DNA of 64,000 bases from Pseudoxanthomonas sp. F37 (GTDB taxonomy: Bacteria > Pseudomonadota > Gammaproteobacteria > Xanthomonadales > Xanthomonadaceae): NCBI RefSeq assembly GCF_022965755.1, contig NZ_CP095187.1:1054001-1118000 (forward strand), given 5' to 3'. Positions 1 through 64,000 of the stretch are shown one piece after another; position 1 is the first letter of the stretch; the number at the start of each line of letters is the position of its first letter. The notes beneath the pieces are model-generated. The model ran no database searches and was not told where the DNA came from. It saw nothing but the letters and a program-made list of their open reading frames with translations. The position numbers and the translations under genes are program-made.

Positions 1-795
1 GCGCAGCAGGTGCACGGCTTCTTCCACTTCGGCGACGGGCCGTTTCAGTTCCTGGGCGATGCCGTCCACGCCGCTGCGGGGAAGACGCTCCAGCGCCGTC
101 CCGGCGATCTTCAGCGCCAGCGACCTGCCCGGCGTGTCCTCGCCGAGTACGGACAATTGCAGCTGCAGGCATTCGCCCAGCGAACGTGCGGCCACGCCGA
201 CCGGATCGAAGCGCTGTACCTGGTGCAGCACGACCAGGATGTCCTCTTCCGCGGCTTCGATCTCCGGCCGCAGGGCCTGGGCTATCCCGGACAGCGGTTC
301 GCGCAGGTAGCCGTCGTCTTCCAGCGCGTCGATCAGCGCGGCGCCTATGCGGCGGTCGCGCGCCGACAGGTGCGACAGGTGCAGCTGCCACAGCAGGTGG
401 CCGTGCAGCGTATCGGCTTCGGCGACGCGCTCGGCGGGGCTGCCGCCGTCTTCGTCGTCGAACGATCCTCCACTGCCGGAGGATGTCCACGGGCCGTCGT
501 CCGGCGACCAGTCGTCGGGTTCGCCGGCGGCGACCCGTTCGTGGTCCCGTTCGTCCTGGGCCTGCGTCCGTTCCTCACGCGGTTCGTCTCCCGGAGGGCG
601 CTCGTCGTCGGCACCGCGCTGCGGGCCCGCATCCTGGCCGGGTTCGCTCCAGTCCAGCAGGGGATTGGTTTCCACCGCCTCGGTCAGCTCGATCTCGAGT
701 TCGGCGGTGGACATCTGCAGCAGCCGGATGGCCTGACGCAGCTGCGGCGTCATGACCAGATGCTGTCCCAGCGATGTCTGCAGGCGTGGCTTCAT
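1..795 (-). CDS. rpoN: RNA polymerase sigma-54 factor (5' part; rest beyond window edge)
   Basis: The protein starts at the ATG at 793-795 (MKPRLQTSLGQHLVMTPQ) and stays open to the window edge, giving 265 residues of a family usually about 470-500 long. The first 50 residues are the glutamine/leucine-rich region I that answers AAA+ activators (QLRQAIRLLQMSTAELE). A strongly acidic, low-complexity linker follows (about residues 55-110), then the start of the core-binding domain. The DNA-binding helix-turn-helix and RpoN box must lie outside the window. It is 45 bp upstream of lptB on the same strand; wait for reading order: transcription runs from lptC through lptA and lptB into rpoN, the common gammaproteobacterial arrangement. 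Identification rests on the region I sequence and on this synteny. Confidence 0.95.
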   Translation of the reverse strand, partial: MKPRLQTSLGQHLVMTPQLRQAIRLLQMSTAELEIELTEAVETNPLLDWSEPGQDAGPQRGADDERPPGDEPREERTQAQDERDHERVAAGEPDDWSPDDGPWTSSGSGGSFDDEDGGSPAERVAEADTLHGHLLWQLHLSHLSARDRRIGAALIDALEDDGYLREPLSGIAQALRPEIEAAEEDILVVLHQVQRFDPVGVAARSLGECLQLQLSVLGEDTPGRSLALKIAGTALERLPRSGVDGIAQELKRPVAEVEEAVHLLR

Positions 796-840
796 TCCCG
801 ACCTTGGAAACCCGTAGGCGGCCAATGCCGCCGACGGGGA

Positions 841-1560
841 TCACAGGCGGAAGGTTTCGCCCAGATACACCCGGCGTACGTCCGGATTGGCCAGCAACGC
901 GTCCGGGGCCCCCTGCGCCAGAACGCTACCGGCATTGAGGATATACGCCCGGTCGCAGATTCCCAAGGTTTCGCGCACGTTGTGGTCGGTGATCAGCACG
1001 CCGATGCCGCGATCCTTGAGGTGTTTCACGATGCGCTGGATCTCGCCGACCGAGATCGGATCGACGCCGGCGAAGGGTTCGTCCAGCAGCATCAGGCGCG
1101 GGCGGGCGGCGAGGGCGCGGGCGATCTCCACGCGCCGGCGCTCGCCGCCGGACAGGCTGGCGCCCAGTTGGTCGGCCACGTGGGTGACCTGCAGTTCGTC
1201 CAGCAGCGAGGCCAGCTCGCGCTCGATGCCGGCGCTGTCCAGGTCCTCGCGCAGTTCCAGCACCAGGCGGATGTTGTCGGCCACGCTGAGCTTGCGGAAC
1301 ACCGAGGGCTCCTGCGGCAGGTAACCCACGCCGAGCTTGGCGCGCTGGTACATCGGCTGGGCGGTGATGTCCTGGCCGTCCAGCTCGATCGTGCCCGCGT
1401 CGGCGGCCACCAGGCCGACGATCATGTAGAAGCAGGTGGTCTTGCCGGCGCCGTTGGGGCCCAGCAGGCCGACCACTTCGCCCGGCTGCAGGCTCAGGCC
1501 GAAGTCGGCGACGACCTCGCGCTGCTTGTAGCGCTTGCGCAGTCCCTTCGCGGTCAGCAT
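841..1560 (-). CDS. lptB: LPS export ABC transporter ATPase LptB
   Basis: Cytoplasmic ATPase that powers LptFG extraction of lipopolysaccharide from the inner membrane. At 239 residues it has the usual LptB length. All ABC motifs are visible: Walker A GPNGAGKT (34-41), Q-loop Gln82 in YLPQEPSVF, signature LSGGE (135-139), Walker B LMLLDE (155-160) and switch His192 in TDHNVRET. The wording of the Q-loop and switch regions is typical of LptB rather than of general importers. The start codon overlaps the lptA stop by one base (TGATG), so translation is probably coupled. The lptFG permease genes are not in this window, which is normal. Confidence 0.97.
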
Positions 1561-2072
1561 CAGTTCTTGCCCTGTGCCGGCTGCGCGGACTTGGGCGGAA
1601 TGACGGTGCGCACGCGCGATCCGTCGCCGCCGCTTTCCACGTTGCCGGACTTCAGGTTGTAGGTCATGCGCTGACCGCTGTTGGAGCCGCGCGCTGTCTT
1701 GACGGTGTAGTTGCCGGTCATGGTCAGCGTTTCCTTGCGCAGGTCGTAGTCGACCGTATCGGCGGTGGCGTCCATCCAGGTGCCGTCATCCAGCTGCTGC
1801 CGCAACTTGACCTGCTTGCCCGTGAACACCGCCCGCGCGATCTCGCCGTCCGCCATGTAGACATCGGCGGCAGCGGACTGGATCTGCAGGCTGCCCTGGG
1901 TGATGACCACGCCTTGGGAGAGCACCGTCTTGCCATTGCCCTGCAGGTTGCCGTTGGAGTGGCCGGCATCGATGGTGGTGGCCTGGTTGCGGTCGCTGGA
2001 CTTGGCAAAGGCGACCGTGGCGGGCGCCAGGGCCAGCAGCAGGGCGATGCTAACGAGCAGTGCGCGGTTCAT
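1560..2072 (-). CDS. lptA: Periplasmic LPS-bridge protein LptA
   Basis: A 170-residue protein with a clear Sec signal peptide (hydrophobic core [19 protein letters not shown], cleavage probably near residue 23). It is followed by an OstA-type beta-jellyroll domain that oligomerises into the periplasmic LPS bridge between LptC and LptD. Repeated short beta segments such as [18 protein letters not shown] and [12 protein letters not shown] fit the family. The C-terminus is basic and disordered ([13 protein letters not shown]). It overlaps the end of lptC by 23 bp and the start of lptB by one base. The order lptC-lptA-lptB is the standard one and makes the call firm. Confidence 0.95.
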
Positions 2073-2613
2073 AGGTCGATTTCACCTGGGATTTGAAAAT
2101 GTAGTCCTTGGTCTTGAGGTTCGTCTCGAAACCAATGCCGCTCAGTCTAGAGCCTGGCTGGGTGAGGGTCACCCGCTCGTCGCTGGTGGCGAGGTCGCGG
2201 TCGGGATAGACGTTCAGCGACTGGGTCCTGAAGTGGATCTGCTGTGCGCCGCCCTGGGGCGGTATGCCATGGACATCGCCACGCAGGCGCATTTCCTCGC
2301 CCTTGGCGCTCAGCCAGCCGGTCTTGGAGCGCAGTTCCCACGAGCGGCCCTGCTCTTCCGGCAGCAGGAACAGCGGGGTGGTGATGGTGTAGGTCTGGTC
2401 CTGGGGATTGCGTTCCATCAGCGGGGCGCGTACCGCCACCGCCTCCTTGCCCTGGCTGTTGAGCGCGATCATCTCGAAGTCGCGCATCACGTAGTCGGAG
2501 CGGTCCACCAGCACGCGGTCCGGCGACGGGATGTCGCGGTTCTTCCAGGCCGACCAGCCGCTGACGATCGCGGCCAGCAGGAGGACCAGACCGAGGATGG
2601 CGCGCCAGCTCAT
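2050..2613 (-). CDS. lptC: LPS export inner-membrane anchor LptC
   Basis: The 187-residue product starts MSWRAILGLVLLLAAIVSG, with one N-terminal transmembrane helix (about residues 5-22) and a periplasmic beta-jellyroll domain, the LptC design that passes LPS from LptBFG to LptA. The start was chosen because the ATG at 2611-2613 overlaps the kdsC stop as ATGA and directly precedes the hydrophobic anchor; a longer reading upstream would run through kdsC in another frame. The stretch NVYPDRDLATSDERVTLTQP resembles the conserved LptC C-terminal part. The kdsC-lptC-lptA-lptB order supports it. Confidence 0.93.
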   Translation of the reverse strand: MSWRAILGLVLLLAAIVSGWSAWKNRDIPSPDRVLVDRSDYVMRDFEMIALNSQGKEAVAVRAPLMERNPQDQTYTITTPLFLLPEEQGRSWELRSKTGWLSAKGEEMRLRGDVHGIPPQGGAQQIHFRTQSLNVYPDRDLATSDERVTLTQPGSRLSGIGFETNLKTKDYIFKSQVKSTYEPRTAR

Positions 2614-3155
2614 GCCACGCCCCCTTCGAAGACCGGTGCGTGGCCCTGTGCGCCCAGCAGCAGGTCGCAGGCCTCGCGGGCGGCGCCCAGGCCGGCGGGC
2701 CGGCGGGTCCGCCAGTGCGCGCGCCGGGCGGTCCAGGGATGCGCATCCGCCGGCGCGATGGCCAGTCCCACCGCATCGAACGGCGGCACGTCCGGCAGGT
2801 CGTCGCCCATGAAGGCCACCTCGTCCAGCCCGATCGCCAGCGTCGCGCACAGCTCGCGCACCTTGCCCAGCTTGTCCTTGACGCCGGTGAACACCTGGAC
2901 GCCCAGTTCGCGGCCGCGCGCCACCGCCACGGTGCCGCCACGCGCGGTGATGAAGGCCACCTCGATGCCGGCGCGCTTCAGCAGCACCAGGCCCTGGCCG
3001 TCCTGCACGTGGAAGGTCTTCTGTTCGCGTCCTTCGCTGTCCAGGTAGAGGCGCCCGTCGGTCAGCGTGCCGTCCACGTCGAAGCACGCCAGCCGGATGC
3101 ACGCGGCACGGGCCAGCACGTCGTCGGTCAGGTCGTGGAGGTGGCTCAGGGGCAT
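2610..3155 (-). CDS. kdsC: 3-deoxy-D-manno-octulosonate 8-phosphate phosphatase KdsC
   Basis: HAD-superfamily phosphatase that dephosphorylates Kdo-8-P in Kdo synthesis for the LPS core. The 181-residue product shows motif I FDVDGTLTDG (nucleophile Asp and general acid Asp, about residues 25-34), motif II Thr in TARGG and motif III GDDLPD, and it lacks a cap domain, as KdsC proteins do. Motif III reads GDDLPD where many KdsC enzymes have GDD(M/L)xD, so the metal-binding acids are intact. It overlaps lptC by four bases and lies 60 bp downstream of kdsD, so the two Kdo enzymes and the Lpt genes are likely co-transcribed. Confidence 0.95.
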   Translation of the reverse strand: MPLSHLHDLTDDVLARAACIRLACFDVDGTLTDGRLYLDSEGREQKTFHVQDGQGLVLLKRAGIEVAFITARGGTVAVARGRELGVQVFTGVKDKLGKVRELCATLAIGLDEVAFMGDDLPDVPPFDAVGLAIAPADAHPWTARRAHWRTRRPAGLGAAREACDLLLGAQGHAPVFEGGVA

Positions 3156-3215
3156 GGGGACAGGATGGGCGGCGGAAGGAGGAACGGCAAGGATGCGGGG
3201 CGGCGAGCCCGGCGG

Positions 3216-4220
3216 TTACACCACGCGGGCACGCAACAGGTCGTGAATGTTGAGGGCGCCGACCGGGCGCTGTTCATCGTCCACCACGATCAGGCCGCTG
3301 ATCTTGTGGGTTTCCATCAGGCGCGCGGCCTCCACGGCCAGCTGGTCGGCGCCGATGGTCCTGGGCTGACGCGTCATCACGTCGGCGATGCGCGCCGTGC
3401 GCACGTCCAGCGCCGGATTGTCGAGCGTGCGGCGCAGGTCGCCGTCGGTGAAAAGACCGGCCAGGCGACCTTCGGCATCGACGACGGCGGTCATGCCCAG
3501 GCGTTTGCGGCTCATCTCCACCAGGGCCTGGCTGAGGGTCGCGCCCGCGTCCACGCGCGGCACGTCGTCGCCGGCATGCATCACGTCGGTGATGTGCAGC
3601 AGCAGGCGGCGGCCGAGGCTGCCGGCGGGGTGCGAGCGGGCGAAATCGTCGGCAGTGAAGCCGCGCGCGTCCAGCAAGGCCACGGCCAGCGCATCGCCCA
3701 TCGCCAGTGAGGCGGTGGTGCTGCTGGTGGGCGCCAGGTCGAGCGGGCAGGCCTCGGCCGGCACGCTGACATCCAGGTGGAAGTCGCTTTCGCGCGCCAG
3801 CGTCGACTGCGGTCGGCCGGTCATGGCGATGACGGTGTTGCCCTGGCGCTTGAGCACCGGCAGCAGCATCAGCACTTCGTCCGATTCGCCGGAGTACGAG
3901 AGCGCCAGCACCACGTCCGCATCGGTGATCATGCCCAGGTCGCCGTGGCCGGCCTCGCCCGGATGGACGTAGAAGGCGGGTGTTCCCGTCGATGCCAGTG
4001 TCGCCGCGATCTTGCGGGCGACATGGCCGGACTTGCCCATGCCGGTGCAGACCACGCGGCCCTGGCCGGCGAGGATGGCCTGGCAGGCGGCCGAGAACGA
4101 ACCGTCGAGGCGGGCAGCCAGCGCCTCCAGCGCACGCGCCTCGATCTCGATGACCCGACGGCCGCTGGCCGCCAGGCTGGCGGGCGAGACGGGCAGGGTC
4201 AGGGAGGAGGGCTGGGGCAT
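3216..4220 (-). CDS. kdsD: D-arabinose 5-phosphate isomerase (KpsF/GutQ family)
   Basis: Converts ribulose 5-phosphate to arabinose 5-phosphate, the precursor of Kdo. The 334-residue product has a SIS domain (about residues 40-180; GMGKSGHVARKIAATLASTG, LSYSGESDE) and two C-terminal CBS repeats (about 205-330; VMTRQPRTI, LMETHKISGLIVVDDE). This is the full-length KdsD layout rather than a SIS-only protein. It is the first gene of the minus-strand run into kdsC and the lpt genes and is divergent from ibaG/murA, with about 50 bp between the two starts. A GutQ-like paralogue role is possible, but the position beside kdsC favours KdsD. Confidence 0.95.
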   Translation of the reverse strand: MPQPSSLTLPVSPASLAASGRRVIEIEARALEALAARLDGSFSAACQAILAGQGRVVCTGMGKSGHVARKIAATLASTGTPAFYVHPGEAGHGDLGMITDADVVLALSYSGESDEVLMLLPVLKRQGNTVIAMTGRPQSTLARESDFHLDVSVPAEACPLDLAPTSSTTASLAMGDALAVALLDARGFTADDFARSHPAGSLGRRLLLHITDVMHAGDDVPRVDAGATLSQALVEMSRKRLGMTAVVDAEGRLAGLFTDGDLRRTLDNPALDVRTARIADVMTRQPRTIGADQLAVEAARLMETHKISGLIVVDDEQRPVGALNIHDLLRARVV

Positions 4221-4240
4221 GCGGGCGGGACGCCGACGGG

Positions 4241-4246
4241 TAGAAT
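4241..4246 (+). promoter_or_regulatory. Possible -10 element (TAGAAT) of ibaG-murA
   Basis: TAGAAT lies 27 bases upstream of the ibaG start in the short divergent gap with kdsD. I see no good -35 hexamer at normal spacing. The same TAGAAT hexamer stands ahead of hutD (23755) and the lysC-lysA fusion (57313), which makes it a plausible local -10 form. Confidence 0.3.
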
Positions 4247-4273
4247 GGCCGGGTATTTTATTAGGAAAGCCCG

Positions 4274-6272
<1,999 letters not shown>

Positions 6273-6273
6273 G

Positions 6274-6301
6274 AAAAGCCCGGCATCGCCGGGCTTTTTT
6301 T
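6274..6301. terminator. Bidirectional rho-independent terminator
   Basis: An 11-bp stem (AAAAGCCCGGC / GCCGGGCTTTT) with an ATC loop and T-runs on both strands. It begins just after the stop of the EF-hand gene and lies 20 bp beyond the end of the convergent DUF3108 gene, so it can serve both directions. Confidence 0.9.
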
Positions 6302-6320
6302 ACGGCGGCGCCGGGATGAC

Positions 6321-7010
6321 TCAGCGCCAGGATTTCAGCGTCAGGTCGATGGTGTCCTGGCCGTTTTCGCGCTGCAGGATGCGCGCGGGCACCGGGGCAT
6401 CGGCCACCACCCAGACGATGGTCTGCTTGTCGCCATCGGTGCGCACGACCTTGGTGGCCTCCTGTGGCTTGCCTGCGACCGTGATGCGCTCTTTTCCGGC
6501 CACCTGATAGGTCATGGGCTTGGCGCGGCCGTTCTCCACCATGCGATAAGTCAGCGGCCTGCCGGCGGCCACGTCGCGCACGATGGCCAGGTTGACCAGC
6601 AGCGCATCCATGTCGCCGGCGGCCAGCTTCACCGGGCCGGCGCGGTCGGGCTTCACGTCGCCGCTCCACGTGGCCTGGGCCTTGGACCAGTCGTAGACCG
6701 TGTTGACGTTCTTCTTCTTGATCAGCAGGCGCGAGGTGTCGCTGCTGCTGAGCGGCCGCATGCGTCCATCCTGCACGTCGAACACGGTCTTCTGGCTGAG
6801 GTCCACGGCCTGGTTGCGCACGCTCAGCGTGTACTGCCAGCGATCGCCGGGCTGCGGCGAGACGGACATCTGGCCTTCGCCCACCATGCCCAGCGCACTG
6901 GCGTTGTACTGGGCGGTGAAGGCTTCGACGGCCAGCGCGGGTGCGCTGGTGGCGGCCAGCAGGGCGGCGGCCAGCAGCGTGCGGGGCATGGCAAGGGTGT
7001 TCTTCAGCAT
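6321..7010 (-). CDS. DUF3108 domain protein (second of a tandem pair)
   Basis: A 229-residue secreted protein with a signal peptide (TLLAAALLAATSAPALA) and a DUF3108 beta-rich domain (YNASALGMVGEGQMS near the N-terminus, ILQRENGQDTIDLTLKSWR at the end). Its function is unknown; the family is periplasmic or outer-membrane associated. It is a diverged duplicate of the upstream gene: both share the pattern of FTAQYNA/FVASYQA, PVPARILQRENGQD/PTPVRILQREDGQD and an internal ALLxNLAxxRD. The ATG at 7010 was chosen; a GTG at 7016 that overlaps the previous stop (GTGA) is a possible alternative. Confidence 0.85.
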   Translation of the reverse strand: MLKNTLAMPRTLLAAALLAATSAPALAVEAFTAQYNASALGMVGEGQMSVSPQPGDRWQYTLSVRNQAVDLSQKTVFDVQDGRMRPLSSSDTSRLLIKKKNVNTVYDWSKAQATWSGDVKPDRAGPVKLAAGDMDALLVNLAIVRDVAAGRPLTYRMVENGRAKPMTYQVAGKERITVAGKPQEATKVVRTDGDKQTIVWVVADAPVPARILQRENGQDTIDLTLKSWR

Positions 7011-7012
7011 GT

Positions 7013-7729
7013 TCACGGTACTCCCTGATATTCGACCAGGCGCAGATCCACGCCGTCCTGGCCGTCTTCCCGCTGCAGGATGCGCACGGGGGTGGGTACG
7101 CCATCGGCGACCCAGAAGATGGTCTCGTCGTTGCCGCCGTTGGACCGGCTCACACGCAGGGCACTGTAACTCAGGTCCTCGATCGTGATGTTTTCGGGCT
7201 CGGGCGAGACCACGTACTGGTAGTCGCGCACGCGGCCGTTGTCGACCACGCGGTAGGCCAGTTGCCTGCCGGGGGCGGCGTCGCGGATCACCGCCAGGTT
7301 CATCAGCAGGGCGCTCATGTCGCCGGCCTGCAAGGGCAACGGCGCCCGCCGGTCCTTCTTGATGTCGCCCTGCCACCGGGCGGTGCCGCTCCTCCAGTCG
7401 TAGGTGCCGACCATCTTCCTGCCCATCAGCAGGGCGTGACGGACGGTGGCCTGGCTGAGCGGGCGGAACTGCCCGTCGCGGGTGTCGAACACCGTGCTCT
7501 GCTCGATGTTCAGTCCCGCCAGGCGCGCGAAGCCGCGCGTGCCCTTGACGTTGAGGTCGATCTGCCATTGGTCGCCCGCGCGCGGAGTCACCTTCATGCT
7601 GGCGTTGCCGGCCAGCTTGCCCTCGTTGTAGGCCTGATAGCTGGCCACGAACGGCTCCAGCGCCCGGGTGGGCGCGGCGGAACCGGCCAGAGCGAGGCCG
7701 AGCAGCAGGGAACGGAGAGGGAAGAACAT
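7013..7729 (-). CDS. DUF3108 domain protein (first of a tandem pair)
   Basis: A 238-residue protein starting MFFPLRSLLLGLALAGSAAP, a Sec signal peptide, followed by a DUF3108 domain. The reading frame remains open upstream to 7801, but that extension overlaps the end of purN and has no signal-like sequence, so the ATG at 7729 is preferred. It begins nine bases after the purN stop, so it belongs to the purM-purN transcription unit although no purine role is evident. Function unknown. Confidence 0.85.
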   Translation of the reverse strand: MFFPLRSLLLGLALAGSAAPTRALEPFVASYQAYNEGKLAGNASMKVTPRAGDQWQIDLNVKGTRGFARLAGLNIEQSTVFDTRDGQFRPLSQATVRHALLMGRKMVGTYDWRSGTARWQGDIKKDRRAPLPLQAGDMSALLMNLAVIRDAAPGRQLAYRVVDNGRVRDYQYVVSPEPENITIEDLSYSALRVSRSNGGNDETIFWVADGVPTPVRILQREDGQDGVDLRLVEYQGVP

Positions 7730-7737
7730 CCGGGGGG

Positions 7738-8391
7738 TCAGGAAACCAATCGGTCGGCCGAATCTAGGGACAGGGGATTTAATAGCGGCTGACCGTGACA
7801 AAGCGTGATGTCGCCCTGTTCAGCCAGCGCGCCCGACGCCGCCAGCCCCAGGACGGCGACCAGCAGGGCGTGCTCGCGTGGAAGCAGCCGTGCCGCCAGT
7901 GTCTCGGGCGTGTCGCCGGCCAGGACGGGCACCCGGACCTGGGCCACCACGGTGCCCGCATCCAGTTCAGGAATGACGAAGTGGACGCTGGCGCCGTGCT
8001 CACGGTCGCCGGCCTCCAGGGCGCGTGCGTGGGTGTGCAGGCCGCGGTATTTCGGCAGCAGCGACGGGTGGATATTCAGCAGGCGGCCGCGGAACCGCGC
8101 GATGAACGCGTCCCCCAGGATGCGCATGTAGCCCGCGCACACCACCCAGTCGGGCCGGGTGGCGGCCACCGCGTCCGCCAGTGCGGCTTCATAGGCGGCG
8201 CGCTCGGAAAAGGCGGCAGGCCGGGCGCTCCAGCGCTTTTCGGGCGGGACTTGTTGCAGGGCGGGCGCGGCCGGCCTGTCCGAGAACACCCCCACCACGT
8301 CCGCCTGCAGCGCGCCGGCCCCGATGGCGCGCAGGATCGCCTGCAGGTTGCTGCCCCTGCCCGAGGCCAGCACGGCCAGGCGCGCGGTCAT
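7738..8391 (-). CDS. purN: Phosphoribosylglycinamide formyltransferase PurN
   Basis: Folate-dependent third step of de novo purine synthesis (GAR to FGAR). The 217-residue product has the N-terminal phosphate-binding loop LASGRGSNLQAI, the VCAGYMRIL segment, and the catalytic NIHPSLLPKYRGLHTHARAL with Asn/His, then the SVHFVIPELDAGTVVAQ motif with the catalytic Asp. Its start overlaps the DUF2238 gene stop by four bases. It lies in the usual purM-purN order, here separated by a membrane gene. Confidence 0.96.
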   Translation of the reverse strand: MTARLAVLASGRGSNLQAILRAIGAGALQADVVGVFSDRPAAPALQQVPPEKRWSARPAAFSERAAYEAALADAVAATRPDWVVCAGYMRILGDAFIARFRGRLLNIHPSLLPKYRGLHTHARALEAGDREHGASVHFVIPELDAGTVVAQVRVPVLAGDTPETLAARLLPREHALLVAVLGLAASGALAEQGDITLCHGQPLLNPLSLDSADRLVS

Positions 8392-9008
8392 GCCGTGCTC
8401 CCGCGGCGCTCTGCGCGCGCCAGGGGCCACACCAGCAGGGCGCCGAGGGTGGCCAGCAGCATGTCCGCATGCGCGTCCCATACATCGCCCTGCTGGCCGT
8501 TGTAGGACTCCGCGGCTTCCGGCGACATCGTCAGCGCGATGCCCCATTCCAGCCATTCGTACAGCAGGCTCGTGCACATGATCAGCATCACCGTCACCGC
8601 GAAGGCATGTCCCACCGCCAGCGACGGCCAGCGCTGGCGCAGCCAGTGCCAGACCGCGGGCGTGAAGCACAGCCCGTAGATCAGGTGGATGAACCGGTCG
8701 AAGTGGTTGCGGTGCCAGCCGAAGGCCTGCGCCGGCGACCAGCCGGTGGCCGCCTGCAGCCAGGCGTCGTAGGGCACGTAGGAATACAGCCAGCGCGCGC
8801 CGATGCAATGCGCCACGATGAAGGCGCAGATCAGCGCGAAGTGCGCCGGACGCAGCGGCCAGCGGCGGTCGTGCCACCACAGCCAGCCCAGGCCCAGGAC
8901 CGTCAGGCTGCTGTGCATGCCCTGTTCCAGCGGCCAGCGCGGCGCGATCCAACTGGCGGCGAACACCGCCAGCGTCAGCCCGAAGGCGATCGCCTTGCTG
9001 CGCGGCAT
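8388..9008 (-). CDS. DUF2238 (YjdF-like) integral membrane protein
   Basis: A 206-residue polytopic membrane protein with about six hydrophobic helices. The polar signatures HRNHFDRFIHL, LYEWLEW and QGDVWDAHADM are the conserved His/Asp/Glu clusters of the DUF2238/YjdF family; they could bind metal, but no function is established. It sits between purM (seven bases upstream) and purN (ATGA overlap), so it is certainly in the same transcript. I see no purine-related feature and regard the linkage as positional. Confidence 0.85.
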   Translation of the reverse strand: MPRSKAIAFGLTLAVFAASWIAPRWPLEQGMHSSLTVLGLGWLWWHDRRWPLRPAHFALICAFIVAHCIGARWLYSYVPYDAWLQAATGWSPAQAFGWHRNHFDRFIHLIYGLCFTPAVWHWLRQRWPSLAVGHAFAVTVMLIMCTSLLYEWLEWGIALTMSPEAAESYNGQQGDVWDAHADMLLATLGALLVWPLARAERRGSTA

Positions 9009-9015
9009 GCCGCGA

Positions 9016-10032
9016 TCAGCCGATGCGGACGCGTTCGCCGCCCGGGGCGGTGACGACTTCGCCGATCTGCCAGTGCGCCAGCTGCAGGCGCGCCAGATCG
9101 GCCTGCACCGCGGCCAGCTGGTCCGGCGCCACCACCAGCACGAAGCCGATGCCGCAGTTGAAGGTGCGCCACATCTCGGTGTTTTCCACCGCGCCTTCGC
9201 GCTGCAGCCAGTCGAACACCGGCGGCAGCGTCCAGGCGCTGGCGTCGATGTCCAGGCCCAGGCCATCGGGGATGACGCGGATGATGTTCTCGGTCAGTCC
9301 GCCGCCGGTGATGTGCGCCATGCCATGCAGGTCGTGCGCCTGCAGCAGCTCCAGGATCGGCTTCACGTACAGGGTGGTCGGCGCCATCAGCGCATCGGCC
9401 AGTTTCACGCCGCCCACATCGAGGTCGGCGGGTCGTCCGGCGCGGTCGTAGATGCGCCGTACCAGCGAATAGCCGTTGGAATGCGGACCGCTGGAGGCGA
9501 TGCCGATGAGCACGTCGCCGGCACGCACCTTGGCGCCGTCCAGCAGGCGCGACTTCTCCACCGCCGCCACGCAGAAGCCGGCCAGGTCGTATTCGCCCGG
9601 GCCGTACATGTCGGGCATCTCGGCGGTCTCGCCGCCGATCAGCGCGCAGCCGGACAGTTCGCAGCCGCGCGCGATGCCGCCGACCACGGCGACCGTGGTA
9701 TCCACATCGAGCTTGCCGGTGGCGAAGTAGTCGAGGAAGAACAGCGGCTCGGCGCCCTGCACCAGCACGTCGTTCACGCACATGGCGACCAGGTCGATGC
9801 CGATGGTGTCGTGACGGCCCAGCTGCTGCGCCAGCTTCAGCTTGGTGCCCACCCCGTCGGTGCCCGAAACCAGCACCGGCTCGCGGTACTTGCCGGACAG
9901 GTCGAACAGCGCGCCGAAGCCGCCCAGGCCGCCCATCACCTCCGGGCGGAAGCTGCGCTTGACCAGCGGCTTGATGCGCTCGACCAGCTCGTTGCCGGCG
10001 TCGATGTCGACACCCGCGTCGCGATAGGTCAT
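9016..10032 (-). CDS. purM: Phosphoribosylformylglycinamidine cyclo-ligase PurM
   Basis: AIR synthetase, fifth step of purine synthesis. The 338-residue product from the ATG at 10032 ([17 protein letters not shown]) matches the family length. Signature segments are [46 protein letters not shown] and [15 protein letters not shown] 33 bases further upstream could add 11 residues, but the ATG matches the family N-terminus. It is the first gene of a five-gene minus-strand unit with the DUF2238 gene, purN and the DUF3108 pair. The 169-bp gap to the divergent DUF2066 gene must hold its promoter; I see no clear operator there. Confidence 0.97.
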
Positions 10033-10201
10033 CGGGGTGGAGGCAGGGGGCGTGGGCTGGGTCACGGGCGGTCGTCGGTGGGCGAGAGGTGGGATTTTAA
10101 AGGAATCGGGTGGTCGCGCGGCCGTCCTGAACGGGTGACGTTGGCGGGCAAGGCCCATTCGCGCAACAATTCGAGGGGTCTGTAGAGCCCAAGGACGCTC
10201 G

Positions 10202-11284
10202 ATGCGCCGCACCTCCGCTATCGCCCTCGCCGCCGCCCTGCTGCTGGCGGCCATGACCTTGAGCGCCGCCGCGCTGGCGCAGTCCGGGCTGCGCACGGAG
10301 GGCGATGCGGTCTCCGCGCGCGGTCTGTACCAGGCGGAGGTCCCCGTCAACGGACAGGGCGAAGAGGAGCGCCAGGGCGGCTTCGCGCGCGCACTCGGCA
10401 GCGTGCTGGCCAAGCTCAGCGGCGACCGTTCGGCGATGTCGCGCCCGGGCGTGGGCGCCGAGCTGCGCAATGCCCGGGACTACGTGGAGGGTTACGACTA
10501 CCGCCAGGACCAGGGCACGTCGCCCACCGGCGCGCCGACCTTCCGCACCACGCTGGTGGTGCGCTTCGACGAAGAGCAGGTCAACGGCCTGGCCGGTGCA
10601 CTGGGCCTGCCGGTCTGGCCGCAGCCCCGCCCCAAGCCGGTGGTCTGGCTGGCCATCAACGACGGCAGCGGGCCGCGCCTGATGGGACTGCAGCACGCCA
10701 ACGCCGCCCGGCCGCTGCTCAATCGCGCCATCGAGCGCGGCTACAGCCTGGGCCTGCCGGCAGGCGGCGCCGCCGAGCAGGCGCTGGTCGGCGCCATCTG
10801 GCGCCAGGACACGGCGGCGGTGGCGCGCGCATCGGCGCGCTACAGCCCGCCCATGCAACTGGTGGGCAAGCTGTACCGCGACAAGGGCGGCTGGACCGCC
10901 GACTGGGTGTTCGTCGACGCCGGCAAGGTGCTGGCGAAATGGTCGGTCAGCGATGCCGACGCGCGCCGCGCGATGGCGTCCGGCGCCGACGGCACGGCCG
11001 ACGCACTGGTGAAGCGCTATGGCAAGCGGGGCAGCGCCGGGCCCGCCGGCACCTACCGCGTGCTGTTCACCGGCATCCGCAGCACCGACGACTACCTGCG
11101 CCTGACCGGCCACCTGCAGAAGATGGCCGTGGTCCGCCGCATCACGCCGGTGCGCGCCAGCGGCGACACCCTGGAACTCGATCTCGAACTCGTTTCCGGC
11201 CTGGCAGGCTTCCGCCGCACGATGGGCGACGAGGCTCCGTTCACCGGCGGCGAAGGCGAGCCGCCCGCCTATCAGATGCGCTGA
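10202..11284 (+). CDS. DUF2066 domain secreted protein
   Basis: A 360-residue protein with a signal peptide ([22 protein letters not shown]) and the DUF2066 region that begins near [20 protein letters not shown] and continues through [12 protein letters not shown]. The function of the family is unknown. In gammaproteobacteria it is typically found next to purM, a PerM-like permease and hda, exactly as here. An AAGGA ribosome-binding site lies just upstream. Spacing to the next gene is 14 bp, so the three plus-strand genes probably form an operon. Confidence 0.88.
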
Positions 11285-11298
11285 CACAGGGACGCTGC

Positions 11299-12462
11299 AT
11301 GGATCTCTCTTCCACGCCGGCAGGCACGCTGGCCCGTCGCTGGCAATGGCTGTTGATCGCCCTGATCGTGGGCTGGCTGATCTGGTTGCTGGCGCCGGTG
11401 CTGACGCCCTTCGTCTGCGCGGCGCTGCTGGGCTGGCTGGGCGATCCGTGGGTGGACCGGCTGGAACGCTCGGGGCGTTCGCGCACCACCGCCGTGGTGC
11501 TGGTCTTCACCCTGATGCTGCTGTTGCTGGTGCTGGCGTTGTTGATCCTGGTGCCGATGATCGAGCGGCAGGTGGTCACGGTGATCGAATCGCTTCCGGC
11601 ATACCGGGACTGGTTCATGCAGACGGCGCTGCCGTGGGTGGAGCAGCGCACCGGGCTGGAACTGGTCGCCTGGCTGGACGTGGACCGCCTGACCGAATGG
11701 GTGCGCGGCCACTGGCAGCAGGCCGGTGGCGTGGCGGCCACGCTGTTCGGCTACTTCTCGCGTTCGGGCTTCGCGGTGATGGCATGGATCGCCAACCTGG
11801 TGCTGCTGCCCATCCTGACCTTCTACTTCCTGCGCGACTGGGACCTGCTGGTCGAACGCATCGCCGCGCTGGTGCCGCGCGACCATATCGCCACGGTCAC
11901 CCGGCTGGCACTGGAATCCAACGAGGTGCTGGGCGCCTTCCTGCGCGGCCAGTTCCTGGTGATGCTGGCCCTGGGCGCGATCTATGCCATCGGCCTGTCG
12001 GTGGTGGGCCTGAAGGTGGGGCTGCTGGTGGGCATCATCGCCGGCCTGATCAGTTTCGTGCCCTATCTGGGCACCGCCACCGGCATCGTGCTGGGTGTGA
12101 TCGCCGCGATGGTGCAGTCCGGCGGCGACTGGTCGCTGGTGGCGATGGTGCTGGGCGTGTTCGTGGTGGGCCAGATGCTGGAAGGCTACGTGCTGACCCC
12201 GCGCATCGTCGGCGACCGCATCGGCCTGCACCCGGTAGCGGTGATCTTCGCCATCATGGCCGGCGGCCAGCTGTTCGGCTTCCTGGGCATGTTGCTGGCG
12301 CTGCCGGTAGCCGCGATCGCCAACGTGCTGCTGCGCTTTGCGCACGAACGCTATACGCAGAGCCGCCTGTATGCCGGCGACCGGCCGTCCATCGTGCTGG
12401 ATTCGTACATCGACACGGGCAGCGTGGAGCAGGCCGCACCGCGGGACAACCAAACGCCGTGA
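11299..12462 (+). CDS. AI-2E family transporter (PerM-like permease)
   Basis: A 387-residue polytopic membrane protein of the AI-2 exporter/PerM superfamily. About eight helices are visible, with a characteristic long loop between the first helix group and the rest (QVVTVIESLPAYRDWF). The conserved segments NLVLLPILTFYFLRDWD, GQFLVMLALGAIYAIGL, ISFVPYLGTATGI and GQMLEGYVLTPRIVG are typical. Substrates in this family include ions and signals, and none can be assigned here. It lies between DUF2066 and hda, overlapping hda by four bases. Confidence 0.9.
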   Translation: MDLSSTPAGTLARRWQWLLIALIVGWLIWLLAPVLTPFVCAALLGWLGDPWVDRLERSGRSRTTAVVLVFTLMLLLLVLALLILVPMIERQVVTVIESLPAYRDWFMQTALPWVEQRTGLELVAWLDVDRLTEWVRGHWQQAGGVAATLFGYFSRSGFAVMAWIANLVLLPILTFYFLRDWDLLVERIAALVPRDHIATVTRLALESNEVLGAFLRGQFLVMLALGAIYAIGLSVVGLKVGLLVGIIAGLISFVPYLGTATGIVLGVIAAMVQSGGDWSLVAMVLGVFVVGQMLEGYVLTPRIVGDRIGLHPVAVIFAIMAGGQLFGFLGMLLALPVAAIANVLLRFAHERYTQSRLYAGDRPSIVLDSYIDTGSVEQAAPRDNQTP

Positions 12463-13181
12463 GCCGCGACACGCCGGGCGCCGGGCTGGGGCCGCAACTG
12501 CCGCTCGCGCTGCGGTATCCGCCGGACCAGCGCTTGGAAAGCTTCATCGCGCCGCCGGACGGCGCGTTGGCGGCCCTGTCGCTGCTGGCCGCGGGGACGG
12601 GCGCGGACTGGGTGTACCTGGCCGGCGCGTCGCGGACCGGCAAGACCCACCTGGCGCTGGCCGTGTGCGCGGCCGCCGAGCAGCAGGGCCGGCGGGCGGC
12701 CTACCTGCCGGCCATGGCGGCGGCAGGGCGACTGCGCGACGCGCTGGATGCCCTGGAGGGCCATGACGTGGTGGCGCTGGACGGCCTGGACGCGATCGCC
12801 GGCGTGCGGGAAGACGAAGTCGCGCTGTTCGACTTCCACAACCGGGCGCGCGGATCGGGACTGAACGTGCTCTACACCGCGCGCAGCATCCCCGACGACA
12901 TCGGCCTGGTGCTGCCGGACCTGCGTTCGCGCCTGCAGCAATGCCTGCGTTTCATGCTGCATCCGCTCGACGACGCAGGGCGTCGCGACGTGCTGCGCGA
13001 CCGCGCTCAGCGGCGCGGGTTGATACTGGAAGAGGCCGCGCTGGACTGGCTGCTCACGCGCACCGACCGCGACCTGGGCGCGTTGGTGGCACTGCTGGAC
13101 CGGCTGGACCGCGCCTCGCTGGCGGCGCAGCGCCGGATCACCGTGCCCTTCCTGCGGCAGACGCTTGGCGCCGCGGGCTGA
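12459..13181 (+). CDS. hda: DnaA regulatory inactivator Hda
   Basis: AAA+ protein that, with the loaded sliding clamp, stimulates hydrolysis of DnaA-bound ATP and so limits re-initiation of replication. The 240-residue product begins at a GTG that overlaps the permease stop (GTGA). The N-terminus LGPQLPLALRYPPDQRLESF contains the short clamp-binding-like QLPLAL motif (about residues 11-16). The Walker A equivalent GASRTGKTH follows, then Walker B VVALDGLD and arginine-finger-type regions. DUF2066-permease-hda synteny supports Hda over DnaA or another AAA+ protein. Confidence 0.93.
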   Translation: MSRDTPGAGLGPQLPLALRYPPDQRLESFIAPPDGALAALSLLAAGTGADWVYLAGASRTGKTHLALAVCAAAEQQGRRAAYLPAMAAAGRLRDALDALEGHDVVALDGLDAIAGVREDEVALFDFHNRARGSGLNVLYTARSIPDDIGLVLPDLRSRLQQCLRFMLHPLDDAGRRDVLRDRAQRRGLILEEAALDWLLTRTDRDLGALVALLDRLDRASLAAQRRITVPFLRQTLGAAG

Positions 13182-13193
13182 GGCCTGGCGGCA

Positions 13194-14069
13194 TCAGGGG
13201 CAGGTTTCCGGGACTTCTTCCCACACCACCGGCTCCCAGTAGGCGTTGTCGCGCAGGCTCTGGGTGTCCAGCCTGTCCCGCAGCAGGCGCGCGCCGATGC
13301 GGTAGCTGGTGTCGGGCTTCACCTCGACCACCAGCGGCTTGTAGGCCTTGGCCATCGCGAAGCGCTTCATCTTGTCGATCTGCAGCAGTTGCGCTGAATT
13401 CAGGCGGTGCCGGTCGATGAGTTCGCGCACCACCAGGACGTGGCGGCCGACGGGCAGCCGATGCCGGTTCACCGGTTGCAGCGGCGTGCTGCGTCCGTCG
13501 ATGGTGGTGATGTCGGCGCGGAAGATGCCCTGGCTCTTGGGGACGGTGCCGGCATGCGCAGTGACGAATCCACAGGCGCCCCGTTGTTCCGGGCCTATCT
13601 CGATGCGGTAGGCGGGCACGGCCACCACGCCGGCCGCCCCCTCGAGCTTCAGCGGCGTGCTGCCGCGCAGGATCTCGGCCCGCACCCGGCCGCCGCCGCG
13701 CTGCATCGCCTGCTCCAGCAGGGGGGCCGGCGGGGCGGTGCCGTCCAGGCGTATCCCGTTCAGCGCCACCAGCCGGTCGCCCACCTTCAGTCCCAGGCGC
13801 GTGGCGGGTCCGTCGGGTGTCAGCGCCAGTACGGGAAGGCCGGTGCGCTGCGCCGCGCGCGCGTCGACGACCGCGCCCAGTTCGTAGCGGACCTGGGCGG
13901 GCTTCTGGATCACCTGCGGAGCGCCGGTGTCCTTGAGATCGCCGCGTTCGGACATCTGCAGCAGGGCGGCGTCCAGCTCCCGCGTCGACTGCGCCTGCGC
14001 ACTTGTCGCAAGGCCGGTCGCCCATGCCGCGGCGATAAGGGCCTGGGTAAGGAAGCGGAGGGTATTCAC
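13194..14069 (-). CDS. Secreted PDZ-domain protein of an ECF sigma unit
   Basis: A 291-residue product from a GTG at 14069 (reads as MNTLRFLTQALIAAAWATG), with a signal peptide cleaved near AQA. A PDZ-like fold is seen around residues 75-130 (GPATRLGLKVGDRLVALNGI). The remaining beta-rich C-terminal half contains HVLVVRELIDRHRL and two cysteines (ACGF and a C-terminal ETCP). No protease domain is visible, so this is a binding rather than a catalytic PDZ protein. It follows the anti-sigma candidate by 10 bp and may help sense envelope stress; that role is inferred from the neighbourhood only. Confidence 0.75.
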   Translation of the reverse strand: MNTLRFLTQALIAAAWATGLATSAQAQSTRELDAALLQMSERGDLKDTGAPQVIQKPAQVRYELGAVVDARAAQRTGLPVLALTPDGPATRLGLKVGDRLVALNGIRLDGTAPPAPLLEQAMQRGGGRVRAEILRGSTPLKLEGAAGVVAVPAYRIEIGPEQRGACGFVTAHAGTVPKSQGIFRADITTIDGRSTPLQPVNRHRLPVGRHVLVVRELIDRHRLNSAQLLQIDKMKRFAMAKAYKPLVVEVKPDTSYRIGARLLRDRLDTQSLRDNAYWEPVVWEEVPETCP

Positions 14070-14079
14070 GGCAGCGTCC

Positions 14080-14469
14080 TCAGATTTCGAGCGGTTGGGG
14101 AAGGGAAGGGGCGGCGCTGCTGCGCGCCAGTGCCTGGCGCCGCTGCCACAGCCACTGCAGTTCCTGCTCGCTGGCGCCGCGCGCGTAGGCCTGCTGCAGC
14201 TCGCGGTCGACGGCGCGCAGCGGCTCCTCGTGCAGCGGCGCGCGCGGAACGACCGCCAGGCGCTCGGAGACGGGTGCCGCGGGCGGCGGGAGGTGGGTGT
14301 AGACCAGCGGCAGGGCCGCCAGCGCCAGCACCGCGACCGCGCCGACGGCCAGGCGCCTGCGGCGTTCGCGTTGTCGCGTGCGTGCGCGCTGGACGCGCGG
14401 CCACAACGTGGGCGGCAGCTCCGGTTCGGGAAGTGCGGCCAGGCGCGCATGGAGGGTTTCAGGCGTCAT
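14080..14469 (-). CDS. Probable membrane anti-sigma factor
   Basis: A 129-residue protein (from the ATG at 14469; an upstream ATG at 14484 would add five residues). An N-terminal cytoplasmic segment (TPETLHARLAALPEPELPPTLWPRV) and a basic stretch precede one transmembrane helix (RLAVGAVAVLALAALPLVY). A periplasmic tail ends in a Gln/Arg-rich helix. No zinc-binding HxxxCxxC motif is present. The start overlaps the end of the ECF sigma gene by 11 bp, the usual arrangement for a cognate anti-sigma. The sequence itself is not recognisable as a family. Confidence 0.7.
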   Translation of the reverse strand: MTPETLHARLAALPEPELPPTLWPRVQRARTRQRERRRRLAVGAVAVLALAALPLVYTHLPPPAAPVSERLAVVPRAPLHEEPLRAVDRELQQAYARGASEQELQWLWQRRQALARSSAAPSLPQPLEI

Positions 14470-15019
14470 GGGAAGCGTCTCCATCGGAATCGAGGTCCTG
14501 GCGCAAGCGCGCCAGCGCGCGCGACATCAGCGACTTGGACCAGCTGGCCGTGCGTCCGAAGCGGCGGCCCAGGTCTTCATGCGACCAGCCTTCCATCTCG
14601 TGCAGCCATACGACAGTACGGGCGAGGGGCGGCAAGCGTCGCAGCAGGATGTCGGCGTCGGCGGCGTCGGCCGCCGATGCGGAGGCAGGATCGGCCAGGG
14701 CGGCGAGCGCCCTCTCGGTGCCGGGGCGCTGCTGGCGGCGCAGGCGATCGATGGCCAGGTTGGCGGCCACGCGCTTCAGCCACGGCCGCAGTGGCGTGTC
14801 TTCGCGCAAGCCGGACAGGAAGCCGAACATGCGCAGGAAGGTTTCCTGCACGATGTCCTCGGCTTCTGCCGCGTTGCCCGTCAGCCGGAACGCCAGCGCA
14901 TGCACCGCACGCGCATGGTCGCGGTACAGCGCTTCGAACGCGACCGCATCGCCCCGGCGCGCGCGGCGCAGCCGTTCGGCTTCCGCGTCGGGGTCAGGGG
15001 CGTGGGCGGGAGCATCCAT
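14459..15019 (-). CDS. ECF-family RNA polymerase sigma factor
   Basis: A 186-residue sigma-70 family factor of the extracytoplasmic-function type. Region 2 is AFEALYRDHARAVHALAFRL with the core-binding AEDIVQETFLRMF (about residues 23-70). Region 4 with its helix-turn-helix spans about 120-180 (LPPLARTVVWLHEMEG, then HEDLGRRFGRTASWSKS). A GTG nine bases upstream is an alternative start. It leads a three-gene unit with a membrane anti-sigma candidate and a PDZ protein. The stimulus and regulon cannot be told from the sequence. Confidence 0.92.
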   Translation of the reverse strand: MDAPAHAPDPDAEAERLRRARRGDAVAFEALYRDHARAVHALAFRLTGNAAEAEDIVQETFLRMFGFLSGLREDTPLRPWLKRVAANLAIDRLRRQQRPGTERALAALADPASASAADAADADILLRRLPPLARTVVWLHEMEGWSHEDLGRRFGRTASWSKSLMSRALARLRQDLDSDGDASHDA

Positions 15020-15067
15020 GGCCCCCACAGTACGCGCCGCCGTGGTCTTCCGTCGCAGGCCGCAACG

Positions 15068-15772
15068 TCAGCGCGACAGCGCGCGGTTCAGGTCGGCCAG
15101 GCGCTCCGGCGTGCCGACATCGGTCCAGCGGCCAGCGTGATGTTCGCCATGGATCCGACCCGCAGGCATGTGCGCGCGCAGGATCGGTGCCAGGCGGAAG
15201 CGCGGCTTTCCGTTCCCGGCGATGCTGGCGTGGTCGTCCACGTGCTGAGCCCAACCGTCCAGCAAGGCCGGGCGGTAGACGCCGATACCGGCGTAGGTGA
15301 GGCGGCGCTCGCCGTCGCCGCGGACATGCCCGGCAGGGTCCAGAGCGAAATCGCCATGGGTGGCGTAGCCGGGCGGATCGATCATCACAAGATGCGCGAG
15401 ACCCCGCGGCTCGCGCGGCAGCCGGTTGAAATCGAAATCGCTCCAGATGTCGCCATTGACCAGCAGGAACGGTGCTTCGCCCAGCAGTGCCAGGGCATTG
15501 AGCATGCCGCCGCCGGTTTCCAGGGGCGTGCCGCCTTCGTAGAGATAATGGATGCGCAGGCCCCAGCGCGCGCCATCGCCCAGCGCCGCCGGGAAGCGAT
15601 CGGCCAGCCAGCTGGTGTTGATCACCACCTCCTGCACACCCATGGCGGCCAGCTTCTCCAGGTGCCAGACGATCAGCGGCTTGCCGCCGGCTTCGATCAG
15701 CGGTTTGGGCGTGTGGTCGGTCAGGGGGCGCATGCGCTCACCCAGGCCGGCGGCGAAGATGAGCGCCTTCAT
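15068..15772 (-). CDS. murU: N-acetylmuramate alpha-1-phosphate uridylyltransferase MurU
   Basis: Nucleotidyltransferase that makes UDP-MurNAc from MurNAc-1-phosphate in the peptidoglycan recycling route that bypasses de novo synthesis (and fosfomycin block of MurA). The 234-residue product has the pyrophosphorylase signature AAGLGERMRPLTDHTPKPL at its N-terminus, the sugar-nucleotide site LVNGDIWSDF, and GRWTDVGTPERLADLN near the C-terminus. Glucose- or mannose-1-phosphate transferases share these motifs. The four-base overlap with amgK identifies it as MurU. Confidence 0.93.
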   Translation of the reverse strand: MKALIFAAGLGERMRPLTDHTPKPLIEAGGKPLIVWHLEKLAAMGVQEVVINTSWLADRFPAALGDGARWGLRIHYLYEGGTPLETGGGMLNALALLGEAPFLLVNGDIWSDFDFNRLPREPRGLAHLVMIDPPGYATHGDFALDPAGHVRGDGERRLTYAGIGVYRPALLDGWAQHVDDHASIAGNGKPRFRLAPILRAHMPAGRIHGEHHAGRWTDVGTPERLADLNRALSR

Positions 15773-16785
15773 GCGATCTCGCCCCGCGCCTGCAGCACCG
15801 GCTTGATGCGCGCATCGAGCAGCGTCCGCAGGCCGTCCAGTTCCGGATAGCGCGGCAGCACCTCGTCCAGGTAGCGGATGAAGCGCGGCACGTCGGGCAG
15901 GTAGCGCGTCTTGCCGTCGCGGTAGTGCAGACGCGAGAAGATGCCGAGGATCTTCAGGTGGCGCTGGATGCCCATCCAGTCGGCGTCGCGCAGGAACACC
16001 TTCAGTTCCGGCACCGGCAGCCCGGCGCGCGTCGCACGGGCGTGATAGCGGGCCAGCCAGCCGTCCACGCGTTCCAGCGGCCAGCTCAGGAACGCATCCT
16101 TGAACAGGCTCATCGCGTCGTAGGCGATCGGACCGCGCACGCAGTCCTGGAAATCCAGCACCGCCGGTCCCGGCGTCACCGGCATGAGGTTGCGCGGCAT
16201 GAAATCCCGGTGGGTCAGCACGCGCGCCTGGTTCAGCGCGTTGTCCATCAGCCGGCGTTGGGCCAGCTGCAGGCCCTCGCTCTCGCCGCAGTCCAGCACC
16301 AGTCCCAGATGGCGACGCAGGAACCATTCGTCGAACAGGCCGGCATCGCGCTGCAGCAGCGCCTCGCCGAATTCCCCCATGTCCCCGGGCGGGGCGATCG
16401 CCTGCAGCCGCAGCAGCTGTTCAAGCGCGGCGTCGAACCAGGTGTCGGCATTGTCCTCGCTGATCACGTGCGCCAGCGTCGGGCCGCCCAGGTCCTCCAG
16501 CAGCAGGAAGCCGTGTTCGATGTCGATGGCCAGCACCTCCGGCACGCGCACATCGCCGGCCACCAGCAGTTCGCGCATGGCCAGCCAGGGACGGACATCC
16601 TCCAGCCCGGGAGGCGAGTCCATCACGATGCGCCCGGGACCGTCGCCCAGGCTGCGCCAGTAGCTGCGGAAGCCGGCGTCCATCGACGCGCGTTCCAGTT
16701 GTGCGTAGGGGTCGCCCAGCGCGCCGCGCGCCCACTCCAGGCGTTGGGCGCCACGCCCGGAAGGGTCCTGAATCGTAGGGTTCAT
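15769..16785 (-). CDS. amgK: Anomeric MurNAc/GlcNAc kinase AmgK
   Basis: Phosphotransferase of the APH-like fold that phosphorylates MurNAc at C1, feeding MurU. From the ATG at 16785 the product is 338 residues. Visible are the kinase-like core VLTHRDFMPRNLMPVT (catalytic Asp in HRDFMPRN, Brenner-type motif), the metal site AVLDFQDCVRGPIAYDAMSL and the N-lobe segment GFLLLEDLGG. An upstream in-frame ATG at 16812 exists but would crowd the divergent xanB promoter. amgK-murU is a conserved pair in pseudomonads and xanthomonads. Confidence 0.93.
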   Translation of the reverse strand: MNPTIQDPSGRGAQRLEWARGALGDPYAQLERASMDAGFRSYWRSLGDGPGRIVMDSPPGLEDVRPWLAMRELLVAGDVRVPEVLAIDIEHGFLLLEDLGGPTLAHVISEDNADTWFDAALEQLLRLQAIAPPGDMGEFGEALLQRDAGLFDEWFLRRHLGLVLDCGESEGLQLAQRRLMDNALNQARVLTHRDFMPRNLMPVTPGPAVLDFQDCVRGPIAYDAMSLFKDAFLSWPLERVDGWLARYHARATRAGLPVPELKVFLRDADWMGIQRHLKILGIFSRLHYRDGKTRYLPDVPRFIRYLDEVLPRYPELDGLRTLLDARIKPVLQARGEIA

Positions 16786-16857
16786 GCGGTCGGGTGCGGG
16801 CACAGGCGTCAAAGGGCTACAGGGTAAACTGGCGCCCTACCGACTTGCGAGGCTTGC

Positions 16858-18264
16858 ATGGCCCAACTCCAACCCGTGCTGCTGTCCGGCGGCTCCGGCA
16901 CGCGTCTGTGGCCGCTCTCGCGCGAGGCCTATCCCAAGCAGTTCCTGCCGCTGGCCGGCGACGACACCATGGTGCAGGCCACGTGGCGCCGCGTGGAGGC
17001 GCTGGCCGATCTGGCACCGATCGTGGTGGCGAACGAGGAGCATCGCTTCCTGGTCGCCGAACAGTTGCGGCAGATCGGGGCGCCGGCCCCGGCGATCCTG
17101 CTGGAGCCGGCGGGCCGCAATACCGCACCTGCGATTGCCGCCGCGGCCCTGCAGGCGATGGCGGGCGGTGCCGACCCGCTGCTGCTGGTGCTGCCGTCGG
17201 ACCATGTGGTCCGCGACGTCGCCGGCTTCCAGCGCGCCGTGCGCGCGGCGTCGGCTGCCGCGGAAGCGGGCGCGCTGGTGACCTTCGGCATCGTGCCCGA
17301 TGCGCCGGAGACCGGGTTCGGCTACATCCAGGCGCAGGCCGGCGACGGCCTGCGCAAAGTGTCGCGCTTCGTCGAGAAGCCCGATGCCGCCACGGCCCAG
17401 TCCTACCTCGACGCCGGAAGCTACTACTGGAACAGCGGCATGTTCCTGTTCCGCGCCAGCCGCTATCTGGAGGAACTCGCGCGTTTCCGTCCCGACATCG
17501 TCGACGCCGTGCGCGCGGCGCATGCGGCGGCCCGGCACGACGGCGATTTCGTGCGCCTGGACAAGGACGCCTTCAGCGCCTGTCCGTCGGACTCGATCGA
17601 CTACGCGGTGATGGAGAAGACCGCCGACGCGATGGTGCTGCCGGTGGACATCGGCTGGAACGATGTCGGCAGCTGGTCCGCGCTGTGGGACGTGGCCGAA
17701 CGCGACGCGCACGGCAACGCGCATCATGGTGACGTCATCGCCGTCGACAGCCGCAATAGCTACGCCTACGCGCAGCGCCTGGTGGCGCTGGTGGGCGTGG
17801 ACGACATCGTGGTGGTGGAGACGGACGACGCCGTGCTGGTCGCGCGCAAGGACAAGGTGCAGGAGGTCAAGCAGGTGGTCGCGCGGCTCAAGCAGGAGCA
17901 GCGCAGCCAGGCCGTGCTGCACCGTGAAGTGCACCGCCCGTGGGGCAGCTACGACTCGGTCGACAACGGAGGCCGCCACCAGGTCAAGCGCATCAAGGTC
18001 AAGCCGGGCGCGGCGCTCAGCCTGCAGATGCACCATCACCGCGCCGAGCACTGGATCGTGGTCAGCGGCACCGCGAAGGTGACGCGCGGCGACGAAACCC
18101 TGCTGCTGTCGGAAAACGAAAGCACCTATATCCCGCTGGGCGTGAAGCATCGCCTGGAGAATCCGGGCAAGGTGCCGCTGGAACTGATCGAAGTGCAGTC
18201 CGGCAGCTACCTGGGCGAGGACGACATCGTGCGTTTCGAGGATGTCTACGGCCGCAGCCAGTGA
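16858..18264 (+). CDS. xanB: Mannose-1-phosphate guanylyltransferase / mannose-6-phosphate isomerase (XanB/AlgA type)
   Basis: Bifunctional enzyme making GDP-mannose for exopolysaccharide and LPS sugars. The 468-residue product has an N-terminal nucleotidyltransferase domain with [20 protein letters not shown] (9-28), the FVEKP sugar-phosphate motif and [12 protein letters not shown]-terminal cupin type II isomerase domain carries [10 protein letters not shown] and [12 protein letters not shown], whose His/Glu residues would bind the metal. The partner phosphomannomutase (XanA) is not adjacent. A GAGG ribosome-binding site precedes the ATG, and the gene is divergent from amgK. Confidence 0.95.
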
Positions 18265-19858
18265 GGGTTTGAGCGTCGTGCGTTACCGTCTGGATGATCT
18301 GGTGATCGACCTGGAGCGCCAGCGCGTCGAACGCGACGGCGAGCCGCTTGCCGTGGCGGGGCTCAGCTTCCAGCTGCTGCGGCACCTGGTGGAGCAGGGC
18401 GATCGCGTCGTCGGTTTCGACGAGCTCATCCAGCGCGTGTGGGCGCCGGCGGTGGTCGGCGAGGAGACCGTCACCCAACGCGTCAAACTGCTGCGCCAGG
18501 CCCTGGGAGACGACGGACGCAGCCCGCGCTACCTGCGTTCGGTGCGTGGACAGGGTTACCAGTTGTGCGTTCGTCCGCAGCTCCTGCCCGCCACTGGGGC
18601 TGCGACGCCGCCGACACCGGGTCCGCAACGGTCGCGCGTGGTGATGGCGGCCGTGGCAGGTTTAGTGGCGGTCGCGGCGTGCATGGGTCTGTGGGCGTGG
18701 AAGCGGCACGCCGACCGCATGGATGCGCCCGCGTCAGCCCCCGCGCTGGAGCAACCTTCGTTGCTGCAGCGTGCCGCCTACTACGCGGGCATCGGCCAGC
18801 GGGATGACAACGAACGCGCCATCGAACTGTTCGGGCAGGTGCTGCGGGAGCAGCCCGGCAATGTGGATGCGCTGGTCGGATTGAGCCGCGCGTACAGCGC
18901 CCGCGTCTGCCTGTTCAATTTCCCCCCTGTGTGGGCCGCACGCGCGCAGGCGCTGGCCGAGCAGGGCATCCGTGCGCAGCCCGCGCGTGCGACCGCCCAC
19001 GCCGCGCTGGGGTATTCGCACGACTGTCGCGGCCGTATCGACGATGCGCTTGCCGGGTACGAACGCGCGCTCGCCCTGGACCCCGCCGCGGACAGTAGCC
19101 GCGCGTCCGCGGCCTACCTCTACGACCGCAAAGGACGGCTTGCCCGAGCGCTGCTCGCGAACACGTCGCTGCGCGGCGATCCGTCGCGCGTGCGCTACCT
19201 GCAGGTGCAGATCGCAGGCATCCTGGACCTGCTGGGCTACCCACAGGCAGCGGAAGCGCGCTATCGCCGCAGCTTCGCCCTGTATCCCGACAACGTCTTC
19301 TCCAACATCGCGTGGCCGCGTTTCCTGTTCCGGCATGGGCGCACGACCGAAGCGCAGGCCGCGCTGGACCAGGCCCTGCGCCGGGGCACCGAGCATGCCG
19401 ACCTGTTTCTGCTGGCGGCCGAGTTGGCGCAGCTGCGGGGCGATGCCGCAGCTGCCCTGAAGGCCTACCGGCAGGCCGAGGCGTTGCGCCCGCAGGCCAG
19501 CCTGCCCGCGACGCTGGCCCGGCTTCATGCTGGCGCGGTAGATCCGGCATGGGCCGATGCGCGCGCCGATCGCCTCGTCCGCGACCTGGAAAGCGGTGCG
19601 GGCTACCCCTCCGACTGGCTTGAAGTCGTGGTGCTGCGCGAGGCTGCCGGCGATCGTGCGGCGGCGCTCGCATCGCTGCAGCGCGCAGTGGACGCGGGTT
19701 ACAGCGATGCGGCCTACCTGCGGGTGTCGCCGCTGTTCAGGACATTGGCGGCCGAGCCGGCCTTCGCCCGTAGTGTGGATGCGCTGAACCGTCGCGTCGC
19801 GCTCGAGCACCGCAAGGTGCCCGGCGCGTTGCTGGAACGCCTTACGGCATCGCCTTGA
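18242..19858 (+). CDS. CadC-like winged-helix regulator with transmembrane helix and TPR domain
   Basis: A one-component transmembrane regulator. An OmpR-type winged helix (about residues 14-112; [51 protein letters not shown]) is followed by a proline-rich linker and one membrane helix ([21 protein letters not shown], about 134-154). The periplasmic or cytosolic C-terminal half contains several TPR-like repeats ([36 protein letters not shown]). The ATG overlaps xanB by 23 bp. A GTG at 18278, right before the winged helix, is a credible alternative start. It resembles CadC/ToxR-type proteins; signal and targets are unknown. It ends 17 bp into the convergent serine hydrolase gene. Confidence 0.82.
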
Positions 19859-20984
19859 GCACGTAGTCGCCGAACATCTGTTGCGACTGCGGGTGTACGT
19901 TGCGCTGGTTGAACGAGGTCCGCGTGATCACCGCCACCAGCTGCCGTTCGGGCACGATGAAGACGTAGTTGCCGCCATTGCCCGACATCGCCCACGCCGC
20001 CTGCTCTCCTTGCCGGCCCGGAAACCGGAACCGCCAGAACTGGTAGCCGTAGTCCGCGTCCTCGCGCGCCTGCGCATGCACCGTCAGCGCCGTGTTGATC
20101 CAGGGCGTGGAGATGATCTGCCGGCCCCGCCAGCGGCCGCCATCGGCCACCAGTTGCCCGAGTTTGGCCAGGTCGCGACTGCGGTAGCGCGTGCCACCGC
20201 CGCCCATGCCCACCCCCTCCGACGACCTGTTCCACTGCACCTGCCGGATACCCAACGGGTGTTCCAGTGCCTCGGCAGCGAAGCTGGCCAGCGGCTTGCC
20301 GGTTGCCCGTTCGATCACCGCACCCAGCAGGAAACTGCCCGCCGTGCAGTACGAAAAGGCCCGGCCATGGGGGCTGTCTTCGGGGCGCGTCACCCATGGC
20401 GCGAAGCCGCGCATCGGCAGGTCCAGGGCGAACCGGGTCCAGTCCTCGCTCAGGTACATGCGTTCCTCATTGCCGGTGGAGAACGGGTTTTCGTCGTCGC
20501 ATTCCCAGGCCGAGCTCATCGTCAGCAGGTCCTCCAGCGTCATCCGCTGCTTGCGCGGACTGGGGTTCTTCCAGGGTTGCCTGTCGGCGAAATAGGCATA
20601 CACCGGCGCCTGCGCGCCCGGGATGAGTCCCCGGTCGATCGCCGCCCCCAGCAGCAGGGCGGTGACACTCTTGGTGGCCGAACGCGTGTCGTTGAGCACG
20701 TCCGCGCCGCCGCCGTTGAAGTAGCGCTCGTACACCAGTCTGCCCTGGTGGGCGATGATGATGCTGGTGACCCCCGGGTACTCCCCCTGGGCGATGGCCG
20801 CCTCCAGCGCATGCAGGCGATCGATCTGCCAGCCGCCGCGACGGGCGTCGGCGACCTGCCAGCCATCCTGCATCGGCACGGGCGGGCGATAAGCTTCGGA
20901 CGGGATGCTGGGGGCGCCGGTGGGTTCCGTTGCGTGGGCCACGGGCGACATGACGAGGGACAGCAACAGCAGGAAACGACGCAT
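19842..20984 (-). CDS. Secreted serine hydrolase of the beta-lactamase/penicillin-binding fold
   Basis: A 380-residue protein with a signal peptide (RRFLLLLSLVMSPVAHA) and the class C beta-lactamase-like fold. The nucleophile motif SxxK is S102-A-T-K105, the tyrosine motif is YCT at 213-215 and a downstream GNGGN segment stands where KTG-type loops occur. Such proteins include esterases and D-amino acid peptidases; nothing here indicates true beta-lactamase activity. An AGGAGT ribosome-binding site precedes the ATG at 20984, which is chosen over the longer frame at 21029 because it begins the signal peptide. Its end overlaps the convergent regulator gene by 17 bp. Confidence 0.85.
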   Translation of the reverse strand: MRRFLLLLSLVMSPVAHATEPTGAPSIPSEAYRPPVPMQDGWQVADARRGGWQIDRLHALEAAIAQGEYPGVTSIIIAHQGRLVYERYFNGGGADVLNDTRSATKSVTALLLGAAIDRGLIPGAQAPVYAYFADRQPWKNPSPRKQRMTLEDLLTMSSAWECDDENPFSTGNEERMYLSEDWTRFALDLPMRGFAPWVTRPEDSPHGRAFSYCTAGSFLLGAVIERATGKPLASFAAEALEHPLGIRQVQWNRSSEGVGMGGGGTRYRSRDLAKLGQLVADGGRWRGRQIISTPWINTALTVHAQAREDADYGYQFWRFRFPGRQGEQAAWAMSGNGGNYVFIVPERQLVAVITRTSFNQRNVHPQSQQMFGDYVLKAMP

Positions 20985-21090
20985 GGCAGGACTCCTTGGA
21001 AGGGAGCAGCATTCCAGCGCGGGCCTCAATGAAGCGCCTGACAGCGGGATGAAGATTTATGAAAGCGCTCGCCCGCGGCGCGCGGGCAAG

Positions 21091-21113
21091 AAGAAGCCCC
21101 GCATGGCGGGGCT
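21091..21113 (-). terminator. Terminator-like hairpin beyond the glsB remnant
   Basis: An 8-bp stem (AGCCCCGC / GCGGGGCT) with a three-base loop. On the minus strand it is followed by TTCTTCTT. It lies 28 bp past the end of the glsB remnant and upstream of the serine hydrolase gene. Confidence 0.6.
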
Positions 21114-21140
21114 CTCGCACGGTCCTGTAGCCCCGGCGGC

Positions 21141-21334
21141 TCAGGCCTCCTTCGTCACCATGGCCCAGATGGACAGCAGCACGCTGGCACCGATGACGGA
21201 GGCGATGAAGCCTGTCGGTCCGGCGGGGCTGCACCCGCCCAGCGCCCCCCGCTGAAGCATGCCGGCAACGCACCGGCGATGCCCAGCTGCATGGTCATGA
21301 ACAGGCCCGGCTTGGCCGTCCCGGGAAGGTCCAT
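21141..21334 (-). pseudogene. Broken GlsB/YeaQ-type membrane protein (transglycosylase-associated family)
   Basis: Two frames together spell the C-terminal two-thirds of a GlsB/YeaQ-like small membrane protein. One frame gives KPGLFMTMQLGIAGA, and the next gives VAGMLQRGALGG followed by GFIASVIGASVLLSIWAM and a stop at 21141. The switch is at about 21274, where one base (a G in GCGGTT to GCGTT) appears to be missing. The first membrane helix is also absent: upstream of the shared core the sequence becomes a REP element, which supplies the only ATG. The gene therefore looks truncated at the 5' end and frameshifted. A sequencing error could explain the frameshift but not the missing N-terminus. 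Confidence 0.65.
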
Positions 21335-21358
21335 CGCGACTCACCCCGCTCCCACAAG
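21331..21358 (-). repeat. REP-like element, single copy
   Basis: The minus strand reads TTGTGGGAGCGGGGTGAG followed by TCGCGATGG. This matches the left half of the REP pair at 56111-56133 (TGTGGGGGAGCGAGGTGAGTCGCGATGG there) apart from two or three bases. It lies between a terminator and the glsB remnant. Confidence 0.7.
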
Positions 21359-21370
21359 CCGCAAGCTCGG

Positions 21371-21404
21371 AAAACGAGCAGGCCGGGTTGCCCCGGCCCG
21401 CTCG
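21371..21404 (-). terminator. Rho-independent terminator of the M20 peptidase gene
   Basis: On the minus strand a long stem (CGAGC-GGGCCGGG / CCCGGCC-TGCTCG, one mismatch pair) with a GCAA tetraloop is followed by TTTT. It starts 20 bp after the peptidase stop codon. Confidence 0.9.
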
Positions 21405-21424
21405 TGCTGCATGTGCGGACGGGA

Positions 21425-22915
<1,491 letters not shown>

Positions 22916-23094
22916 GGCAACTCCGGGGTACTGAAAGGCAGGCCGCCATTCTACGCCCTGACCCGGGGTAGGACTTTTCCTACGACTGGCTGCGGCATTT
23001 ACGGGCAGATTCGCCCGTGCAAGGGCGATACCGTGGCAACTGTCGGAATTGGACGCTTTCCCTACCGCCGCAGGCCTCGGGCCACCGGCGGAAA

Positions 23095-23124
23095 CATGCC
23101 GGATGCCCTGACGCATCCGGCATG
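23095..23124. other. 12-bp perfect inverted repeat upstream of comEA-like gene
   Basis: CATGCCGGATGC and its exact reverse complement are separated by six bases. The element ends 33 bp before the comEA-like ATG. It has no T-run, so it is either a leader hairpin or a dyad operator. Confidence 0.6.
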
Positions 23125-23157
23125 CACGGACAGTCCAATGCCACAAGGAGAGTCGCC

Positions 23158-23496
23158 ATGAAGTCGTTCGTCCACACCGTGTTCGCCACCGTCCTGTCGC
23201 TGCTGATCGCCGCGCAGGCGCTGGCGACCGAGAAAGTCAACATCAACACCGCCGATGCGGCCGCGCTGGATCGCGTGCTGGTCGGGGTCGGCCCGTCGAA
23301 GGCGGCCGCGATCGTCGAGTACCGCAAGGCCAACGGGCCGTTCAAGAGCGCCGAGGAGCTCGCCATGGTGAAGGGCATCGGCCTGAGCACCGTCGAGCAG
23401 AACCGCGACCGCATCGAGCTGCGCACGGGCGCCACCCCGGCGCGCAAGCCGGCTGCCGCGACAGCGGCGCCCGCCAAGCCGGTCGCGCGACGCTGA
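23158..23496 (+). CDS. ComEA-like helix-hairpin-helix protein
   Basis: A 112-residue secreted protein with a signal peptide (FVHTVFATVLSLLIAAQALA) and a tandem helix-hairpin-helix domain (about residues 26-90; VNINTADAAALDRVLVGVGP, SKAAAIVEYRKANGPF, LAMVKGIGLSTVEQNRD). An alanine/proline/lysine-rich tail ends in VARR. Such short ComEA homologues bind DNA in the periplasm during transformation in competent gammaproteobacteria. An AAGGAGAG ribosome-binding site lies five bases before the ATG. It stands alone, with a 12-bp inverted repeat upstream and a strong hairpin about 170 bp downstream. Participation in DNA uptake is inferred from the family. Confidence 0.88.
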   Translation: MKSFVHTVFATVLSLLIAAQALATEKVNINTADAAALDRVLVGVGPSKAAAIVEYRKANGPFKSAEELAMVKGIGLSTVEQNRDRIELRTGATPARKPAAATAAPAKPVARR

Positions 23497-23664
23497 TCGA
23501 TTCCCAGGCCGGGCGGCTCCACAGGATGTGGGGCGCCGGGCACAGGGGCAGGAAGCCAGGGGGAAACAGGCTGGATGCCGACAGGGACGTATCCATACCG
23601 CGCACGAAGCGCATGCCGGCAGCAGGCTGAAGCCTGATTCGCCGGCGACAGGCCACAGGGACGT

Positions 23665-23710
23665 CGGCAACGCCCGGACGCGCAGGACGCACGTCCGGGC
23701 GTTGCCGTTT
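23665..23710 (+). terminator. Strong hairpin, probable terminator after the comEA-like gene
   Basis: CGGCAACGCCCGGACG pairs perfectly over 16 bp with CGTCCGGGCGTTGCCG across an 11-base loop, followed by only TTT. It lies 168 bp after the comEA-like stop and 80 bp before hutD. The intervening 23497-23664 contains no recognisable gene. Confidence 0.6.
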
Positions 23711-23786
23711 GCTGGAGAGAGGTGGTGGGTGCGTAGGAGGGGCCGGGTGCCGGCTAGAATCACGCCACGGACTGCCGGGGAACCTC

Positions 23787-24377
23787 ATGCCGGAATCATC
23801 GCGCGTCATTCCCGCCAACGAGTACCGGCGGGTACGTTGGAAGAACGGATTGGGCTGGACCCGTGAAATCGTGCGGGTCCCGGACGACGACGACTGGGAC
23901 TGGCGGCTGTCGATCGCCGAGATCGAACGCGATGCGGCGTTCTCATCGTTCCCCGGCATCGATCGCGAACTGGTGCTGTTGCGCGGGAATGGCGTGCGCC
24001 TGAGGTTCGAAGACGGGCGCACGGTCGATCTGATGCCGCCGCACGACCGGTGCCGGTTCGCGGGCGAGGACGTGGTGACCGGCGAACTGGTCGATGGCAC
24101 GACGCACGATTTCAACCTGATGTGGCGGCGGGGTCGGGTCCGCACCGAACTGCTGCATCGTCCGCTGGTGGGTCCGATGCTGTTCTTCACCGAGCCGGGC
24201 GTGCACTGGGTGGTCCACCTGATTGCCGGACAGGCGGCGTTCGACGCGGCCAACGGCCTGGGCGATCTGTGCACCGGCGATACCGCCGTCCTGGTGGGCG
24301 GCAATGCGCGCGCGCGGCATGCCTTGCACGGCGGTGGCGAGCTGCTGGCCATCCGCATCCAGGCCGAAGACCGTTGA
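23787..24377 (+). CDS. HutD/Ves family cupin protein
   Basis: A 196-residue protein of the HutD/Ves family, which has a cupin fold and no proven enzymatic role; some members sit in histidine-utilisation operons. Typical features are the opening VIPANEYRRVRWKNGLGWTR, then WDWRLSIAEIERDAAFSSFP and LVGPMLFFTEPGVHWVVHL. No hut genes are nearby here. A TAGAAT hexamer lies 27 bases upstream of the ATG at 23787. It converges with the flavodoxin reductase gene, the stops being 10 bp apart. Confidence 0.87.
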   Translation: MPESSRVIPANEYRRVRWKNGLGWTREIVRVPDDDDWDWRLSIAEIERDAAFSSFPGIDRELVLLRGNGVRLRFEDGRTVDLMPPHDRCRFAGEDVVTGELVDGTTHDFNLMWRRGRVRTELLHRPLVGPMLFFTEPGVHWVVHLIAGQAAFDAANGLGDLCTGDTAVLVGGNARARHALHGGGELLAIRIQAEDR

Positions 24378-24387
24378 GGACGGCGGG

Positions 24388-26034
24388 TCAGTACACGTCG
24401 CGGCGATAGCGCCCGGCAATCCGCAGATCCTCGACCTTGTCCTGGCCCAGGATGCGCCGCAGCGTGGCGTCCACGTCGGGCGCCATGCCGGCCAGGCTCC
24501 CGCAGACGTAGACCGCGGCGCCTTCTTCGACCCACTGCCGCAGCCGGTCCGCATGCGCCTGCAGGGCATGCTGGACGTAGCGCTGGGCGCTGCCATCGCG
24601 CGAGAAGGTCAGGTCGAGATGTGGCAGTACGCCTCGCGCCTGCCATGCCGCCAGCTCGTCGGCGAAGAAGACGTCGTGCGCGCGCTGGCGCTCGCCGAAC
24701 AGCAGCCAGTTGCGTGTTGCGCCGGCCAGCGCCCGCGCCTTCAGGTGGGCGCGCAGGCCCGCCAGGCCCGTGCCGTTGCCGATCAGGATCATCGGCACGT
24801 CGTTAGCGGGCGGATGGAAATTCGGATTGCGGCGGATGCGCAGGGCGATGGCGTCCCCCGGTTGCGCATGCCGGCACAGCCAACCACTGCCCAGGCCGGC
24901 GGTACCGTCCTGGTGGTGCATCAGGCGCACGAGCAGATGCAGCGCGCCATCGCCGGGAAGGGAGGCGATGGAGTATTCGCGGTGCGGTAGGGGCGTGCAG
25001 GCGTCGGCAAGCGCCTGCGCGCCGCCGCGCCAGAGCGCATGGTCCGCGACGGGCCACTGGCTGCGGGCAAGCATCTGCGCCAGCGGTTGCGACTGGCCCT
25101 GCCACTGCACGCGGACGTCGCCCGCCAGGCCGGTACGCTGCAGGACGTCATCGACCTCGGCCATGACGCGGCACGGTCCGATCTCGGCGATGTCGCCGGC
25201 GATCCAATCGGGCAGCGGACCGGATCCGGGTGTCAGGGACAGGTGGAATACGGGGCCGCCGATGCTGCCGGGATTCAGCTCGACGCGATCGCGCAGTCGC
25301 CAGGATTCATAGCGTGGCGTGGCCCAGTCCTGCGCGCCGCGACCGTCGCCCAACTGGCCGATATGGTGCTGCCAGTGGCGCAGGGCGCTGTCGTCGGCGT
25401 TGTCGACTTCCACCAGGTCGAACAGCGGTTGAGCTCCCTGGCGCCGCAGCCAGTCATCGAGCTGGTGACCGAAAGCGCAGAACTGCGCGTACTCGCGGTC
25501 GCCCAGGGCCAGCACCGCGTAGCGCAGCTTCTGCAGCACGAGCATCTGCGACATCACGTGGCGCACGAAGCCGAGCGCTGGATCGGGTGGATCGCCTTCG
25601 CCGGTGGTGCTGACCACGAAGACGGCTCGCTCGATGGCCTGCAATTGCGCCGCATCCAACCGCTCCAGCCCCGCGCGCTGGACGGCAACGCCGCCCTGGC
25701 GAAGCGAGGCGGCAGTCATGTCGGCCAGCTCCATCGCGAAACCGGTCTGACTGGCATGCACGACCCACACCGCGTCTTGTCCGGCGTGCATCACCGCGTG
25801 TCCCGCCCTGTCGCGTGTGCGTGCGCGGTACAGGCAACCCGCCACCAGTCCGGCGTATGCCACCACGGCTGCGACGGCGATGCAGACGCGGTCCCTGGAC
25901 GGGCTGGCCTGCCAGCCGTCGCCCTCGTGCAATCCGGCGAACAGCCAGGCGCTGGCGGCCAGCACCAGCATCACCAACGCGTTGCCCATGAAGGCGGGGT
26001 TCCAGCGCTGCCGTGGGGAGCCTGATGTGCTCAT
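24388..26034 (-). CDS. Membrane-anchored flavodoxin/ferredoxin-reductase (CysJ/P450-reductase-like)
   Basis: A 548-residue diflavin reductase. Two N-terminal membrane helices (about 15-36 and 50-69) hold a cytoplasmic flavodoxin domain (about 88-230; HASQTGFAMELADM for FMN phosphate, STTGEGDPPDPALGF, LGDREYAQFCAFGHQLDDW). A FAD domain follows (REYSIASLP with the RxYS motif, GWLCRHAQPGDAI), then a NADPH domain (LIGNGTGLAGLRAHL, LLFGERQRAHDVFF, VYVCGSLAGMAPDVDATLRRIL). Electrons should pass NADPH to FAD to FMN. It overlaps apbE by four bases at the end of the PepSY-DUF2271-DUF4198-ApbE operon, so I infer that it feeds electrons into the PepSY membrane protein. Classical CysJ is soluble and lies in cys operons, unlike this. 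Confidence 0.9.
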   Translation of the reverse strand: MSTSGSPRQRWNPAFMGNALVMLVLAASAWLFAGLHEGDGWQASPSRDRVCIAVAAVVAYAGLVAGCLYRARTRDRAGHAVMHAGQDAVWVVHASQTGFAMELADMTAASLRQGGVAVQRAGLERLDAAQLQAIERAVFVVSTTGEGDPPDPALGFVRHVMSQMLVLQKLRYAVLALGDREYAQFCAFGHQLDDWLRRQGAQPLFDLVEVDNADDSALRHWQHHIGQLGDGRGAQDWATPRYESWRLRDRVELNPGSIGGPVFHLSLTPGSGPLPDWIAGDIAEIGPCRVMAEVDDVLQRTGLAGDVRVQWQGQSQPLAQMLARSQWPVADHALWRGGAQALADACTPLPHREYSIASLPGDGALHLLVRLMHHQDGTAGLGSGWLCRHAQPGDAIALRIRRNPNFHPPANDVPMILIGNGTGLAGLRAHLKARALAGATRNWLLFGERQRAHDVFFADELAAWQARGVLPHLDLTFSRDGSAQRYVQHALQAHADRLRQWVEEGAAVYVCGSLAGMAPDVDATLRRILGQDKVEDLRIAGRYRRDVY

Positions 26035-27023
26035 GCCGCCAGGTACTGCGCGAAGGCAGGCGTCATCGTTTCGCGCATCGCTTCCCCGGTGCGTTGCAGG
26101 AACCTCGCCGCGATGCCATGACGCGTCGCGAACGCATGGCCCTTCTCCGCTCCCATGACGGTCAGGGCGGTGGCCCAGGCATCGGCGTGCATCGCCTCCG
26201 GGGCGACCACGGTCACGGCGGCGGCCGCATCGGTCACCGGCTCGCCGCTGCGCGGATCGATCGTGTGCGAGTAGCGGCGCCCATCCAGCGCATACGCGTG
26301 CCAGCGGTCGCCCGAGGTGGCGACGGCGACACGGTCCAGCAGCAGTACGCGCGGCTCCAGCCCCTCGCTGTCGGCTTCCTCCTCCGGCGAGGACTCCACC
26401 AGTACACGCCATGGCTGTCCGTCGGCCTTGCGACCGTAGCCATACAGTTCGCCGCCCACTTCGACCAGGCCGGCGCCGATGCCGCGACTTCGCAGCAGGG
26501 CGGCCACCACGTCCACGCCGTAGCCCTTGGCGATGGCCGAAAGGTCCAGCATCACGCCTCCGGGCTGGCGGACGCGGCGCTGCGCCGGATCGAACCGCAG
26601 ATGCTGCCAGCCGATGCGGGAGCGGGCTTCGACCAGCGCCGCGGGGGTGGGACGACCCCGCCCGCGCGCATGCGCACCGAACCCCCATGCCGCCACCAGC
26701 GGCGACACGGTGGGGTCGAACGCGCCATCACTGCGTGCCGCGATGTCGAGCGCCGCCGTGAGCACCTGCAGCAGGTCGTCCCGCAGGACGAACCATTCGC
26801 CTGCGGCGCAGCGGTTGAAACGCATGATGTCCGCATCCGCCTCCCACGTGCTCATCTGCGCGACCACCTGGTCCAGGCGCGCCTGGATGGCGTCATGCAG
26901 GGCATGCGGATCGATGCTCGCCGGGCCGGCGTACTGGACGGACCAGGTGGTGCCCATGGTCTGCCCGTGCAGCGCATGCACGGGCGCCGCCGGCGCAGAG
27001 GGGGAGGGAGGGGTGATGTTCAT
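26031..27023 (-). CDS. apbE: FAD:protein FMN transferase ApbE
   Basis: Transfers FMN from FAD to a threonine or serine of target proteins. The 330-residue product (ATG at 27023; another in-frame start lies at 27044) shows MGTTWSVQ, DGAFDPTVSPLVAAWGFG, GGVMLDLSAIAKGYGVD, GLVEVGGELYGYG, HTIDPRSGEPV and the Mg2+-site MHADAWATALTVMG. The motifs are complete, so it should be active. Oddly, there is no signal peptide or lipobox at either start (MNITPPSPSAPAAPVHALHG), although the family is usually periplasmic and its likely target here (DUF2271) is exported. It lies between DUF4198 and the diflavin reductase. Confidence 0.95.
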   Translation of the reverse strand: MNITPPSPSAPAAPVHALHGQTMGTTWSVQYAGPASIDPHALHDAIQARLDQVVAQMSTWEADADIMRFNRCAAGEWFVLRDDLLQVLTAALDIAARSDGAFDPTVSPLVAAWGFGAHARGRGRPTPAALVEARSRIGWQHLRFDPAQRRVRQPGGVMLDLSAIAKGYGVDVVAALLRSRGIGAGLVEVGGELYGYGRKADGQPWRVLVESSPEEEADSEGLEPRVLLLDRVAVATSGDRWHAYALDGRRYSHTIDPRSGEPVTDAAAAVTVVAPEAMHADAWATALTVMGAEKGHAFATRHGIAARFLQRTGEAMRETMTPAFAQYLAA

Positions 27024-27068
27024 GCCGATGCATGCCGCCGGCACCGCGTCCGGCGGCGGCGTGCCGAT

Positions 27069-27881
27069 TTACTGGGGCAGCACTTCCAGCGTGGCGACAT
27101 AGCTGAGGCGGCGCTGGGTGGCCTGCGGCACGGTGGTCTTGTCGTCCTGGGTACCGGTTTCCAGCCAGTACATGCCGGCTTCTGGCCAGGTGACGCTGAA
27201 CTCGCCCTGGGCGTCCGTGGTGACCTTGATCTCGTCCTGCGCGTTGCGATAGCGCGTGCCGCCGCGGGTGATCTCGAATTCCAGGCCGGCCGCCGGCTTG
27301 CCGTCGACCAGCATCCGGAAGGTGGCCGCTTCACCTGCGAACAGGTCGTTCGGGTGCGTCACCGGCACCAGTTCGATGCCTTCCCCCACGCTCTTCAGCG
27401 CGGTGTCGTTCGGCGCGCCATTGGTCACGAAGGTCTCGATGCGGCCGATCGACTGCGACACCTGCAGGTTCTTCGCATCCTTCGGCACCTTGGTGGCCAG
27501 GTCTTCCGGCTTGGCGCCGCGCAGGCCGCCCGGCTTGCCGTCGGCGCCCTCCCAGCGGACCATCAGGCCCTTGTTGACCGTGGCGATACGGTAGGTGCCC
27601 TGCTGTTTCAGCTCCACGTCGAACACCGTGCGGTACTTGCCCGTGGCCAGGTTCTGCGCCTGGACCGTGCTGCCGTCCGGCGCGGTGATGGCCAGGCCTT
27701 CGGTGCGCAGCGGCACATGGTTGAAGTAGAACAGGTCGTTGGACACCGCCGCATCCACCGTGATCCACGGATCGGCGCCGGCGATGACGGTCTGCGAGGG
27801 CTGCAGCCACGCCTTGTGCGCCAGCGCGGTGGCGGGGATGGCGCAGGCCAGGGCGATGGCTACGGCAAGGGAACGCTTCAT
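27069..27881 (-). CDS. DUF4198 periplasmic protein
   Basis: A 270-residue exported protein with a signal peptide ([18 protein letters not shown]). The mature protein begins [19 protein letters not shown], the DUF4198 opening, in which the first mature residue is histidine. The beta-sandwich domain resembles carboxypeptidase-regulatory/NikM-like domains ([39 protein letters not shown]). An N-terminal His after cleavage is a hallmark of metal-binding proteins such as copper amine-terminal (histidine-brace) folds, so a periplasmic metal-binding role is possible. It is co-transcribed with DUF2271 and apbE. Confidence 0.9.
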
Positions 27882-27912
27882 CGGAATCTCCAGCGGGAAA
27901 GGTGGAAGAGGA

Positions 27913-28443
27913 TCAGGGCTTGACGGTCAGCGCGACGGCGCCCAGTTCGGTGGCGCCCTGCGCCTTGCCCGACTGCGGCGCGCCTTTCGCGGGCCAGGTG
28001 AAGGGGATTTTCAGCAGCTCGCGGCCGCCGACTTCGCGTGCGGCTTCGACGACCAGCGTGTACTGGCCGGGAGCCAGCCCGGCCAGGTGCTGCTTGTCGC
28101 TGAAGCTCAACGCATGCCTGCCAGCCGGCTTGGTGGGCCCCGTCACTCCGTCCACCGGCACCTTCAGCGAGCGGCCGGACTTGCGCCACCACTGGCGCAG
28201 GTCGGGCAGCCATTTGGTGCCGTGGCCTTCGGAATTGCGGGTCTGCTGGTACCAGACGGAAAGGTTGGCGGCGACCTTCTGGTCGGCGCCTTCGATCCAG
28301 ACGGCGACGTAAGGACGGTGGTACTCGGCCACGTTGAGCTTGGGAATCTCGACATTGACATCCAGCGTGGCGGCGTAGGCCGGCGTGGCCAGCAGGCCGC
28401 TGAGCGCGATGGTCAGCGTGGTGTGGACGGCGATCTTCGACAT
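27913..28443 (-). CDS. DUF2271 periplasmic protein, candidate FMN-carrying ApbE substrate
   Basis: A 176-residue exported protein with a signal peptide ([20 protein letters not shown], cleaved near AYAA) and a DUF2271 beta-sandwich domain ([60 protein letters not shown]). Residues 98-104 read DGVTGPT, close to the D-x-x-[ST]-G-A-[ST] pattern at which ApbE attaches FMN, with Thr104 as the acceptor (Pro replaces the usual Ala). The adjacent apbE makes a covalent flavin plausible. I infer that it is the periplasmic electron carrier of this operon; FMN attachment itself cannot be seen from DNA. Confidence 0.9.
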
Positions 28444-28472
28444 GCGGTCACTCGCGGGTTCGTTGAACAGGG

Positions 28473-29108
28473 TCAGTGGATGAAGAGCAGTGCGATCAGC
28501 AGCGGCACCAGCAGGCCCAGGCCGACCATCGGCCAGGTCATGCGGCGTTGCCGGTCGTGCAGGTAGAGCAGGAACAGGCCGGTGATGCAGAACACCAGGC
28601 AGGCCACGGCGAAGATGTCCAGGAACCATCCCCACGCCGGCCCGGCGTTGCGGCCCTTGTGCAGGTCGTTGAAATAGGAGATCCAGCCGCGGTCCGTCCT
28701 TTCGTACTCCACCGCGCCGGTTTCGCGATCGATGCTCAGCCATGCGTCGGTGCCGGGGCCCGGCATGGAGAGATAGAGCTCCATGTCCGACCATTCGGCC
28801 GGTCGCCGGCCGATGGGTATCGAAAGCGCCTGCTCGAGCCAGTGGCTGACGGAAGCAGGCAAGGGCGCGTTGCCCTGCCGGCGGTCACCGAGCGTGGCCA
28901 GGACGGAGGCGGGCATCGTGGCCGTGACGCGGGTGGTGTCGGGGTCGGCTTCAATCTTCGAAGCGTGGTTCAGCGTGATCCCGGTGACCGCGAACAGCAG
29001 CATGCCGATCAGGCACACCGCCGAGCTGATCCAGTGCCACTGGTGCAGCGTGCGCAGCCAGAAGCCGCGGCGTTGCTGTTGCAGGGCGGGGGAGGCGGAT
29101 GGGGACAA
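28473..29108 (-). CDS. PepSY-associated membrane protein of the iron-reduction operon (TTG start)
   Basis: A 211-residue membrane protein. Helix 1 is at about 25-46 ([20 protein letters not shown]), a periplasmic PepSY-type region lies at about 50-155 ([32 protein letters not shown]), helix 2 is at about 160-182 ([20 protein letters not shown]) and helix 3 is at about 191-210. Histidines at 22, 25, 48, 150 and 184 lie at membrane borders and could bind heme, as in PepSY/PiuB-type ferric-siderophore reductases. The only usable start is TTG at 29108; the nearby ATG at 29143 is out of frame. A Fur-like site lies 46 bp upstream. It leads the operon into DUF2271, DUF4198, apbE and the diflavin reductase. 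Confidence 0.88.
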
Positions 29109-29154
29109 CGGCGTCTCGAAGGCAGGGGGCGCAGGCGGGCCATTACAGCACAGA

Positions 29155-29169
29155 TGAGAATGCCTCTCA
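29155..29169 (-). promoter_or_regulatory. Fur-box-like site ahead of the PepSY operon
   Basis: TGAGAATGCCTCTCA is an inverted repeat (TGAGA-N5-TCTCA) resembling the TGAGAAT half-sites of Fur boxes. It lies between the end of the upstream receptor gene and the PepSY start, at a promoter position for the PepSY-to-reductase operon. Confidence 0.55.
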
Positions 29170-29216
29170 ATTGCAGGGGGTTCCCCTTCCCGCGGGAAGG
29201 GGAACGTCCCAGGGCC

Positions 29217-31584
29217 TCAGAAGTTGACGTTGAGGCTCAACCACAGGTTCCGCGACTTGTCCTTGTTGTTGTAGTCGTCGAGGTAGCTGGGCGCGTACGC
29301 GCCGCTGGCATCCTGCGTCCAGATGGTCTGGAACGTGGTGAAGTCCTCGTCCAGCAGGTTGTTGATGCGGCCGGAGAGCGAGACGTGCTCGTTGAACCGG
29401 TACTGCGCGCCCAGGTGCAGGACGGTGTAGTCCCGGTAGTCGCGGCGCACGCCGTCGATGACGTCGCGATAGCGCTTCGAGCGCGCTTCCGCCAGCAGCT
29501 GCAGGCTGAAGTTCTCCGTCGCCTGCCAGTCGAGGCTCGTGTTCGCCATGTGCCTGGCGGTATTGGTCAGCGGCAGGCCCTGCTGGGCGCCGCTCAGCTG
29601 TTCGCTGTCGGTATAGGTGTAGTTGCCGCGCAGCGACTAGCGTCCGGGTGATGCCCCAACGACCGGCGACCTCCACGCCCTGGATGCGCACTTCATCGAT
29701 GTTGATGTTCTGCGCATACGTGGTGTAGCCCAGTTGCGCGTAGTCGCCCAGGTTCGCGCAGGGGTGCACGCCACCGGTCTGCTCGCAGCTCAGGCTGGTT
29801 TCGCCGCGCGCGATCTTGTCGTCGAAGTCGTTGCGGAACACCGTGAGGTTGAAGGTGTGCGCGTCGTCGGCCGAGGTCCAGTAGACCGCGATCTCGCTGT
29901 TGACGCTGGTCTCGGGCTGCAGGTCCGGGTTGCCGACGAAGGGCGTGGTGCCCTGGCCGCCGAAGCCGGTGATGCCGTCGTACAGGTCCGTGGTCTTGGG
30001 CGTCTTGAAGCCGGTGCTGACGCCGCCCTTCAGCGTCCACGCTCCGTCGATGTCCCACACGGCATAGGCGCGCGGACTGAGTTGGCTGCCGAACACGCGG
30101 TGATCGTTGTGGCGCAGGCCCAGGGTGATGGTCAGTGCATCGAGCGGATTCCAGTTGTCCTCCGCGAACAGCGACCACATCCTGTGTTCCTGCACGGTGC
30201 CACCGCCGTCGCCGCCGCCTTCCATGCCGAACACGCCATCTTCCAGTTCACCGTCGATCAGCTGGCCGCCGACGACGAAGCGGTGCGCCTGGCCGATGGC
30301 GAAATCCAGTTTGGCGTCCAGCGTGTACTGGCGGCTTTCCATGGTGCGCTTCGGTCGCGGAAGGAAGGCGTCCATGGCCAGCTGCTGGCGCTGGGCACGC
30401 GTCAGTCCGGCATAGGGGCCGGTGGCGCAGGTAGCGGCGTTGCTGCAGTAGAGGTCCTGGTGCAGCAGTCGCTCGGCGACGGTGAACGGCAGCGTGCGGC
30501 CGTGGTTGCCGGTATCGATGTGCGCCAGCGAGACGAAGCTGTCGCCGAAGGCCCACTGGCCGTTGTGGGTGACCGACCACTGGTCGCGGGTGAATTCCTG
30601 GTCGGCCGCGTATCCCACCCGTGGCGCCGCGCGCCAGATGCCGTCCAGTCCGTCCACGGTGCCCAGCGGATACGTTTCGGTGCCCAGGTTGTTGATGTAC
30701 GGCGTGTTGTCGTACACCTGCCTGGACGTGTCGTAGTCGAAGACCACGCTCTGGTTGTCCGCCGGCGTCCAGCTCAGGGTCAGGCCCGCGCTCGTGTTGG
30801 TGTTGTCCACGGTCTTGCCGCCGCCGCCGAAGCCCAACGCGCGTTCGAACACGGTGCCGTCCGGCGCGGTGATCGCTTCGTATTCGGGCGTCGAAGCGTC
30901 GCGCTCGTACCGCGAACCACGCACGCCCAGGCCCAGGCGATCCCTCACCAGCGGCCCCATCAACATGAAGTCGAAGGTGCTGTCGCTGCCGAAATCGCTG
31001 TTCTCCTGGATGCCGTGGCCGAGCGTGGCCGAGCCCTGCCAGCGGTCCGACACCTTGCGCGTGATGATGTTGATCACGCCGCCCAGCGCGTCGGCGCCGT
31101 ACAGGGTGGACGCCGGCCCGCGGATCACTTCGATGCGCTGGATCATGTCCAGCGGCGGAACATGGTTGAACTGGTTTCCGCCGAACGAGTTGGGGTAGAT
31201 GTCGCCGTGGTTGTTCTGGCGCTTGCCGTCTATGAGGATCAGCGTGTAGTCCGGACCCATGCCGCGGATGCTGATGGTCTTCTGGCCGGTCTTGTCCGAG
31301 GTTTCGCCGACGTCCACGCCTTCCAGGTCGCGCACGGCGTCGATCAGGGTGAGGTAGGGGCGCTGGCGCAGCTCCTCCGCGGCGATCACGCTGATGCTGG
31401 CGGGCGCGTCGGTGATCTTCTGCTCGAAGCCGGAGGCGGTGACGACGACGGTGTCGAGGGTGCTGGCGTCGGCGGCATCGGGCAGGGGGATTGCGATGGC
31501 GGGAGCGGCGGCGATGGACAGCAGGGCAAGGGCAAGGCGGTTGCGGCGCAGCGAGGCGCGCACGGACGTACGGATGACGTTCAT
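29217..31584 (-). pseudogene. TonB-dependent outer-membrane receptor 1, single-base frameshift
   Basis: A receptor of about 788 residues split by a frameshift. The N-terminal frame has a signal peptide, a TonB-box-like LDTVVVTAS, a plug domain (SISVIAAEELRQRPYLTLID, ADALGGVINIITRK) and most of the beta barrel. After GRWGITRTL near 29640 the frame is lost. The next frame carries on with RGNYTYTDSEQLSGA through INNLLDEDFTTFQTIW to the terminal aromatic residue (LWLSLNVNF). One extra base at 29637-29640 (CTAG on the minus strand where CTG is expected) explains the break. It resembles FepA/CirA-type ferric-siderophore receptors. It could be a real inactivating insertion or a sequencing error. It sits upstream of the PepSY reductase operon. 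Confidence 0.85.
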
Positions 31585-31685
31585 GGGATCCGGAAAGAAG
31601 TTGGCAGCAGGGTCCCGTCGCGCGGTCGCGCGGTCGCGCGATCGGAAGAAGGCAGCGTCCTGGATCGGGCGGGCAGGGGAGCGGA

Positions 31686-32138
31686 TCAGGCGGCGGGAGG
31701 TGCCTGGCCGTGATGCAGGATCAATGACGGATCGAGGCGGCGCAGGGCGCCAGAGGCGTCTGGCATGCCCGGGTTCGGTTGCGGACGGGAATGTCGCGGC
31801 CGTGACGAAGGCAGGAGCGAGACGGAGTGGCGGGCATGTCCTGGCGCGCGGGTGCTTTGCACTTTCAGGGCGGTCAGCCGCGCCTTTTTTGCGGGGACGT
31901 CGCGATGGCGCTCCTCGCGCGCTCCCCCGGCGTGGCCGCGGGATTCCCTTGCGACCAGCGCGGGTGTCGTCTGTGCAGCGGCAACCGCCCGACCCGTGCC
32001 GGATGGAACCGGCAAGCGGAAACCCAGCAGCACGGACAGAGCGATCACGACGGCCGCGATGCCGAGCGCCGACCGCCAGCGGGTGCGTGCCGGTCCCTGT
32101 GCGTGCAGGCCGGAAAGGTTGTCAGACGGCTGGTTCAA
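31686..32138 (-). CDS. Small membrane protein between a Fur box and receptor gene 1 (unrecognised)
   Basis: The frame is open from an ATG at 32183, but that codon lies only seven bases from the Fur-like site, too close for a leader. The TTG at 32138 with an upstream GGGGA is therefore preferred, giving 150 residues. There is one transmembrane helix (SALGIAAVVIALSVLLGF, about residues 23-40) and a long basic, Ala/Pro/His-rich tail ending in LHHGQAPPAA. The TonB receptor starts 101 bp downstream on the same strand. I recognise no family. The position between an iron-control site and a receptor is matched by an unrelated small protein at 35457, which argues that it is real. Confidence 0.45.
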   Translation of the reverse strand: MNQPSDNLSGLHAQGPARTRWRSALGIAAVVIALSVLLGFRLPVPSGTGRAVAAAQTTPALVARESRGHAGGAREERHRDVPAKKARLTALKVQSTRAPGHARHSVSLLPSSRPRHSRPQPNPGMPDASGALRRLDPSLILHHGQAPPAA

Positions 32139-32189
32139 GAAGGTCCCCGGGGCACGCCATGCAGGCGGGCCAGCGCGGGACATTCTAAA

Positions 32190-32204
32190 TGAGAATACTT
32201 ATCA
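32190..32204 (-). promoter_or_regulatory. Fur-box-like site ahead of small ORF and receptor 1
   Basis: The plus strand reads TGAGAAT-A-CTTATCA, a 7-1-7 inverted repeat close to the Fur consensus TGATAAT-N-ATTATCA. It stands in the gap between the end of piuC and the unit with the small membrane ORF and TonB receptor 1, and probably represses that unit when iron is plentiful. Confidence 0.75.
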
Positions 32205-32237
32205 AGTGCAAACAAGGTCGGCTCTTGTTTGGCTGGT

Positions 32238-32924
32238 TCAGGTCTCCGCCCACTGCCTGAGGAGGTTGTGGTACACGCCGGTCAGCTGGACCAGGGCGGC
32301 ATGCTCGGGCACGTCCGCTGTCAGGCGGCGGATGGACAGGTCGAGTTCGAACATCAGCCGGCGGCGACCGTCGTCGCGCACCATGCTCTGCATCCAGAAG
32401 AACGACGCCACGCGCGCGCCGCGGGTCACCGGCGTCACCTTGTGCAGGCTGGTGCCCGGATACAGGACCATGTGGCCGGCGGGCAGCTTCACGCGCTGCG
32501 TGCCGAAGGTGTCCTCGATGACGAGTTCGCCGCCGTCGTAGTCTTCCGGCGCGCTCAGGAACAGCGTGGCGGACAGGTCCGTGCGGATGGGGTCCACGCC
32601 GCCGCGGCTGCGGTCGTAGCGGACTGCGTTGTCCACGTGGTAGCCGAACGACTGGCCCCCGCCGTAGCGGTTGAACAGCGGCGGATAGATGCGCTTGGGC
32701 AGCGCCGCGGAGAAAAAGGTGCTGTTGCGCGACAGTGCGTCCAGGATCAGTGCGCCGACGTCACGGGCCGCGGGCGAATCTTCCGGCAGTTGGGCATTGT
32801 CCTTGGCCTTGGCCGACTGGTAGCCCGCGGTGATGCGCCCGTCCGCCCAGTCGGCGGCGTCGAGAAGCGCGCGTGCCTGCGCGACCTGTTCCGGCGTCAA
32901 CACCTCGGGGATGGCGAGCAGCAT
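32238..32924 (-). CDS. piuC: Fe(II)/2-oxoglutarate-dependent hydroxylase PiuC (PKHD type)
   Basis: A 228-residue iron- and 2-oxoglutarate-dependent dioxygenase found next to siderophore receptors. The iron triad is complete: His96 and Asp98 in GYHVDNA and His161 in GTSLHKV, with Arg171 ([10 protein letters not shown]) for the 2-oxoglutarate carboxylate. Other family segments are [20 protein letters not shown] and [14 protein letters not shown]. It lies 65 bp downstream of receptor 2, the same pairing as piuA-piuC in pseudomonads and fiu-ybiX in enterics, and is presumably Fur-controlled with it. Its substrate is not established. Confidence 0.95.
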
Positions 32925-32944
32925 GGTCGATGACCTCGAATGGA

Positions 32945-32975
32945 GCACCCTGCCCATTGTGCATGGGCAGGGTGC
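32945..32975 (-). other. 13-bp perfect hairpin between receptor 2 and piuC
   Basis: GCACCCTGCCCAT and its exact reverse complement flank a five-base loop (TGTGC). There is no T-run. It may trim transcription from the receptor gene into piuC or stabilise the receptor mRNA end. Confidence 0.6.
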
Positions 32976-32989
32976 CGGCGGTGCCTGCC

Positions 32990-35322
32990 TCAGAAGCGGA
33001 ACGTGGCCGTCAGCACCGCCGAGCGGCCTTCGCCGGGATTGGCCCAGCCGTTGCCGGCGGTGACTGCGCCTGCGGCATCGACGGTCAGGTTGTTGCGGAT
33101 GCCGGTGTAGTACTCCTCGTCGAACAGGTTGCTGACGTTGAGCTGCAGGCCGATCCGCTGGCTGATCCGGTAACCGACCATGGCGCGATGGACCCAGTAG
33201 GCGTCCGTCTTCCGGTACACGGCCTCGTTCGTGTTGTTCGGATAGAACGAACCCTGGTAGGTCGCGCCGTAGCCGAAGGTCCAGTCGCCCAGTGCGTAGG
33301 TGGTCCACAGGCTGGCCGCGTGGCGCGGCGTCTGGGTCAGTTCGCGGCCCTTGACCGGGTCGCTCGCGGCTTCGTCTGCCGCGTTCTGCAGCACTTCGCT
33401 GTCCAGGAAGGTGTAGTTGGCGAACACCGCCCACTCGCGGGTGATGTTGCCGGCCACGCCCAGCGCGACGCCATCCACGCGGGCCTTGCCGTCGAGCACC
33501 TGCTCCGGCTCCGCCGGATCGGCGCTGGCCACCTTGTAGTTCTGGCGCTCGTTGCGGAACAGCGCCGCGGTCAAGGCCAGGCGGTTCTCCAGCACGTCCC
33601 ACTTGGCGCCCAGCTCGATGTTGACGGCGGTCTCGGGATCCACGTTGCAGGTGTTGGCGTTGCAGGCGCCGTTGACCGATGTCTTCGACGGTGTCCTGCT
33701 GTTGGCGTAGGACAGGTAGACGCTCGCATTGTCCATCGGCTTGTAGACCAGGCCGGCGCGGTACGAGAACAGGTCGTCTTCGTTCTCGAAGCGGTTGCTC
33801 ACCCCGGTGATCCGGCCATCGGTCACGCCATAGGTGACCGTGTCGCCCTCGTTGTGTTCGTAACGCGCACCCAGGTTCAACAGCCAGCGTTCGCCGAACT
33901 TCAACGTGTCGAACACATACAGGGCCTGGTTCTCCAGGCTGCCCTCGGTGCGGCCGGTGCGGACGAAGTTCCTCGGGCCCGTCCAGACGTTGTAGGGGTT
34001 GTCCAGGTCCTGCAGCGGATAGTTGGCGTTGTTGTTGGCGAGTTCGCTGCCGTCCGCATTGCGGAAGCCGGAGCCGCTGTCGAGTTCGAAATCCTCCTTG
34101 CTGAACGACACGCCGACGACGACATCGTGGCCTACCCTGCCGGTATCGAAGCCGATCGTCAGGTCCGTCTGGCTGTGCGCGATGAAGTTCTCGGTATCGC
34201 GGACGAGGCCGCGCGGGCCGCCGGTCGGGGACCAGGTGCCGGGTGGCTGGACGGTGCCGGCGGGGACGCCCGGACCGGCCGGCAGGGTTGCGCAGGCCCC
34301 CCCGTGTAGGGATTGGTGCCGTTCGCCAGGCACCATGTGCCCTGCAGTGCGGTGGCGTTGGTGTACTGCTCCACGCGCTGCAGGCGCGCGAGGCTGCGCA
34401 GGCCGACGCGGTCGCCGAAGTCCATCTCCAGCACGCCGGTCAGCATGTCCACGTCGCTTTCCTGGCGCGAGGTGTTGCGGTAGCCGAAATAGGTTTCGCG
34501 ATCCACGCCGGGCAAGGGGCCGTCGTTGGACGGGCTGAGCGCAAAGGGCACGCCATACTGCGGCATGTTGTTGTCGTGCTGGTGCAGGTAGCTCAGGGTG
34601 AAGCGGGTGTCCGAACCCAGGCCGAACGCGATGGAGGGCGCGAAGCCCCAGCGGTGCTTGAACTCCTCGTCGCGGCCCGGGACGTCCTGGGTGTGTCCCA
34701 TGGCGTTCAGGCGCACGGCGACGCCGTTCTCGAAGTCGAAGTTGCTGTCGGCGGTCACCCGGCCGTAGTTGTCGGTGCCTGCGCCGACGGTGAACGTGCT
34801 GAAGTCGCCTTCGCGCGCGGCCTTGCTGACCAGGTTGATGGTGCCGCCGACCGAACCGGCACCGGACATGGCCGAGTTGGCGCCGTTGACCAGTTCGATC
34901 GATTCCAGGTTGAAGGTGTCGCTGCGCGTGTACTGCGCGCTGTCGCGCACGCCATCGGTGGTGATGTCGCTGCTGGCGGTGAACCCGCGCAGGTTGATGC
35001 TGTCGCCGTAGCCGCCGCCGCCTTCGCCCGCGCCGAAGGTGATGCCGGGCAGCGTGCTCAGCACGTCCTTCAGGCCCAGCAGGTTCTGCTGCGCCATGAC
35101 CTCGCTCGTCACCACGGTGATGGTCTGCGGCGTGTCGACCAGGGCCTCGGTGTACTTGGGCGAACTGGCCTTCCGCACGCGCTCACCGTGCACTTCCACG
35201 GTGTCCAGTTCCTTGGCCTGCATGGCGGCGTCGGCGGGGGCATCGCCGACCGGCGCCGCAAGTGCGGGGGTGGCGATCGTCATCAGCAGGGCGGTGGCGA
35301 GCGGGGAAGGGCGAAGGTTCAT
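32990..35322 (-). pseudogene. TonB-dependent siderophore receptor 2 (Fiu/PiuA-like), frameshift in a G7 tract
   Basis: A receptor of about 777 residues in two frames. The first frame (start 35322, GAGG ribosome-binding site) has a signal peptide, a TonB box-like ELDTVEVHGER and a plug domain (DTPQTITVVTSEVMAQQNLL, GITFGAGEGGGGYGDSINLR). It also covers the first barrel strands up to [11 protein letters not shown]. The second frame continues from [10 protein letters not shown] to the terminal LTATFRF. The break falls in a run of seven Gs (34297-34303, Cs on the plus strand); eight would restore the frame. Together with piuC this is the catecholate-siderophore receptor pair (Fiu/PiuA class). Slippage, inactivation or a homopolymer sequencing error are all possible. 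Confidence 0.85.
34297..34303. repeat. Seven-base homopolymer at the receptor 2 frameshift
   Basis: CCCCCCC on the plus strand (G7 in the receptor sense). The two receptor frames meet exactly here, and adding one G would join them. Confidence 0.9.
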
Positions 35323-35456
35323 GGACATCCTCGGGTGTTTGGATGGACCCGGTGGCGATGGCTGCGGGACTGGAAGGGAAACGGAAGGCATGCGCGCCCT
35401 CTGCGGCATGGGGCGTGCAGGCACGCGCCGCGGCGGGGCGGGTGGCGCGGGGTGCG

Positions 35457-35804
35457 TCAGCGCGGTGGGCCGCGCCCGCTGTAGGCGTGGTGCCGTGTGC
35501 GCGGATCCACCGTCGCGGGCGGGGTGCGTTCGCGCGCGGCGCCGGCAGGCGCGCAGACAGCGGCAGGCGCGTGGCCTGTCGCCGGGTCGTACTCGGCTGT
35601 CGCCGGCACGGCGGCATGCAGGCCAGGGCGGTCGGCCGCCGTCAGCGTGGGATCGGCCTTCGCCGCAGCCTGGCTCGACGCAGCGCTGACGCTATGGCCC
35701 GCCAGGGCGGGAACGACGGCCAACATCATGCCCGCGGACGACACCAGCCCTGCCAGGAGCAGGCTGGCGAACGTCGACAGGAAGGGACGGAATGCGCGCG
35801 GCAC
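35457..35804 (-). CDS. Small exported or membrane protein between a Fur box and receptor gene 2 (unrecognised)
   Basis: A 115-residue product from a GTG at 35804 with a GAGG ribosome-binding site eight bases upstream. It has one hydrophobic segment (FASLLLAGLVSSAGMMLAVV, about residues 12-31) ending in PALA, which could be a signal peptide or an anchor. An Ala/Pro/His-rich tail with a single cysteine follows (TGHAPAAVCAPAGAARE, PRTRHHAYSGRGPPR). It lies 53 bp downstream of the strongest Fur-like site and 134 bp before receptor 2. I do not recognise a family. The same placement of an unrelated small protein ahead of receptor 1 suggests a shared design. Confidence 0.5.
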   Translation of the reverse strand: MPRAFRPFLSTFASLLLAGLVSSAGMMLAVVPALAGHSVSAASSQAAAKADPTLTAADRPGLHAAVPATAEYDPATGHAPAAVCAPAGAARERTPPATVDPRTRHHAYSGRGPPR

Positions 35805-35856
35805 CGGAAGCCTCGGAGGGGGCGGGCTGCGACAACCTGCCGCAGGGCTGCGACAG

Positions 35857-35875
35857 GATAATGAGAATGATTTGC
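35857..35875 (-). promoter_or_regulatory. Fur box ahead of small ORF and receptor 2
   Basis: GATAATGAGAATGATTTGC agrees with the 19-bp Fur consensus GATAATGATAATCATTATC at 15 of 19 positions by my count. On the minus strand it overlaps a plausible -10 (TATCCT). It is positioned to control the small ORF, receptor 2 and perhaps piuC. The end of the suf-linked Rieske gene lies 31 bp away. Confidence 0.85.
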
Positions 35876-35905
35876 GGTTACAACAGGAGGGCGCGTGGGC
35901 CGGGC

Positions 35906-36238
35906 TCAGTCCCGGTCGTCCCGGGTCCAGATGCCGCCGTGCTCCAGCCGCACCGGAAACTTGGCCACCGGCGAGTAGGCCGGCGCGCACAGGGCACGGC
36001 CGTCGCGGACATCGAAGCGCGCCCCGTGCAGGACGCATTCGATGCTGGCGTCCGCCGGATCGAAGTGGCCGGAGGACAGTTCGAAGTCCTCATGGCTGCA
36101 CTTGTCTTCCAGGGCGTACAACTCGCCGTCGTGGTTGACGACCACGATGGGCGTGCCGGTGACCTCGTCGAAGACGGTCTTCATTTCCCCGGGCAGCAGC
36201 TCACCGGTGGCGCAGACGAACGTCCAGGCCTCGCTCAT
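35906..36238 (-). CDS. Rieske-type [2Fe-2S] ferredoxin
   Basis: A 110-residue non-heme ferredoxin of the Rieske class. The cluster ligands are Cys-x-His in DKCSHEDFELS and Cys-x-x-His in ECVLHGARFD. The C-terminal DVRDGRALCAPAYSPVAKFP is the typical closing strand. It matches the small ferredoxin components of dioxygenases, but here it is the last gene of the suf run (four-base overlap with the GNAT gene), so it probably acts as an electron donor or a cluster recipient for Fe-S assembly. The Fur box of the neighbouring iron island begins 31 bp beyond its stop. Confidence 0.92.
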   Translation of the reverse strand: MSEAWTFVCATGELLPGEMKTVFDEVTGTPIVVVNHDGELYALEDKCSHEDFELSSGHFDPADASIECVLHGARFDVRDGRALCAPAYSPVAKFPVRLEHGGIWTRDDRD

Positions 36239-36774
36239 GCGGTCGCTCCTGCCAGCGGCTTTTCCAGCACCTCGAAACGCAGGTCGTCGCGCCTGGGGAT
36301 GCCGTAGCGCTCGTCGCCATAGGGGAAAGGCTTCTTGATGCCGGTGCGTGTGTAGCCGCGGCGCTCGTAGAACGCGATCAGTTCGTCGCGCAGGTCGATC
36401 ACGGTCATGCGCATGACCGGCAGCCGCCACTCCTCGCCGGCGATGCGTTCGGCTTCGGCGAGCACGGCCTTGCCCACGCCGCCGCCCTGCAGATCGGGGC
36501 GTACAGAGAACATGCCGAAGTAGCCCGCGCCCTCTTCCTCGGCCACGTGCGCGCATGCCAGCAGGACGCCGGCGCGCTCGGCGACCACGATGCGGCTGCG
36601 CCCGCGGTCGATGTCGCGCGCCAGCACATCGGGGTCGATGCGCTGGCCGTCCAGCATGTCGGCTTCGGTCGTCCAGCCCTGCCGGCTGACGTCGCCGCGG
36701 TAGGCGGAAGTGACCAGGGCGACCAGGGCCGGGATGTCGGCGTGGGTGGCGCGGCGGAAGCTGAGGGTATCCAT
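36235..36774 (-). CDS. GNAT family N-acetyltransferase
   Basis: A 179-residue acetyltransferase of the GNAT fold, with an acetyl-CoA loop of the Q/RxxGxG/A type in FSVRPDLQGGGVGKAVLAEA (about residues 95-114) and the family C-terminal strand FYERRGYTRTGIKKPFPYGD. It lies between sufS and the Rieske gene; the gap to sufS (39 bp) contains a small hairpin at 36794-36811. A role in Fe-S assembly is not indicated by the sequence. A start at 36783 is also possible. Confidence 0.88.
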   Translation of the reverse strand: MDTLSFRRATHADIPALVALVTSAYRGDVSRQGWTTEADMLDGQRIDPDVLARDIDRGRSRIVVAERAGVLLACAHVAEEEGAGYFGMFSVRPDLQGGGVGKAVLAEAERIAGEEWRLPVMRMTVIDLRDELIAFYERRGYTRTGIKKPFPYGDERYGIPRRDDLRFEVLEKPLAGATA

Positions 36775-36813
36775 GCCGCCCATTGTAGGGCGACTGCGGG
36801 CATGCCCGCAGCG

Positions 36814-38061
36814 TCAGGCCAGCAGGGTGCGCGCCTTCTTCAGGGCCGCGACGAAGGCGTCCACTTCCTCATGCGTGTTGTAGAACGCGAACGAGGCCCG
36901 CAGCGTGGCGGCGACGCCGTAGAACTGCAGCAGCGGGTGCGCGCAGTGCTGGCCGGAACGCACGGCGACGCCTTGCAGGTCCAGCAGCGTGGCAAGGTCG
37001 TGCGCATGCGCGCCGTCGATCAGGAACGAGATCACCGCCGCCTTCTCGGGCGCGCGGCCGACGATGCGCAGGCCGTCGATCCGGTCCAGTTCCTCGGTGG
37101 CATGCGCCAGCAGTTCGGCTTCGCGGGCTTCCACGTGCGCCATGCCCACGGCGTCCAGGTAGTCCACCGCCGCGCCCAGCCCGATGAAGCCGGCGATGTT
37201 GGGCGTGCCGGCCTCGAACTTGTGCGGCGGGTCGTTGAACACGGTGCCGTCGAAACTGACTTCCTTGATCATCTCGCCGCCGCCGATGAAGGGCGGCATG
37301 GCCTGCAGGTGTTCCCTGCGTGCCCACAGCGCACCGGTGCCGGTGGGGCCGCACATCTTGTGGCCGGTGAACGCATAGAAGTCGCACCCGATGGCGGCGA
37401 TGTCGACCGCGCGGTGCGGCACCGCCTGCGAGCCGTCCACCACGGTGACGATGCCGCGCTTGCGGGCCTCGCGGCAGATCTCGCGCACCGGGTTGACCGT
37501 GCCCAGCACGTTGGAGGTATGGGTGATGGCCAGCAGCTTCACCTCGCCGGTCATCGCGGCGTGCAGCGCGTCCAGGTCGAGCGTGCCGTCGGCGTGGATC
37601 TCCGCCACCCGGATCGTCGCGCCGGTACGCTGGGCCACCAGCTGCCATGGCACGATGTTGGCGTGGTGCTCCATGCGGGACACCAGGATGATGTCGCCCG
37701 CCTTCAGGCGGGGCAGCGCCCACGAGTACGCCACCAGGTTGATCGCGAACGTGGTGCCGCTGCACAGCACCAGCTCATCGGCGCGCACGTTGAGGAAGCG
37801 CGCCAGCTTCCTGCGCGCGCCCTCGTACGCGTCCGTCGCCTCGGTGCCCAGCGTGTGCACGGCGCGGCTGACGTTGGCGTTGTGCAGGCGGTAGAAGTCA
37901 TCGACCGCCTGGATCACCGATGCCGGCTTCTGGCCTGTATTGGCGCTGTCCAGATAGATCAGCGGCTTGCCGTTCACCTGCCGCGCCAGCAGCGGGAAGT
38001 CTCCGCGCACGCGCGCCCAGTCGACGGAGGTGCCGGCGCCAGGCAGGGCTTCGCGGTTCAT
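36814..38061 (-). CDS. sufS: Cysteine desulfurase SufS
   Basis: PLP enzyme that takes sulfur from cysteine for Fe-S cluster assembly. The 415-residue product has the PLP lysine in FTGHKMCGPTG, the catalytic cysteine in VAVRSGQHCAHPL and the group II opening IYLDSANTGQKP (family usually IYLDNAATSQKP). It overlaps sufD by four bases. No sufE or sufU partner gene lies in the window, so the sulfur acceptor must be encoded elsewhere or be absent. Confidence 0.96.
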   Translation of the reverse strand: MNREALPGAGTSVDWARVRGDFPLLARQVNGKPLIYLDSANTGQKPASVIQAVDDFYRLHNANVSRAVHTLGTEATDAYEGARRKLARFLNVRADELVLCSGTTFAINLVAYSWALPRLKAGDIILVSRMEHHANIVPWQLVAQRTGATIRVAEIHADGTLDLDALHAAMTGEVKLLAITHTSNVLGTVNPVREICREARKRGIVTVVDGSQAVPHRAVDIAAIGCDFYAFTGHKMCGPTGTGALWARREHLQAMPPFIGGGEMIKEVSFDGTVFNDPPHKFEAGTPNIAGFIGLGAAVDYLDAVGMAHVEAREAELLAHATEELDRIDGLRIVGRAPEKAAVISFLIDGAHAHDLATLLDLQGVAVRSGQHCAHPLLQFYGVAATLRASFAFYNTHEEVDAFVAALKKARTLLA

Positions 38062-39319
38062 GGCGCCTCCAGCGCCGCCAGCGCGGCGTCCACCCGGGCG
38101 AGCAGCGCCTCGCGCACGCCGGCATGCGCGATGACGCCCAGCGGTTCGCGGCAGAATGCGGCGGTCAGCAGCTGCCGGGCTTCGGCCTGGGTCAACCCGC
38201 GCGAGCGCAGGTAGAACAGGGCGTTGGCGTCGAGCTGCCCGACCGTGGCGCCATGGGCGGCCTTCACTTCGTCGGCGTGGATCTCCAGCACGGGCTGGGT
38301 GTCGATCTCGGCGTTGTCCGACAGCAGCAGGTTCTTGTTGGACAGTGCGGCGTCGGTGCCATCCGCGCCCTCGCGGATCAGGATGCCGCCATGGAAGACC
38401 GCGCGCGCGCGGCCCGCGCCGAGCCCGCGCCAGGTCAGTCCGCAGGCGGTGTCGCGGCCGATGTGGTCGATGCCCAGCCGGGTATCGATGTGCCGGCGGC
38501 CACCGGCCAGCAGCACGCCGTTCGCCGTCAGGCGCGCGTTGTCGCCCTCCAGGCGAACGTTGAGTTCGTGGCGCGACAGCGCGGCCCCCAGTTCCAGGTC
38601 GACGCGCCGGTAGTCGGCATCGCGCGCCAGCACCGCATCGGTACGCAGCAGCGAGGTTGCGCGCTCGCCCTCGGCCTGGACGCGTGCGTGCGACAGGGTC
38701 GCGCCCTTGGCCAGGTGCACGTGGCTCAGGGCATTGATGAAGTGCGCGTGCGGCGTGGCGGCGAAGTGATGCTCCACCACCGTCAGCGCGGCGCCTGCCC
38801 GCAGCTCGATCAGATTGCGCAGGTGCCAGGCACGGTCGGCGCCGTCCTCGGTGCCGATGAACACCAGGTGCAACGGCTGTTCGCTGCGCACGTCGGCCTC
38901 GGCGCGCAGCAGCAGGCCTTCGGTCGCCAGTGCGGCGTTGAGCCGGGCGAAGACCTCGTCGGAGCGCTCGAAGCGGCGCTGCAGGAAGCGCGCCGCATCG
39001 CCGCCCTCGGCCAGCGCCTCGGACAGCAACTGCAGGCTGACGCCATCGGGCAGGTCGGTGGTCAGCGACAGCGCCACCGAGTAGCGCCCGTTGACGAAGA
39101 CCGCGCGCGGCGCCGGGATATCGGCCAGCAGCAACGGGTCCAGCGACGGCAGCGCGTCGACGGCAGCGAAGCTGCGGCGCTCCAGCTGCCGCAGCGAGGT
39201 GTACTTCCACGCCTCGGTACGCGGGCCGGGCAGGCCGTCGCGCAGCGCTTCGTCCAGCACGCTGCGGCGGGCGGCGTCGCCATGGAAAGTGGCCGACAGG
39301 GAATCCAGCAACGCGCTCA

Positions 39320-39320
<1 letters not shown>
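38058..39320 (-). CDS. sufD: Fe-S cluster scaffold protein SufD
   Basis: A 420-residue component of the SufBC2D complex. The C-terminal core segments HADEVKAAHGATVGQLDANA and LFYLRSRGLTQAEARQLL are the SufB/SufD family signature, and the N-terminus contains RTEAWKYTSLR. The start at 39320 overlaps the sufC stop by one base; the longer frame to 39359 would run through the end of sufC. The order sufB-sufC-sufD-sufS is standard. Confidence 0.95.
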
Positions 39321-40084
<764 letters not shown>

Positions 40085-40190
40085 GTGATTAGTGGTTTGT
40101 CATTTGTGATGGGTCGGAGACACCCGGAGGGATTCATGGGTGGGCGGAATCCGGCGTATCGCCAGTCCCGGGTCGCGGATCACCGCGCCG

Positions 40191-41630
40191 TTATCCCACG
40201 CTGCCTTCCAGCGACACTTCCAGCAGCTTCTTGGCCTCCACCGCGAACTCCATCGGCAGTTCGCGGAAGACCTGCTTGCAGAAACCGTCGACGATCATGC
40301 TGACGGCGTCTTCCTGGCCGATGCCGCGGGCGCGGCAGTAGAACAGCTGGTCGTCGCTGATCTTGGAGGTGGTGGCCTCGTGTTCCAGCGTGGCGGTGGG
40401 ATTCTTCACTTCGATGTAGGGGAAGGTGTGCGCCCCGCATTTCTTGCCGATCAGCAGGCTGTCGCACTGGGTGTAGTTGCGCGCGCCGTCGGCGTTGCGG
40501 TCCACCTTCACCAGGCCGCGGTAGGTGTTCTGGCCACGGCCGGCGCTGATGCCCTTGCTGACGATCTTGGACTTGGTGCGCTTGCCCACGTGGATCATCT
40601 TGGTGCCGGTATCGGCCTGCTGGCGGTGGTGGGTCAGCGCGACCGAGTGGAACTCGCCCACCGAGTCGTCGCCCAGCAGCACGCAGGACGGGTACTTCCA
40701 GGTGATCGCCGAGCCGGTCTCCACCTGCGTCCAGGTCACCTTGCTGCGCGCACCGCGGCACTCGGCGCGCTTGGTGACGAAGTTGTAGATGCCGCCGCGG
40801 CCTTCCTCGTCGCCCGGGTACCAGTTCTGCACCGTGCTGTACTTGATCTCGGCGTCTTCCAGCGCCACCAGCTCGACCACCGCGGCGTGTAGCTGGTTCT
40901 CGTCGCGCATCGGCGCGGTGCAGCCTTCCAGGTAGGAGACGTAGGCCTTGTCCTCGCAGACGATCAGCGTGCGCTCGAACTGGCCGGTATGGCCGGCGTT
41001 GATGCGGAAATAGGTGCTCAGCTCCATCGGGCAACGCACGCCCCTGGGGATGAAGACGAAGCTGCCGTCGGAGAACACCGCCGAATTCAGCGCGGCGAAA
41101 TAGTTGTCGCCCACCGGCACCACGGTGCCCAAGTACTGCTTCACCAGCTCGGGGTGCTCGTGGATGGCCTCGGACATCGAGCAGAAGATGATGCCCTTCT
41201 CGGCCAGTTCCTTGCGGAAGGTGGTGCCGACGGAGACGGAGTCGAACACCGCGTCCACCGCCACGCCGGCCAGCTTGGCGCGTTCGTGCAGCGGCACGCC
41301 CAGCTTGTCGTAGGTGTCCAGCAGTTCCTGCGGCACCTCGTCCAGCGAGGCGTATTTCGCCTTCGGCGCGCTGTAGTAGCTGATGGCCTGGAAATCGATG
41401 GGGCCGATCTTCAGCTTGGCCCAGTGCGGCACCGGCATGGTCAGCCAGTGGCGGTAGGCGGCCAGGCGCCATTCGGTCATCCATTCCGGCTCGTTCTTCT
41501 TCGCCGACAGGGCGCGGACGACGTCCTCGTCCAGGCCCGGCGGCAGCGAATCGGATTCGATGTCGGTGATGAAGCCGGCGTCGTAGCGACGTCCCAGCTG
41601 TTCCAGGATTTCAGCGTTCTCGGTGGCCAT
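40191..41630 (-). CDS. sufB: Fe-S cluster scaffold protein SufB
   Basis: A 479-residue scaffold on which [4Fe-4S] clusters are built together with SufC and SufD. Family segments include [67 protein letters not shown] and the C-terminal [18 protein letters not shown]. The Cys in the KYPSC stretch and the late cysteine in [13 protein letters not shown] are candidate cluster or sulfur-relay residues. It starts 15 bp after sufR. Confidence 0.97.
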
Positions 41631-41645
41631 GGGGCTGCCTGCGGT

Positions 41646-42107
41646 TCAGCGGGTGGCGACCTGCACGGCGATGGGTCGCCTGCGCACGTCGTCGGAAGAG
41701 GAGGGGGTAGGGGCGATCATCTGCGCCAAGGTGAAACCGCGCAGGGCGTCGGCCACCACATCGTTGATCAGGCGCCAGTTGGCGCGCGCGCCGCACTGGT
41801 GGGCGATGCCGCACTGGCTCTCGCTCTGGCTGCATTCGGTCATCGCCAGCGGTCCTTCCATGGCCTCGACGATCTGGATCAGGCTGATGTCGGCCGCGTC
41901 GCGGCTCAGGCGGTAGCCGCCGTGCACGCCGCGCAGGCCTTCGACCAGCCCGGCCTGCGCCAGCGGCTTCAGCACCTTGCTGACGGTCGGCGTTTCCAGG
42001 CCGGAATGCTCGGCCAGGTCGGACGCACTGAGGATCTCGCCCGGGCGGGCGGCGAGCACGGTCAGGACGACGGTGGCGTAATCGGTCAGCTTGGTGACGC
42101 GGAGCAT
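41646..42107 (-). CDS. sufR: Rrf2-family iron-sulfur regulator (SufR-type)
   Basis: A 153-residue Rrf2 transcription factor. The winged helix occupies residues 1-75 (LTDYATVVLTVLAARPGEIL, SASDLAEHSGLETPTVSKVL, VHGGYRLSRDAADISL). Three cysteines in TECSQSESQCGIAHQCGARA are the expected cluster ligands, as in IscR and related SUF regulators. It heads the suf operon and has a palindrome in its own promoter, so it most likely represses the operon when cluster-loaded. It corresponds to the SUF-system regulator of proteobacteria and not to the cyanobacterial SufR of the DeoR type. Confidence 0.92.
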   Translation of the reverse strand: MLRVTKLTDYATVVLTVLAARPGEILSASDLAEHSGLETPTVSKVLKPLAQAGLVEGLRGVHGGYRLSRDAADISLIQIVEAMEGPLAMTECSQSESQCGIAHQCGARANWRLINDVVADALRGFTLAQMIAPTPSSSDDVRRRPIAVQVATR

Positions 42108-42127
42108 GGGGCGGGCAATCCATAAAA

Positions 42128-42144
42128 CGTACCGAAATTGTACG
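42128..42144 (-). promoter_or_regulatory. Palindromic operator upstream of sufR
   Basis: CGTAC-CGAAATT-GTACG is a perfect 5-7-5 inverted repeat within an A/T-rich patch, 21 bp upstream of the sufR start. This spacing and setting suit a dimeric Rrf2 regulator binding its own promoter. Confidence 0.7.
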
Positions 42145-42313
42145 CTTTTGGTCCGCCGGGCTCAAATGCGGGGATTTTCCCCGTTCAGGCCGGTGCCGCG
42201 AGGTTGACGGATGTCACCCGCGACGGCTGACGGCTGCGACTGATGCGGCCGTCGGCGTGCAGGGAAGATGGCCGTCGTCCACTCCGGACGGCCTCTTTCC
42301 CAGGATCCGCACC

Positions 42314-42505
42314 ATGAACACCTCCCACGCCTCTTCCGCTTCGTCCGCCCGCGGCCTGGACCAGGGTTTCGTCTGGCGCGTGCTGCTCGCCCTTGGCGGC
42401 GTCTACCTGGCCGTGAAGCTGTTTCGCGGCCTGGGCCAGTTGTTCTGGACCGTCTTCGGCCTGGCGCTGGGCCTGTTCTGGATGTTCGATGGCCACCTCG
42501 GGTGA
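42314..42505 (+). CDS. Small membrane protein of 63 residues (unrecognised)
   Basis: The product from the ATG at 42314 has a polar Ser/Ala N-terminus (NTSHASSASSARGLDQG) and two adjacent hydrophobic stretches (FVWRVLLALGGVYLAVKLF and LFWTVFGLALGLFWMFDG) that could form a helical hairpin. An AGGA sequence lies eight bases upstream. It faces the cytochrome c gene tail to tail and has no operon partner. Function unknown. Confidence 0.6.
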   Translation: MNTSHASSASSARGLDQGFVWRVLLALGGVYLAVKLFRGLGQLFWTVFGLALGLFWMFDGHLG

Positions 42506-42520
42506 GGTGGCGGTGGGATT

Positions 42521-43057
42521 TCAGTGTTCCGCTGCGGTGTCGGCCGGCGGGGTGGGCAGCACCAGGCCCAGGTACGGCGCCGGCGGCGTCTGGCCCGGCG
42601 GCAGGGCTTCGGGCGCGGGCTGGCCGGCCGCGCCCAGCGAATGGACGAAGCGGTAGATCGCGCGACGGTCTTCTTCGGTCATCGCGCGCACGGCGAAGTC
42701 CGGCATCATCGGTCGGGTGCGCAGGTTGGCGCTGTATTCCAGCCATTGCGCCTCGGTCAGCTGCTGCATGCGCAGGCGCAGGTTGCTCGGATAGGTGGTG
42801 CCCCACGGACCGTGGAAACCCATCGGCGAACCCACCAGCCAGCCGGCCTTGTCGGTGGTGCCGCCGGATTCGGCATAGCCCGGCGTGTGGCAGTCGTTGC
42901 AGCCGGTGGTCCGCACCAGGTATTCGCCCCGGGCCAGCAGGTCGGCGTCGCTGGCCGTGGACGGCGGCGGACGCGAGGTGGTGCGGGTTTCGGAGGGCTG
43001 GCAGGCCGACAGGGCAAGGCACAGGGCGGTGGCGAACAGGATCGGGTGGGCGCGCAT
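42521..43057 (-). CDS. c-type cytochrome lipoprotein
   Basis: A 178-residue protein from the ATG at 43057 with a lipoprotein signal (LFATALCLALSACQPS; lipobox LSAC). A Pro/Ser/Thr linker leads to a cytochrome c domain whose heme motif is GCNDCHTPGY, followed by a likely distal Met ligand region (TRPMMPDFAVRAMTEEDRRAI). It resembles diheme-type single-domain cytochromes of alcohol dehydrogenase or isoquinoline oxidoreductase sets, but no dehydrogenase is adjacent. Its partner is unknown. Confidence 0.88.
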   Translation of the reverse strand: MRAHPILFATALCLALSACQPSETRTTSRPPPSTASDADLLARGEYLVRTTGCNDCHTPGYAESGGTTDKAGWLVGSPMGFHGPWGTTYPSNLRLRMQQLTEAQWLEYSANLRTRPMMPDFAVRAMTEEDRRAIYRFVHSLGAAGQPAPEALPPGQTPPAPYLGLVLPTPPADTAAEH

Positions 43058-43209
43058 GAAGGCGGTCGCAATGAGGGGAACGGGCATCGAACGCGCCGCC
43101 CTGCACGGACCGGCCACGCGCCCGCGCGGAAGCGTTCAGGCAGCGGAAAGTTGGGAAACGCCGCGCGTTGGGTGAGAATCGTCGCTCCTCCCTCCCGCCG
43201 GACCCCCGC

Positions 43210-43683
43210 ATGCCCCGCAAGATCGAAGCCCGCCAATCCGACATCCACGGCAACGGCGTGTTCGCCATCGCACCGATTCAGAAGGGCGAGCGGGTGGTGG
43301 AGTACAAGGGCAAGCGCCGCACGCACGAGGAAGTGGACGCCGACGACACCGGCGACGTGGACTCCGGCCATACCTTCCTGTTCACCCTCAACGACGAGTA
43401 CGTGATCGACGCCAACCACAAGGGCAACAAGGCGCGCTGGATCAACCACAGCTGCGATCCCAACTGCGAAGCGGTGATCGAAGAGCACGACGGCAAGAAC
43501 CGCAAGAAGGACAAGGTGTTCATCGAGGCCATCCGCGCCATCAAGCCCGGCGAGGAACTGACCTACAACTACGGCATCACCCTGGACGAGCCGCATACCG
43601 CGCGCCTGAAGAAGATCTGGGCCTGCCGCTGCGGCAGCAAGAAGTGCACGGGCACGATGCTGCAGCCCAAGAAAGGGCGCTGA
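43210..43683 (+). CDS. SET-domain protein-lysine methyltransferase
   Basis: A 157-residue bacterial SET protein, complete with a post-SET region. It has the AdoMet-binding start HGNGVFAIAPIQKGERVVEY, the knot motif RWINHSCDPNCEAVI (about 77-90), ELTYNYG (117-122) and post-SET cysteines ACRCGSKKCTGTM, which with Cys86 would hold zinc. All catalytic hallmarks of eukaryotic-type SET methyltransferases are present, including the tyrosine of TYNYG. The cytoplasmic substrate is unknown; a histone-like HU protein with a Lys/Ala-rich tail is encoded 6 kb away. It has no operon partner. Confidence 0.92.
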   Translation: MPRKIEARQSDIHGNGVFAIAPIQKGERVVEYKGKRRTHEEVDADDTGDVDSGHTFLFTLNDEYVIDANHKGNKARWINHSCDPNCEAVIEEHDGKNRKKDKVFIEAIRAIKPGEELTYNYGITLDEPHTARLKKIWACRCGSKKCTGTMLQPKKGR

Positions 43684-43796
43684 CCTTCACCAGGCACGGA
43701 TGCCGCGGGATGCCGGAAGGTTGAAATGACCGAAGGCAGGTGTGGCATGCGCGCCGCCTCGATACCGTGCGCGCTCCGGACCACCACCCGCCCGCC

Positions 43797-46016
43797 ATGA
43801 CCTTGACCCGATTCGCCGGCCTGCTCGTGCTGGCCCTGCCTTGCGCCACGGCCCAGGCCGTCGAGATCGACGGCCGCATCCACCCCGCCGAATGGCAGGA
43901 CGCGCAGCACGTGGCCGGCTTCCGCAAGACCCAGCCGCTGACCGGCGAACCGGGCTCGCTCGCCACCGAGGCCTGGGTGCTCGCCACTCCGGACGGCCTG
44001 GCCATCGCGTTCCGCAACACCCAGCCGCCGCACGTGCCGCGCACGCGGCAGAAGGTGCAGCGCGACTTCGACGAACAGGTCGACCGCGTCAACGCCTTCG
44101 TCGATTTCGACGGCGACGGCCGCACCGGTTATGCCTTCACCGTCAGTTCCACCGGCGGCATCGCCGACGAGATCATCACCAACGAGAACCAGTTCAGCGA
44201 CGACTGGGACGGCCAATGGCGGCACGCGGTCGCCGAGGATGCGCAGGGCTGGTCGGTCGAGCTGCTGGTTCCGTGGCATACCGCGCCGATGCGCGACGGC
44301 ACGGACGGGCAGCGCACGCTGAAGGTGTTCCTGGCCCGCGTGATCGGCTCCACCGGCGAGCGCATGGCCTGGCCGCAGGCCAGCTTCGAGCGCCCGCGCT
44401 TCCTGTCCGACTTCGCCGCCATCACGGTGCCGCAGTACGACCAGTCGCTGCTCGCGCTGACGCCCTACGTGTCCGGGCTGTACGACGACGTGGGCGGGCG
44501 CAGCGATTTCAACGGCGGCGCGGACATCTTCTGGAAGCCCAACGGGCGCTTCCAGCTGTCGGCCACGGTCAATCCCGACTTCGGCCAGGTGGAGGCGGAC
44601 GACCTGGTGGTGAACTTCAGCGCCACCGAGACCTTCATCAGCGACAAGCGTCCGTTCTTCACCGAGAACCAGGGCATCTTCGAGCTGACCACGCCGTCGG
44701 ACGACAGCCAGCAGCTGTACACGCGCCGCGTGGGCAGTACCGGCGACATCACCGCGGCGGTGAAGTTGAACGGCAGCCTGGGCAGGGCCAACTTCGGCCT
44801 GTTCTCCGCCGACGAGGATGGCGCCAGCGGGCGCCGTTACCACGCGCTGCGGCTGGTGCGCGATTTCGACACGCAGAACCTGGGCGCCATGCTGACCCGC
44901 GTCGACGATCCCGGGCGCGACCGCGAGGCCAGCGTGCTGGGGGTGGACCACAACTGGCGGCCGAGCGCGCGCTGGAACATCCGCACGCGCCTGCTGGGCA
45001 GCCGCATCCACCAGGCCGGCGACGCGCAGCAGGACTACGGCGCCACCGTCTGGGCCGACTACGAGATGGACCACGGCTGGCGCCAGCAGTGGATCGCCAT
45101 GCATTTCGGCAACGACCTGCAGCTCAACGACTTCGGCTACCTGTCGCGCAACAGCACCAACTACCTGCACTGGGAGGCGCGCAAGCGCTTCACCGGCCTG
45201 CCGGAGGCGTCGCGCTATGCGTCCAAGGACTGGCGCTGGCGCGTCAGCAGCAGCCACAACAACCACGGCGAGAAGCTCAACGACCAGTTCCGCATGAGCC
45301 GCGAAGGCCAGCTGCGCGACGGCAGCTACGAGTATGCGCAGATCAACGTCAACAGCGCGGGGATCAGCGACACGCTGCTGCGCGGCAACGGCATCGTGCG
45401 CCTGCCGGCCAACACCAATGCGTATTTCGAGTACGAACGCCCGCGCAAGGGCAACTGGGCGCATGAAGTCGAGGTGGAAGCCTTCGGCGGCGGCCTGGCG
45501 GGCAACCGCAAGCTGGGCTCGGCCTTCTGGTATGGCGCCACGTATTTCATCAACGATGCCTTCAGCCTCAACGCGGGCCTGAACGTCGTCAGGCGCCCGG
45601 ACTGGCTGATCTGGCAAGGCGCCGCGCAGGGCGACCTGGTGGGCGCATTCGACGGCCGCGAGACCAAGCTGCGCGCCGGCCTGGACTGGAACATCGACCC
45701 ACGGCAGGAGCTTCGCGTGAAGCTGGAAGCGATCGCCATCAGCGCGCGCGTACACGATGCCTGGCGCTTCGATCCGTCCGGACATGCCATCGCCGCCCGC
45801 GATCCGGTGGACGATTTCAACGTGCGCAACCTGGGCTTCCAGGTGCGCTACCGCTACGAGCTCGCCCCGCTGTCCTACTTGTACGTGGTGTACGCCCGCG
45901 GCGGCTATGAGCAGCTGGCCGGGACGGAAGGCACCGACGAGGCGCTGCGCGACAGCTTCAGCCTGCGCAACGACGAGCAGCTGGTGGTGAAGCTGAGCTA
46001 CCGCTTCGAACTGTAA
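43797..46016 (+). CDS. DUF5916 outer-membrane protein with N-terminal sugar-binding-like domain
   Basis: A 739-residue exported protein from the ATG at 43797 with a signal peptide (GLLVLALPCATAQA). The first domain (about 20-210; EIDGRIHPAEWQDAQHVAGF, LVPWHTAPM) resembles the carbohydrate-binding CBM9-like region of DUF5916 proteins. The remaining 500 residues show alternating aromatic beta strands (GFQVRYRYELAPLSYLYVVY) and end in VVKLSYRFEL, consistent with a C-terminal barrel. An acidic calcium-like loop FDGDGRTGY sits in the first domain. Function is unknown for the family; it is common in Xanthomonadaceae and Bacteroidetes. Confidence 0.88.
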   Translation: MTLTRFAGLLVLALPCATAQAVEIDGRIHPAEWQDAQHVAGFRKTQPLTGEPGSLATEAWVLATPDGLAIAFRNTQPPHVPRTRQKVQRDFDEQVDRVNAFVDFDGDGRTGYAFTVSSTGGIADEIITNENQFSDDWDGQWRHAVAEDAQGWSVELLVPWHTAPMRDGTDGQRTLKVFLARVIGSTGERMAWPQASFERPRFLSDFAAITVPQYDQSLLALTPYVSGLYDDVGGRSDFNGGADIFWKPNGRFQLSATVNPDFGQVEADDLVVNFSATETFISDKRPFFTENQGIFELTTPSDDSQQLYTRRVGSTGDITAAVKLNGSLGRANFGLFSADEDGASGRRYHALRLVRDFDTQNLGAMLTRVDDPGRDREASVLGVDHNWRPSARWNIRTRLLGSRIHQAGDAQQDYGATVWADYEMDHGWRQQWIAMHFGNDLQLNDFGYLSRNSTNYLHWEARKRFTGLPEASRYASKDWRWRVSSSHNNHGEKLNDQFRMSREGQLRDGSYEYAQINVNSAGISDTLLRGNGIVRLPANTNAYFEYERPRKGNWAHEVEVEAFGGGLAGNRKLGSAFWYGATYFINDAFSLNAGLNVVRRPDWLIWQGAAQGDLVGAFDGRETKLRAGLDWNIDPRQELRVKLEAIAISARVHDAWRFDPSGHAIAARDPVDDFNVRNLGFQVRYRYELAPLSYLYVVYARGGYEQLAGTEGTDEALRDSFSLRNDEQLVVKLSYRFEL

Positions 46017-46177
46017 CGGCACCGCCCGGAAGCCGATGCGGTGCTGCCGGCCCGTCCACCGGGCGGCCACGCGCCCGCAGTGCGGACCTTTCCCCGCTTC
46101 TCTTCACGGCATGGGCGGCCCGGGCCGGAGGGCAGTCGAGCAGGCTCGACGGCACGCGTGCATGCGGGGTGGTGGGC

Positions 46178-46738
46178 TCAGCGTGCCGGGTCCGCCGGCA
46201 ACTGCAGTTCCACGTGGCCATCGCGGATCCGCAGCGAATCGGCCGTCAGCGTGCCGGGCAACTGCGCCAGGTCATCGGCGCTCAACCGGTACAACGGACG
46301 CGTGCGGGCGTACTCGCGGATCAGGTCCTGCAGTACGTCGCGCGAGCCGCCGGGCAGGCCGCGCCCGCCCGCGCCGGACCCCAGGTGCTCCAGTTGCGGA
46401 TCCACCAGGTGCAGGCCGCGCGTGCCGGGGTCGTAGCGCAGGCCGCTGCTGACGGTCACGTTGCCGTATTCCAGGCGCTCGCCGGTGGCCAGGGCGATGT
46501 CGTAGTTCATCTGCAAGTGCACGCGCTCGCCGGGCTGCGGGATGCTGACGCCCGGATCGCTCAGGGTCAACGATGCGAAACCCTCCAGCAACGATTCCTG
46601 CAGCGGAAAGCCGGCGCGCGCGGCGGTCTGCAGCTGTCCGGCATCGAACCGCAGTACCGGAGGCGTGGCCGCCGATGCCAGGACAGGCGCGGCCAGGAAG
46701 GCGAGCAGGGCAAGGCGGGCCAAGAGCGGCTTCATCAT
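46178..46738 (-). CDS. DUF1439 (YceB-like) periplasmic protein
   Basis: A 186-residue protein with a signal peptide (LLARLALLAFLAAPVLASA) but no lipobox. The body is parallel in sequence to the upstream gene: LRYDPGTRGLHLVDPQLEHL here and LRYDPATRGLHLDNPEILSV there, and IREYARTRPLYRLSADDLAQ against LQEYARSEPVYRIDSDVLRR. This marks a tandem duplication in which one copy lost or never had the lipid anchor. DUF1439 proteins have a tubular lipid-binding-like fold and no known role. An ATG three bases later is an alternative start. Confidence 0.83.
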   Translation of the reverse strand: MMKPLLARLALLAFLAAPVLASAATPPVLRFDAGQLQTAARAGFPLQESLLEGFASLTLSDPGVSIPQPGERVHLQMNYDIALATGERLEYGNVTVSSGLRYDPGTRGLHLVDPQLEHLGSGAGGRGLPGGSRDVLQDLIREYARTRPLYRLSADDLAQLPGTLTADSLRIRDGHVELQLPADPAR

Positions 46739-46749
46739 GGTGTCGTCTC

Positions 46750-47322
46750 TCACTGCAGGGGGATGACCACGTGGCCGCCTTCGATCCGCGGCGCGCCGAT
46801 CTGCTTGCTGGCCGGCAGGCGACGCAGCACGTCGCTGTCGATCCTGTAGACCGGCTCGCTGCGCGCATATTCCTGCAGCACGGTGTTGACCAGCTGGCGG
46901 GTGCCGCCGGACATCAGCGAGCCCGCGCCGGGCACGTCCACGGAGAGGATTTCCGGGTTGTCCAGGTGCAGGCCACGGGTGGCAGGGTCGTAGCGCAGGC
47001 GGCTGGCCAGCGCGAAGTGCCCGCGGCTGACATCGCGCGCACCCAGGGCGCTCACGCCGATGTCGAAGTCCAGGCGCAGCCGGTCGTCGCCGGAGGGGAT
47101 GCTGAGGCGCGGGTTGGTCAGCGTGGCGGACACCAGGCCCCCCAGCTTGTCGAACTCGCGCGGGAAGCTCTGGTTGAGATAGCGCTGCAATTGCGGCTGG
47201 GTGAAGTTGATCTGGTTGCCCAGCAGGCCGGTGACCGCATTGATCGTGCTGCAACCCGCCAGCGCGAGCGTGGCGCCGGCGGCAAGGGCGAGGGTGAAGA
47301 ACTGGCGTCGTGTGCGGCGCAT
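46750..47322 (-). CDS. DUF1439 (YceB-like) lipoprotein
   Basis: A 190-residue lipoprotein. The twin-arginine-like start RRTRRQFFTLALAAGATLALAGC carries a lipobox (LAGC). The domain contains INFTQPQLQRYLNQSFPREF, the YceB signature. The ATG at 47322 was chosen from a longer open frame because it begins the signal peptide. It is 12 bp upstream of the second DUF1439 gene. The family is found next to or within envelope-maintenance loci; its role is not established. Confidence 0.85.
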   Translation of the reverse strand: MRRTRRQFFTLALAAGATLALAGCSTINAVTGLLGNQINFTQPQLQRYLNQSFPREFDKLGGLVSATLTNPRLSIPSGDDRLRLDFDIGVSALGARDVSRGHFALASRLRYDPATRGLHLDNPEILSVDVPGAGSLMSGGTRQLVNTVLQEYARSEPVYRIDSDVLRRLPASKQIGAPRIEGGHVVIPLQ

Positions 47323-47375
47323 GGCGGGCTCCGGGAGGCGTCGGCGCACCATAGCCGGGCGTGCCTGTCCGGACG

Positions 47376-47666
47376 CTAACCGGCGGGGTCGGCGAAATGC
47401 CGCTTGCGTTCGGCGGTGTAGTGCCACCACGGCGTGGGCGCGCCGCCTTCCATGAACCGCACGGCGGCGATGAAGCAGTCGCACAGGCAGGGGTCGTGGC
47501 GCTGGCCGGTGGCGGCGTTCACCCGTTCGTACAGGGCATACGGGTCCTGGCGCACCAGCGCCTGTGGCGTGGCGATCCCGATGCCGCGCAGGTCGCCGGC
47601 GATGGACGGCCCGATGTTGGGGATGTCCTCGAGGGTGGCGGCTTCGGCGGCATGGCGGGCCTTCAT
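47376..47666 (-). CDS. Cdd1-like helix-hairpin-helix protein
   Basis: A 96-residue cytoplasmic protein of the family called pathogenicity locus/Cdd1. An N-terminal helix-hairpin-helix (LEDIPNIGPSIAGDLRGIGI, about residues 12-31) is followed by YALYERVNAATGQRHDPCLC and DCFIAAVRFMEGG, with the conserved CLCDC cysteines, then WWHYTAERK. The HhH suggests DNA binding, and the cysteine cluster could bind a metal. It is 53 bp upstream of the DUF1439 lipoprotein gene. Confidence 0.85.
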   Translation of the reverse strand: MKARHAAEAATLEDIPNIGPSIAGDLRGIGIATPQALVRQDPYALYERVNAATGQRHDPCLCDCFIAAVRFMEGGAPTPWWHYTAERKRHFADPAG

Positions 47667-47696
47667 CGCACGGAGTCTACCCCCGCCACGTCGCGC

Positions 47697-48008
47697 TCAG
47701 CCGGCGTCGCGGCCGCGCTCCTTCAACGAACGGACGAACTCGCCCATGTGCGGGCGCAGCGGTGCGAACAGGTCGTCGGCGTCCTTGCGGTGCGCGAGCA
47801 TCAGCCCGCTCAGCAGCTTGGTGCCGACGACCAGCGCGGCGCGCTCGTCGCCGCTGAGGCCGCGCTGGCGTTGGACGTTCTCGAGAATGCGCATCCAGTC
47901 GTCGTGGCAGGCGTGTTCGAACTCGATGGTGCAGCGGCCGCTGCACTGCAGGCCGTCGTCCTCGATGGGCGTGACGGTGATGCGGTAGCGATGGGTGTCG
48001 GTGGGCAT
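47697..48008 (-). CDS. DUF3861 family protein
   Basis: A 103-residue acidic cytoplasmic protein starting MPTDTHRYRITVTPIEDDG. Family features are CSGRCTIEFEHACHDDWMRI and a C-terminal helical half with GDERAALVVGTKLLSGLML, then LRPHMGEFVRSL. Function unknown. It shares the minus strand with the Cdd1-like and M23 genes, but the gaps (30 and 106 bp) leave co-transcription open. Confidence 0.82.
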   Translation of the reverse strand: MPTDTHRYRITVTPIEDDGLQCSGRCTIEFEHACHDDWMRILENVQRQRGLSGDERAALVVGTKLLSGLMLAHRKDADDLFAPLRPHMGEFVRSLKERGRDAG

Positions 48009-48114
48009 GGGGCGTACGCAGGTGGCGCGGTGGGAACCATCGCCACGATAGGCCCGTGCGGAAGGGCGGACGAGGGGGCGTTCCGTGATGGACTGTTCCG
48101 CCGGCCGGCGTGGT

Positions 48115-48681
48115 TCAGCGTGCGCGCGGCGATGCGCCTGCCCTGAACAGCGGCAGCGGGTCGTAGGCGCCCTGGGCGCCGTACACGCCGTAGTGCAGGT
48201 GCGGCGGCGTGCCGCGTGCGTTGCCGGTGGTGCCGACGACGCCCAGCGCATGTCCGGCCTGGATCGCCTGGCCGGTGGCCAGGCCGGGGGCCCAGTCGTC
48301 CAGGTGTGCGTAGTAATGGCGCTCGCGGCCGGGACCCAGCACCCAGACCTGGCGGCCACCCAGGCCGCCGTCGCGGACGGCGACCACGATGCCGCGCGTG
48401 GCGCTGCGCACCGGCGTGCCGCGCGCGGCGAAGATGTCCACGCCCTGGTGCGTGCGGTCCGCGCCGCGGGGTGCGCCGAACGTGTCGGCGATCTGCCGTG
48501 CGCGCACGCCGTCCACCGGTACCGGCAGGGCATCCGGCGGCGGCGCGCGCGAGATGTCCCACAGCATGCGTGGCGGCGCCATGAACGGTCGGTTCCATGC
48601 CCATGCCAGCAGGAGGCCGAGCAACGACAGCGTGAGCAGCCACCCGGCGATGCGTCGCCCGCGGCGCGCGGCAGACCGCAT
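48115..48681 (-). CDS. M23 family (LytM-like) peptidase domain protein
   Basis: A 188-residue inner-membrane protein with one N-terminal helix (AGWLLTLSLLGLLLAWAW) and a periplasmic M23 domain. The zinc ligands appear as HQGVDIFA (H-x3-D) and the final HLHYGVYG (HxH); the middle HYYAHLDD is also present. All ligands being in place, it should be an active endopeptidase cutting peptidoglycan cross-links. It begins six bases after the DUF533 gene ends on the same strand. Confidence 0.9.
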   Translation of the reverse strand: MRSAARRGRRIAGWLLTLSLLGLLLAWAWNRPFMAPPRMLWDISRAPPPDALPVPVDGVRARQIADTFGAPRGADRTHQGVDIFAARGTPVRSATRGIVVAVRDGGLGGRQVWVLGPGRERHYYAHLDDWAPGLATGQAIQAGHALGVVGTTGNARGTPPHLHYGVYGAQGAYDPLPLFRAGASPRAR

Positions 48682-48687
48682 GGCGGG

Positions 48688-49329
48688 TCAGGGCAGTGCC
48701 GGCGGCTGCGGCTGCGCCAGCTGGCGCTCCAGCTGCGCCTTCAGCGAGGGCTCAAGCCGCAGTTGCTTCGCCAACTCGTCCAGATACGCGCGCTCCATGA
48801 AGTTCTGCTGGTCGGCCACCATCAGGCTGGCCAGGTACATCTCCGAGGCGATCTCCGGCGTGCTGCCGGCGCGTGCGACTTCCGCCGGGTCCAGCGGCTT
48901 TTCCAGTTCGGCATGCAGCCACTGCTGCAGTTCGCCGTCGGTGCCGATGCGCGAGAATTCGCCTTCGATCACGTCACGCTCGCGGGCGTCGATATGGCCG
49001 TCGGCCTTGGCGGCGGCCACCAGCGCTTTCAGGATGGCCTGGCTGTGCAGTTCCGCCTGCGGCGGCGGCAGGCGGTCCACCGTCTGCGGACCCGCGCCGG
49101 CGGCGAAGCCGCCCTGCTGCTGCTTGTAATCGTTGTAGGCGCGGTAGGCCATCACGCCGATCGCCGCCAGCCCGCCGTAGGTGGCCAGCTTGCGCGAGGT
49201 CTTGTTCTTGCCCAGCAGCAGGCCCAGCGCGCCGCCGGTGATGGCGCCCTTGCCGAAGTCGGCATTGAGCACGCTGCCGTTGCCGCTGGAGGATTTGAGC
49301 AGGTGGTCGAGGAAACCCTGGATCTTCAT
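48688..49329 (-). CDS. DUF533 (YebE-like) TerB-fold membrane protein
   Basis: A 213-residue protein. A Gly-rich membrane segment (GAITGGALGLLLGKNKTSRKLATYGGLAAIG, written here as about residues 28-58) precedes a TerB-like helical domain (ILKALVAAAKADGHIDARER, EMYLASLMVADQQNFMERAY). It matches the YebE/DUF533 family, induced by envelope stress in enterics and of unknown function. The ATG at 49329 begins the family sequence MKIQGFLDHLLKSSSGNG. It runs into the M23 peptidase gene. Confidence 0.88.
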   Translation of the reverse strand: MKIQGFLDHLLKSSSGNGSVLNADFGKGAITGGALGLLLGKNKTSRKLATYGGLAAIGVMAYRAYNDYKQQQGGFAAGAGPQTVDRLPPPQAELHSQAILKALVAAAKADGHIDARERDVIEGEFSRIGTDGELQQWLHAELEKPLDPAEVARAGSTPEIASEMYLASLMVADQQNFMERAYLDELAKQLRLEPSLKAQLERQLAQPQPPALP

Positions 49330-49423
49330 GCCTGGCGCGCCTTGTTCGGGAGGGATACCCCGGACCTGCGGGCGGCGGTGGGCGATCGCAAGGGTGACCT
49401 CCGGCAGGGTGGCGCGCGCAGGC

Positions 49424-49454
49424 AAAAAAAACGGGACGGCCAGGCCGTCCCGTT
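49424..49454 (-). terminator. Rho-independent terminator of the HU gene
   Basis: On the minus strand ACGGGACGGC / GCCGTCCCGT form a 10-bp stem with a three-base loop, followed by eight Ts. It starts 25 bp after the HU stop codon. Confidence 0.95.
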
Positions 49455-49478
49455 CGGGTCACGCAAGATGCGCGGCGA

Positions 49479-49877
49479 TCAGGCCGCGGCGTCCTTCAGC
49501 TTCTTCAGCGGACGCACCTTGACCTTCACCGAGGCGGGCTTGGCGGCGAACCACTGCTCTTCCTTGGTGAACGGGTTGATGCCCTTGCGCTTCGGCTTGG
49601 CCGGCACGTTGACGGCGGTGATCTTCAGCAGGCCCGGCAGGGTGAAGGAGCCGGCGCCCTTCTTGTTGATGGACGCATGCACGGCGCTTTCCAGCGAGGC
49701 CAGCACGGCGCGGACGTCCTTGGCGGCCACGGCGGTGACTTCGGCGATGTGGGCGACGAGGCCCGACTTGCTCAGCGCTTCCTTGATCGGCTTCGGCGCG
49801 GCCGGCTTGGCGGCGGCCTTCGGTGCGGCTTTCTTGGCGGCCTTCTTCGGCGCGGCCTTCTTGGTGCTCTTTGCCAT
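49479..49877 (-). CDS. HU-family DNA-binding protein with Lys/Ala-rich N-terminal tail
   Basis: A 132-residue nucleoid protein. The first 35 residues are a histone H1-like KKAAPKKAAKKAAPKAAAKP tail. The HU fold follows (about 36-128; SKSGLVAHIAEVTAVAAKDV, FTLPGLLKITAVNVPAKPK, RKGINPFT in the DNA-intercalating arm). The ATG at 49877 follows an AGGACA ribosome-binding site; the open frame upstream lacks the family start. Tailed HU proteins are known in Xanthomonadaceae. Upstream of it (49980-50010) are A/T-tracts that could act as a strong promoter element. A terminator follows directly, so it is monocistronic. Confidence 0.93.
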   Translation of the reverse strand: MAKSTKKAAPKKAAKKAAPKAAAKPAAPKPIKEALSKSGLVAHIAEVTAVAAKDVRAVLASLESAVHASINKKGAGSFTLPGLLKITAVNVPAKPKRKGINPFTKEEQWFAAKPASVKVKVRPLKKLKDAAA

Positions 49878-50129
49878 GTGTCCTGTCTCTACGGTCGAGT
49901 GGTTGGGTAATCGGGCCGATCGCGTCGGCATGCGAAATGTAGGGCAAAGAACTGGCGGCGCCAAGAGCGGAAAGGCCCCAAAACGCCTTTTTTTTCGGTT
50001 TTTTCCTGTTTCGCCTCCACCGCACGTCGGAAATCACCGGCGCAGCGACCGGATCGGCGCGGGGAGATGCGCCGGATGCGGCGTCCTTTGCGCGCCTGCG
50101 CGACAGGACGCCGCACCCTGCGCCACCGC

Positions 50130-52175
50130 TCAGTCCTCGTCGTGCCTCGGCCGATAGGCCTCCATCAACTTCTGCTGCACCGCCGGCGGCACGGGCTCGT
50201 AATGGCTGAAATCCAGGCTGTAGCGCCCCTGGCCGGCGGTCATGGATTTCAGTTCCGCGGCATAGCCTTCCAGTTCCGCCAGCGGAACCTGCGCCCTCAC
50301 CATGATCTCGCCGCGCACGGTGTCGGTGCCGTTGATGCGTGCGCGCTTGCCGGCCAGGTTCCCGGTGACGTCGCCGACCTGCGCTTCCGGCACCGCGACT
50401 TCCAGGTCCACCACCGGCTCGAGCACCTGCGGCCTGGCCCTGGCGACGGCATCGAGGAAGGCCTTCTTGCCGGCGGCGACGAAGGCCACTTCCTTGCTGT
50501 CCACCGGATGGTGCTTGCCGTCATGGACGATCACCCGCAGGTCCTGCAGCGGATAGCCGGCCACCGCGCCCGCCGACAGCACCTGGCGCACGCCTTTCTC
50601 CACGGCCGGCAGGAACTGCCCGGGGATGGTGCCGCCCTTCACTTCGTCGACGAACTCGAAGCCGGCGCCGCGCGGCAGCGGTTCGACGCGCAGCGCCACT
50701 TCGCCGAACTGGCCGGCGCCGCCTGTCTGCTTCTTGTGGCGGTGGTGGCCCTCGGCCTTCGCCGCGATGGTCTCGCGGTAGGCGATGCGCGGCGGGCGTG
50801 TCTTCACCTCCACGCCGTGGCGCTCTTTCAGCCGCTCCAGCATGACCCGCAGGTGCAGGTCGGACAGGCCGCGGATCACGGTCTCGTTCAATTCGGGCTG
50901 GTGTTCGACCACGAAGGCGGGGTCCTCCTCGGCCAGCTTCTGCAGGGCGATGGACAGCTTCTGTTCCTGGCCCTTGCTGGCGGCCTCGATGGCCAGGCCG
51001 AACATGGGCCTGGGAAAATCGATTGGCGCCAGGTGGATGTGGTCCTCGTCGTGGCTGTCGTGCAGCACGGCGTCGAAGTGCAGGTCCTCCACCTTCGCCA
51101 CCGCGGCGATGTCGCCGGGGATGGCCTGTTCGATCTCCACGTGGTCCTTGCCCTTGAGCTTGAACAGGTGGCCCACCTTGAACGGCTTCTTGCCGTCGTC
51201 GACGAACAGTTGCGAGTCCTTCTTCAGCGTGCCCTGGTACACGCGGAAGATGCCCAGCTTGCCGACGAACGGATCGTTGACGATCTTGAAGACGTCGGCG
51301 ATGACGTGCGCGCGCGGGTCGGGCACGGCCTCGATCGGCTGCGGACCGCTGCCGTCGGACTTCATGAAGGGCGGCGGGTTGGCTTCGGCCGGATTGGGGA
51401 ACAGGCGCTCGGCCACGTCCAGCAGTTCCTTCACGCCCACGCCCGTGCGCGCGGAGGCGAAGCACACCGGCACCAGATGGCCCTCGCGCAGGCATTGTTC
51501 GAAGGCATCGTGCAGTTCCTCGCCCGACAGGCCGCCTTCGCCCAGGTCCAGGTAATGTTCCATCACCGTCTCGTTGATCTCCACCACCTGGTCGATGATC
51601 TTCTGGTGCCAGTCGGCCACATCGCCCAGGTCGGAGGTGCCCGTCGATTGCCGGAAGCAGTCCACGACCGCCTTGCCGCCATCGGCGGGCAGGTTGAGCG
51701 GCAGCACTTCGGCGCCGAATTCCTCGCGCAGCGCCGCCAGCACGCCGGCGCAGTTGGCGCCTTCGTGGTCGATCTTGTTGATGACGATGGCGCGGCACAG
51801 GTGGCGTTGGGCGGCGCGTTCCATCAGCCGGCGCGTGCCATGGGCGACGCCCTGGTCGGCGTCGACCACGATCAGGGCGGTTTCCACCGCGGAAAGCGCC
51901 GACAGGGCGGGGCCGCGGAATTCCGGGTAGCCGGGCGTGTCGATCAGGTTGACGTGCATGCCGCCGTGGTCGGTGCTGGCGATGGCGGTATCGATGGAAT
52001 GGCCGCGGCTCTTTTCGAGGGGGTCGTGATCGGACACGGTGGTGCCGCGTTCGATGGTGCCTGCCACCTGGAGGGCGCCGCCGGCATGCAGCAGGGCTTC
52101 GAAGAGCGTTGTTTTGCCGGCGCCGGGGTGGCCTGCCAGGGCCACGTTGCGGATCTGTTGCGTGCTGTACGACAT
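50130..52175 (-). CDS. EF-G-like translational GTPase (FusA2 type)
   Basis: A 681-residue paralogue of elongation factor G with all five domains. G motifs are GHPGAGKT (15-22), DTPGYPEF and NKID. The switch region RGHSIDTAIAS replaces the RGITI form of true EF-G, and the domain IV tip region is also diverged. Such EF-G-like proteins are widespread in actinobacteria and xanthomonads and their role is unclear; recycling or stress translation are possibilities. It stands alone rather than in the rpsL-rpsG-fusA-tuf operon, which confirms that it is not the housekeeping copy. Confidence 0.9.
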   Translation of the reverse strand: MSYSTQQIRNVALAGHPGAGKTTLFEALLHAGGALQVAGTIERGTTVSDHDPLEKSRGHSIDTAIASTDHGGMHVNLIDTPGYPEFRGPALSALSAVETALIVVDADQGVAHGTRRLMERAAQRHLCRAIVINKIDHEGANCAGVLAALREEFGAEVLPLNLPADGGKAVVDCFRQSTGTSDLGDVADWHQKIIDQVVEINETVMEHYLDLGEGGLSGEELHDAFEQCLREGHLVPVCFASARTGVGVKELLDVAERLFPNPAEANPPPFMKSDGSGPQPIEAVPDPRAHVIADVFKIVNDPFVGKLGIFRVYQGTLKKDSQLFVDDGKKPFKVGHLFKLKGKDHVEIEQAIPGDIAAVAKVEDLHFDAVLHDSHDEDHIHLAPIDFPRPMFGLAIEAASKGQEQKLSIALQKLAEEDPAFVVEHQPELNETVIRGLSDLHLRVMLERLKERHGVEVKTRPPRIAYRETIAAKAEGHHRHKKQTGGAGQFGEVALRVEPLPRGAGFEFVDEVKGGTIPGQFLPAVEKGVRQVLSAGAVAGYPLQDLRVIVHDGKHHPVDSKEVAFVAAGKKAFLDAVARARPQVLEPVVDLEVAVPEAQVGDVTGNLAGKRARINGTDTVRGEIMVRAQVPLAELEGYAAELKSMTAGQGRYSLDFSHYEPVPPAVQQKLMEAYRPRHDED

Positions 52176-52380
52176 GAGGCCGTTCCTCCCGTGGATGGGG
52201 TCGAAGGGCCGTCATGGCTGTCCGGGCAGAGCGCGTCCCGTGAGCGTGGCGCTCGGCGGGCGGTCATGGCGGGGGCTCAGCATCCGGCGTGCGCGGGGGA
52301 GGGGTCAAGTCGCACTGCGGTACATGGCGTGAACATCCGGCGGTGTACCCTGCATCTCCCCTGACCCGAGGAGCACGACC

Positions 52381-52815
52381 ATGGCTTTGAAGCGTTACGC
52401 CGATGCGGTGTGGGCCGGCGACCTGCAGTCCGGCAAGGGCGGCCTGAGCACGCCGCAGAGCGGCCTGTTCGAGGGCCAGAACTATTCGTTCAAGACCCGC
52501 TTCGGCGACGAGAAGGGCACCAACCCGGAAGAACTGCTGGCGGTCGCCCACGCCGGCTGCTTCACGATGGCGCTGTCGGCGGTGCTGGGCAAGGCGGGCT
52601 TCACGCCCGACAAGCTGCAGACGCGCGCCGAGGCGACGATGGAGCCGGGCATGGATCCGGGCCCGACGATCACCGCGATCAAGCTGACCGTCTCGGCCAG
52701 CGTGCCGGGGATCAGCGCGGCGCAGTTCGAGGAGATCGCCCAGCAGGCCAAGGCCGGCTGCGTGATCTCGCGCGCGCTGTCGGTGCCGGTCTCGCTGGAG
52801 GCGACCCTGCTTTGA
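52381..52815 (+). CDS. OsmC-family peroxiredoxin
   Basis: A 144-residue organic hydroperoxide reductase of the OsmC branch. It has two redox cysteines in AVAHAGCFTMALS and QAKAGCVISRALS, with the N-terminal GGLSTPQSGLFEGQNYSFKT typical of OsmC rather than Ohr. It acts in the cytoplasm on organic peroxides using dihydrolipoyl-type reductants. An AGGAGCACG ribosome-binding site precedes the ATG. The divergent 205-bp gap to the EF-G-like gene holds its promoter. It overlaps the next hydrolase gene. Confidence 0.93.
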   Translation: MALKRYADAVWAGDLQSGKGGLSTPQSGLFEGQNYSFKTRFGDEKGTNPEELLAVAHAGCFTMALSAVLGKAGFTPDKLQTRAEATMEPGMDPGPTITAIKLTVSASVPGISAAQFEEIAQQAKAGCVISRALSVPVSLEATLL

Positions 52816-53507
52816 CGGATTCGCGTGCCGCCCTGCTCGTGCATGGCGCGGGCGGTGGTGGCTGGGAATGGAACGTGTGGCGTGGCGTGTTCGAGGCGGC
52901 GGGCTTCCGCGTGGAGGCCCCCGATCTCATGCCTGCGCATGAGGGATTGGCGGCGACCTGCCTGCAGGATTACCAGGACCAGGTCCGCGCGGCGCTCGCG
53001 GCGCTACCCGGGCCGCGCGTTCTGGTCGGCGCGAGCCTGGGCGGCCTGCTGGCCCTGGGTGCTGCCGACGATGCGGCTGCGGTGGTACTGGTCAATCCGC
53101 TGCCACCTTCCCCATGGCATACCGGGATGCCCGAGCGCGACTGGCCGGACGTGGTGCCGTGGCGGCGCGATGCGCGGCTGTCGGGTACGCGCCGGGCATT
53201 GCCCGGAGCGGATGAGGCCACTGCCCTGTTCGCGTTCCGTCATTGGCGCGATGAATCCGGTGCGGTGCTGCGCGAAGCGCGATCCGGTATCGCGGTGTCG
53301 CGTCCCGCATGCCCGATGTTGTGCGTGGTGTCCGATCATGACGACGACGTACCCCCGGCGATCACGCGGACCATGGGCCAGGCCTGGGGCGCGGACGTGC
53401 TGCAAACGGTTTCGGGTTCGCACGTCGGTCCCCTGCTCGGACGCGAGGCGGCGCGCATCGCCACCCAAGCTGTCGAGTGGCTAAACCGGACCGTTTCATC
53501 CCGCTGA
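52812..53507 (+). CDS. Alpha/beta hydrolase (TTG start coupled to osmC)
   Basis: A 231-residue alpha/beta hydrolase. It has an oxyanion segment LLVHGAGGGGWEW, nucleophile elbow GASLGG (Ser near residue 77), acid SDHDDDVPP and catalytic His in SGSHVGPLL, so the triad looks complete. The start is TTG at 52812, overlapping the osmC stop as TTGA. No ATG or GTG is available before the first conserved strand, so translation is probably coupled to osmC. Its substrate is unknown. Confidence 0.8.
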   Translation: MTDSRAALLVHGAGGGGWEWNVWRGVFEAAGFRVEAPDLMPAHEGLAATCLQDYQDQVRAALAALPGPRVLVGASLGGLLALGAADDAAAVVLVNPLPPSPWHTGMPERDWPDVVPWRRDARLSGTRRALPGADEATALFAFRHWRDESGAVLREARSGIAVSRPACPMLCVVSDHDDDVPPAITRTMGQAWGADVLQTVSGSHVGPLLGREAARIATQAVEWLNRTVSSR

Positions 53508-53577
53508 GTTCAGCCATGTTTCACCCGCATCGGCCGAGCATGCCTGCACGCCAATCCGGCGTGGGGGAGTACCCGAC

Positions 53578-54279
53578 ATGAAGCGTCCATCCGCCACCGT
53601 GCTGGCCCTCGGCCTGCTCGCCTCCGGCGTGGCATCCGCACAGTCCGCGCGCTACTACGGCACGACAGACCGCTATGGCGATGAACCCTATTACGACTAT
53701 GCGCGGGTGGTGCGCGTGGATCCGATCATCGACAACGGGTACGGCCGCAACGAAGGCTATGCCGGTACGGCGACGGGGCAGCGCTGCTACTACCGCCACG
53801 CCGACGACGTCTACGCGCGTGACGCTTACGGCGATGGTGACCGCAACGATGGTTACAACGGCGATCCTTACCGCGATGACGGCTACTACGGCGATCGCCG
53901 CTATCCCGACCGTGGCACGGAATCGGGCCGCACCGTCGCCACCGTGATCGGCGGCATCGCCGGCGCGGTACTGGGCAGCAAGATCGGCGACGGCAGCGGG
54001 CGCTATGTGGGCACCGCCGTGGGCTCGATGGTGGGGGGCATGGCCGGGCGTTCGATCTACGACAACGCGCAGCGCGAACGTACCGTACAGCGCGGCCAGG
54101 TCCGCGTCTGCGATCCGGTGCCCGTCGGCAATGGCCGCTACGGCGACGACTACTACGGTGATGGCCGTGTCAGCGGCTACGACGTGACCTACGAATACGG
54201 CAATCGCACCTATCACACCCGCACCGACCATCACCCCGGCGACCGCATCCGCGTCCGGGTGGATGTTCGTCCCGAATAG
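53578..54279 (+). CDS. Glycine-zipper 2TM surface protein, Tyr/Asp/Gly-rich
   Basis: A 233-residue exported protein with a signal peptide (ATVLALGLLASGVASA). A central part is rich in Tyr, Asp, Gly and Arg (DGDRNDGYNGDPYRDDGYYG), and a glycine-zipper segment follows (VIGGIAGAVLGSKIG, then VGTAVGSMVGGMAG, about residues 122-155). The C-terminal domain ends in DVRPE. This matches the outer-membrane or surface glycine-zipper 2TM (Rick_17kDa-like) family. The low-complexity tract is probably disordered. A terminator follows 58 bp later. Confidence 0.85.
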   Translation: MKRPSATVLALGLLASGVASAQSARYYGTTDRYGDEPYYDYARVVRVDPIIDNGYGRNEGYAGTATGQRCYYRHADDVYARDAYGDGDRNDGYNGDPYRDDGYYGDRRYPDRGTESGRTVATVIGGIAGAVLGSKIGDGSGRYVGTAVGSMVGGMAGRSIYDNAQRERTVQRGQVRVCDPVPVGNGRYGDDYYGDGRVSGYDVTYEYGNRTYHTRTDHHPGDRIRVRVDVRPE

Positions 54280-54337
54280 GCCTTGGCGCCGGTTCTGGTG
54301 CGCAGGCAGCTTCGCAGGAACGGGTATGCCGCAACCG

Positions 54338-54360
54338 AGGGGCCGCAAGGCCCCTTTCTT
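54338..54360 (+). terminator. Rho-independent terminator after the glycine-zipper gene
   Basis: AGGGGCC / GGCCCCT 7-bp stem with a GCAA loop followed by TTCTT. It lies 58 bp past the stop codon and before the amidohydrolase gene. Confidence 0.75.
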
Positions 54361-54419
54361 GTTGCGGTGCGCGGCGCCATTGCGCATAGTCGCGCCCTGG
54401 ACCGGGAGGGGAGCGCGGC

Positions 54420-56093
54420 ATGCGGCGTCTGGCGTGGTTGACGGGGTTCGGCGTGGGGTGTGTGGTGGTCGCGGGCCTGGCCCAGGCGCAGGTCCACCTA
54501 CTGACGGCCGAGCGCGTGCACACCTCCGATCCGGCGCGCCCGGTCGCGCAGGCGATCGCATGGGATGCGCAGGGCCGCATCCTCGCCGTGGGCGGCGCCG
54601 ATGACCTGCGCGCCCGTTATCCCGACGCTCGCCGCGTGGAGGCGCCCGGCAGGACCGTCATTCCCGGCCTGATCGATGCGCACGGCCACGTGATGGGCCT
54701 GGGCTACGCGCTGATGCGCGCGGACCTGGTGGATGCGCGCGACAAGGCCGACGTGATCGCGCGCTTGCGCGAGTACGAGAAGCAGCTGCCGGCCAATGCA
54801 TGGCTGCTGGGCAGCGGCTGGGATCAGAACGACTGGCCGGAGAAGGTGTTTCCCACGGCTGCCGACCTGGATGCCGCCTTTCCCGATCGCCCCGTGTGGC
54901 TCGAGCGTGTGGACGGCCATGCCGGCTGGGCCAACAGCGCGGCGCTGCGCGCGGCCTCGGCGAAGGCGTCGCGACCGCTGGACGGCGAGTGGCAACCGGA
55001 TGGCGGCCGTATCGAGCGGGCGGGCGGGCGCCCCACCGGCGTGTTCGTGGATGCGGCCATGTCGCTCGTCCATGCGGTGGTGCCGGCGCCCGATGCGGCT
55101 TACCGCCGGCAGGCGCTGGAGAAGGCCACCCAGGCGGCCGTGCGCCACGGCCTGACCGGTGTGCATGACATGGGCGTATCGCGCGAGGACCTCGCGCTGA
55201 TGAAGCGGTTCGCCGATGAAGGTCGCCTGCCCTTGCGCATCGACACGTATGCGGATGGCGATGGTGGGGCACTGGCGGACCTGTGCGCGGAGGGTCTGTA
55301 CCGCCATGCCGGCGGCCGCCTGCAGATGCGGGGCGTGAAGTTGTATGCCGACGGCGCGCTCGGCAGCCGGGGTGCCGCCCTGCTGGAGGACTACAGCGAC
55401 GACCCCGGCAACCGTGGCCTGCTGGTGACCGAACCGGCGGCGCTGGAAGCGGCGATGCGCAAGGCGCGCGACTGCGGCGTGCAGGTGGCGACGCACGCCA
55501 TCGGCGACCGTGGCAACCGGATGGTGCTGGATGCCTATGTCCGCGTGCTGGGCGATGCGGCCAAGGCCGACCACCGCTGGCGGATCGAACACGCTCAGGT
55601 GGTGGCGCCGGAAGAATTCCCGCGCTTCGCCGCACTGGGCGTGATCGCCTCGATGCAGCCCACGCATGCGACCTCGGACATGCCGTGGGCAGAGGACCGC
55701 CTGGGCCCGACACGCATCAAGGGCGCTTATGCGTGGCAGCGCCTGCAGGCCAGTGGCGCGAAGCTGGCGCTGGGATCGGATTTCCCGGTGGAGTCGGTCG
55801 ATCCGCGTCGTGGCCTGCATGCGGCGGTGACGCGCCAGGATGGGCACGGTGCGCCGGTGGGGGGCTGGATGCCCGACCAGCGCCTCAGCGCGGCCGAGGC
55901 GCTGCGCGGTTTCACGGCCGATGCGGCATGGGCGGCGCATGACGAGGGCGAAGTGGGACGGCTCGCCCCGGGCCTGCGCGCGGACTTCGTCGTGCTCGAC
56001 GAGGATCCGCTGGCGGTGCCGGGCGCGCAGCTCGATGACCTGCGCGTCCGCTCGACGTGGGTGGATGGGAAACCGGTCTACGAGGCGGAGTAG
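54420..56093 (+). CDS. Amidohydrolase family protein (YtcJ-like), exported
   Basis: A 557-residue metal-dependent hydrolase with a signal peptide (WLTGFGVGCVVVAGLAQA). Ligand motifs of the amidohydrolase 3 class are IPGLIDAHGHVMGLG, GVKLYADGALGSRGA (with the Lys position), ATHAIGDRGNRMVLDAY and GSDFPVESVDPRRG. The closing composite strand is LRADFVVLDEDPLAVP. Substrates of YtcJ-like enzymes are mostly unknown, and the exported form suggests breakdown of extracellular amides. It is flanked downstream by a REP pair. Confidence 0.9.
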   Translation: MRRLAWLTGFGVGCVVVAGLAQAQVHLLTAERVHTSDPARPVAQAIAWDAQGRILAVGGADDLRARYPDARRVEAPGRTVIPGLIDAHGHVMGLGYALMRADLVDARDKADVIARLREYEKQLPANAWLLGSGWDQNDWPEKVFPTAADLDAAFPDRPVWLERVDGHAGWANSAALRAASAKASRPLDGEWQPDGGRIERAGGRPTGVFVDAAMSLVHAVVPAPDAAYRRQALEKATQAAVRHGLTGVHDMGVSREDLALMKRFADEGRLPLRIDTYADGDGGALADLCAEGLYRHAGGRLQMRGVKLYADGALGSRGAALLEDYSDDPGNRGLLVTEPAALEAAMRKARDCGVQVATHAIGDRGNRMVLDAYVRVLGDAAKADHRWRIEHAQVVAPEEFPRFAALGVIASMQPTHATSDMPWAEDRLGPTRIKGAYAWQRLQASGAKLALGSDFPVESVDPRRGLHAAVTRQDGHGAPVGGWMPDQRLSAAEALRGFTADAAWAAHDEGEVGRLAPGLRADFVVLDEDPLAVPGAQLDDLRVRSTWVDGKPVYEAE

Positions 56094-56105
56094 TTTTCTG
56101 CCTGT

Positions 56106-56211
56106 GGGGGAGCGAGGTGAGTCGCGATGGCTCGCCGGGATGGGGTGCCTGCCCCTTGGGCTCATTCGAGAATCGCGCTTTCGCGACCGACGTCGCTCCC
56201 ACACGACGTTG
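56106..56211. repeat. Pair of REP elements in inverted orientation
   Basis: The left unit reads GTGGGGGAGCGAGGTGAG plus TCGCGATGG. The right unit on the opposite strand reads GTGTGGGAGCGACGTCGG plus TCGCGA. Together they flank about 55 bp that contain GAATCGCGCTTTCGCGA. The left unit is nearly identical to the single element at 21331-21358. They fill the whole gap between the amidohydrolase gene and the end of phzF and could fold into a large transcript-end hairpin. Confidence 0.8.
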
Positions 56212-56217
56212 CCATCG

Positions 56218-57096
56218 TCACCAGTCGATCCGGCCGGTCACGATGGTGCGCACGTGGCCGCCGGACCAGACATCGCCGGCCGGGTCGACGCGCAACTGCA
56301 GACGGGCGTCGTAGCCGACCTCGCGACCCTGGCTGACCACGTAGCGGCCGTCGCGGCCCGGCAGCGCGTCGCGCGATTTCAGCCAGGCCGCCAGGGTCGC
56401 GTTGGCGGCGCCCGAAGCCGCGTCTTCGAACGCGGCGGGCGCACCCACGAATGCGCGCACGGCCAGGTCGTAGTCACGACCCGGTGTGCGTGCATAGGCG
56501 CACACGCCCATGCTGTCGGTGGCGCGCGCCAGGGCGCCGATCGCATCCCAGTCGGGGGTGGCGGTACGCAGTGCGGCTTCGTCGCGCACCTCGGCCAACC
56601 ACCAGCGGCGGCCGCCATCGACCAGGGCGGGGGGCAGCGCGCCGGCGGGCAGGGCCGCCAGAGCGGCACCCAGCAGCGCATCGCCCGCGGGATCGCCTTC
56701 CTTCACCACGGTCGCGCGCGGTGTGCGCACGGCGATCGTGCGCGCCGCGCCTTCGCCCTCGACGCGCAGCGGCAGCACGCCGGCCGCGCCTTCCTGCATC
56801 AGCAGGCCGTCGACGGGCGCGGCGAGTCCCGCATCCAGCACCACGTGCGCGGTGCCGACGCTGGGATGGCCGGCGAACGGCACCTCGCGGCGCGGGCTGA
56901 ACATGCGCACGGCGTAGCTGGCACCGGGGCGCGTGGGCGCGAAGACGAAGGTGGTTTCCGGCAGCCGCGTCCAGCGGGCGATGGCCTGCATGGCGGCATC
57001 ATCGAGCCCGGCGGCGTCGAGGACGACGGCCAGCGGATTGCCCGCGCCGGGGCGGTCGGCGAACACGTCCAGCTGGACGTAGCGGCGAGAGGTCAT
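56218..57096 (-). CDS. PhzF-family isomerase-like protein
   Basis: A 292-residue protein of the PhzF/DAP-epimerase-like fold. The start RRYVQLDVFADRPGAGNPLA, the catalytic-Glu segment RLPETTFVF, MFSPRREVPFAGHPSVGTAH and the late EDAASGAANATLAAWL are all family signatures. Most PhzF homologues outside phenazine clusters have unknown substrates, and no phz genes are nearby. The ATG at 57096 was picked because the longer open frame upstream has no family sequence. It is divergent from lysC-lysA. Confidence 0.92.
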   Translation of the reverse strand: MTSRRYVQLDVFADRPGAGNPLAVVLDAAGLDDAAMQAIARWTRLPETTFVFAPTRPGASYAVRMFSPRREVPFAGHPSVGTAHVVLDAGLAAPVDGLLMQEGAAGVLPLRVEGEGAARTIAVRTPRATVVKEGDPAGDALLGAALAALPAGALPPALVDGGRRWWLAEVRDEAALRTATPDWDAIGALARATDSMGVCAYARTPGRDYDLAVRAFVGAPAAFEDAASGAANATLAAWLKSRDALPGRDGRYVVSQGREVGYDARLQLRVDPAGDVWSGGHVRTIVTGRIDW

Positions 57097-57312
57097 GGGG
57101 GGATTCGCGTGGGGGCCGGGCAGCTTACCAAGTCGCGCGGCGGCCGATGGCGGGCCGCACCACCGCCGCCCGCCCGCTGGCGGGCGAAGCTTCAGCTCGC
57201 CCATCCTCCGTCCGCACCCGCACCCGCACGGCAGGAGAACACGCCGCTTTCCGGGCATGGGGGACGGTTCGTTGCATGCGGTACGGTCCGGGCCGCATGC
57301 GGGGCCTTGGGC

Positions 57313-57346
57313 TAGAATCGACGGTTCACGCCCGAAGGGTTCGGGC
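57313..57346 (+). promoter_or_regulatory. Possible promoter -10 and leader hairpin of the lysC-lysA fusion
   Basis: TAGAAT at 57313-57318 is followed at 57330-57346 by a 7-bp perfect hairpin (GCCCGAA-GGG-TTCGGGC), 19 bases before the ATG at 57365. I see no leader peptide and nothing resembling a lysine riboswitch in the 268-bp gap. Confidence 0.35.
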
Positions 57347-57364
57347 ATCCTCACCCCACTCTCC

Positions 57365-59995
57365 ATGCCCTCTGCCACTCCCGCGTCCGATCGTTGGATC
57401 GTCCTCAAGTTCGGCGGCACCTCGGTGTCGCGCCGCCATCGCTGGAACACGATCGGCAAACTGGCGAAACAGCGGGCGGACGAACGGGGCGCGCGCGTGC
57501 TGGTGGTGGTGTCGGCGCTGTCCGGCGTCACCAACGAGCTGACCGCCATCGCCGACGGCGCGGCCGACAGCGCCGAGCGCGTGGCGAAACTGGAGCAGCG
57601 CCACCGCCAGTTCCTCGCCGAGCTGGAACTGGATGCCGACGCGGTGCTGGGCGATCGCCTGGCGGCGCTGCGCAACCTGCTGGCCGACCCCCGTGCCGCC
57701 GCCCGCACGCTCGACTGGCAGGCCGAGGTGCTGGCGCAGGGCGAACTGCTCTCCTCCACCCTCGGTGTGGCCTACCTGCGCGCGCAGGGGCTGGATTTCG
57801 GCTGGGTGGACGCCCGCCACTGGCTGCAGGCCAACTTCCTGCCCAACCAGAGCCCGTGGGCGCAACGGCTGTCGGTATCCTGCAATACGGCGCCGGACCA
57901 GGACTGGCGCCGCGCGTTCGCCGGCCAGCCGACGGCCATGCTGCTGACGCAGGGCTTCATTTCCCGGCATGCCGACGGCGGCACCGCCATCCTCGGCCGC
58001 GGCGGCTCGGACACCTCCGCCGCCTACTTCGGCGCACTGCTGGGTGCGCAGCGCGTGGAGATCTGGACCGACGTGCCGGGCATGTTCAGCGCCAATCCGC
58101 GCGAAGTGCCGGATGCGCGCCTGCTGACGCGGCTGGACTACTACGAGGCGCAGGAAATCGCGACCACCGGCGCGAAGGTGCTGCACCCGCGTTCCATCAA
58201 GCCCTGCCGCGATGCCGGCGTGCCCATGGCCATCCTCGATACCGAGCGCCCCGAACTGCCGGGCACCACGATCGACGGCAACGCGGTCACGGTGCCCGGG
58301 GTGAAGGCCGTCAGCCGCCGCAACGGCATCGTGCTGGTGTCGATGGAAGGCATCGGCATGTGGCAGCAGGTCGGCTTCCTGGCCGACGTGTTCGCGCGTT
58401 TCAAGAAGCATGGCCTGTCGGTGGACCTGATCGGCTCCTCGGAGACCAACGTCACCGTGTCGCTGGACCCCAGCGAGAACCTGGTCAGCACCGATGTGCT
58501 GGCCGCGCTGTCGGCCGACCTGGCCGAGATCTGCCGGGTGAAGGTGATCGCGCCGTGCACGGCGATCACCCTGGTCGGTCGCGGCATGCGTTCGCTGCTG
58601 CACAAGCTGTCCGACGTCTGGGCGATGTTCGGCCGCGAGCGCGTGCACCTGATCTCGCAGTCGTCCAACGACCTCAACCTGACCTTCGTGATCGACGAGG
58701 CCGATGCCGAGGGCATGCTGCCGTTGCTGCACGAGGCCCTGATCGACAGCGGTGCCATGCCGACCGACGAGGCCAGCGTGTTCGGTCCCAGTTGGCGCGA
58801 GATCAACGGGGCCGTGCGCCATCGCGGCGTGCGCTGGTGGAGCGCGCCCGCCGCGCGCCGGCAGCTGCTGTCGCTGGCGCGGGCCGGCACGCCGCGCTAC
58901 GCCTACAACCTGGACGTGGTGCGCGCCCGCGCCCGCGCGCTGGCGGGCATCGCGGCGGTCGACCGGCGCTTCTTCGCGATCAAGGCCAACTCGCACCCGG
59001 ACATCCTGCGGACGCTGGTGGAGGAGGGCTTCGGCCTGGAATGCGTCTCCCGCGGCGAGCTGGAGCGCGTCTTCGAAGTGGTGCCGGCGCTGCCGATGGA
59101 GCGCGTGCTGTTCACGCCCAGCTTCGCGCCGCGCGAGGAGTATGCCTTCGCCCTGGAGCGCGGCATCAACGTGACCCTCGACAATGTGGAAGCGCTGCAG
59201 CACTGGCCCGAGGTGTTCCGCGGGCGGCGCCTGTGGCTGCGGGTGGACCTGGGGCGCGGCGACGGCCACCACGACAAGGTGAAGACCGGCGGCAAGACAT
59301 CCAAGTTCGGCCTGCCGCTGGTGAAGCTCGAGGAGTTCCTGTCCGCTGCGCGTGCGCTGGACGCGCGCGTCGTCGGCCTGCATGCGCACCTGGGCAGCGG
59401 CGTGGAGAGCGCGCAGCACTGGAACCAGATCGCCGACGAACTGGGCGGGCTGGCGGACCAGATAGGCACCATCGAGACCATCGACATCGGGGGCGGCTTG
59501 CCCATCCCCTATGCGGAAACGGACGAACCCTTCGATCTGGCGGCCTGGGGCGAAGGCCTCGCGGCGATCAAGGCAGCGTATCCCGGCTATCAACTGGTGA
59601 TCGAGCCGGGTCGTTATCTGGTGGCCGAATGCGGGGTGCTGCTGGCGCAGGTCACCCAGGTGGTGGAGAAGCTGGGCATCCGCCGTGTGGGCAGCGATGC
59701 CGGCATGCACACGCTGATACGCCCCGCGCTGTACGACGCCTGGCACGATGTGGCCAACCTGTCGCGCCTGGACGACACGGAACAGGAACCGTTCGATGTG
59801 GTGGGTCCGATCTGCGAATCCAGCGACATCTTCGGCAAGCGCCGCAAGCTGCCTTCGGCGACGGCCGAGGGCGACGTGCTGCTGTTCTCCGACGCGGGCG
59901 CCTACGGCTACGTGATGGCCAGCCACTACAACCTGCGCGGCCTGCCGGCGGAAGACGTGATGGAAGGAGTGTCCGGCGATGTCGCCGCGGACTGA
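57365..59995 (+). CDS. lysA: Bifunctional aspartate kinase / diaminopimelate decarboxylase
   Basis: An 876-residue fusion of the first and last enzymes of lysine synthesis. The N-terminal aspartate kinase (about 1-460) has VLKFGGTSVS, the substrate region GFISRHADGGTAILGRGGSD, and ACT-type regulatory repeats (SMEGIGMWQQVGFLADVF, LIGSSETNVTVSL). The C-terminal PLP-dependent decarboxylase (about 500-876) has the lysine in FFAIKANSHPDIL (near residue 540), GLHAHLGSG, IDIGGGLPIPY and the CESSDIFG active-site cysteine. The first enzyme acts on aspartate and the last makes lysine, so one protein brackets the pathway and could be feedback-controlled through its ACT domains. This fusion is known in Xanthomonas relatives. 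It overlaps the next gene by 17 bp. Confidence 0.97.
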   Translation: MPSATPASDRWIVLKFGGTSVSRRHRWNTIGKLAKQRADERGARVLVVVSALSGVTNELTAIADGAADSAERVAKLEQRHRQFLAELELDADAVLGDRLAALRNLLADPRAAARTLDWQAEVLAQGELLSSTLGVAYLRAQGLDFGWVDARHWLQANFLPNQSPWAQRLSVSCNTAPDQDWRRAFAGQPTAMLLTQGFISRHADGGTAILGRGGSDTSAAYFGALLGAQRVEIWTDVPGMFSANPREVPDARLLTRLDYYEAQEIATTGAKVLHPRSIKPCRDAGVPMAILDTERPELPGTTIDGNAVTVPGVKAVSRRNGIVLVSMEGIGMWQQVGFLADVFARFKKHGLSVDLIGSSETNVTVSLDPSENLVSTDVLAALSADLAEICRVKVIAPCTAITLVGRGMRSLLHKLSDVWAMFGRERVHLISQSSNDLNLTFVIDEADAEGMLPLLHEALIDSGAMPTDEASVFGPSWREINGAVRHRGVRWWSAPAARRQLLSLARAGTPRYAYNLDVVRARARALAGIAAVDRRFFAIKANSHPDILRTLVEEGFGLECVSRGELERVFEVVPALPMERVLFTPSFAPREEYAFALERGINVTLDNVEALQHWPEVFRGRRLWLRVDLGRGDGHHDKVKTGGKTSKFGLPLVKLEEFLSAARALDARVVGLHAHLGSGVESAQHWNQIADELGGLADQIGTIETIDIGGGLPIPYAETDEPFDLAAWGEGLAAIKAAYPGYQLVIEPGRYLVAECGVLLAQVTQVVEKLGIRRVGSDAGMHTLIRPALYDAWHDVANLSRLDDTEQEPFDVVGPICESSDIFGKRRKLPSATAEGDVLLFSDAGAYGYVMASHYNLRGLPAEDVMEGVSGDVAAD

Positions 59996-60473
59996 ACTCA
60001 TCGTGTCCAGCCTGACGGCCGCCGCGGCACTGACCGTCGCGGTCGTGCTGCTCATGGATGCGGACCGGCGTACGCCCGGCATGGCGGAGCTGGCATCGGC
60101 ATTGCGCCTCATGCCGGCGGCGATGCTGGCGGCCGGGCCGGGCGCGTGGTTCGTCGCCCGCTGGCATGCGCGTGCCAGCGCCGCGGGACATCGGTGGAAG
60201 GCCGGCGGCATGACCCTGCGCGTGCTGCTGGTGGTTTTCCTGCTGTTTCCGTTCGCGATCGCCGCCTGGGCGGTGGCGGCCACCGGGATCGACCAGGTGG
60301 CGGCCAGCCGTCCGGCAGGATTCGCGCAGGCGCTGGCCTGGTTGCCGGTCATCGTCTTCTACGGTTCCCTCGCGGCCCTGCTGTTCGGCGCCGCGCCGCT
60401 GTTCGTTCTCGAATACTTCGCCTGCCGCCGCTACCTGCGCCGCCAGGCCGTTCCTTCCACGGATCACGCATGA
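59979..60473 (+). CDS. Four-helix membrane protein between lysC-lysA and murL (unrecognised)
   Basis: A 164-residue integral membrane protein with four hydrophobic stretches (LIVSSLTAAAALTVAVVLLM, LRLMPAAMLAAGPGAWFVA, LRVLLVVFLLFPFAIAAWAV, LAWLPVIVFYGSLAALLFGA) and short polar loops. It overlaps the fusion gene by 17 bp and murL by four bases (ATGA), so it is surely part of the operon. I recognise no family. Given its neighbours it may serve peptidoglycan precursor metabolism, but no residue points to a function. Confidence 0.75.
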   Translation: MSPRTELIVSSLTAAAALTVAVVLLMDADRRTPGMAELASALRLMPAAMLAAGPGAWFVARWHARASAAGHRWKAGGMTLRVLLVVFLLFPFAIAAWAVAATGIDQVAASRPAGFAQALAWLPVIVFYGSLAALLFGAAPLFVLEYFACRRYLRRQAVPSTDHA

Positions 60474-61825
60474 CGACTTTCGACAAATCCAGCATCCGCG
60501 CCTTCCGTTTCGTCCGCTGTTCCTTCGATGCGCAGAGCGGCATCGCGCGGCTGGTGTACGCCTTCGACGATGGCCCCGAACTGACCGAGACCGTGACGGT
60601 TCCGGGTGCGCCGTTCGTGCTGGATGCCGCGCGCGCGCAGGCCGTCGAACAGGCGGTGCGCCTGTTGCACCTGATCACCGGTGTGAGCTACTACAAGGCC
60701 GCCGTGCCCAACGAGATCCGCATCGAGGGCTATGCCATCGATGCCGCCACCGCGGTGCTGATGGAACAGGTATACGTCCACGGTCTGGGTGAATTCGCCT
60801 ACCGGAACGGCCTGAGCCTGCATGGCCGGGTACGCTTCCCGGTGGGTGCCCAGGCGCCGTCGGCTGCGCCGCCGGCGGGGCTGCGCGCGCACGCGCTGGT
60901 CGCCATCGGCGGCGGCAAGGACTCGCTGGTCAGCATCGAAGCGCTGCGGGGCGCGGGCACCGACCAGACCGTCACCTGGATCGGCGGCTCGCAGCTGATC
61001 GCCGCCTGCGCGGCCCGTACCGGGCTGCCGACGCTCAACATCGGCCGTGCGCTGGCGCCGGAACTGTTCGAGTACAACCGCCAGGGCGCCTGGAACGGCC
61101 ACATCCCGGTCACCGCCATCAACTCGGCCATCATGGTGCTGGCGGCGCTGCTGCACGGCGTGGACCAGGTGGTGTTTTCCAACGAGCGCTCGGCCAGCTA
61201 CGGCAGCATGATCCCGGGCACCGGCGAGGTGAACCACCAGTGGTCGAAGGGTTGGGCCTTCGAACAGGCGTTCGGCGAGTACGTGCAATCGCATGTGGCC
61301 GCGGACCTGCAGTACTACTCGCTGCTGCGGCCGTTGTCGGAACTGGCGGTGGCGCGGCAGTTCGCCCGCACCGACCATTACGACGCGCATTTCTCCAGCT
61401 GCAACCGCAACTTCCATCTGCTGGGCGAACGACCGACCAACCGCTGGTGCGGCGTGTGCCCGAAATGCCACTTCGTATTCCTGGCGCTGGCACCGTTCAT
61501 GCCCAAGCCGCGCCTGGTGGGCATCTTCGGCCGCAACCTGCTCGACGACGCCAACCAGACCGCCGGCTTCGACGCCTTGCTGGAATACCAGGACCACAAA
61601 CCGTTCGAATGCGTCGGCGAAGGCCAGGAATCGCGTGCGGCGATGGCGACGCTGGGCGAGCGGCCGGAATGGCGGGAGGATGTGATTGTCGCGCGCTTCA
61701 ATGGCGAGATCCGCCCGCAGCTGGCTGCGTCGGAGCTGGCCGTGGCGCCCTTGCTGGAAATCGGCGGCGAGCACCGCATTCCCGCCGCGCTGTGGGAGCG
61801 CCTGCGTGCGAATTTCGCAGCTTGA
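60470..61825 (+). CDS. murL: UDP-MurNAc-L-Ala-L-Glu epimerase MurL
   Basis: Makes the D-glutamate of peptidoglycan by epimerising the L-Glu of UDP-MurNAc-L-Ala-L-Glu, a route described from Xanthomonas oryzae and used where MurI is missing. The 451-residue product has the ATP-pyrophosphatase-like loop [34 protein letters not shown], the cysteine stretch CNRNFHLL and a zinc-like [14 protein letters not shown]. The downstream murD2 gene, overlapping by 20 bp, makes the identification strong. It overlaps the membrane gene upstream by four bases. Confidence 0.93.
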
Positions 61826-63209
61826 GGGCCGGCGTGTCGCGCTGTGGGGCTGGGGGCGTGAAGGCCGCGCCGCCCATCATGCCGTGCGCGGGCGGCTGCC
61901 CTCGCTGCCGCTGACGCTGTTCTGCAACGAACAGGAAGCCGCGGACGCCGCGGCGCTGGGCGACCCGCTGCTATCGGTGGAGATCGAAGCGAGCGCCGAA
62001 CGCCTTTCCGCGTTCGAGATCGTCATCAAGTCGCCCGGGATCAGTCCGAATACGCCGGTGGCCGTTGCCGCGACCGCGGCAGGCACACGCTTCATCGGGG
62101 GCACCGGCCTGTGGTTCGGCGAACACGCGGGCGACGACGGCGTGGTCGCGCATACGTTCTGCGTCACCGGCACCAAGGGCAAGAGCACGACCACCTCGCT
62201 GCTGGCGCACCTGTTGCGCGCGGCGGGGAAGCGCACCGTCCTGGCGGGCAACATCGGCCTGCCGATGCTGGAGGTGCTGGATCCTCAGCCGGCATCCGAC
62301 GAATGGGCCATCGAGCTGTCCAGCTACCAGACCGGCGATGTCGCCGACAGCGGCGCACGCCCGGACGTGGCGATCGTGCTGAACCTGTTCCCCGAGCACC
62401 TGGACTGGCACGGCAGCGAGACGCGTTACATCGAGGACAAGCTGAAGCTGGTCACGGGCGCACACCCGCGCATCGCCGTGCTCAACGCGGCCGATCCGCG
62501 GCTGGCCGCGCTCGTCCTGCCGCACAGCGATGTGCGCTGGTTCAACCGTGCCGACGGCTGGCACCTGCGCGAGGACGATCTGTACCGGGGCGACGTGTTC
62601 GTCATGGATACCCGCCCGCTGCCACTGCCGGGACGCCACAACCGCAGCAACCTGTGCGCCGTGCTGACGGCGCTGGAGGCGCGCGGCATCGATGCGCTTC
62701 CGCTGGCTGCGCAGGCGCAGTCCTTCCGTCCGCTGCCCAACCGCCTGCAGACGATGGGGGTGCGCGACGGCATCACCTGGGTCAACGATTCCATCAGCAC
62801 CACGCCGCACGCCACGCTGGCCGCGCTGGAGTGTTTCGCCGGGCGCCGCATCGCGCTGCTGGTCGGCGGGCACGACCGGGGCGTGGACTGGTCCGATTTC
62901 GCCCATCGCATGCGCGGCGGGGCGCCGGCGGCCATCATCACGATGGGGGCCAACGGCCCGCGCATCCACGCGCTGCTCGCGCCCGTTGCGCGCGAGGCAG
63001 GGTTCGCGCTGGCCGCCACGGACACCCTGCCTGAGGCGGTTGCCGCCGCACGTGCGGCGCTGGATGGCGAAGGCGTCGTGCTGATGTCGCCCGGCGCGCC
63101 CAGCTTCGGCCAGTACAAGGACTACGTGGCGCGTGGACGCCACTTCGCGGCGCTGGCCGGATTCGATCCCGATGCGATCACGGCGATCCCGGGCCTGGGG
63201 ATCGCCTGA
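61806..63209 (+). CDS. murD2: UDP-N-acetylmuramoyl-L-alanine--L-glutamate ligase MurD2
   Basis: Mur ligase that adds L-Glu (instead of D-Glu) to UDP-MurNAc-L-Ala, supplying MurL. The 467-residue product (GTG start at 61806, reading into [20 protein letters not shown]) has the Mur ATP loop [13 protein letters not shown], the SSYQ segment [23 protein letters not shown] with the carbamylated-lysine region, and the C-terminal ligase part [17 protein letters not shown] and [12 protein letters not shown]. It follows murL, the diagnostic partner. Standard MurD would be in the dcw cluster, which is absent here. Confidence 0.93.
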
Positions 63210-63283
63210 CCGCCCGGCGGGCGGATCCGTTTTCGGCGCGGCGGCGTAGACTGGGTCCGTCACCTGCCCCCGAGGAGTCCGCC

Positions 63284-64000
63284 ATGCGCCACCGCCTGCT
63301 GCTGTCCGGCCTGTTGTCGCTTTTCTGGTCGCCCGTCCTGCTGGCGGCACCCGTCGCCAGACCGCTCGAATGGAAGCTGGGCGGCGATACCTTCTCCGGG
63401 TATCTGGTGTACGACGACAGCGTGACGCAGCCGCGCCCGGGGCTGGTGATGGTGCCCAACTGGAAGGGCGTGAACGAGTCGGCGATCGAGAAGGCGCGCC
63501 TGGTGGCCGGCGACGACTACGTGGTGCTGGTGGCCGACGTGTACGGCAAGGGTATCCGCCCCAGGACCGACGCCGAGGCCGGGCCGGTGGCCACGGCGAT
63601 GCGCGCGGATCGGCCGAAGTTGCGGGCGCGCGTGCAGAAGGCGGTCGAGGTGCTGAGGCAGCAACCCGGAGCGCTGGTCGACGCGAAGCGCATCGGTGCG
63701 TTCGGTTACTGCTTCGGCGGCAGCACGGTGCTGGAACTCGTGCGCGCGGGCGATCCCCTGGCCGGCGTGGTCAGCCTGCACGGCGGGCTTGCCACCGACC
63801 TGCCGGCGGCCGGTCCGGTGAAGGCGCCGGTGCTGGTGCTCAACGGCGGCGACGACACCTATGTGTCGGCCGCAGAGATCACCGCCTTCCAGGACGAGAT
63901 GCGCAAGGCCGGCGCCGACTGGCAGTTCGTCAGTTTCGGCGGTGCGGTGCACTGCTTCGCCGAATCCGATGCGCAGAATCCACCGGGTTGCGTCTACCAC
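63284..64000 (+). CDS. Dienelactone hydrolase family protein (5' part; runs off the window)
   Basis: The ATG at 63284 with a GAGGAGT ribosome-binding site opens a frame that is still open at the window end (239 codons). It has a signal peptide (LLLSGLLSLFWSPVLLAAP) and the dienelactone hydrolase fold: RPGLVMVPNWKGVNESAIEK, nucleophile Cys in FGYCFGGSTVLELV, the acid region LVLNGGDDTYV and the His in GGAVHCFAES. The export signal is unusual for enzymes of aromatic breakdown. The true end lies outside the window. A TAGACT hexamer at 63246 may be its -10. Confidence 0.85.
   Translation, partial: MRHRLLLSGLLSLFWSPVLLAAPVARPLEWKLGGDTFSGYLVYDDSVTQPRPGLVMVPNWKGVNESAIEKARLVAGDDYVVLVADVYGKGIRPRTDAEAGPVATAMRADRPKLRARVQKAVEVLRQQPGALVDAKRIGAFGYCFGGSTVLELVRAGDPLAGVVSLHGGLATDLPAAGPVKAPVLVLNGGDDTYVSAAEITAFQDEMRKAGADWQFVSFGGAVHCFAESDAQNPPGCVYH

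Follow-up and report, generated by a model that had tools for sequence, protein, structure and literature searches.

How could an ApbE without a signal peptide supply FMN to a protein that carries one? The usual account of extracytosolic flavinylation places the reaction in the periplasm and requires FAD outside the cytoplasm, and the question is raised by five minus-strand genes at 24388..29169 of the window, the whole 64,000-nt stretch of Pseudoxanthomonas sp. F37 DNA analysed here. They encode, in order, a PepSY_TM_like_2 protein, a DUF2271 protein, a DUF4198 protein, ApbE and a membrane-anchored CysJ-like diflavin reductase (Table 1). This run, first described from the letters alone (the sequence-only reading), was confirmed for position, strand and family, with Pfam scores of 1.1e-85 (PF16357), 3.1e-50 (PF10029), 1.3e-59 (PF10670) and 4.6e-81 (PF02424) for the first four products, and 6.7e-25 (Flavodoxin_1) and 9.1e-08 (NAD_binding_1) for the reductase. 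The PepSY gene starts with TTG in the ORF list. Intergenic gaps down the operon are 29, 31 and 24 nt (the third is 45 nt if ApbE starts at ATG 27023), apbE and the reductase gene, the last one, overlap by 4 nt, and a convergent HutD gene lies downstream.

Table 1. Features of the operon and its iron-related neighbourhood (window coordinates).
Feature	Coordinates	Strand	Basis and remarks
Fur-box-like inverted repeat TGAGAATGCCTCTCA	29155..29169	.	Upstream of operon; 2 mismatches to TGAGAATNATTCTCA
PepSY_TM_like_2 protein, 211 aa	28473..29108	-	PF16357 and hydropathy; three predicted TM helices, 27-45, 165-183, 192-210
DUF2271 periplasmic protein, 176 aa, Sec-type leader, motif D98-GVTGP-T104	27913..28443	-	PF10029, conservation, motif tables
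DUF4198 periplasmic protein, 270 aa, conserved H22 (predicted mature N-terminus), H55, H176	27069..27881	-	PF10670
ApbE FAD:protein FMN transferase without signal peptide	26031..27044	-	PF02424; start GTG 27044 or ATG 27023
CysJ-like diflavin reductase, 548 aa, TM 15-33 and 50-68, flavodoxin and NAD(P) domains	24388..26034	-	Domain matches and hydropathy
CirA/IreA-type TonB receptor, frameshifted in assembly	29167..31584	-	C-terminal barrel in other frame, 29217-29549
YbiX/PiuC-type PKHD Fe(II)-dependent dioxygenase	32238..32924	-	PF18331, PF13640; NF003975 6.8e-110
Fiu-type TonB receptor over two frames, 32990-34336 and 34159-35424	32990..35424	-	NF007349 positions 26-345 and 367-760

The operon is probably Fur-controlled and of the iron-starvation type. 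The Fur-like site reported in front of it is present and recurs upstream of orthologues: at least 12 of the 15 consensus letters (better of two patterns) were matched in 49 of 111 PepSY upstream regions and in none of 1110 mononucleotide shuffles. When up to 3 mismatches are allowed, the window contains three sites where 0.31 would be expected, and 0 of 100 shuffles yielded as many. A sigma-70 scan of 28900-29400 gave no promoter-like site. The siderophore receptors had been described as flanking the operon. The receptor neighbourhood is real, but both receptors lie on the upstream side, each split over two frames in the assembly, with the YbiX-type dioxygenase (residues 227-454 of ORF 32238-33602) between them. 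Five matching products in the same order are encoded by Caulobacter crescentus CC3059-3063 (CCNA_03155-03159), which are directly targeted by Fur and switched on when iron is limiting (PMC3751524), and whose mutants are described as less fit in EDTA (PMC11870441, PMC12004947). In Caulobacter, the corresponding receptor–dioxygenase pair cciT-cciO (CCNA_00028-00027) lies elsewhere, whereas here a single island with Fur-like sites holds both the Fiu-YbiX type pair and the PepSY reductase operon, which links two kinds of locus described as both prominent in the EDTA screen of Caulobacter. It is very likely that the electron relay serves iron.

The operon fits a type already published, the PepSY-like flavinylation clusters (Meheust et al. 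2021), of which 3220 were reported (PMC8238504). These are defined by a PF03929 or PF16357 gene together with ApbE, FMN_bind, DUF3570 or DUF2271, at least one of them with a signal peptide, and in the window PF16357 is clustered with ApbE and with a DUF2271 that has a leader. PepSY_TM/PF16357, DUF2271, DUF4198, ApbE and the iron link are common to both, while the separate anchored diflavin reductase and the ApbE without signal peptide set the window apart; no discussion of a missing ApbE signal peptide was found in the available text of that source. The reductase scores 241 bits against a CysJ equivalog cut-off of 668.15 (TIGR01931) and does not qualify as a CysJ sulfite reductase flavoprotein by that measure. 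In PepSY, the candidate haem-ligand histidines H22/H25, H48, H150, H184 and H211 are kept in 105-119 of 119 sequences and sit near helix ends, where a two-haem core as in FoxB may be formed. FoxB and HiuB are likewise PepSY TM proteins, with two haem sites proposed to pass electrons to a periplasmic ferri-siderophore, but unlike in the window operon, no flavinylated partner was found described in the available parts of these reports (PMC12424826, PMC11334425). The electron path from NADPH to the periplasm drawn by the sequence-only reading is plausible on this gene content. A repeated weak match of PepSY to the kelch-like chain 8pjs_A was judged spurious, and a profile search of structures returned nothing.

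DUF4198 was said to begin with His after cleavage, and indeed the predicted site is A21|H22, with H22 in 121/121 aligned sequences, H55 in 110/121 and H176 in 117/121. A metal-binding role, also suggested earlier, is likely, and metal binding by the N-terminal His is known in a distant DUF4198 (PMC12537917). The C-terminal part of the protein matches 9mhk/9mhi, deposited as phosphoribosylglycinamide formyltransferase, with E 0.003 as a single sequence and 8.7e-11 as a profile.

DUF2271 likely carries FMN on Thr104, as the sequence-only reading proposed. The D98-G-V-T-G-P-T104 stretch noticed earlier is present; across 125 sequences, conservation of D98 and T104 is 97% or higher, and the acceptor position was Thr in 122 and Ser in one of 123 readable motifs (counted without L155). 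In Amantichitinum ursilacus, a DUF2271 protein is flavinylated by its cognate ApbE, requires the Thr and follows the motif [S/T]GA[S/T] (PMC8238504). The chain had been held to have no settled biochemistry; with this work and the Fur control in Caulobacter (PMC3751524) published for other species, the matter is less open than that. Both A. ursilacus proteins are described as signal-peptide-truncated, which amounts to calling the ApbE of at least one DUF2271 a secreted protein (PMC8238504). A sequence search of solved structures gave no significant match for DUF2271.

Relatives were drawn from two sides. Six peptides of the window DUF2271 yielded 119 confirmed loci, of which the best 80 are the named Xanthomonadaceae set; one peptide was KVPVDGVT, so the motif uniformity of these 80 is partly built in, although Pro is not in the peptide. 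A draw across the phylum added 68 matches above threshold, of which 61 fell outside the family of the window; 60 of these were taken in, a second G419 match being left out. Orthologues in apbE-linked operons that lack the Thr were sought and none appeared: it is kept in 25/25 diverse loci with operon apbE and in 80/80 named Xanthomonadaceae loci. In a second cluster type, of 13 loci, Ser takes its place in the 8 whose motif was read. Against the consensus, Thr and Asp of the window protein fit and Pro at -1, in place of the Ala of A. ursilacus, falls outside. This Pro is a recurrent variant, present in 80/80 named Xanthomonadaceae loci and in 7/25 diverse loci with operon apbE, always with Thr, and in 0/18 diverse loci without operon apbE (Fisher two-sided p 0.03, on rows that are not phylogenetically independent). 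Two short Xanthomonadaceae loci, L049 and L067, have Pro with no apbE seen. Ala at -1 occurs in 9 among 112 loci, a set that includes two from the window's own genome. No test of the Pro variant was found in the published text available. Tat export of DUF2271 was considered and rejected, since 1 of 124 leaders (L108) fits a loose RR pattern and the leaders of the diverse loci look Sec-type.

The window ApbE belongs to its family at 272.7 bits (PF02424 cut-off 25.6), with S244, H260 and D288, taken as the catalytic Ser-His-Asp residues, at least 97% conserved in 104 sequences; these were equated with V. cholerae S241/H257/D285 by a constant +3 offset rather than an explicit alignment. By hydropathy it has no hydrophobic leader and no TM or signal segment, and it does not resemble the classical periplasmic lipoproteins, in contrast to DUF2271 and DUF4198, which carry Sec signals. 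Signal-peptide calls were hydropathy readings, not SignalP results. Scored by the highest hydropathy of any 11-residue stretch among the 45 residues preceding the domain, 77/78 anchored Xanthomonadaceae ApbEs fell below 1.6, while the DUF4198 positive controls reached at least 1.6 in 76/77 and 24/24. When leaders were scored by the same measure from potential start codons up to 120 residues upstream, 0/77 Xanthomonadaceae ApbEs reached 2.0 and one reached 1.6; among 36 diverse ApbEs, two reached 2.0 (L123, L154) and six reached 1.6; and the positive sets scored in 17/18 (lipoprotein ApbEs), 78/79 and 37/41 (DUF4198). This measure is not clean, as DUF2271 itself reached at least 2.0 in only 74/102 loci and at least 1.6 in 101/102.

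Outside Xanthomonadaceae, the operon ApbE has no signal peptide in 35/38 loci. L123 is a lipobox-bearing lipoprotein inside the clade, and two loci are ambiguous: L121, where a TTG 74 residues upstream could start a hydrophobic leader, and L154, with a hydrophobic LLFLPPVLAP stretch. The later loci L201 and L206 also have an ApbE without signal, while ApbE-DUF2271 fusions carry a signal peptide. A longer hidden N-terminus was discarded: reading upstream and scoring start codons brought out L123 as a lipoprotein and the ambiguous pair. Leaders were read to 120 residues or a stop in the diverse set and to 60 residues in Xanthomonadaceae, and scored to 120 in both; 6 Xanthomonadaceae and 4 diverse loci had no start codon leaving room for a scorable leader. 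What is new, then, is a signal-less operon ApbE in the window and in nearly all relatives checked, though its likely substrate carries a Sec signal. The sequence-only reading overlooked that the window ApbE has no signal peptide; flavinylation in the periplasm therefore cannot simply be assumed.

Two ApbE trees included 14 and 7 of the Xanthomonadaceae ApbEs, respectively; in the second, which left out the fusions and L154, the operon ApbEs lie on one side of a branch with support 100/98 (43 rows against 18). In 18/18 genomes having a DUF2271 locus without apbE, the best ApbE elsewhere is lipoprotein-like. These are the diverse loci whose DUF2271 was recognised by profile, with L167 and L168 (divergent DUF2271), L202, L203 and L205 left out; the best ApbE per genome was judged, and ten further ones are L191-L200. 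The window's genome has a single ApbE, and a search for FMN_bind, NqrB/RnfD and DUF3570 found none, so DUF2271 is the only recognised substrate. Across 38 genomes of the genus, DUF2271 is present in 34, always with an adjacent ApbE that is usually (27/34) the only one; three genomes have neither, and G693, a fragmented assembly, has ApbE without DUF2271.

In the reading preferred here, NADPH would reduce the membrane-anchored diflavin reductase on the cytoplasmic side, electrons would cross the membrane through PepSY haems to covalent FMN on Thr104 of periplasmic DUF2271, and the reduced FMN would free Fe(II) from ferric siderophores after their import, whereupon DUF4198 would bind the periplasmic metal. 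FMN would be attached by the operon's own ApbE. Since DUF2271 starts with a Sec-type leader and the enzyme lacks a signal peptide, the DUF2271 precursor would be flavinylated in the cytoplasm, where FAD should be plentiful, and exported via Sec already carrying FMN. As a whole, from Fur-type operon to cytoplasmic flavinylation, the proposal appears reasonably probable. On the compartment taken separately, loading before Sec export is the simplest reading and has about an even chance of being right. It is suggested more tentatively that a signal-losing ApbE clade is dedicated to Sec-exported DUF2271, accepting Pro before the Thr and sending a flavinylated precursor through SecYEG. If true, cofactor loading of an extracytosolic flavoprotein would be independent of the periplasmic FAD supply. 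A signal-less clade tied to an exported substrate makes the flavinylation compartment directly testable in culturable organisms. No documentation of an FMN adduct passing through SecYEG was found in the literature as available, and a review describing periplasmic location as essential for classical ApbE function (PMC12052999) counts against cytoplasmic loading.

The same review lends support to a rival that is otherwise identical but has the signal-less ApbE crossing into the periplasm in some way not recognised here and working there as its classical relatives do. The lipobox of L123, by which periplasmic action is compatible with the clade, and the signal peptide of the fusions point the same way. 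This is nevertheless unlikely, as 35/38 diverse operon ApbEs have neither signal nor lipobox, 0/77 Xanthomonadaceae ones reach 2.0, and there is no export gene among the five. Alternatively, ApbE may modify a cytoplasmic protein, with DUF2271 not its substrate. Klebsiella pneumoniae provides the precedent of a signal-less cytosolic ApbE, but the substrate there is a soluble fumarate reductase sharing the cytoplasm with the enzyme (PMC12052999), whereas DUF2271 is an exported protein. The three recognised substrate families missing from the genome, the joint presence or absence of DUF2271 and ApbE in 37/38 genus genomes, the retained Thr and the other ApbE in 18/18 searched genomes without operon apbE make this distinctly improbable.

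With Pro replacing Ala before the Thr, DUF2271 might no longer be flavinylated and serve only as a metal- or siderophore-binding partner. The consensus [S/T]GA[S/T] and the roughly halved flavinylation described for an Ala to Val change elsewhere, in a different protein, speak for it; yet Pro accompanies an intact Thr in all 80 named Xanthomonadaceae loci and 7/25 diverse loci with operon apbE and is found in 0/18 without apbE, so the chance that FMN has been lost here is slight. Least probable is an operon for nickel or cobalt with DUF4198 as metal carrier, an idea that draws on the Ni2+ bound via His1 and His18 in the Ideonella DUF4198, IsDUF4198 (PMC12537917). Structure searches by sequence and profile did not list 9GCB among their matches, and the sites were compared by residue counting, in which loops may shift: His1 is shared, position 18 of the mature window protein is Trp, and its conserved His are at 34 and 155. 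The Fur-like site, the CirA- and Fiu-like receptors and YbiX adjoining the operon, as well as the response of the Caulobacter operon to iron and Fur, argue for iron instead.

The five-gene run proposed by the sequence-only reading was found complete on the minus strand (see table), and since the intergenic gaps are short (29, 31 and 24 nt) and apbE overlaps the reductase gene by 4 nt, it is likely a single transcription unit. By DUF2271, the closest named genome is that of Pseudoxanthomonas mexicana DSM 17121 (97% identity). Three helices are predicted in the PepSY protein, and six His close to their ends are each conserved in at least 105 and up to all 119 of the sequences compared, the pattern that a haem relay would be expected to show. 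The reductase carries two N-terminal TM segments, flavodoxin and NAD(P) domains, and is CysJ-like, yet below the CysJ family cut-off. From family knowledge, electrons would pass from NADPH to the reductase, the PepSY haems, DUF2271-bound FMN and finally a ferric siderophore.

Features of the operon and its surroundings
Feature	Position	Strand	Remark
Diflavin reductase	24388-26034	-	
ApbE	26031-27044	-	
DUF4198	27069-27881	-	
DUF2271	27913-28443	-	
PepSY_TM_like_2	28473-29108	-	
Fur-like site	29155-29169		between first receptor's end and PepSY start
First receptor	29167-31584	-	second frame 29217-29549
Fur-like site	32190-32204		~0.6 kb upstream of CirA-like receptor ORF; 2 mismatches
Dioxygenase	32238-32924	-	
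Second receptor	32990-35424	-	frames 32990-34336 and 34159-35424
Fur-like site	35862-35876		~0.4 kb upstream of Fiu-like receptor ORF; 3 mismatches
Rieske-type protein	35906-36556		
Class-V aminotransferase domain	36814-39528		904-aa frame
ABC ATPase	39320-40084		

The operon observation is sound and largely of a known kind. In published work, 3220 PepSY-like flavinylation clusters are counted, with DUF2271 in 2833 and DUF4198 in 1500, the A. ursilacus DUF2271 is flavinylated by its own ApbE, an effect abolished by a Thr-to-Ala change, and Fur repression is described in Shewanella and Caulobacter (PMC8238504). Other papers give Fur-controlled Caulobacter CC3059-3063 as five products in an order identical to that of the window operon (PMC3751524), EDTA fitness defects for the Caulobacter operon mutants (PMC11870441, PMC12004947), and iron-induced DUF2271/DUF4198 pairs in Alteromonas, one DUF2271 being fused to pfam16357 and another to COG1477 (PMC7190382).

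The compartment of flavinylation is the point that requires a new idea. In the ApbE of the window and its relatives, a hydrophobic stretch is absent by hydropathy reading, and the ApbE domain begins soon after the likely start. Taking the best 11-residue hydropathy within 45 residues preceding the domain, 77 of the 78 anchored Xanthomonadaceae ApbEs stayed below 1.6 (the exception, L095, at 1.81), as did all but 6 of the 34 anchored ones from diverse loci outside that family, a set of 34 that includes 11 from a second cluster type; the DUF4198 positive control reached at least 1.6 in 76/77 and 24/24. When scoring was made stricter, by allowing leaders only from potential start codons no more than 120 residues upstream, no Xanthomonadaceae ApbE reached 2.0 (0/77; 1/77 at least 1.6) and 2/36 diverse ones did (6/36 at least 1.6), compared with 17/18 lipoprotein ApbEs and 78/79 plus 37/41 DUF4198 proteins. 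By eye, L123 is a lipoprotein and L121 and L154 are ambiguous, the remaining 33 of 36 diverse ApbEs being without a signal. At 102 loci having both genes, the median was 0.78 for ApbE and 2.1 for DUF2271, whose leader fell below 1.6 once (L133); since 74/102 reached 2.0, DUF2271 has weaker leaders than DUF4198. Among six later loci, on which the idea had not been formed, L201 and L206 have a profile-found operon ApbE, both signal-less, and in the other four the profile found none. A signal peptide is present in the ApbE-DUF2271 fusions L155, L156, L158 and L159; COG1477, the Alteromonas fusion partner, is the ApbE family.

Many signal-less ApbEs outside Xanthomonadaceae show a short RVLIP-like motif (RVAIP, RILIP, HVLIP, HVALP) about 20-35 residues before the domain (L113, L114, L124, L126, L127, L132, L133, L135, L139-L141, L143, L144, L146, L149, L150, L152, L153).

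As a contrast, 18 diverse genomes were searched in which DUF2271 was recognised but its locus carries no apbE. All 18 encode ApbE elsewhere; the best ApbE of each genome shows a hydrophobic leader that ends in Cys (18/18 by eye, 17/18 by pattern). In a tree of 61 ApbEs, one branch (support 100/98) separated the 43 operon-linked proteins from these 18 lipoproteins, and the signal label, with L121 entered as signal-less in both trees, changed twice, against 16.4 times in shuffles; 2 changes were also needed in a quick preliminary tree with 73 rows. Grouping the signal-less rows without L123 was not rejected (p-AU 0.34). The simplest history on this unrooted tree would be a single signal loss, with the signal regained once, by the L123 lineage.

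The genome of the window has one ApbE and one DUF2271, and searches for FMN_bind, NqrB/RnfD and DUF3570 found none there. Across 38 genomes of the genus, DUF2271 occurs in 34, each with ApbE within about 2 kb; three lack both, and the fragmented assembly G693 has ApbE only. ApbE is single in 27 of the 34, and of the seven second copies, five share one reading frame of 532-578 aa with a second DUF2271 (G139, G230, G284, G695, G699; the fusion type of L155, L156, L158 and L159) and two lie close to an FMN_bind gene. Therefore, if leaders across the genus resemble the ones read in the named loci, its only flavin transferase would usually be the signal-less ApbE, and DUF2271 the only recognised substrate.

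Among readable DUF2271 motifs (L033-L157, L155 excluded), the last residue is Thr in 122/123 and Ser in one (L136). Pro precedes it in all 80 named Xanthomonadaceae loci (best 80 of 119) versus 7/43 diverse ones, namely 7/25 with operon apbE versus 0/18 without (Fisher two-sided p 0.03, a guide only, since the rows have common ancestry). The second cluster type (L160-L172) combines a divergent DUF2271 with a long reductase-containing protein; among its 13 loci the pattern printed a motif for 8, which reads D-G-x-[T/S]-G-A-S, and 11/13 have ApbE, here too signal-less.

A signal-truncated DUF2271 was flavinylated by a signal-truncated ApbE in E. coli (PMC8238504) and a seven-residue motif was enough for ApbE (PMC12052999), so that cytoplasmic modification of DUF2271 is chemically feasible. 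The FMN adduct would then pass through Sec. No statement of such a route turned up in searches of open-licence full texts, and the signal-less ApbE clade is the part for which these gave no description; it turns routine annotation into a testable question, where a periplasmic flavoprotein acquires its flavin.

In the window, three Fur-like sites with up to 3 mismatches were found versus 0.31 expected, and the operon's upstream site recurs, scoring at least 12/15 in 49 of 111 regions (window and 110 loci) and in 0/1110 shuffles preserving mononucleotide content only. By NCBIfam, the two receptors are closest to CirA/IreA-like and Fiu models, each under the equivalog cut-off, and the enzyme between them passes the threshold of a YbiX-group model for Fe2+-dependent dioxygenases. 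Within flanks of up to 6 kb around the named loci (best 80 of 119), matches, which may include paralogues, were found for the dioxygenase in 68/80, the first receptor in 54/80 and the second in 47/80. In this assembly the reading frame of each receptor is broken in two, through either sequencing error or decay; relatives carry intact ones in one open frame (for example L033 the first, L042 the second).

In DUF4198, mature His1 is invariant in 121 sequences, of which 110 also have His34 and 117 His155. The Ni-binding DUF4198 of Ideonella uses His1 and His18 in its crystal structure (PMC12537917), whereas position 18 in the window protein is Trp by counting residues; thus, operon-type DUF4198 may use a different ligand set.

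Beside the iron island, the stretch with the Rieske-type protein, the class-V aminotransferase domain and the ABC ATPase (35906-40084) looks like a SUF iron-sulfur region.
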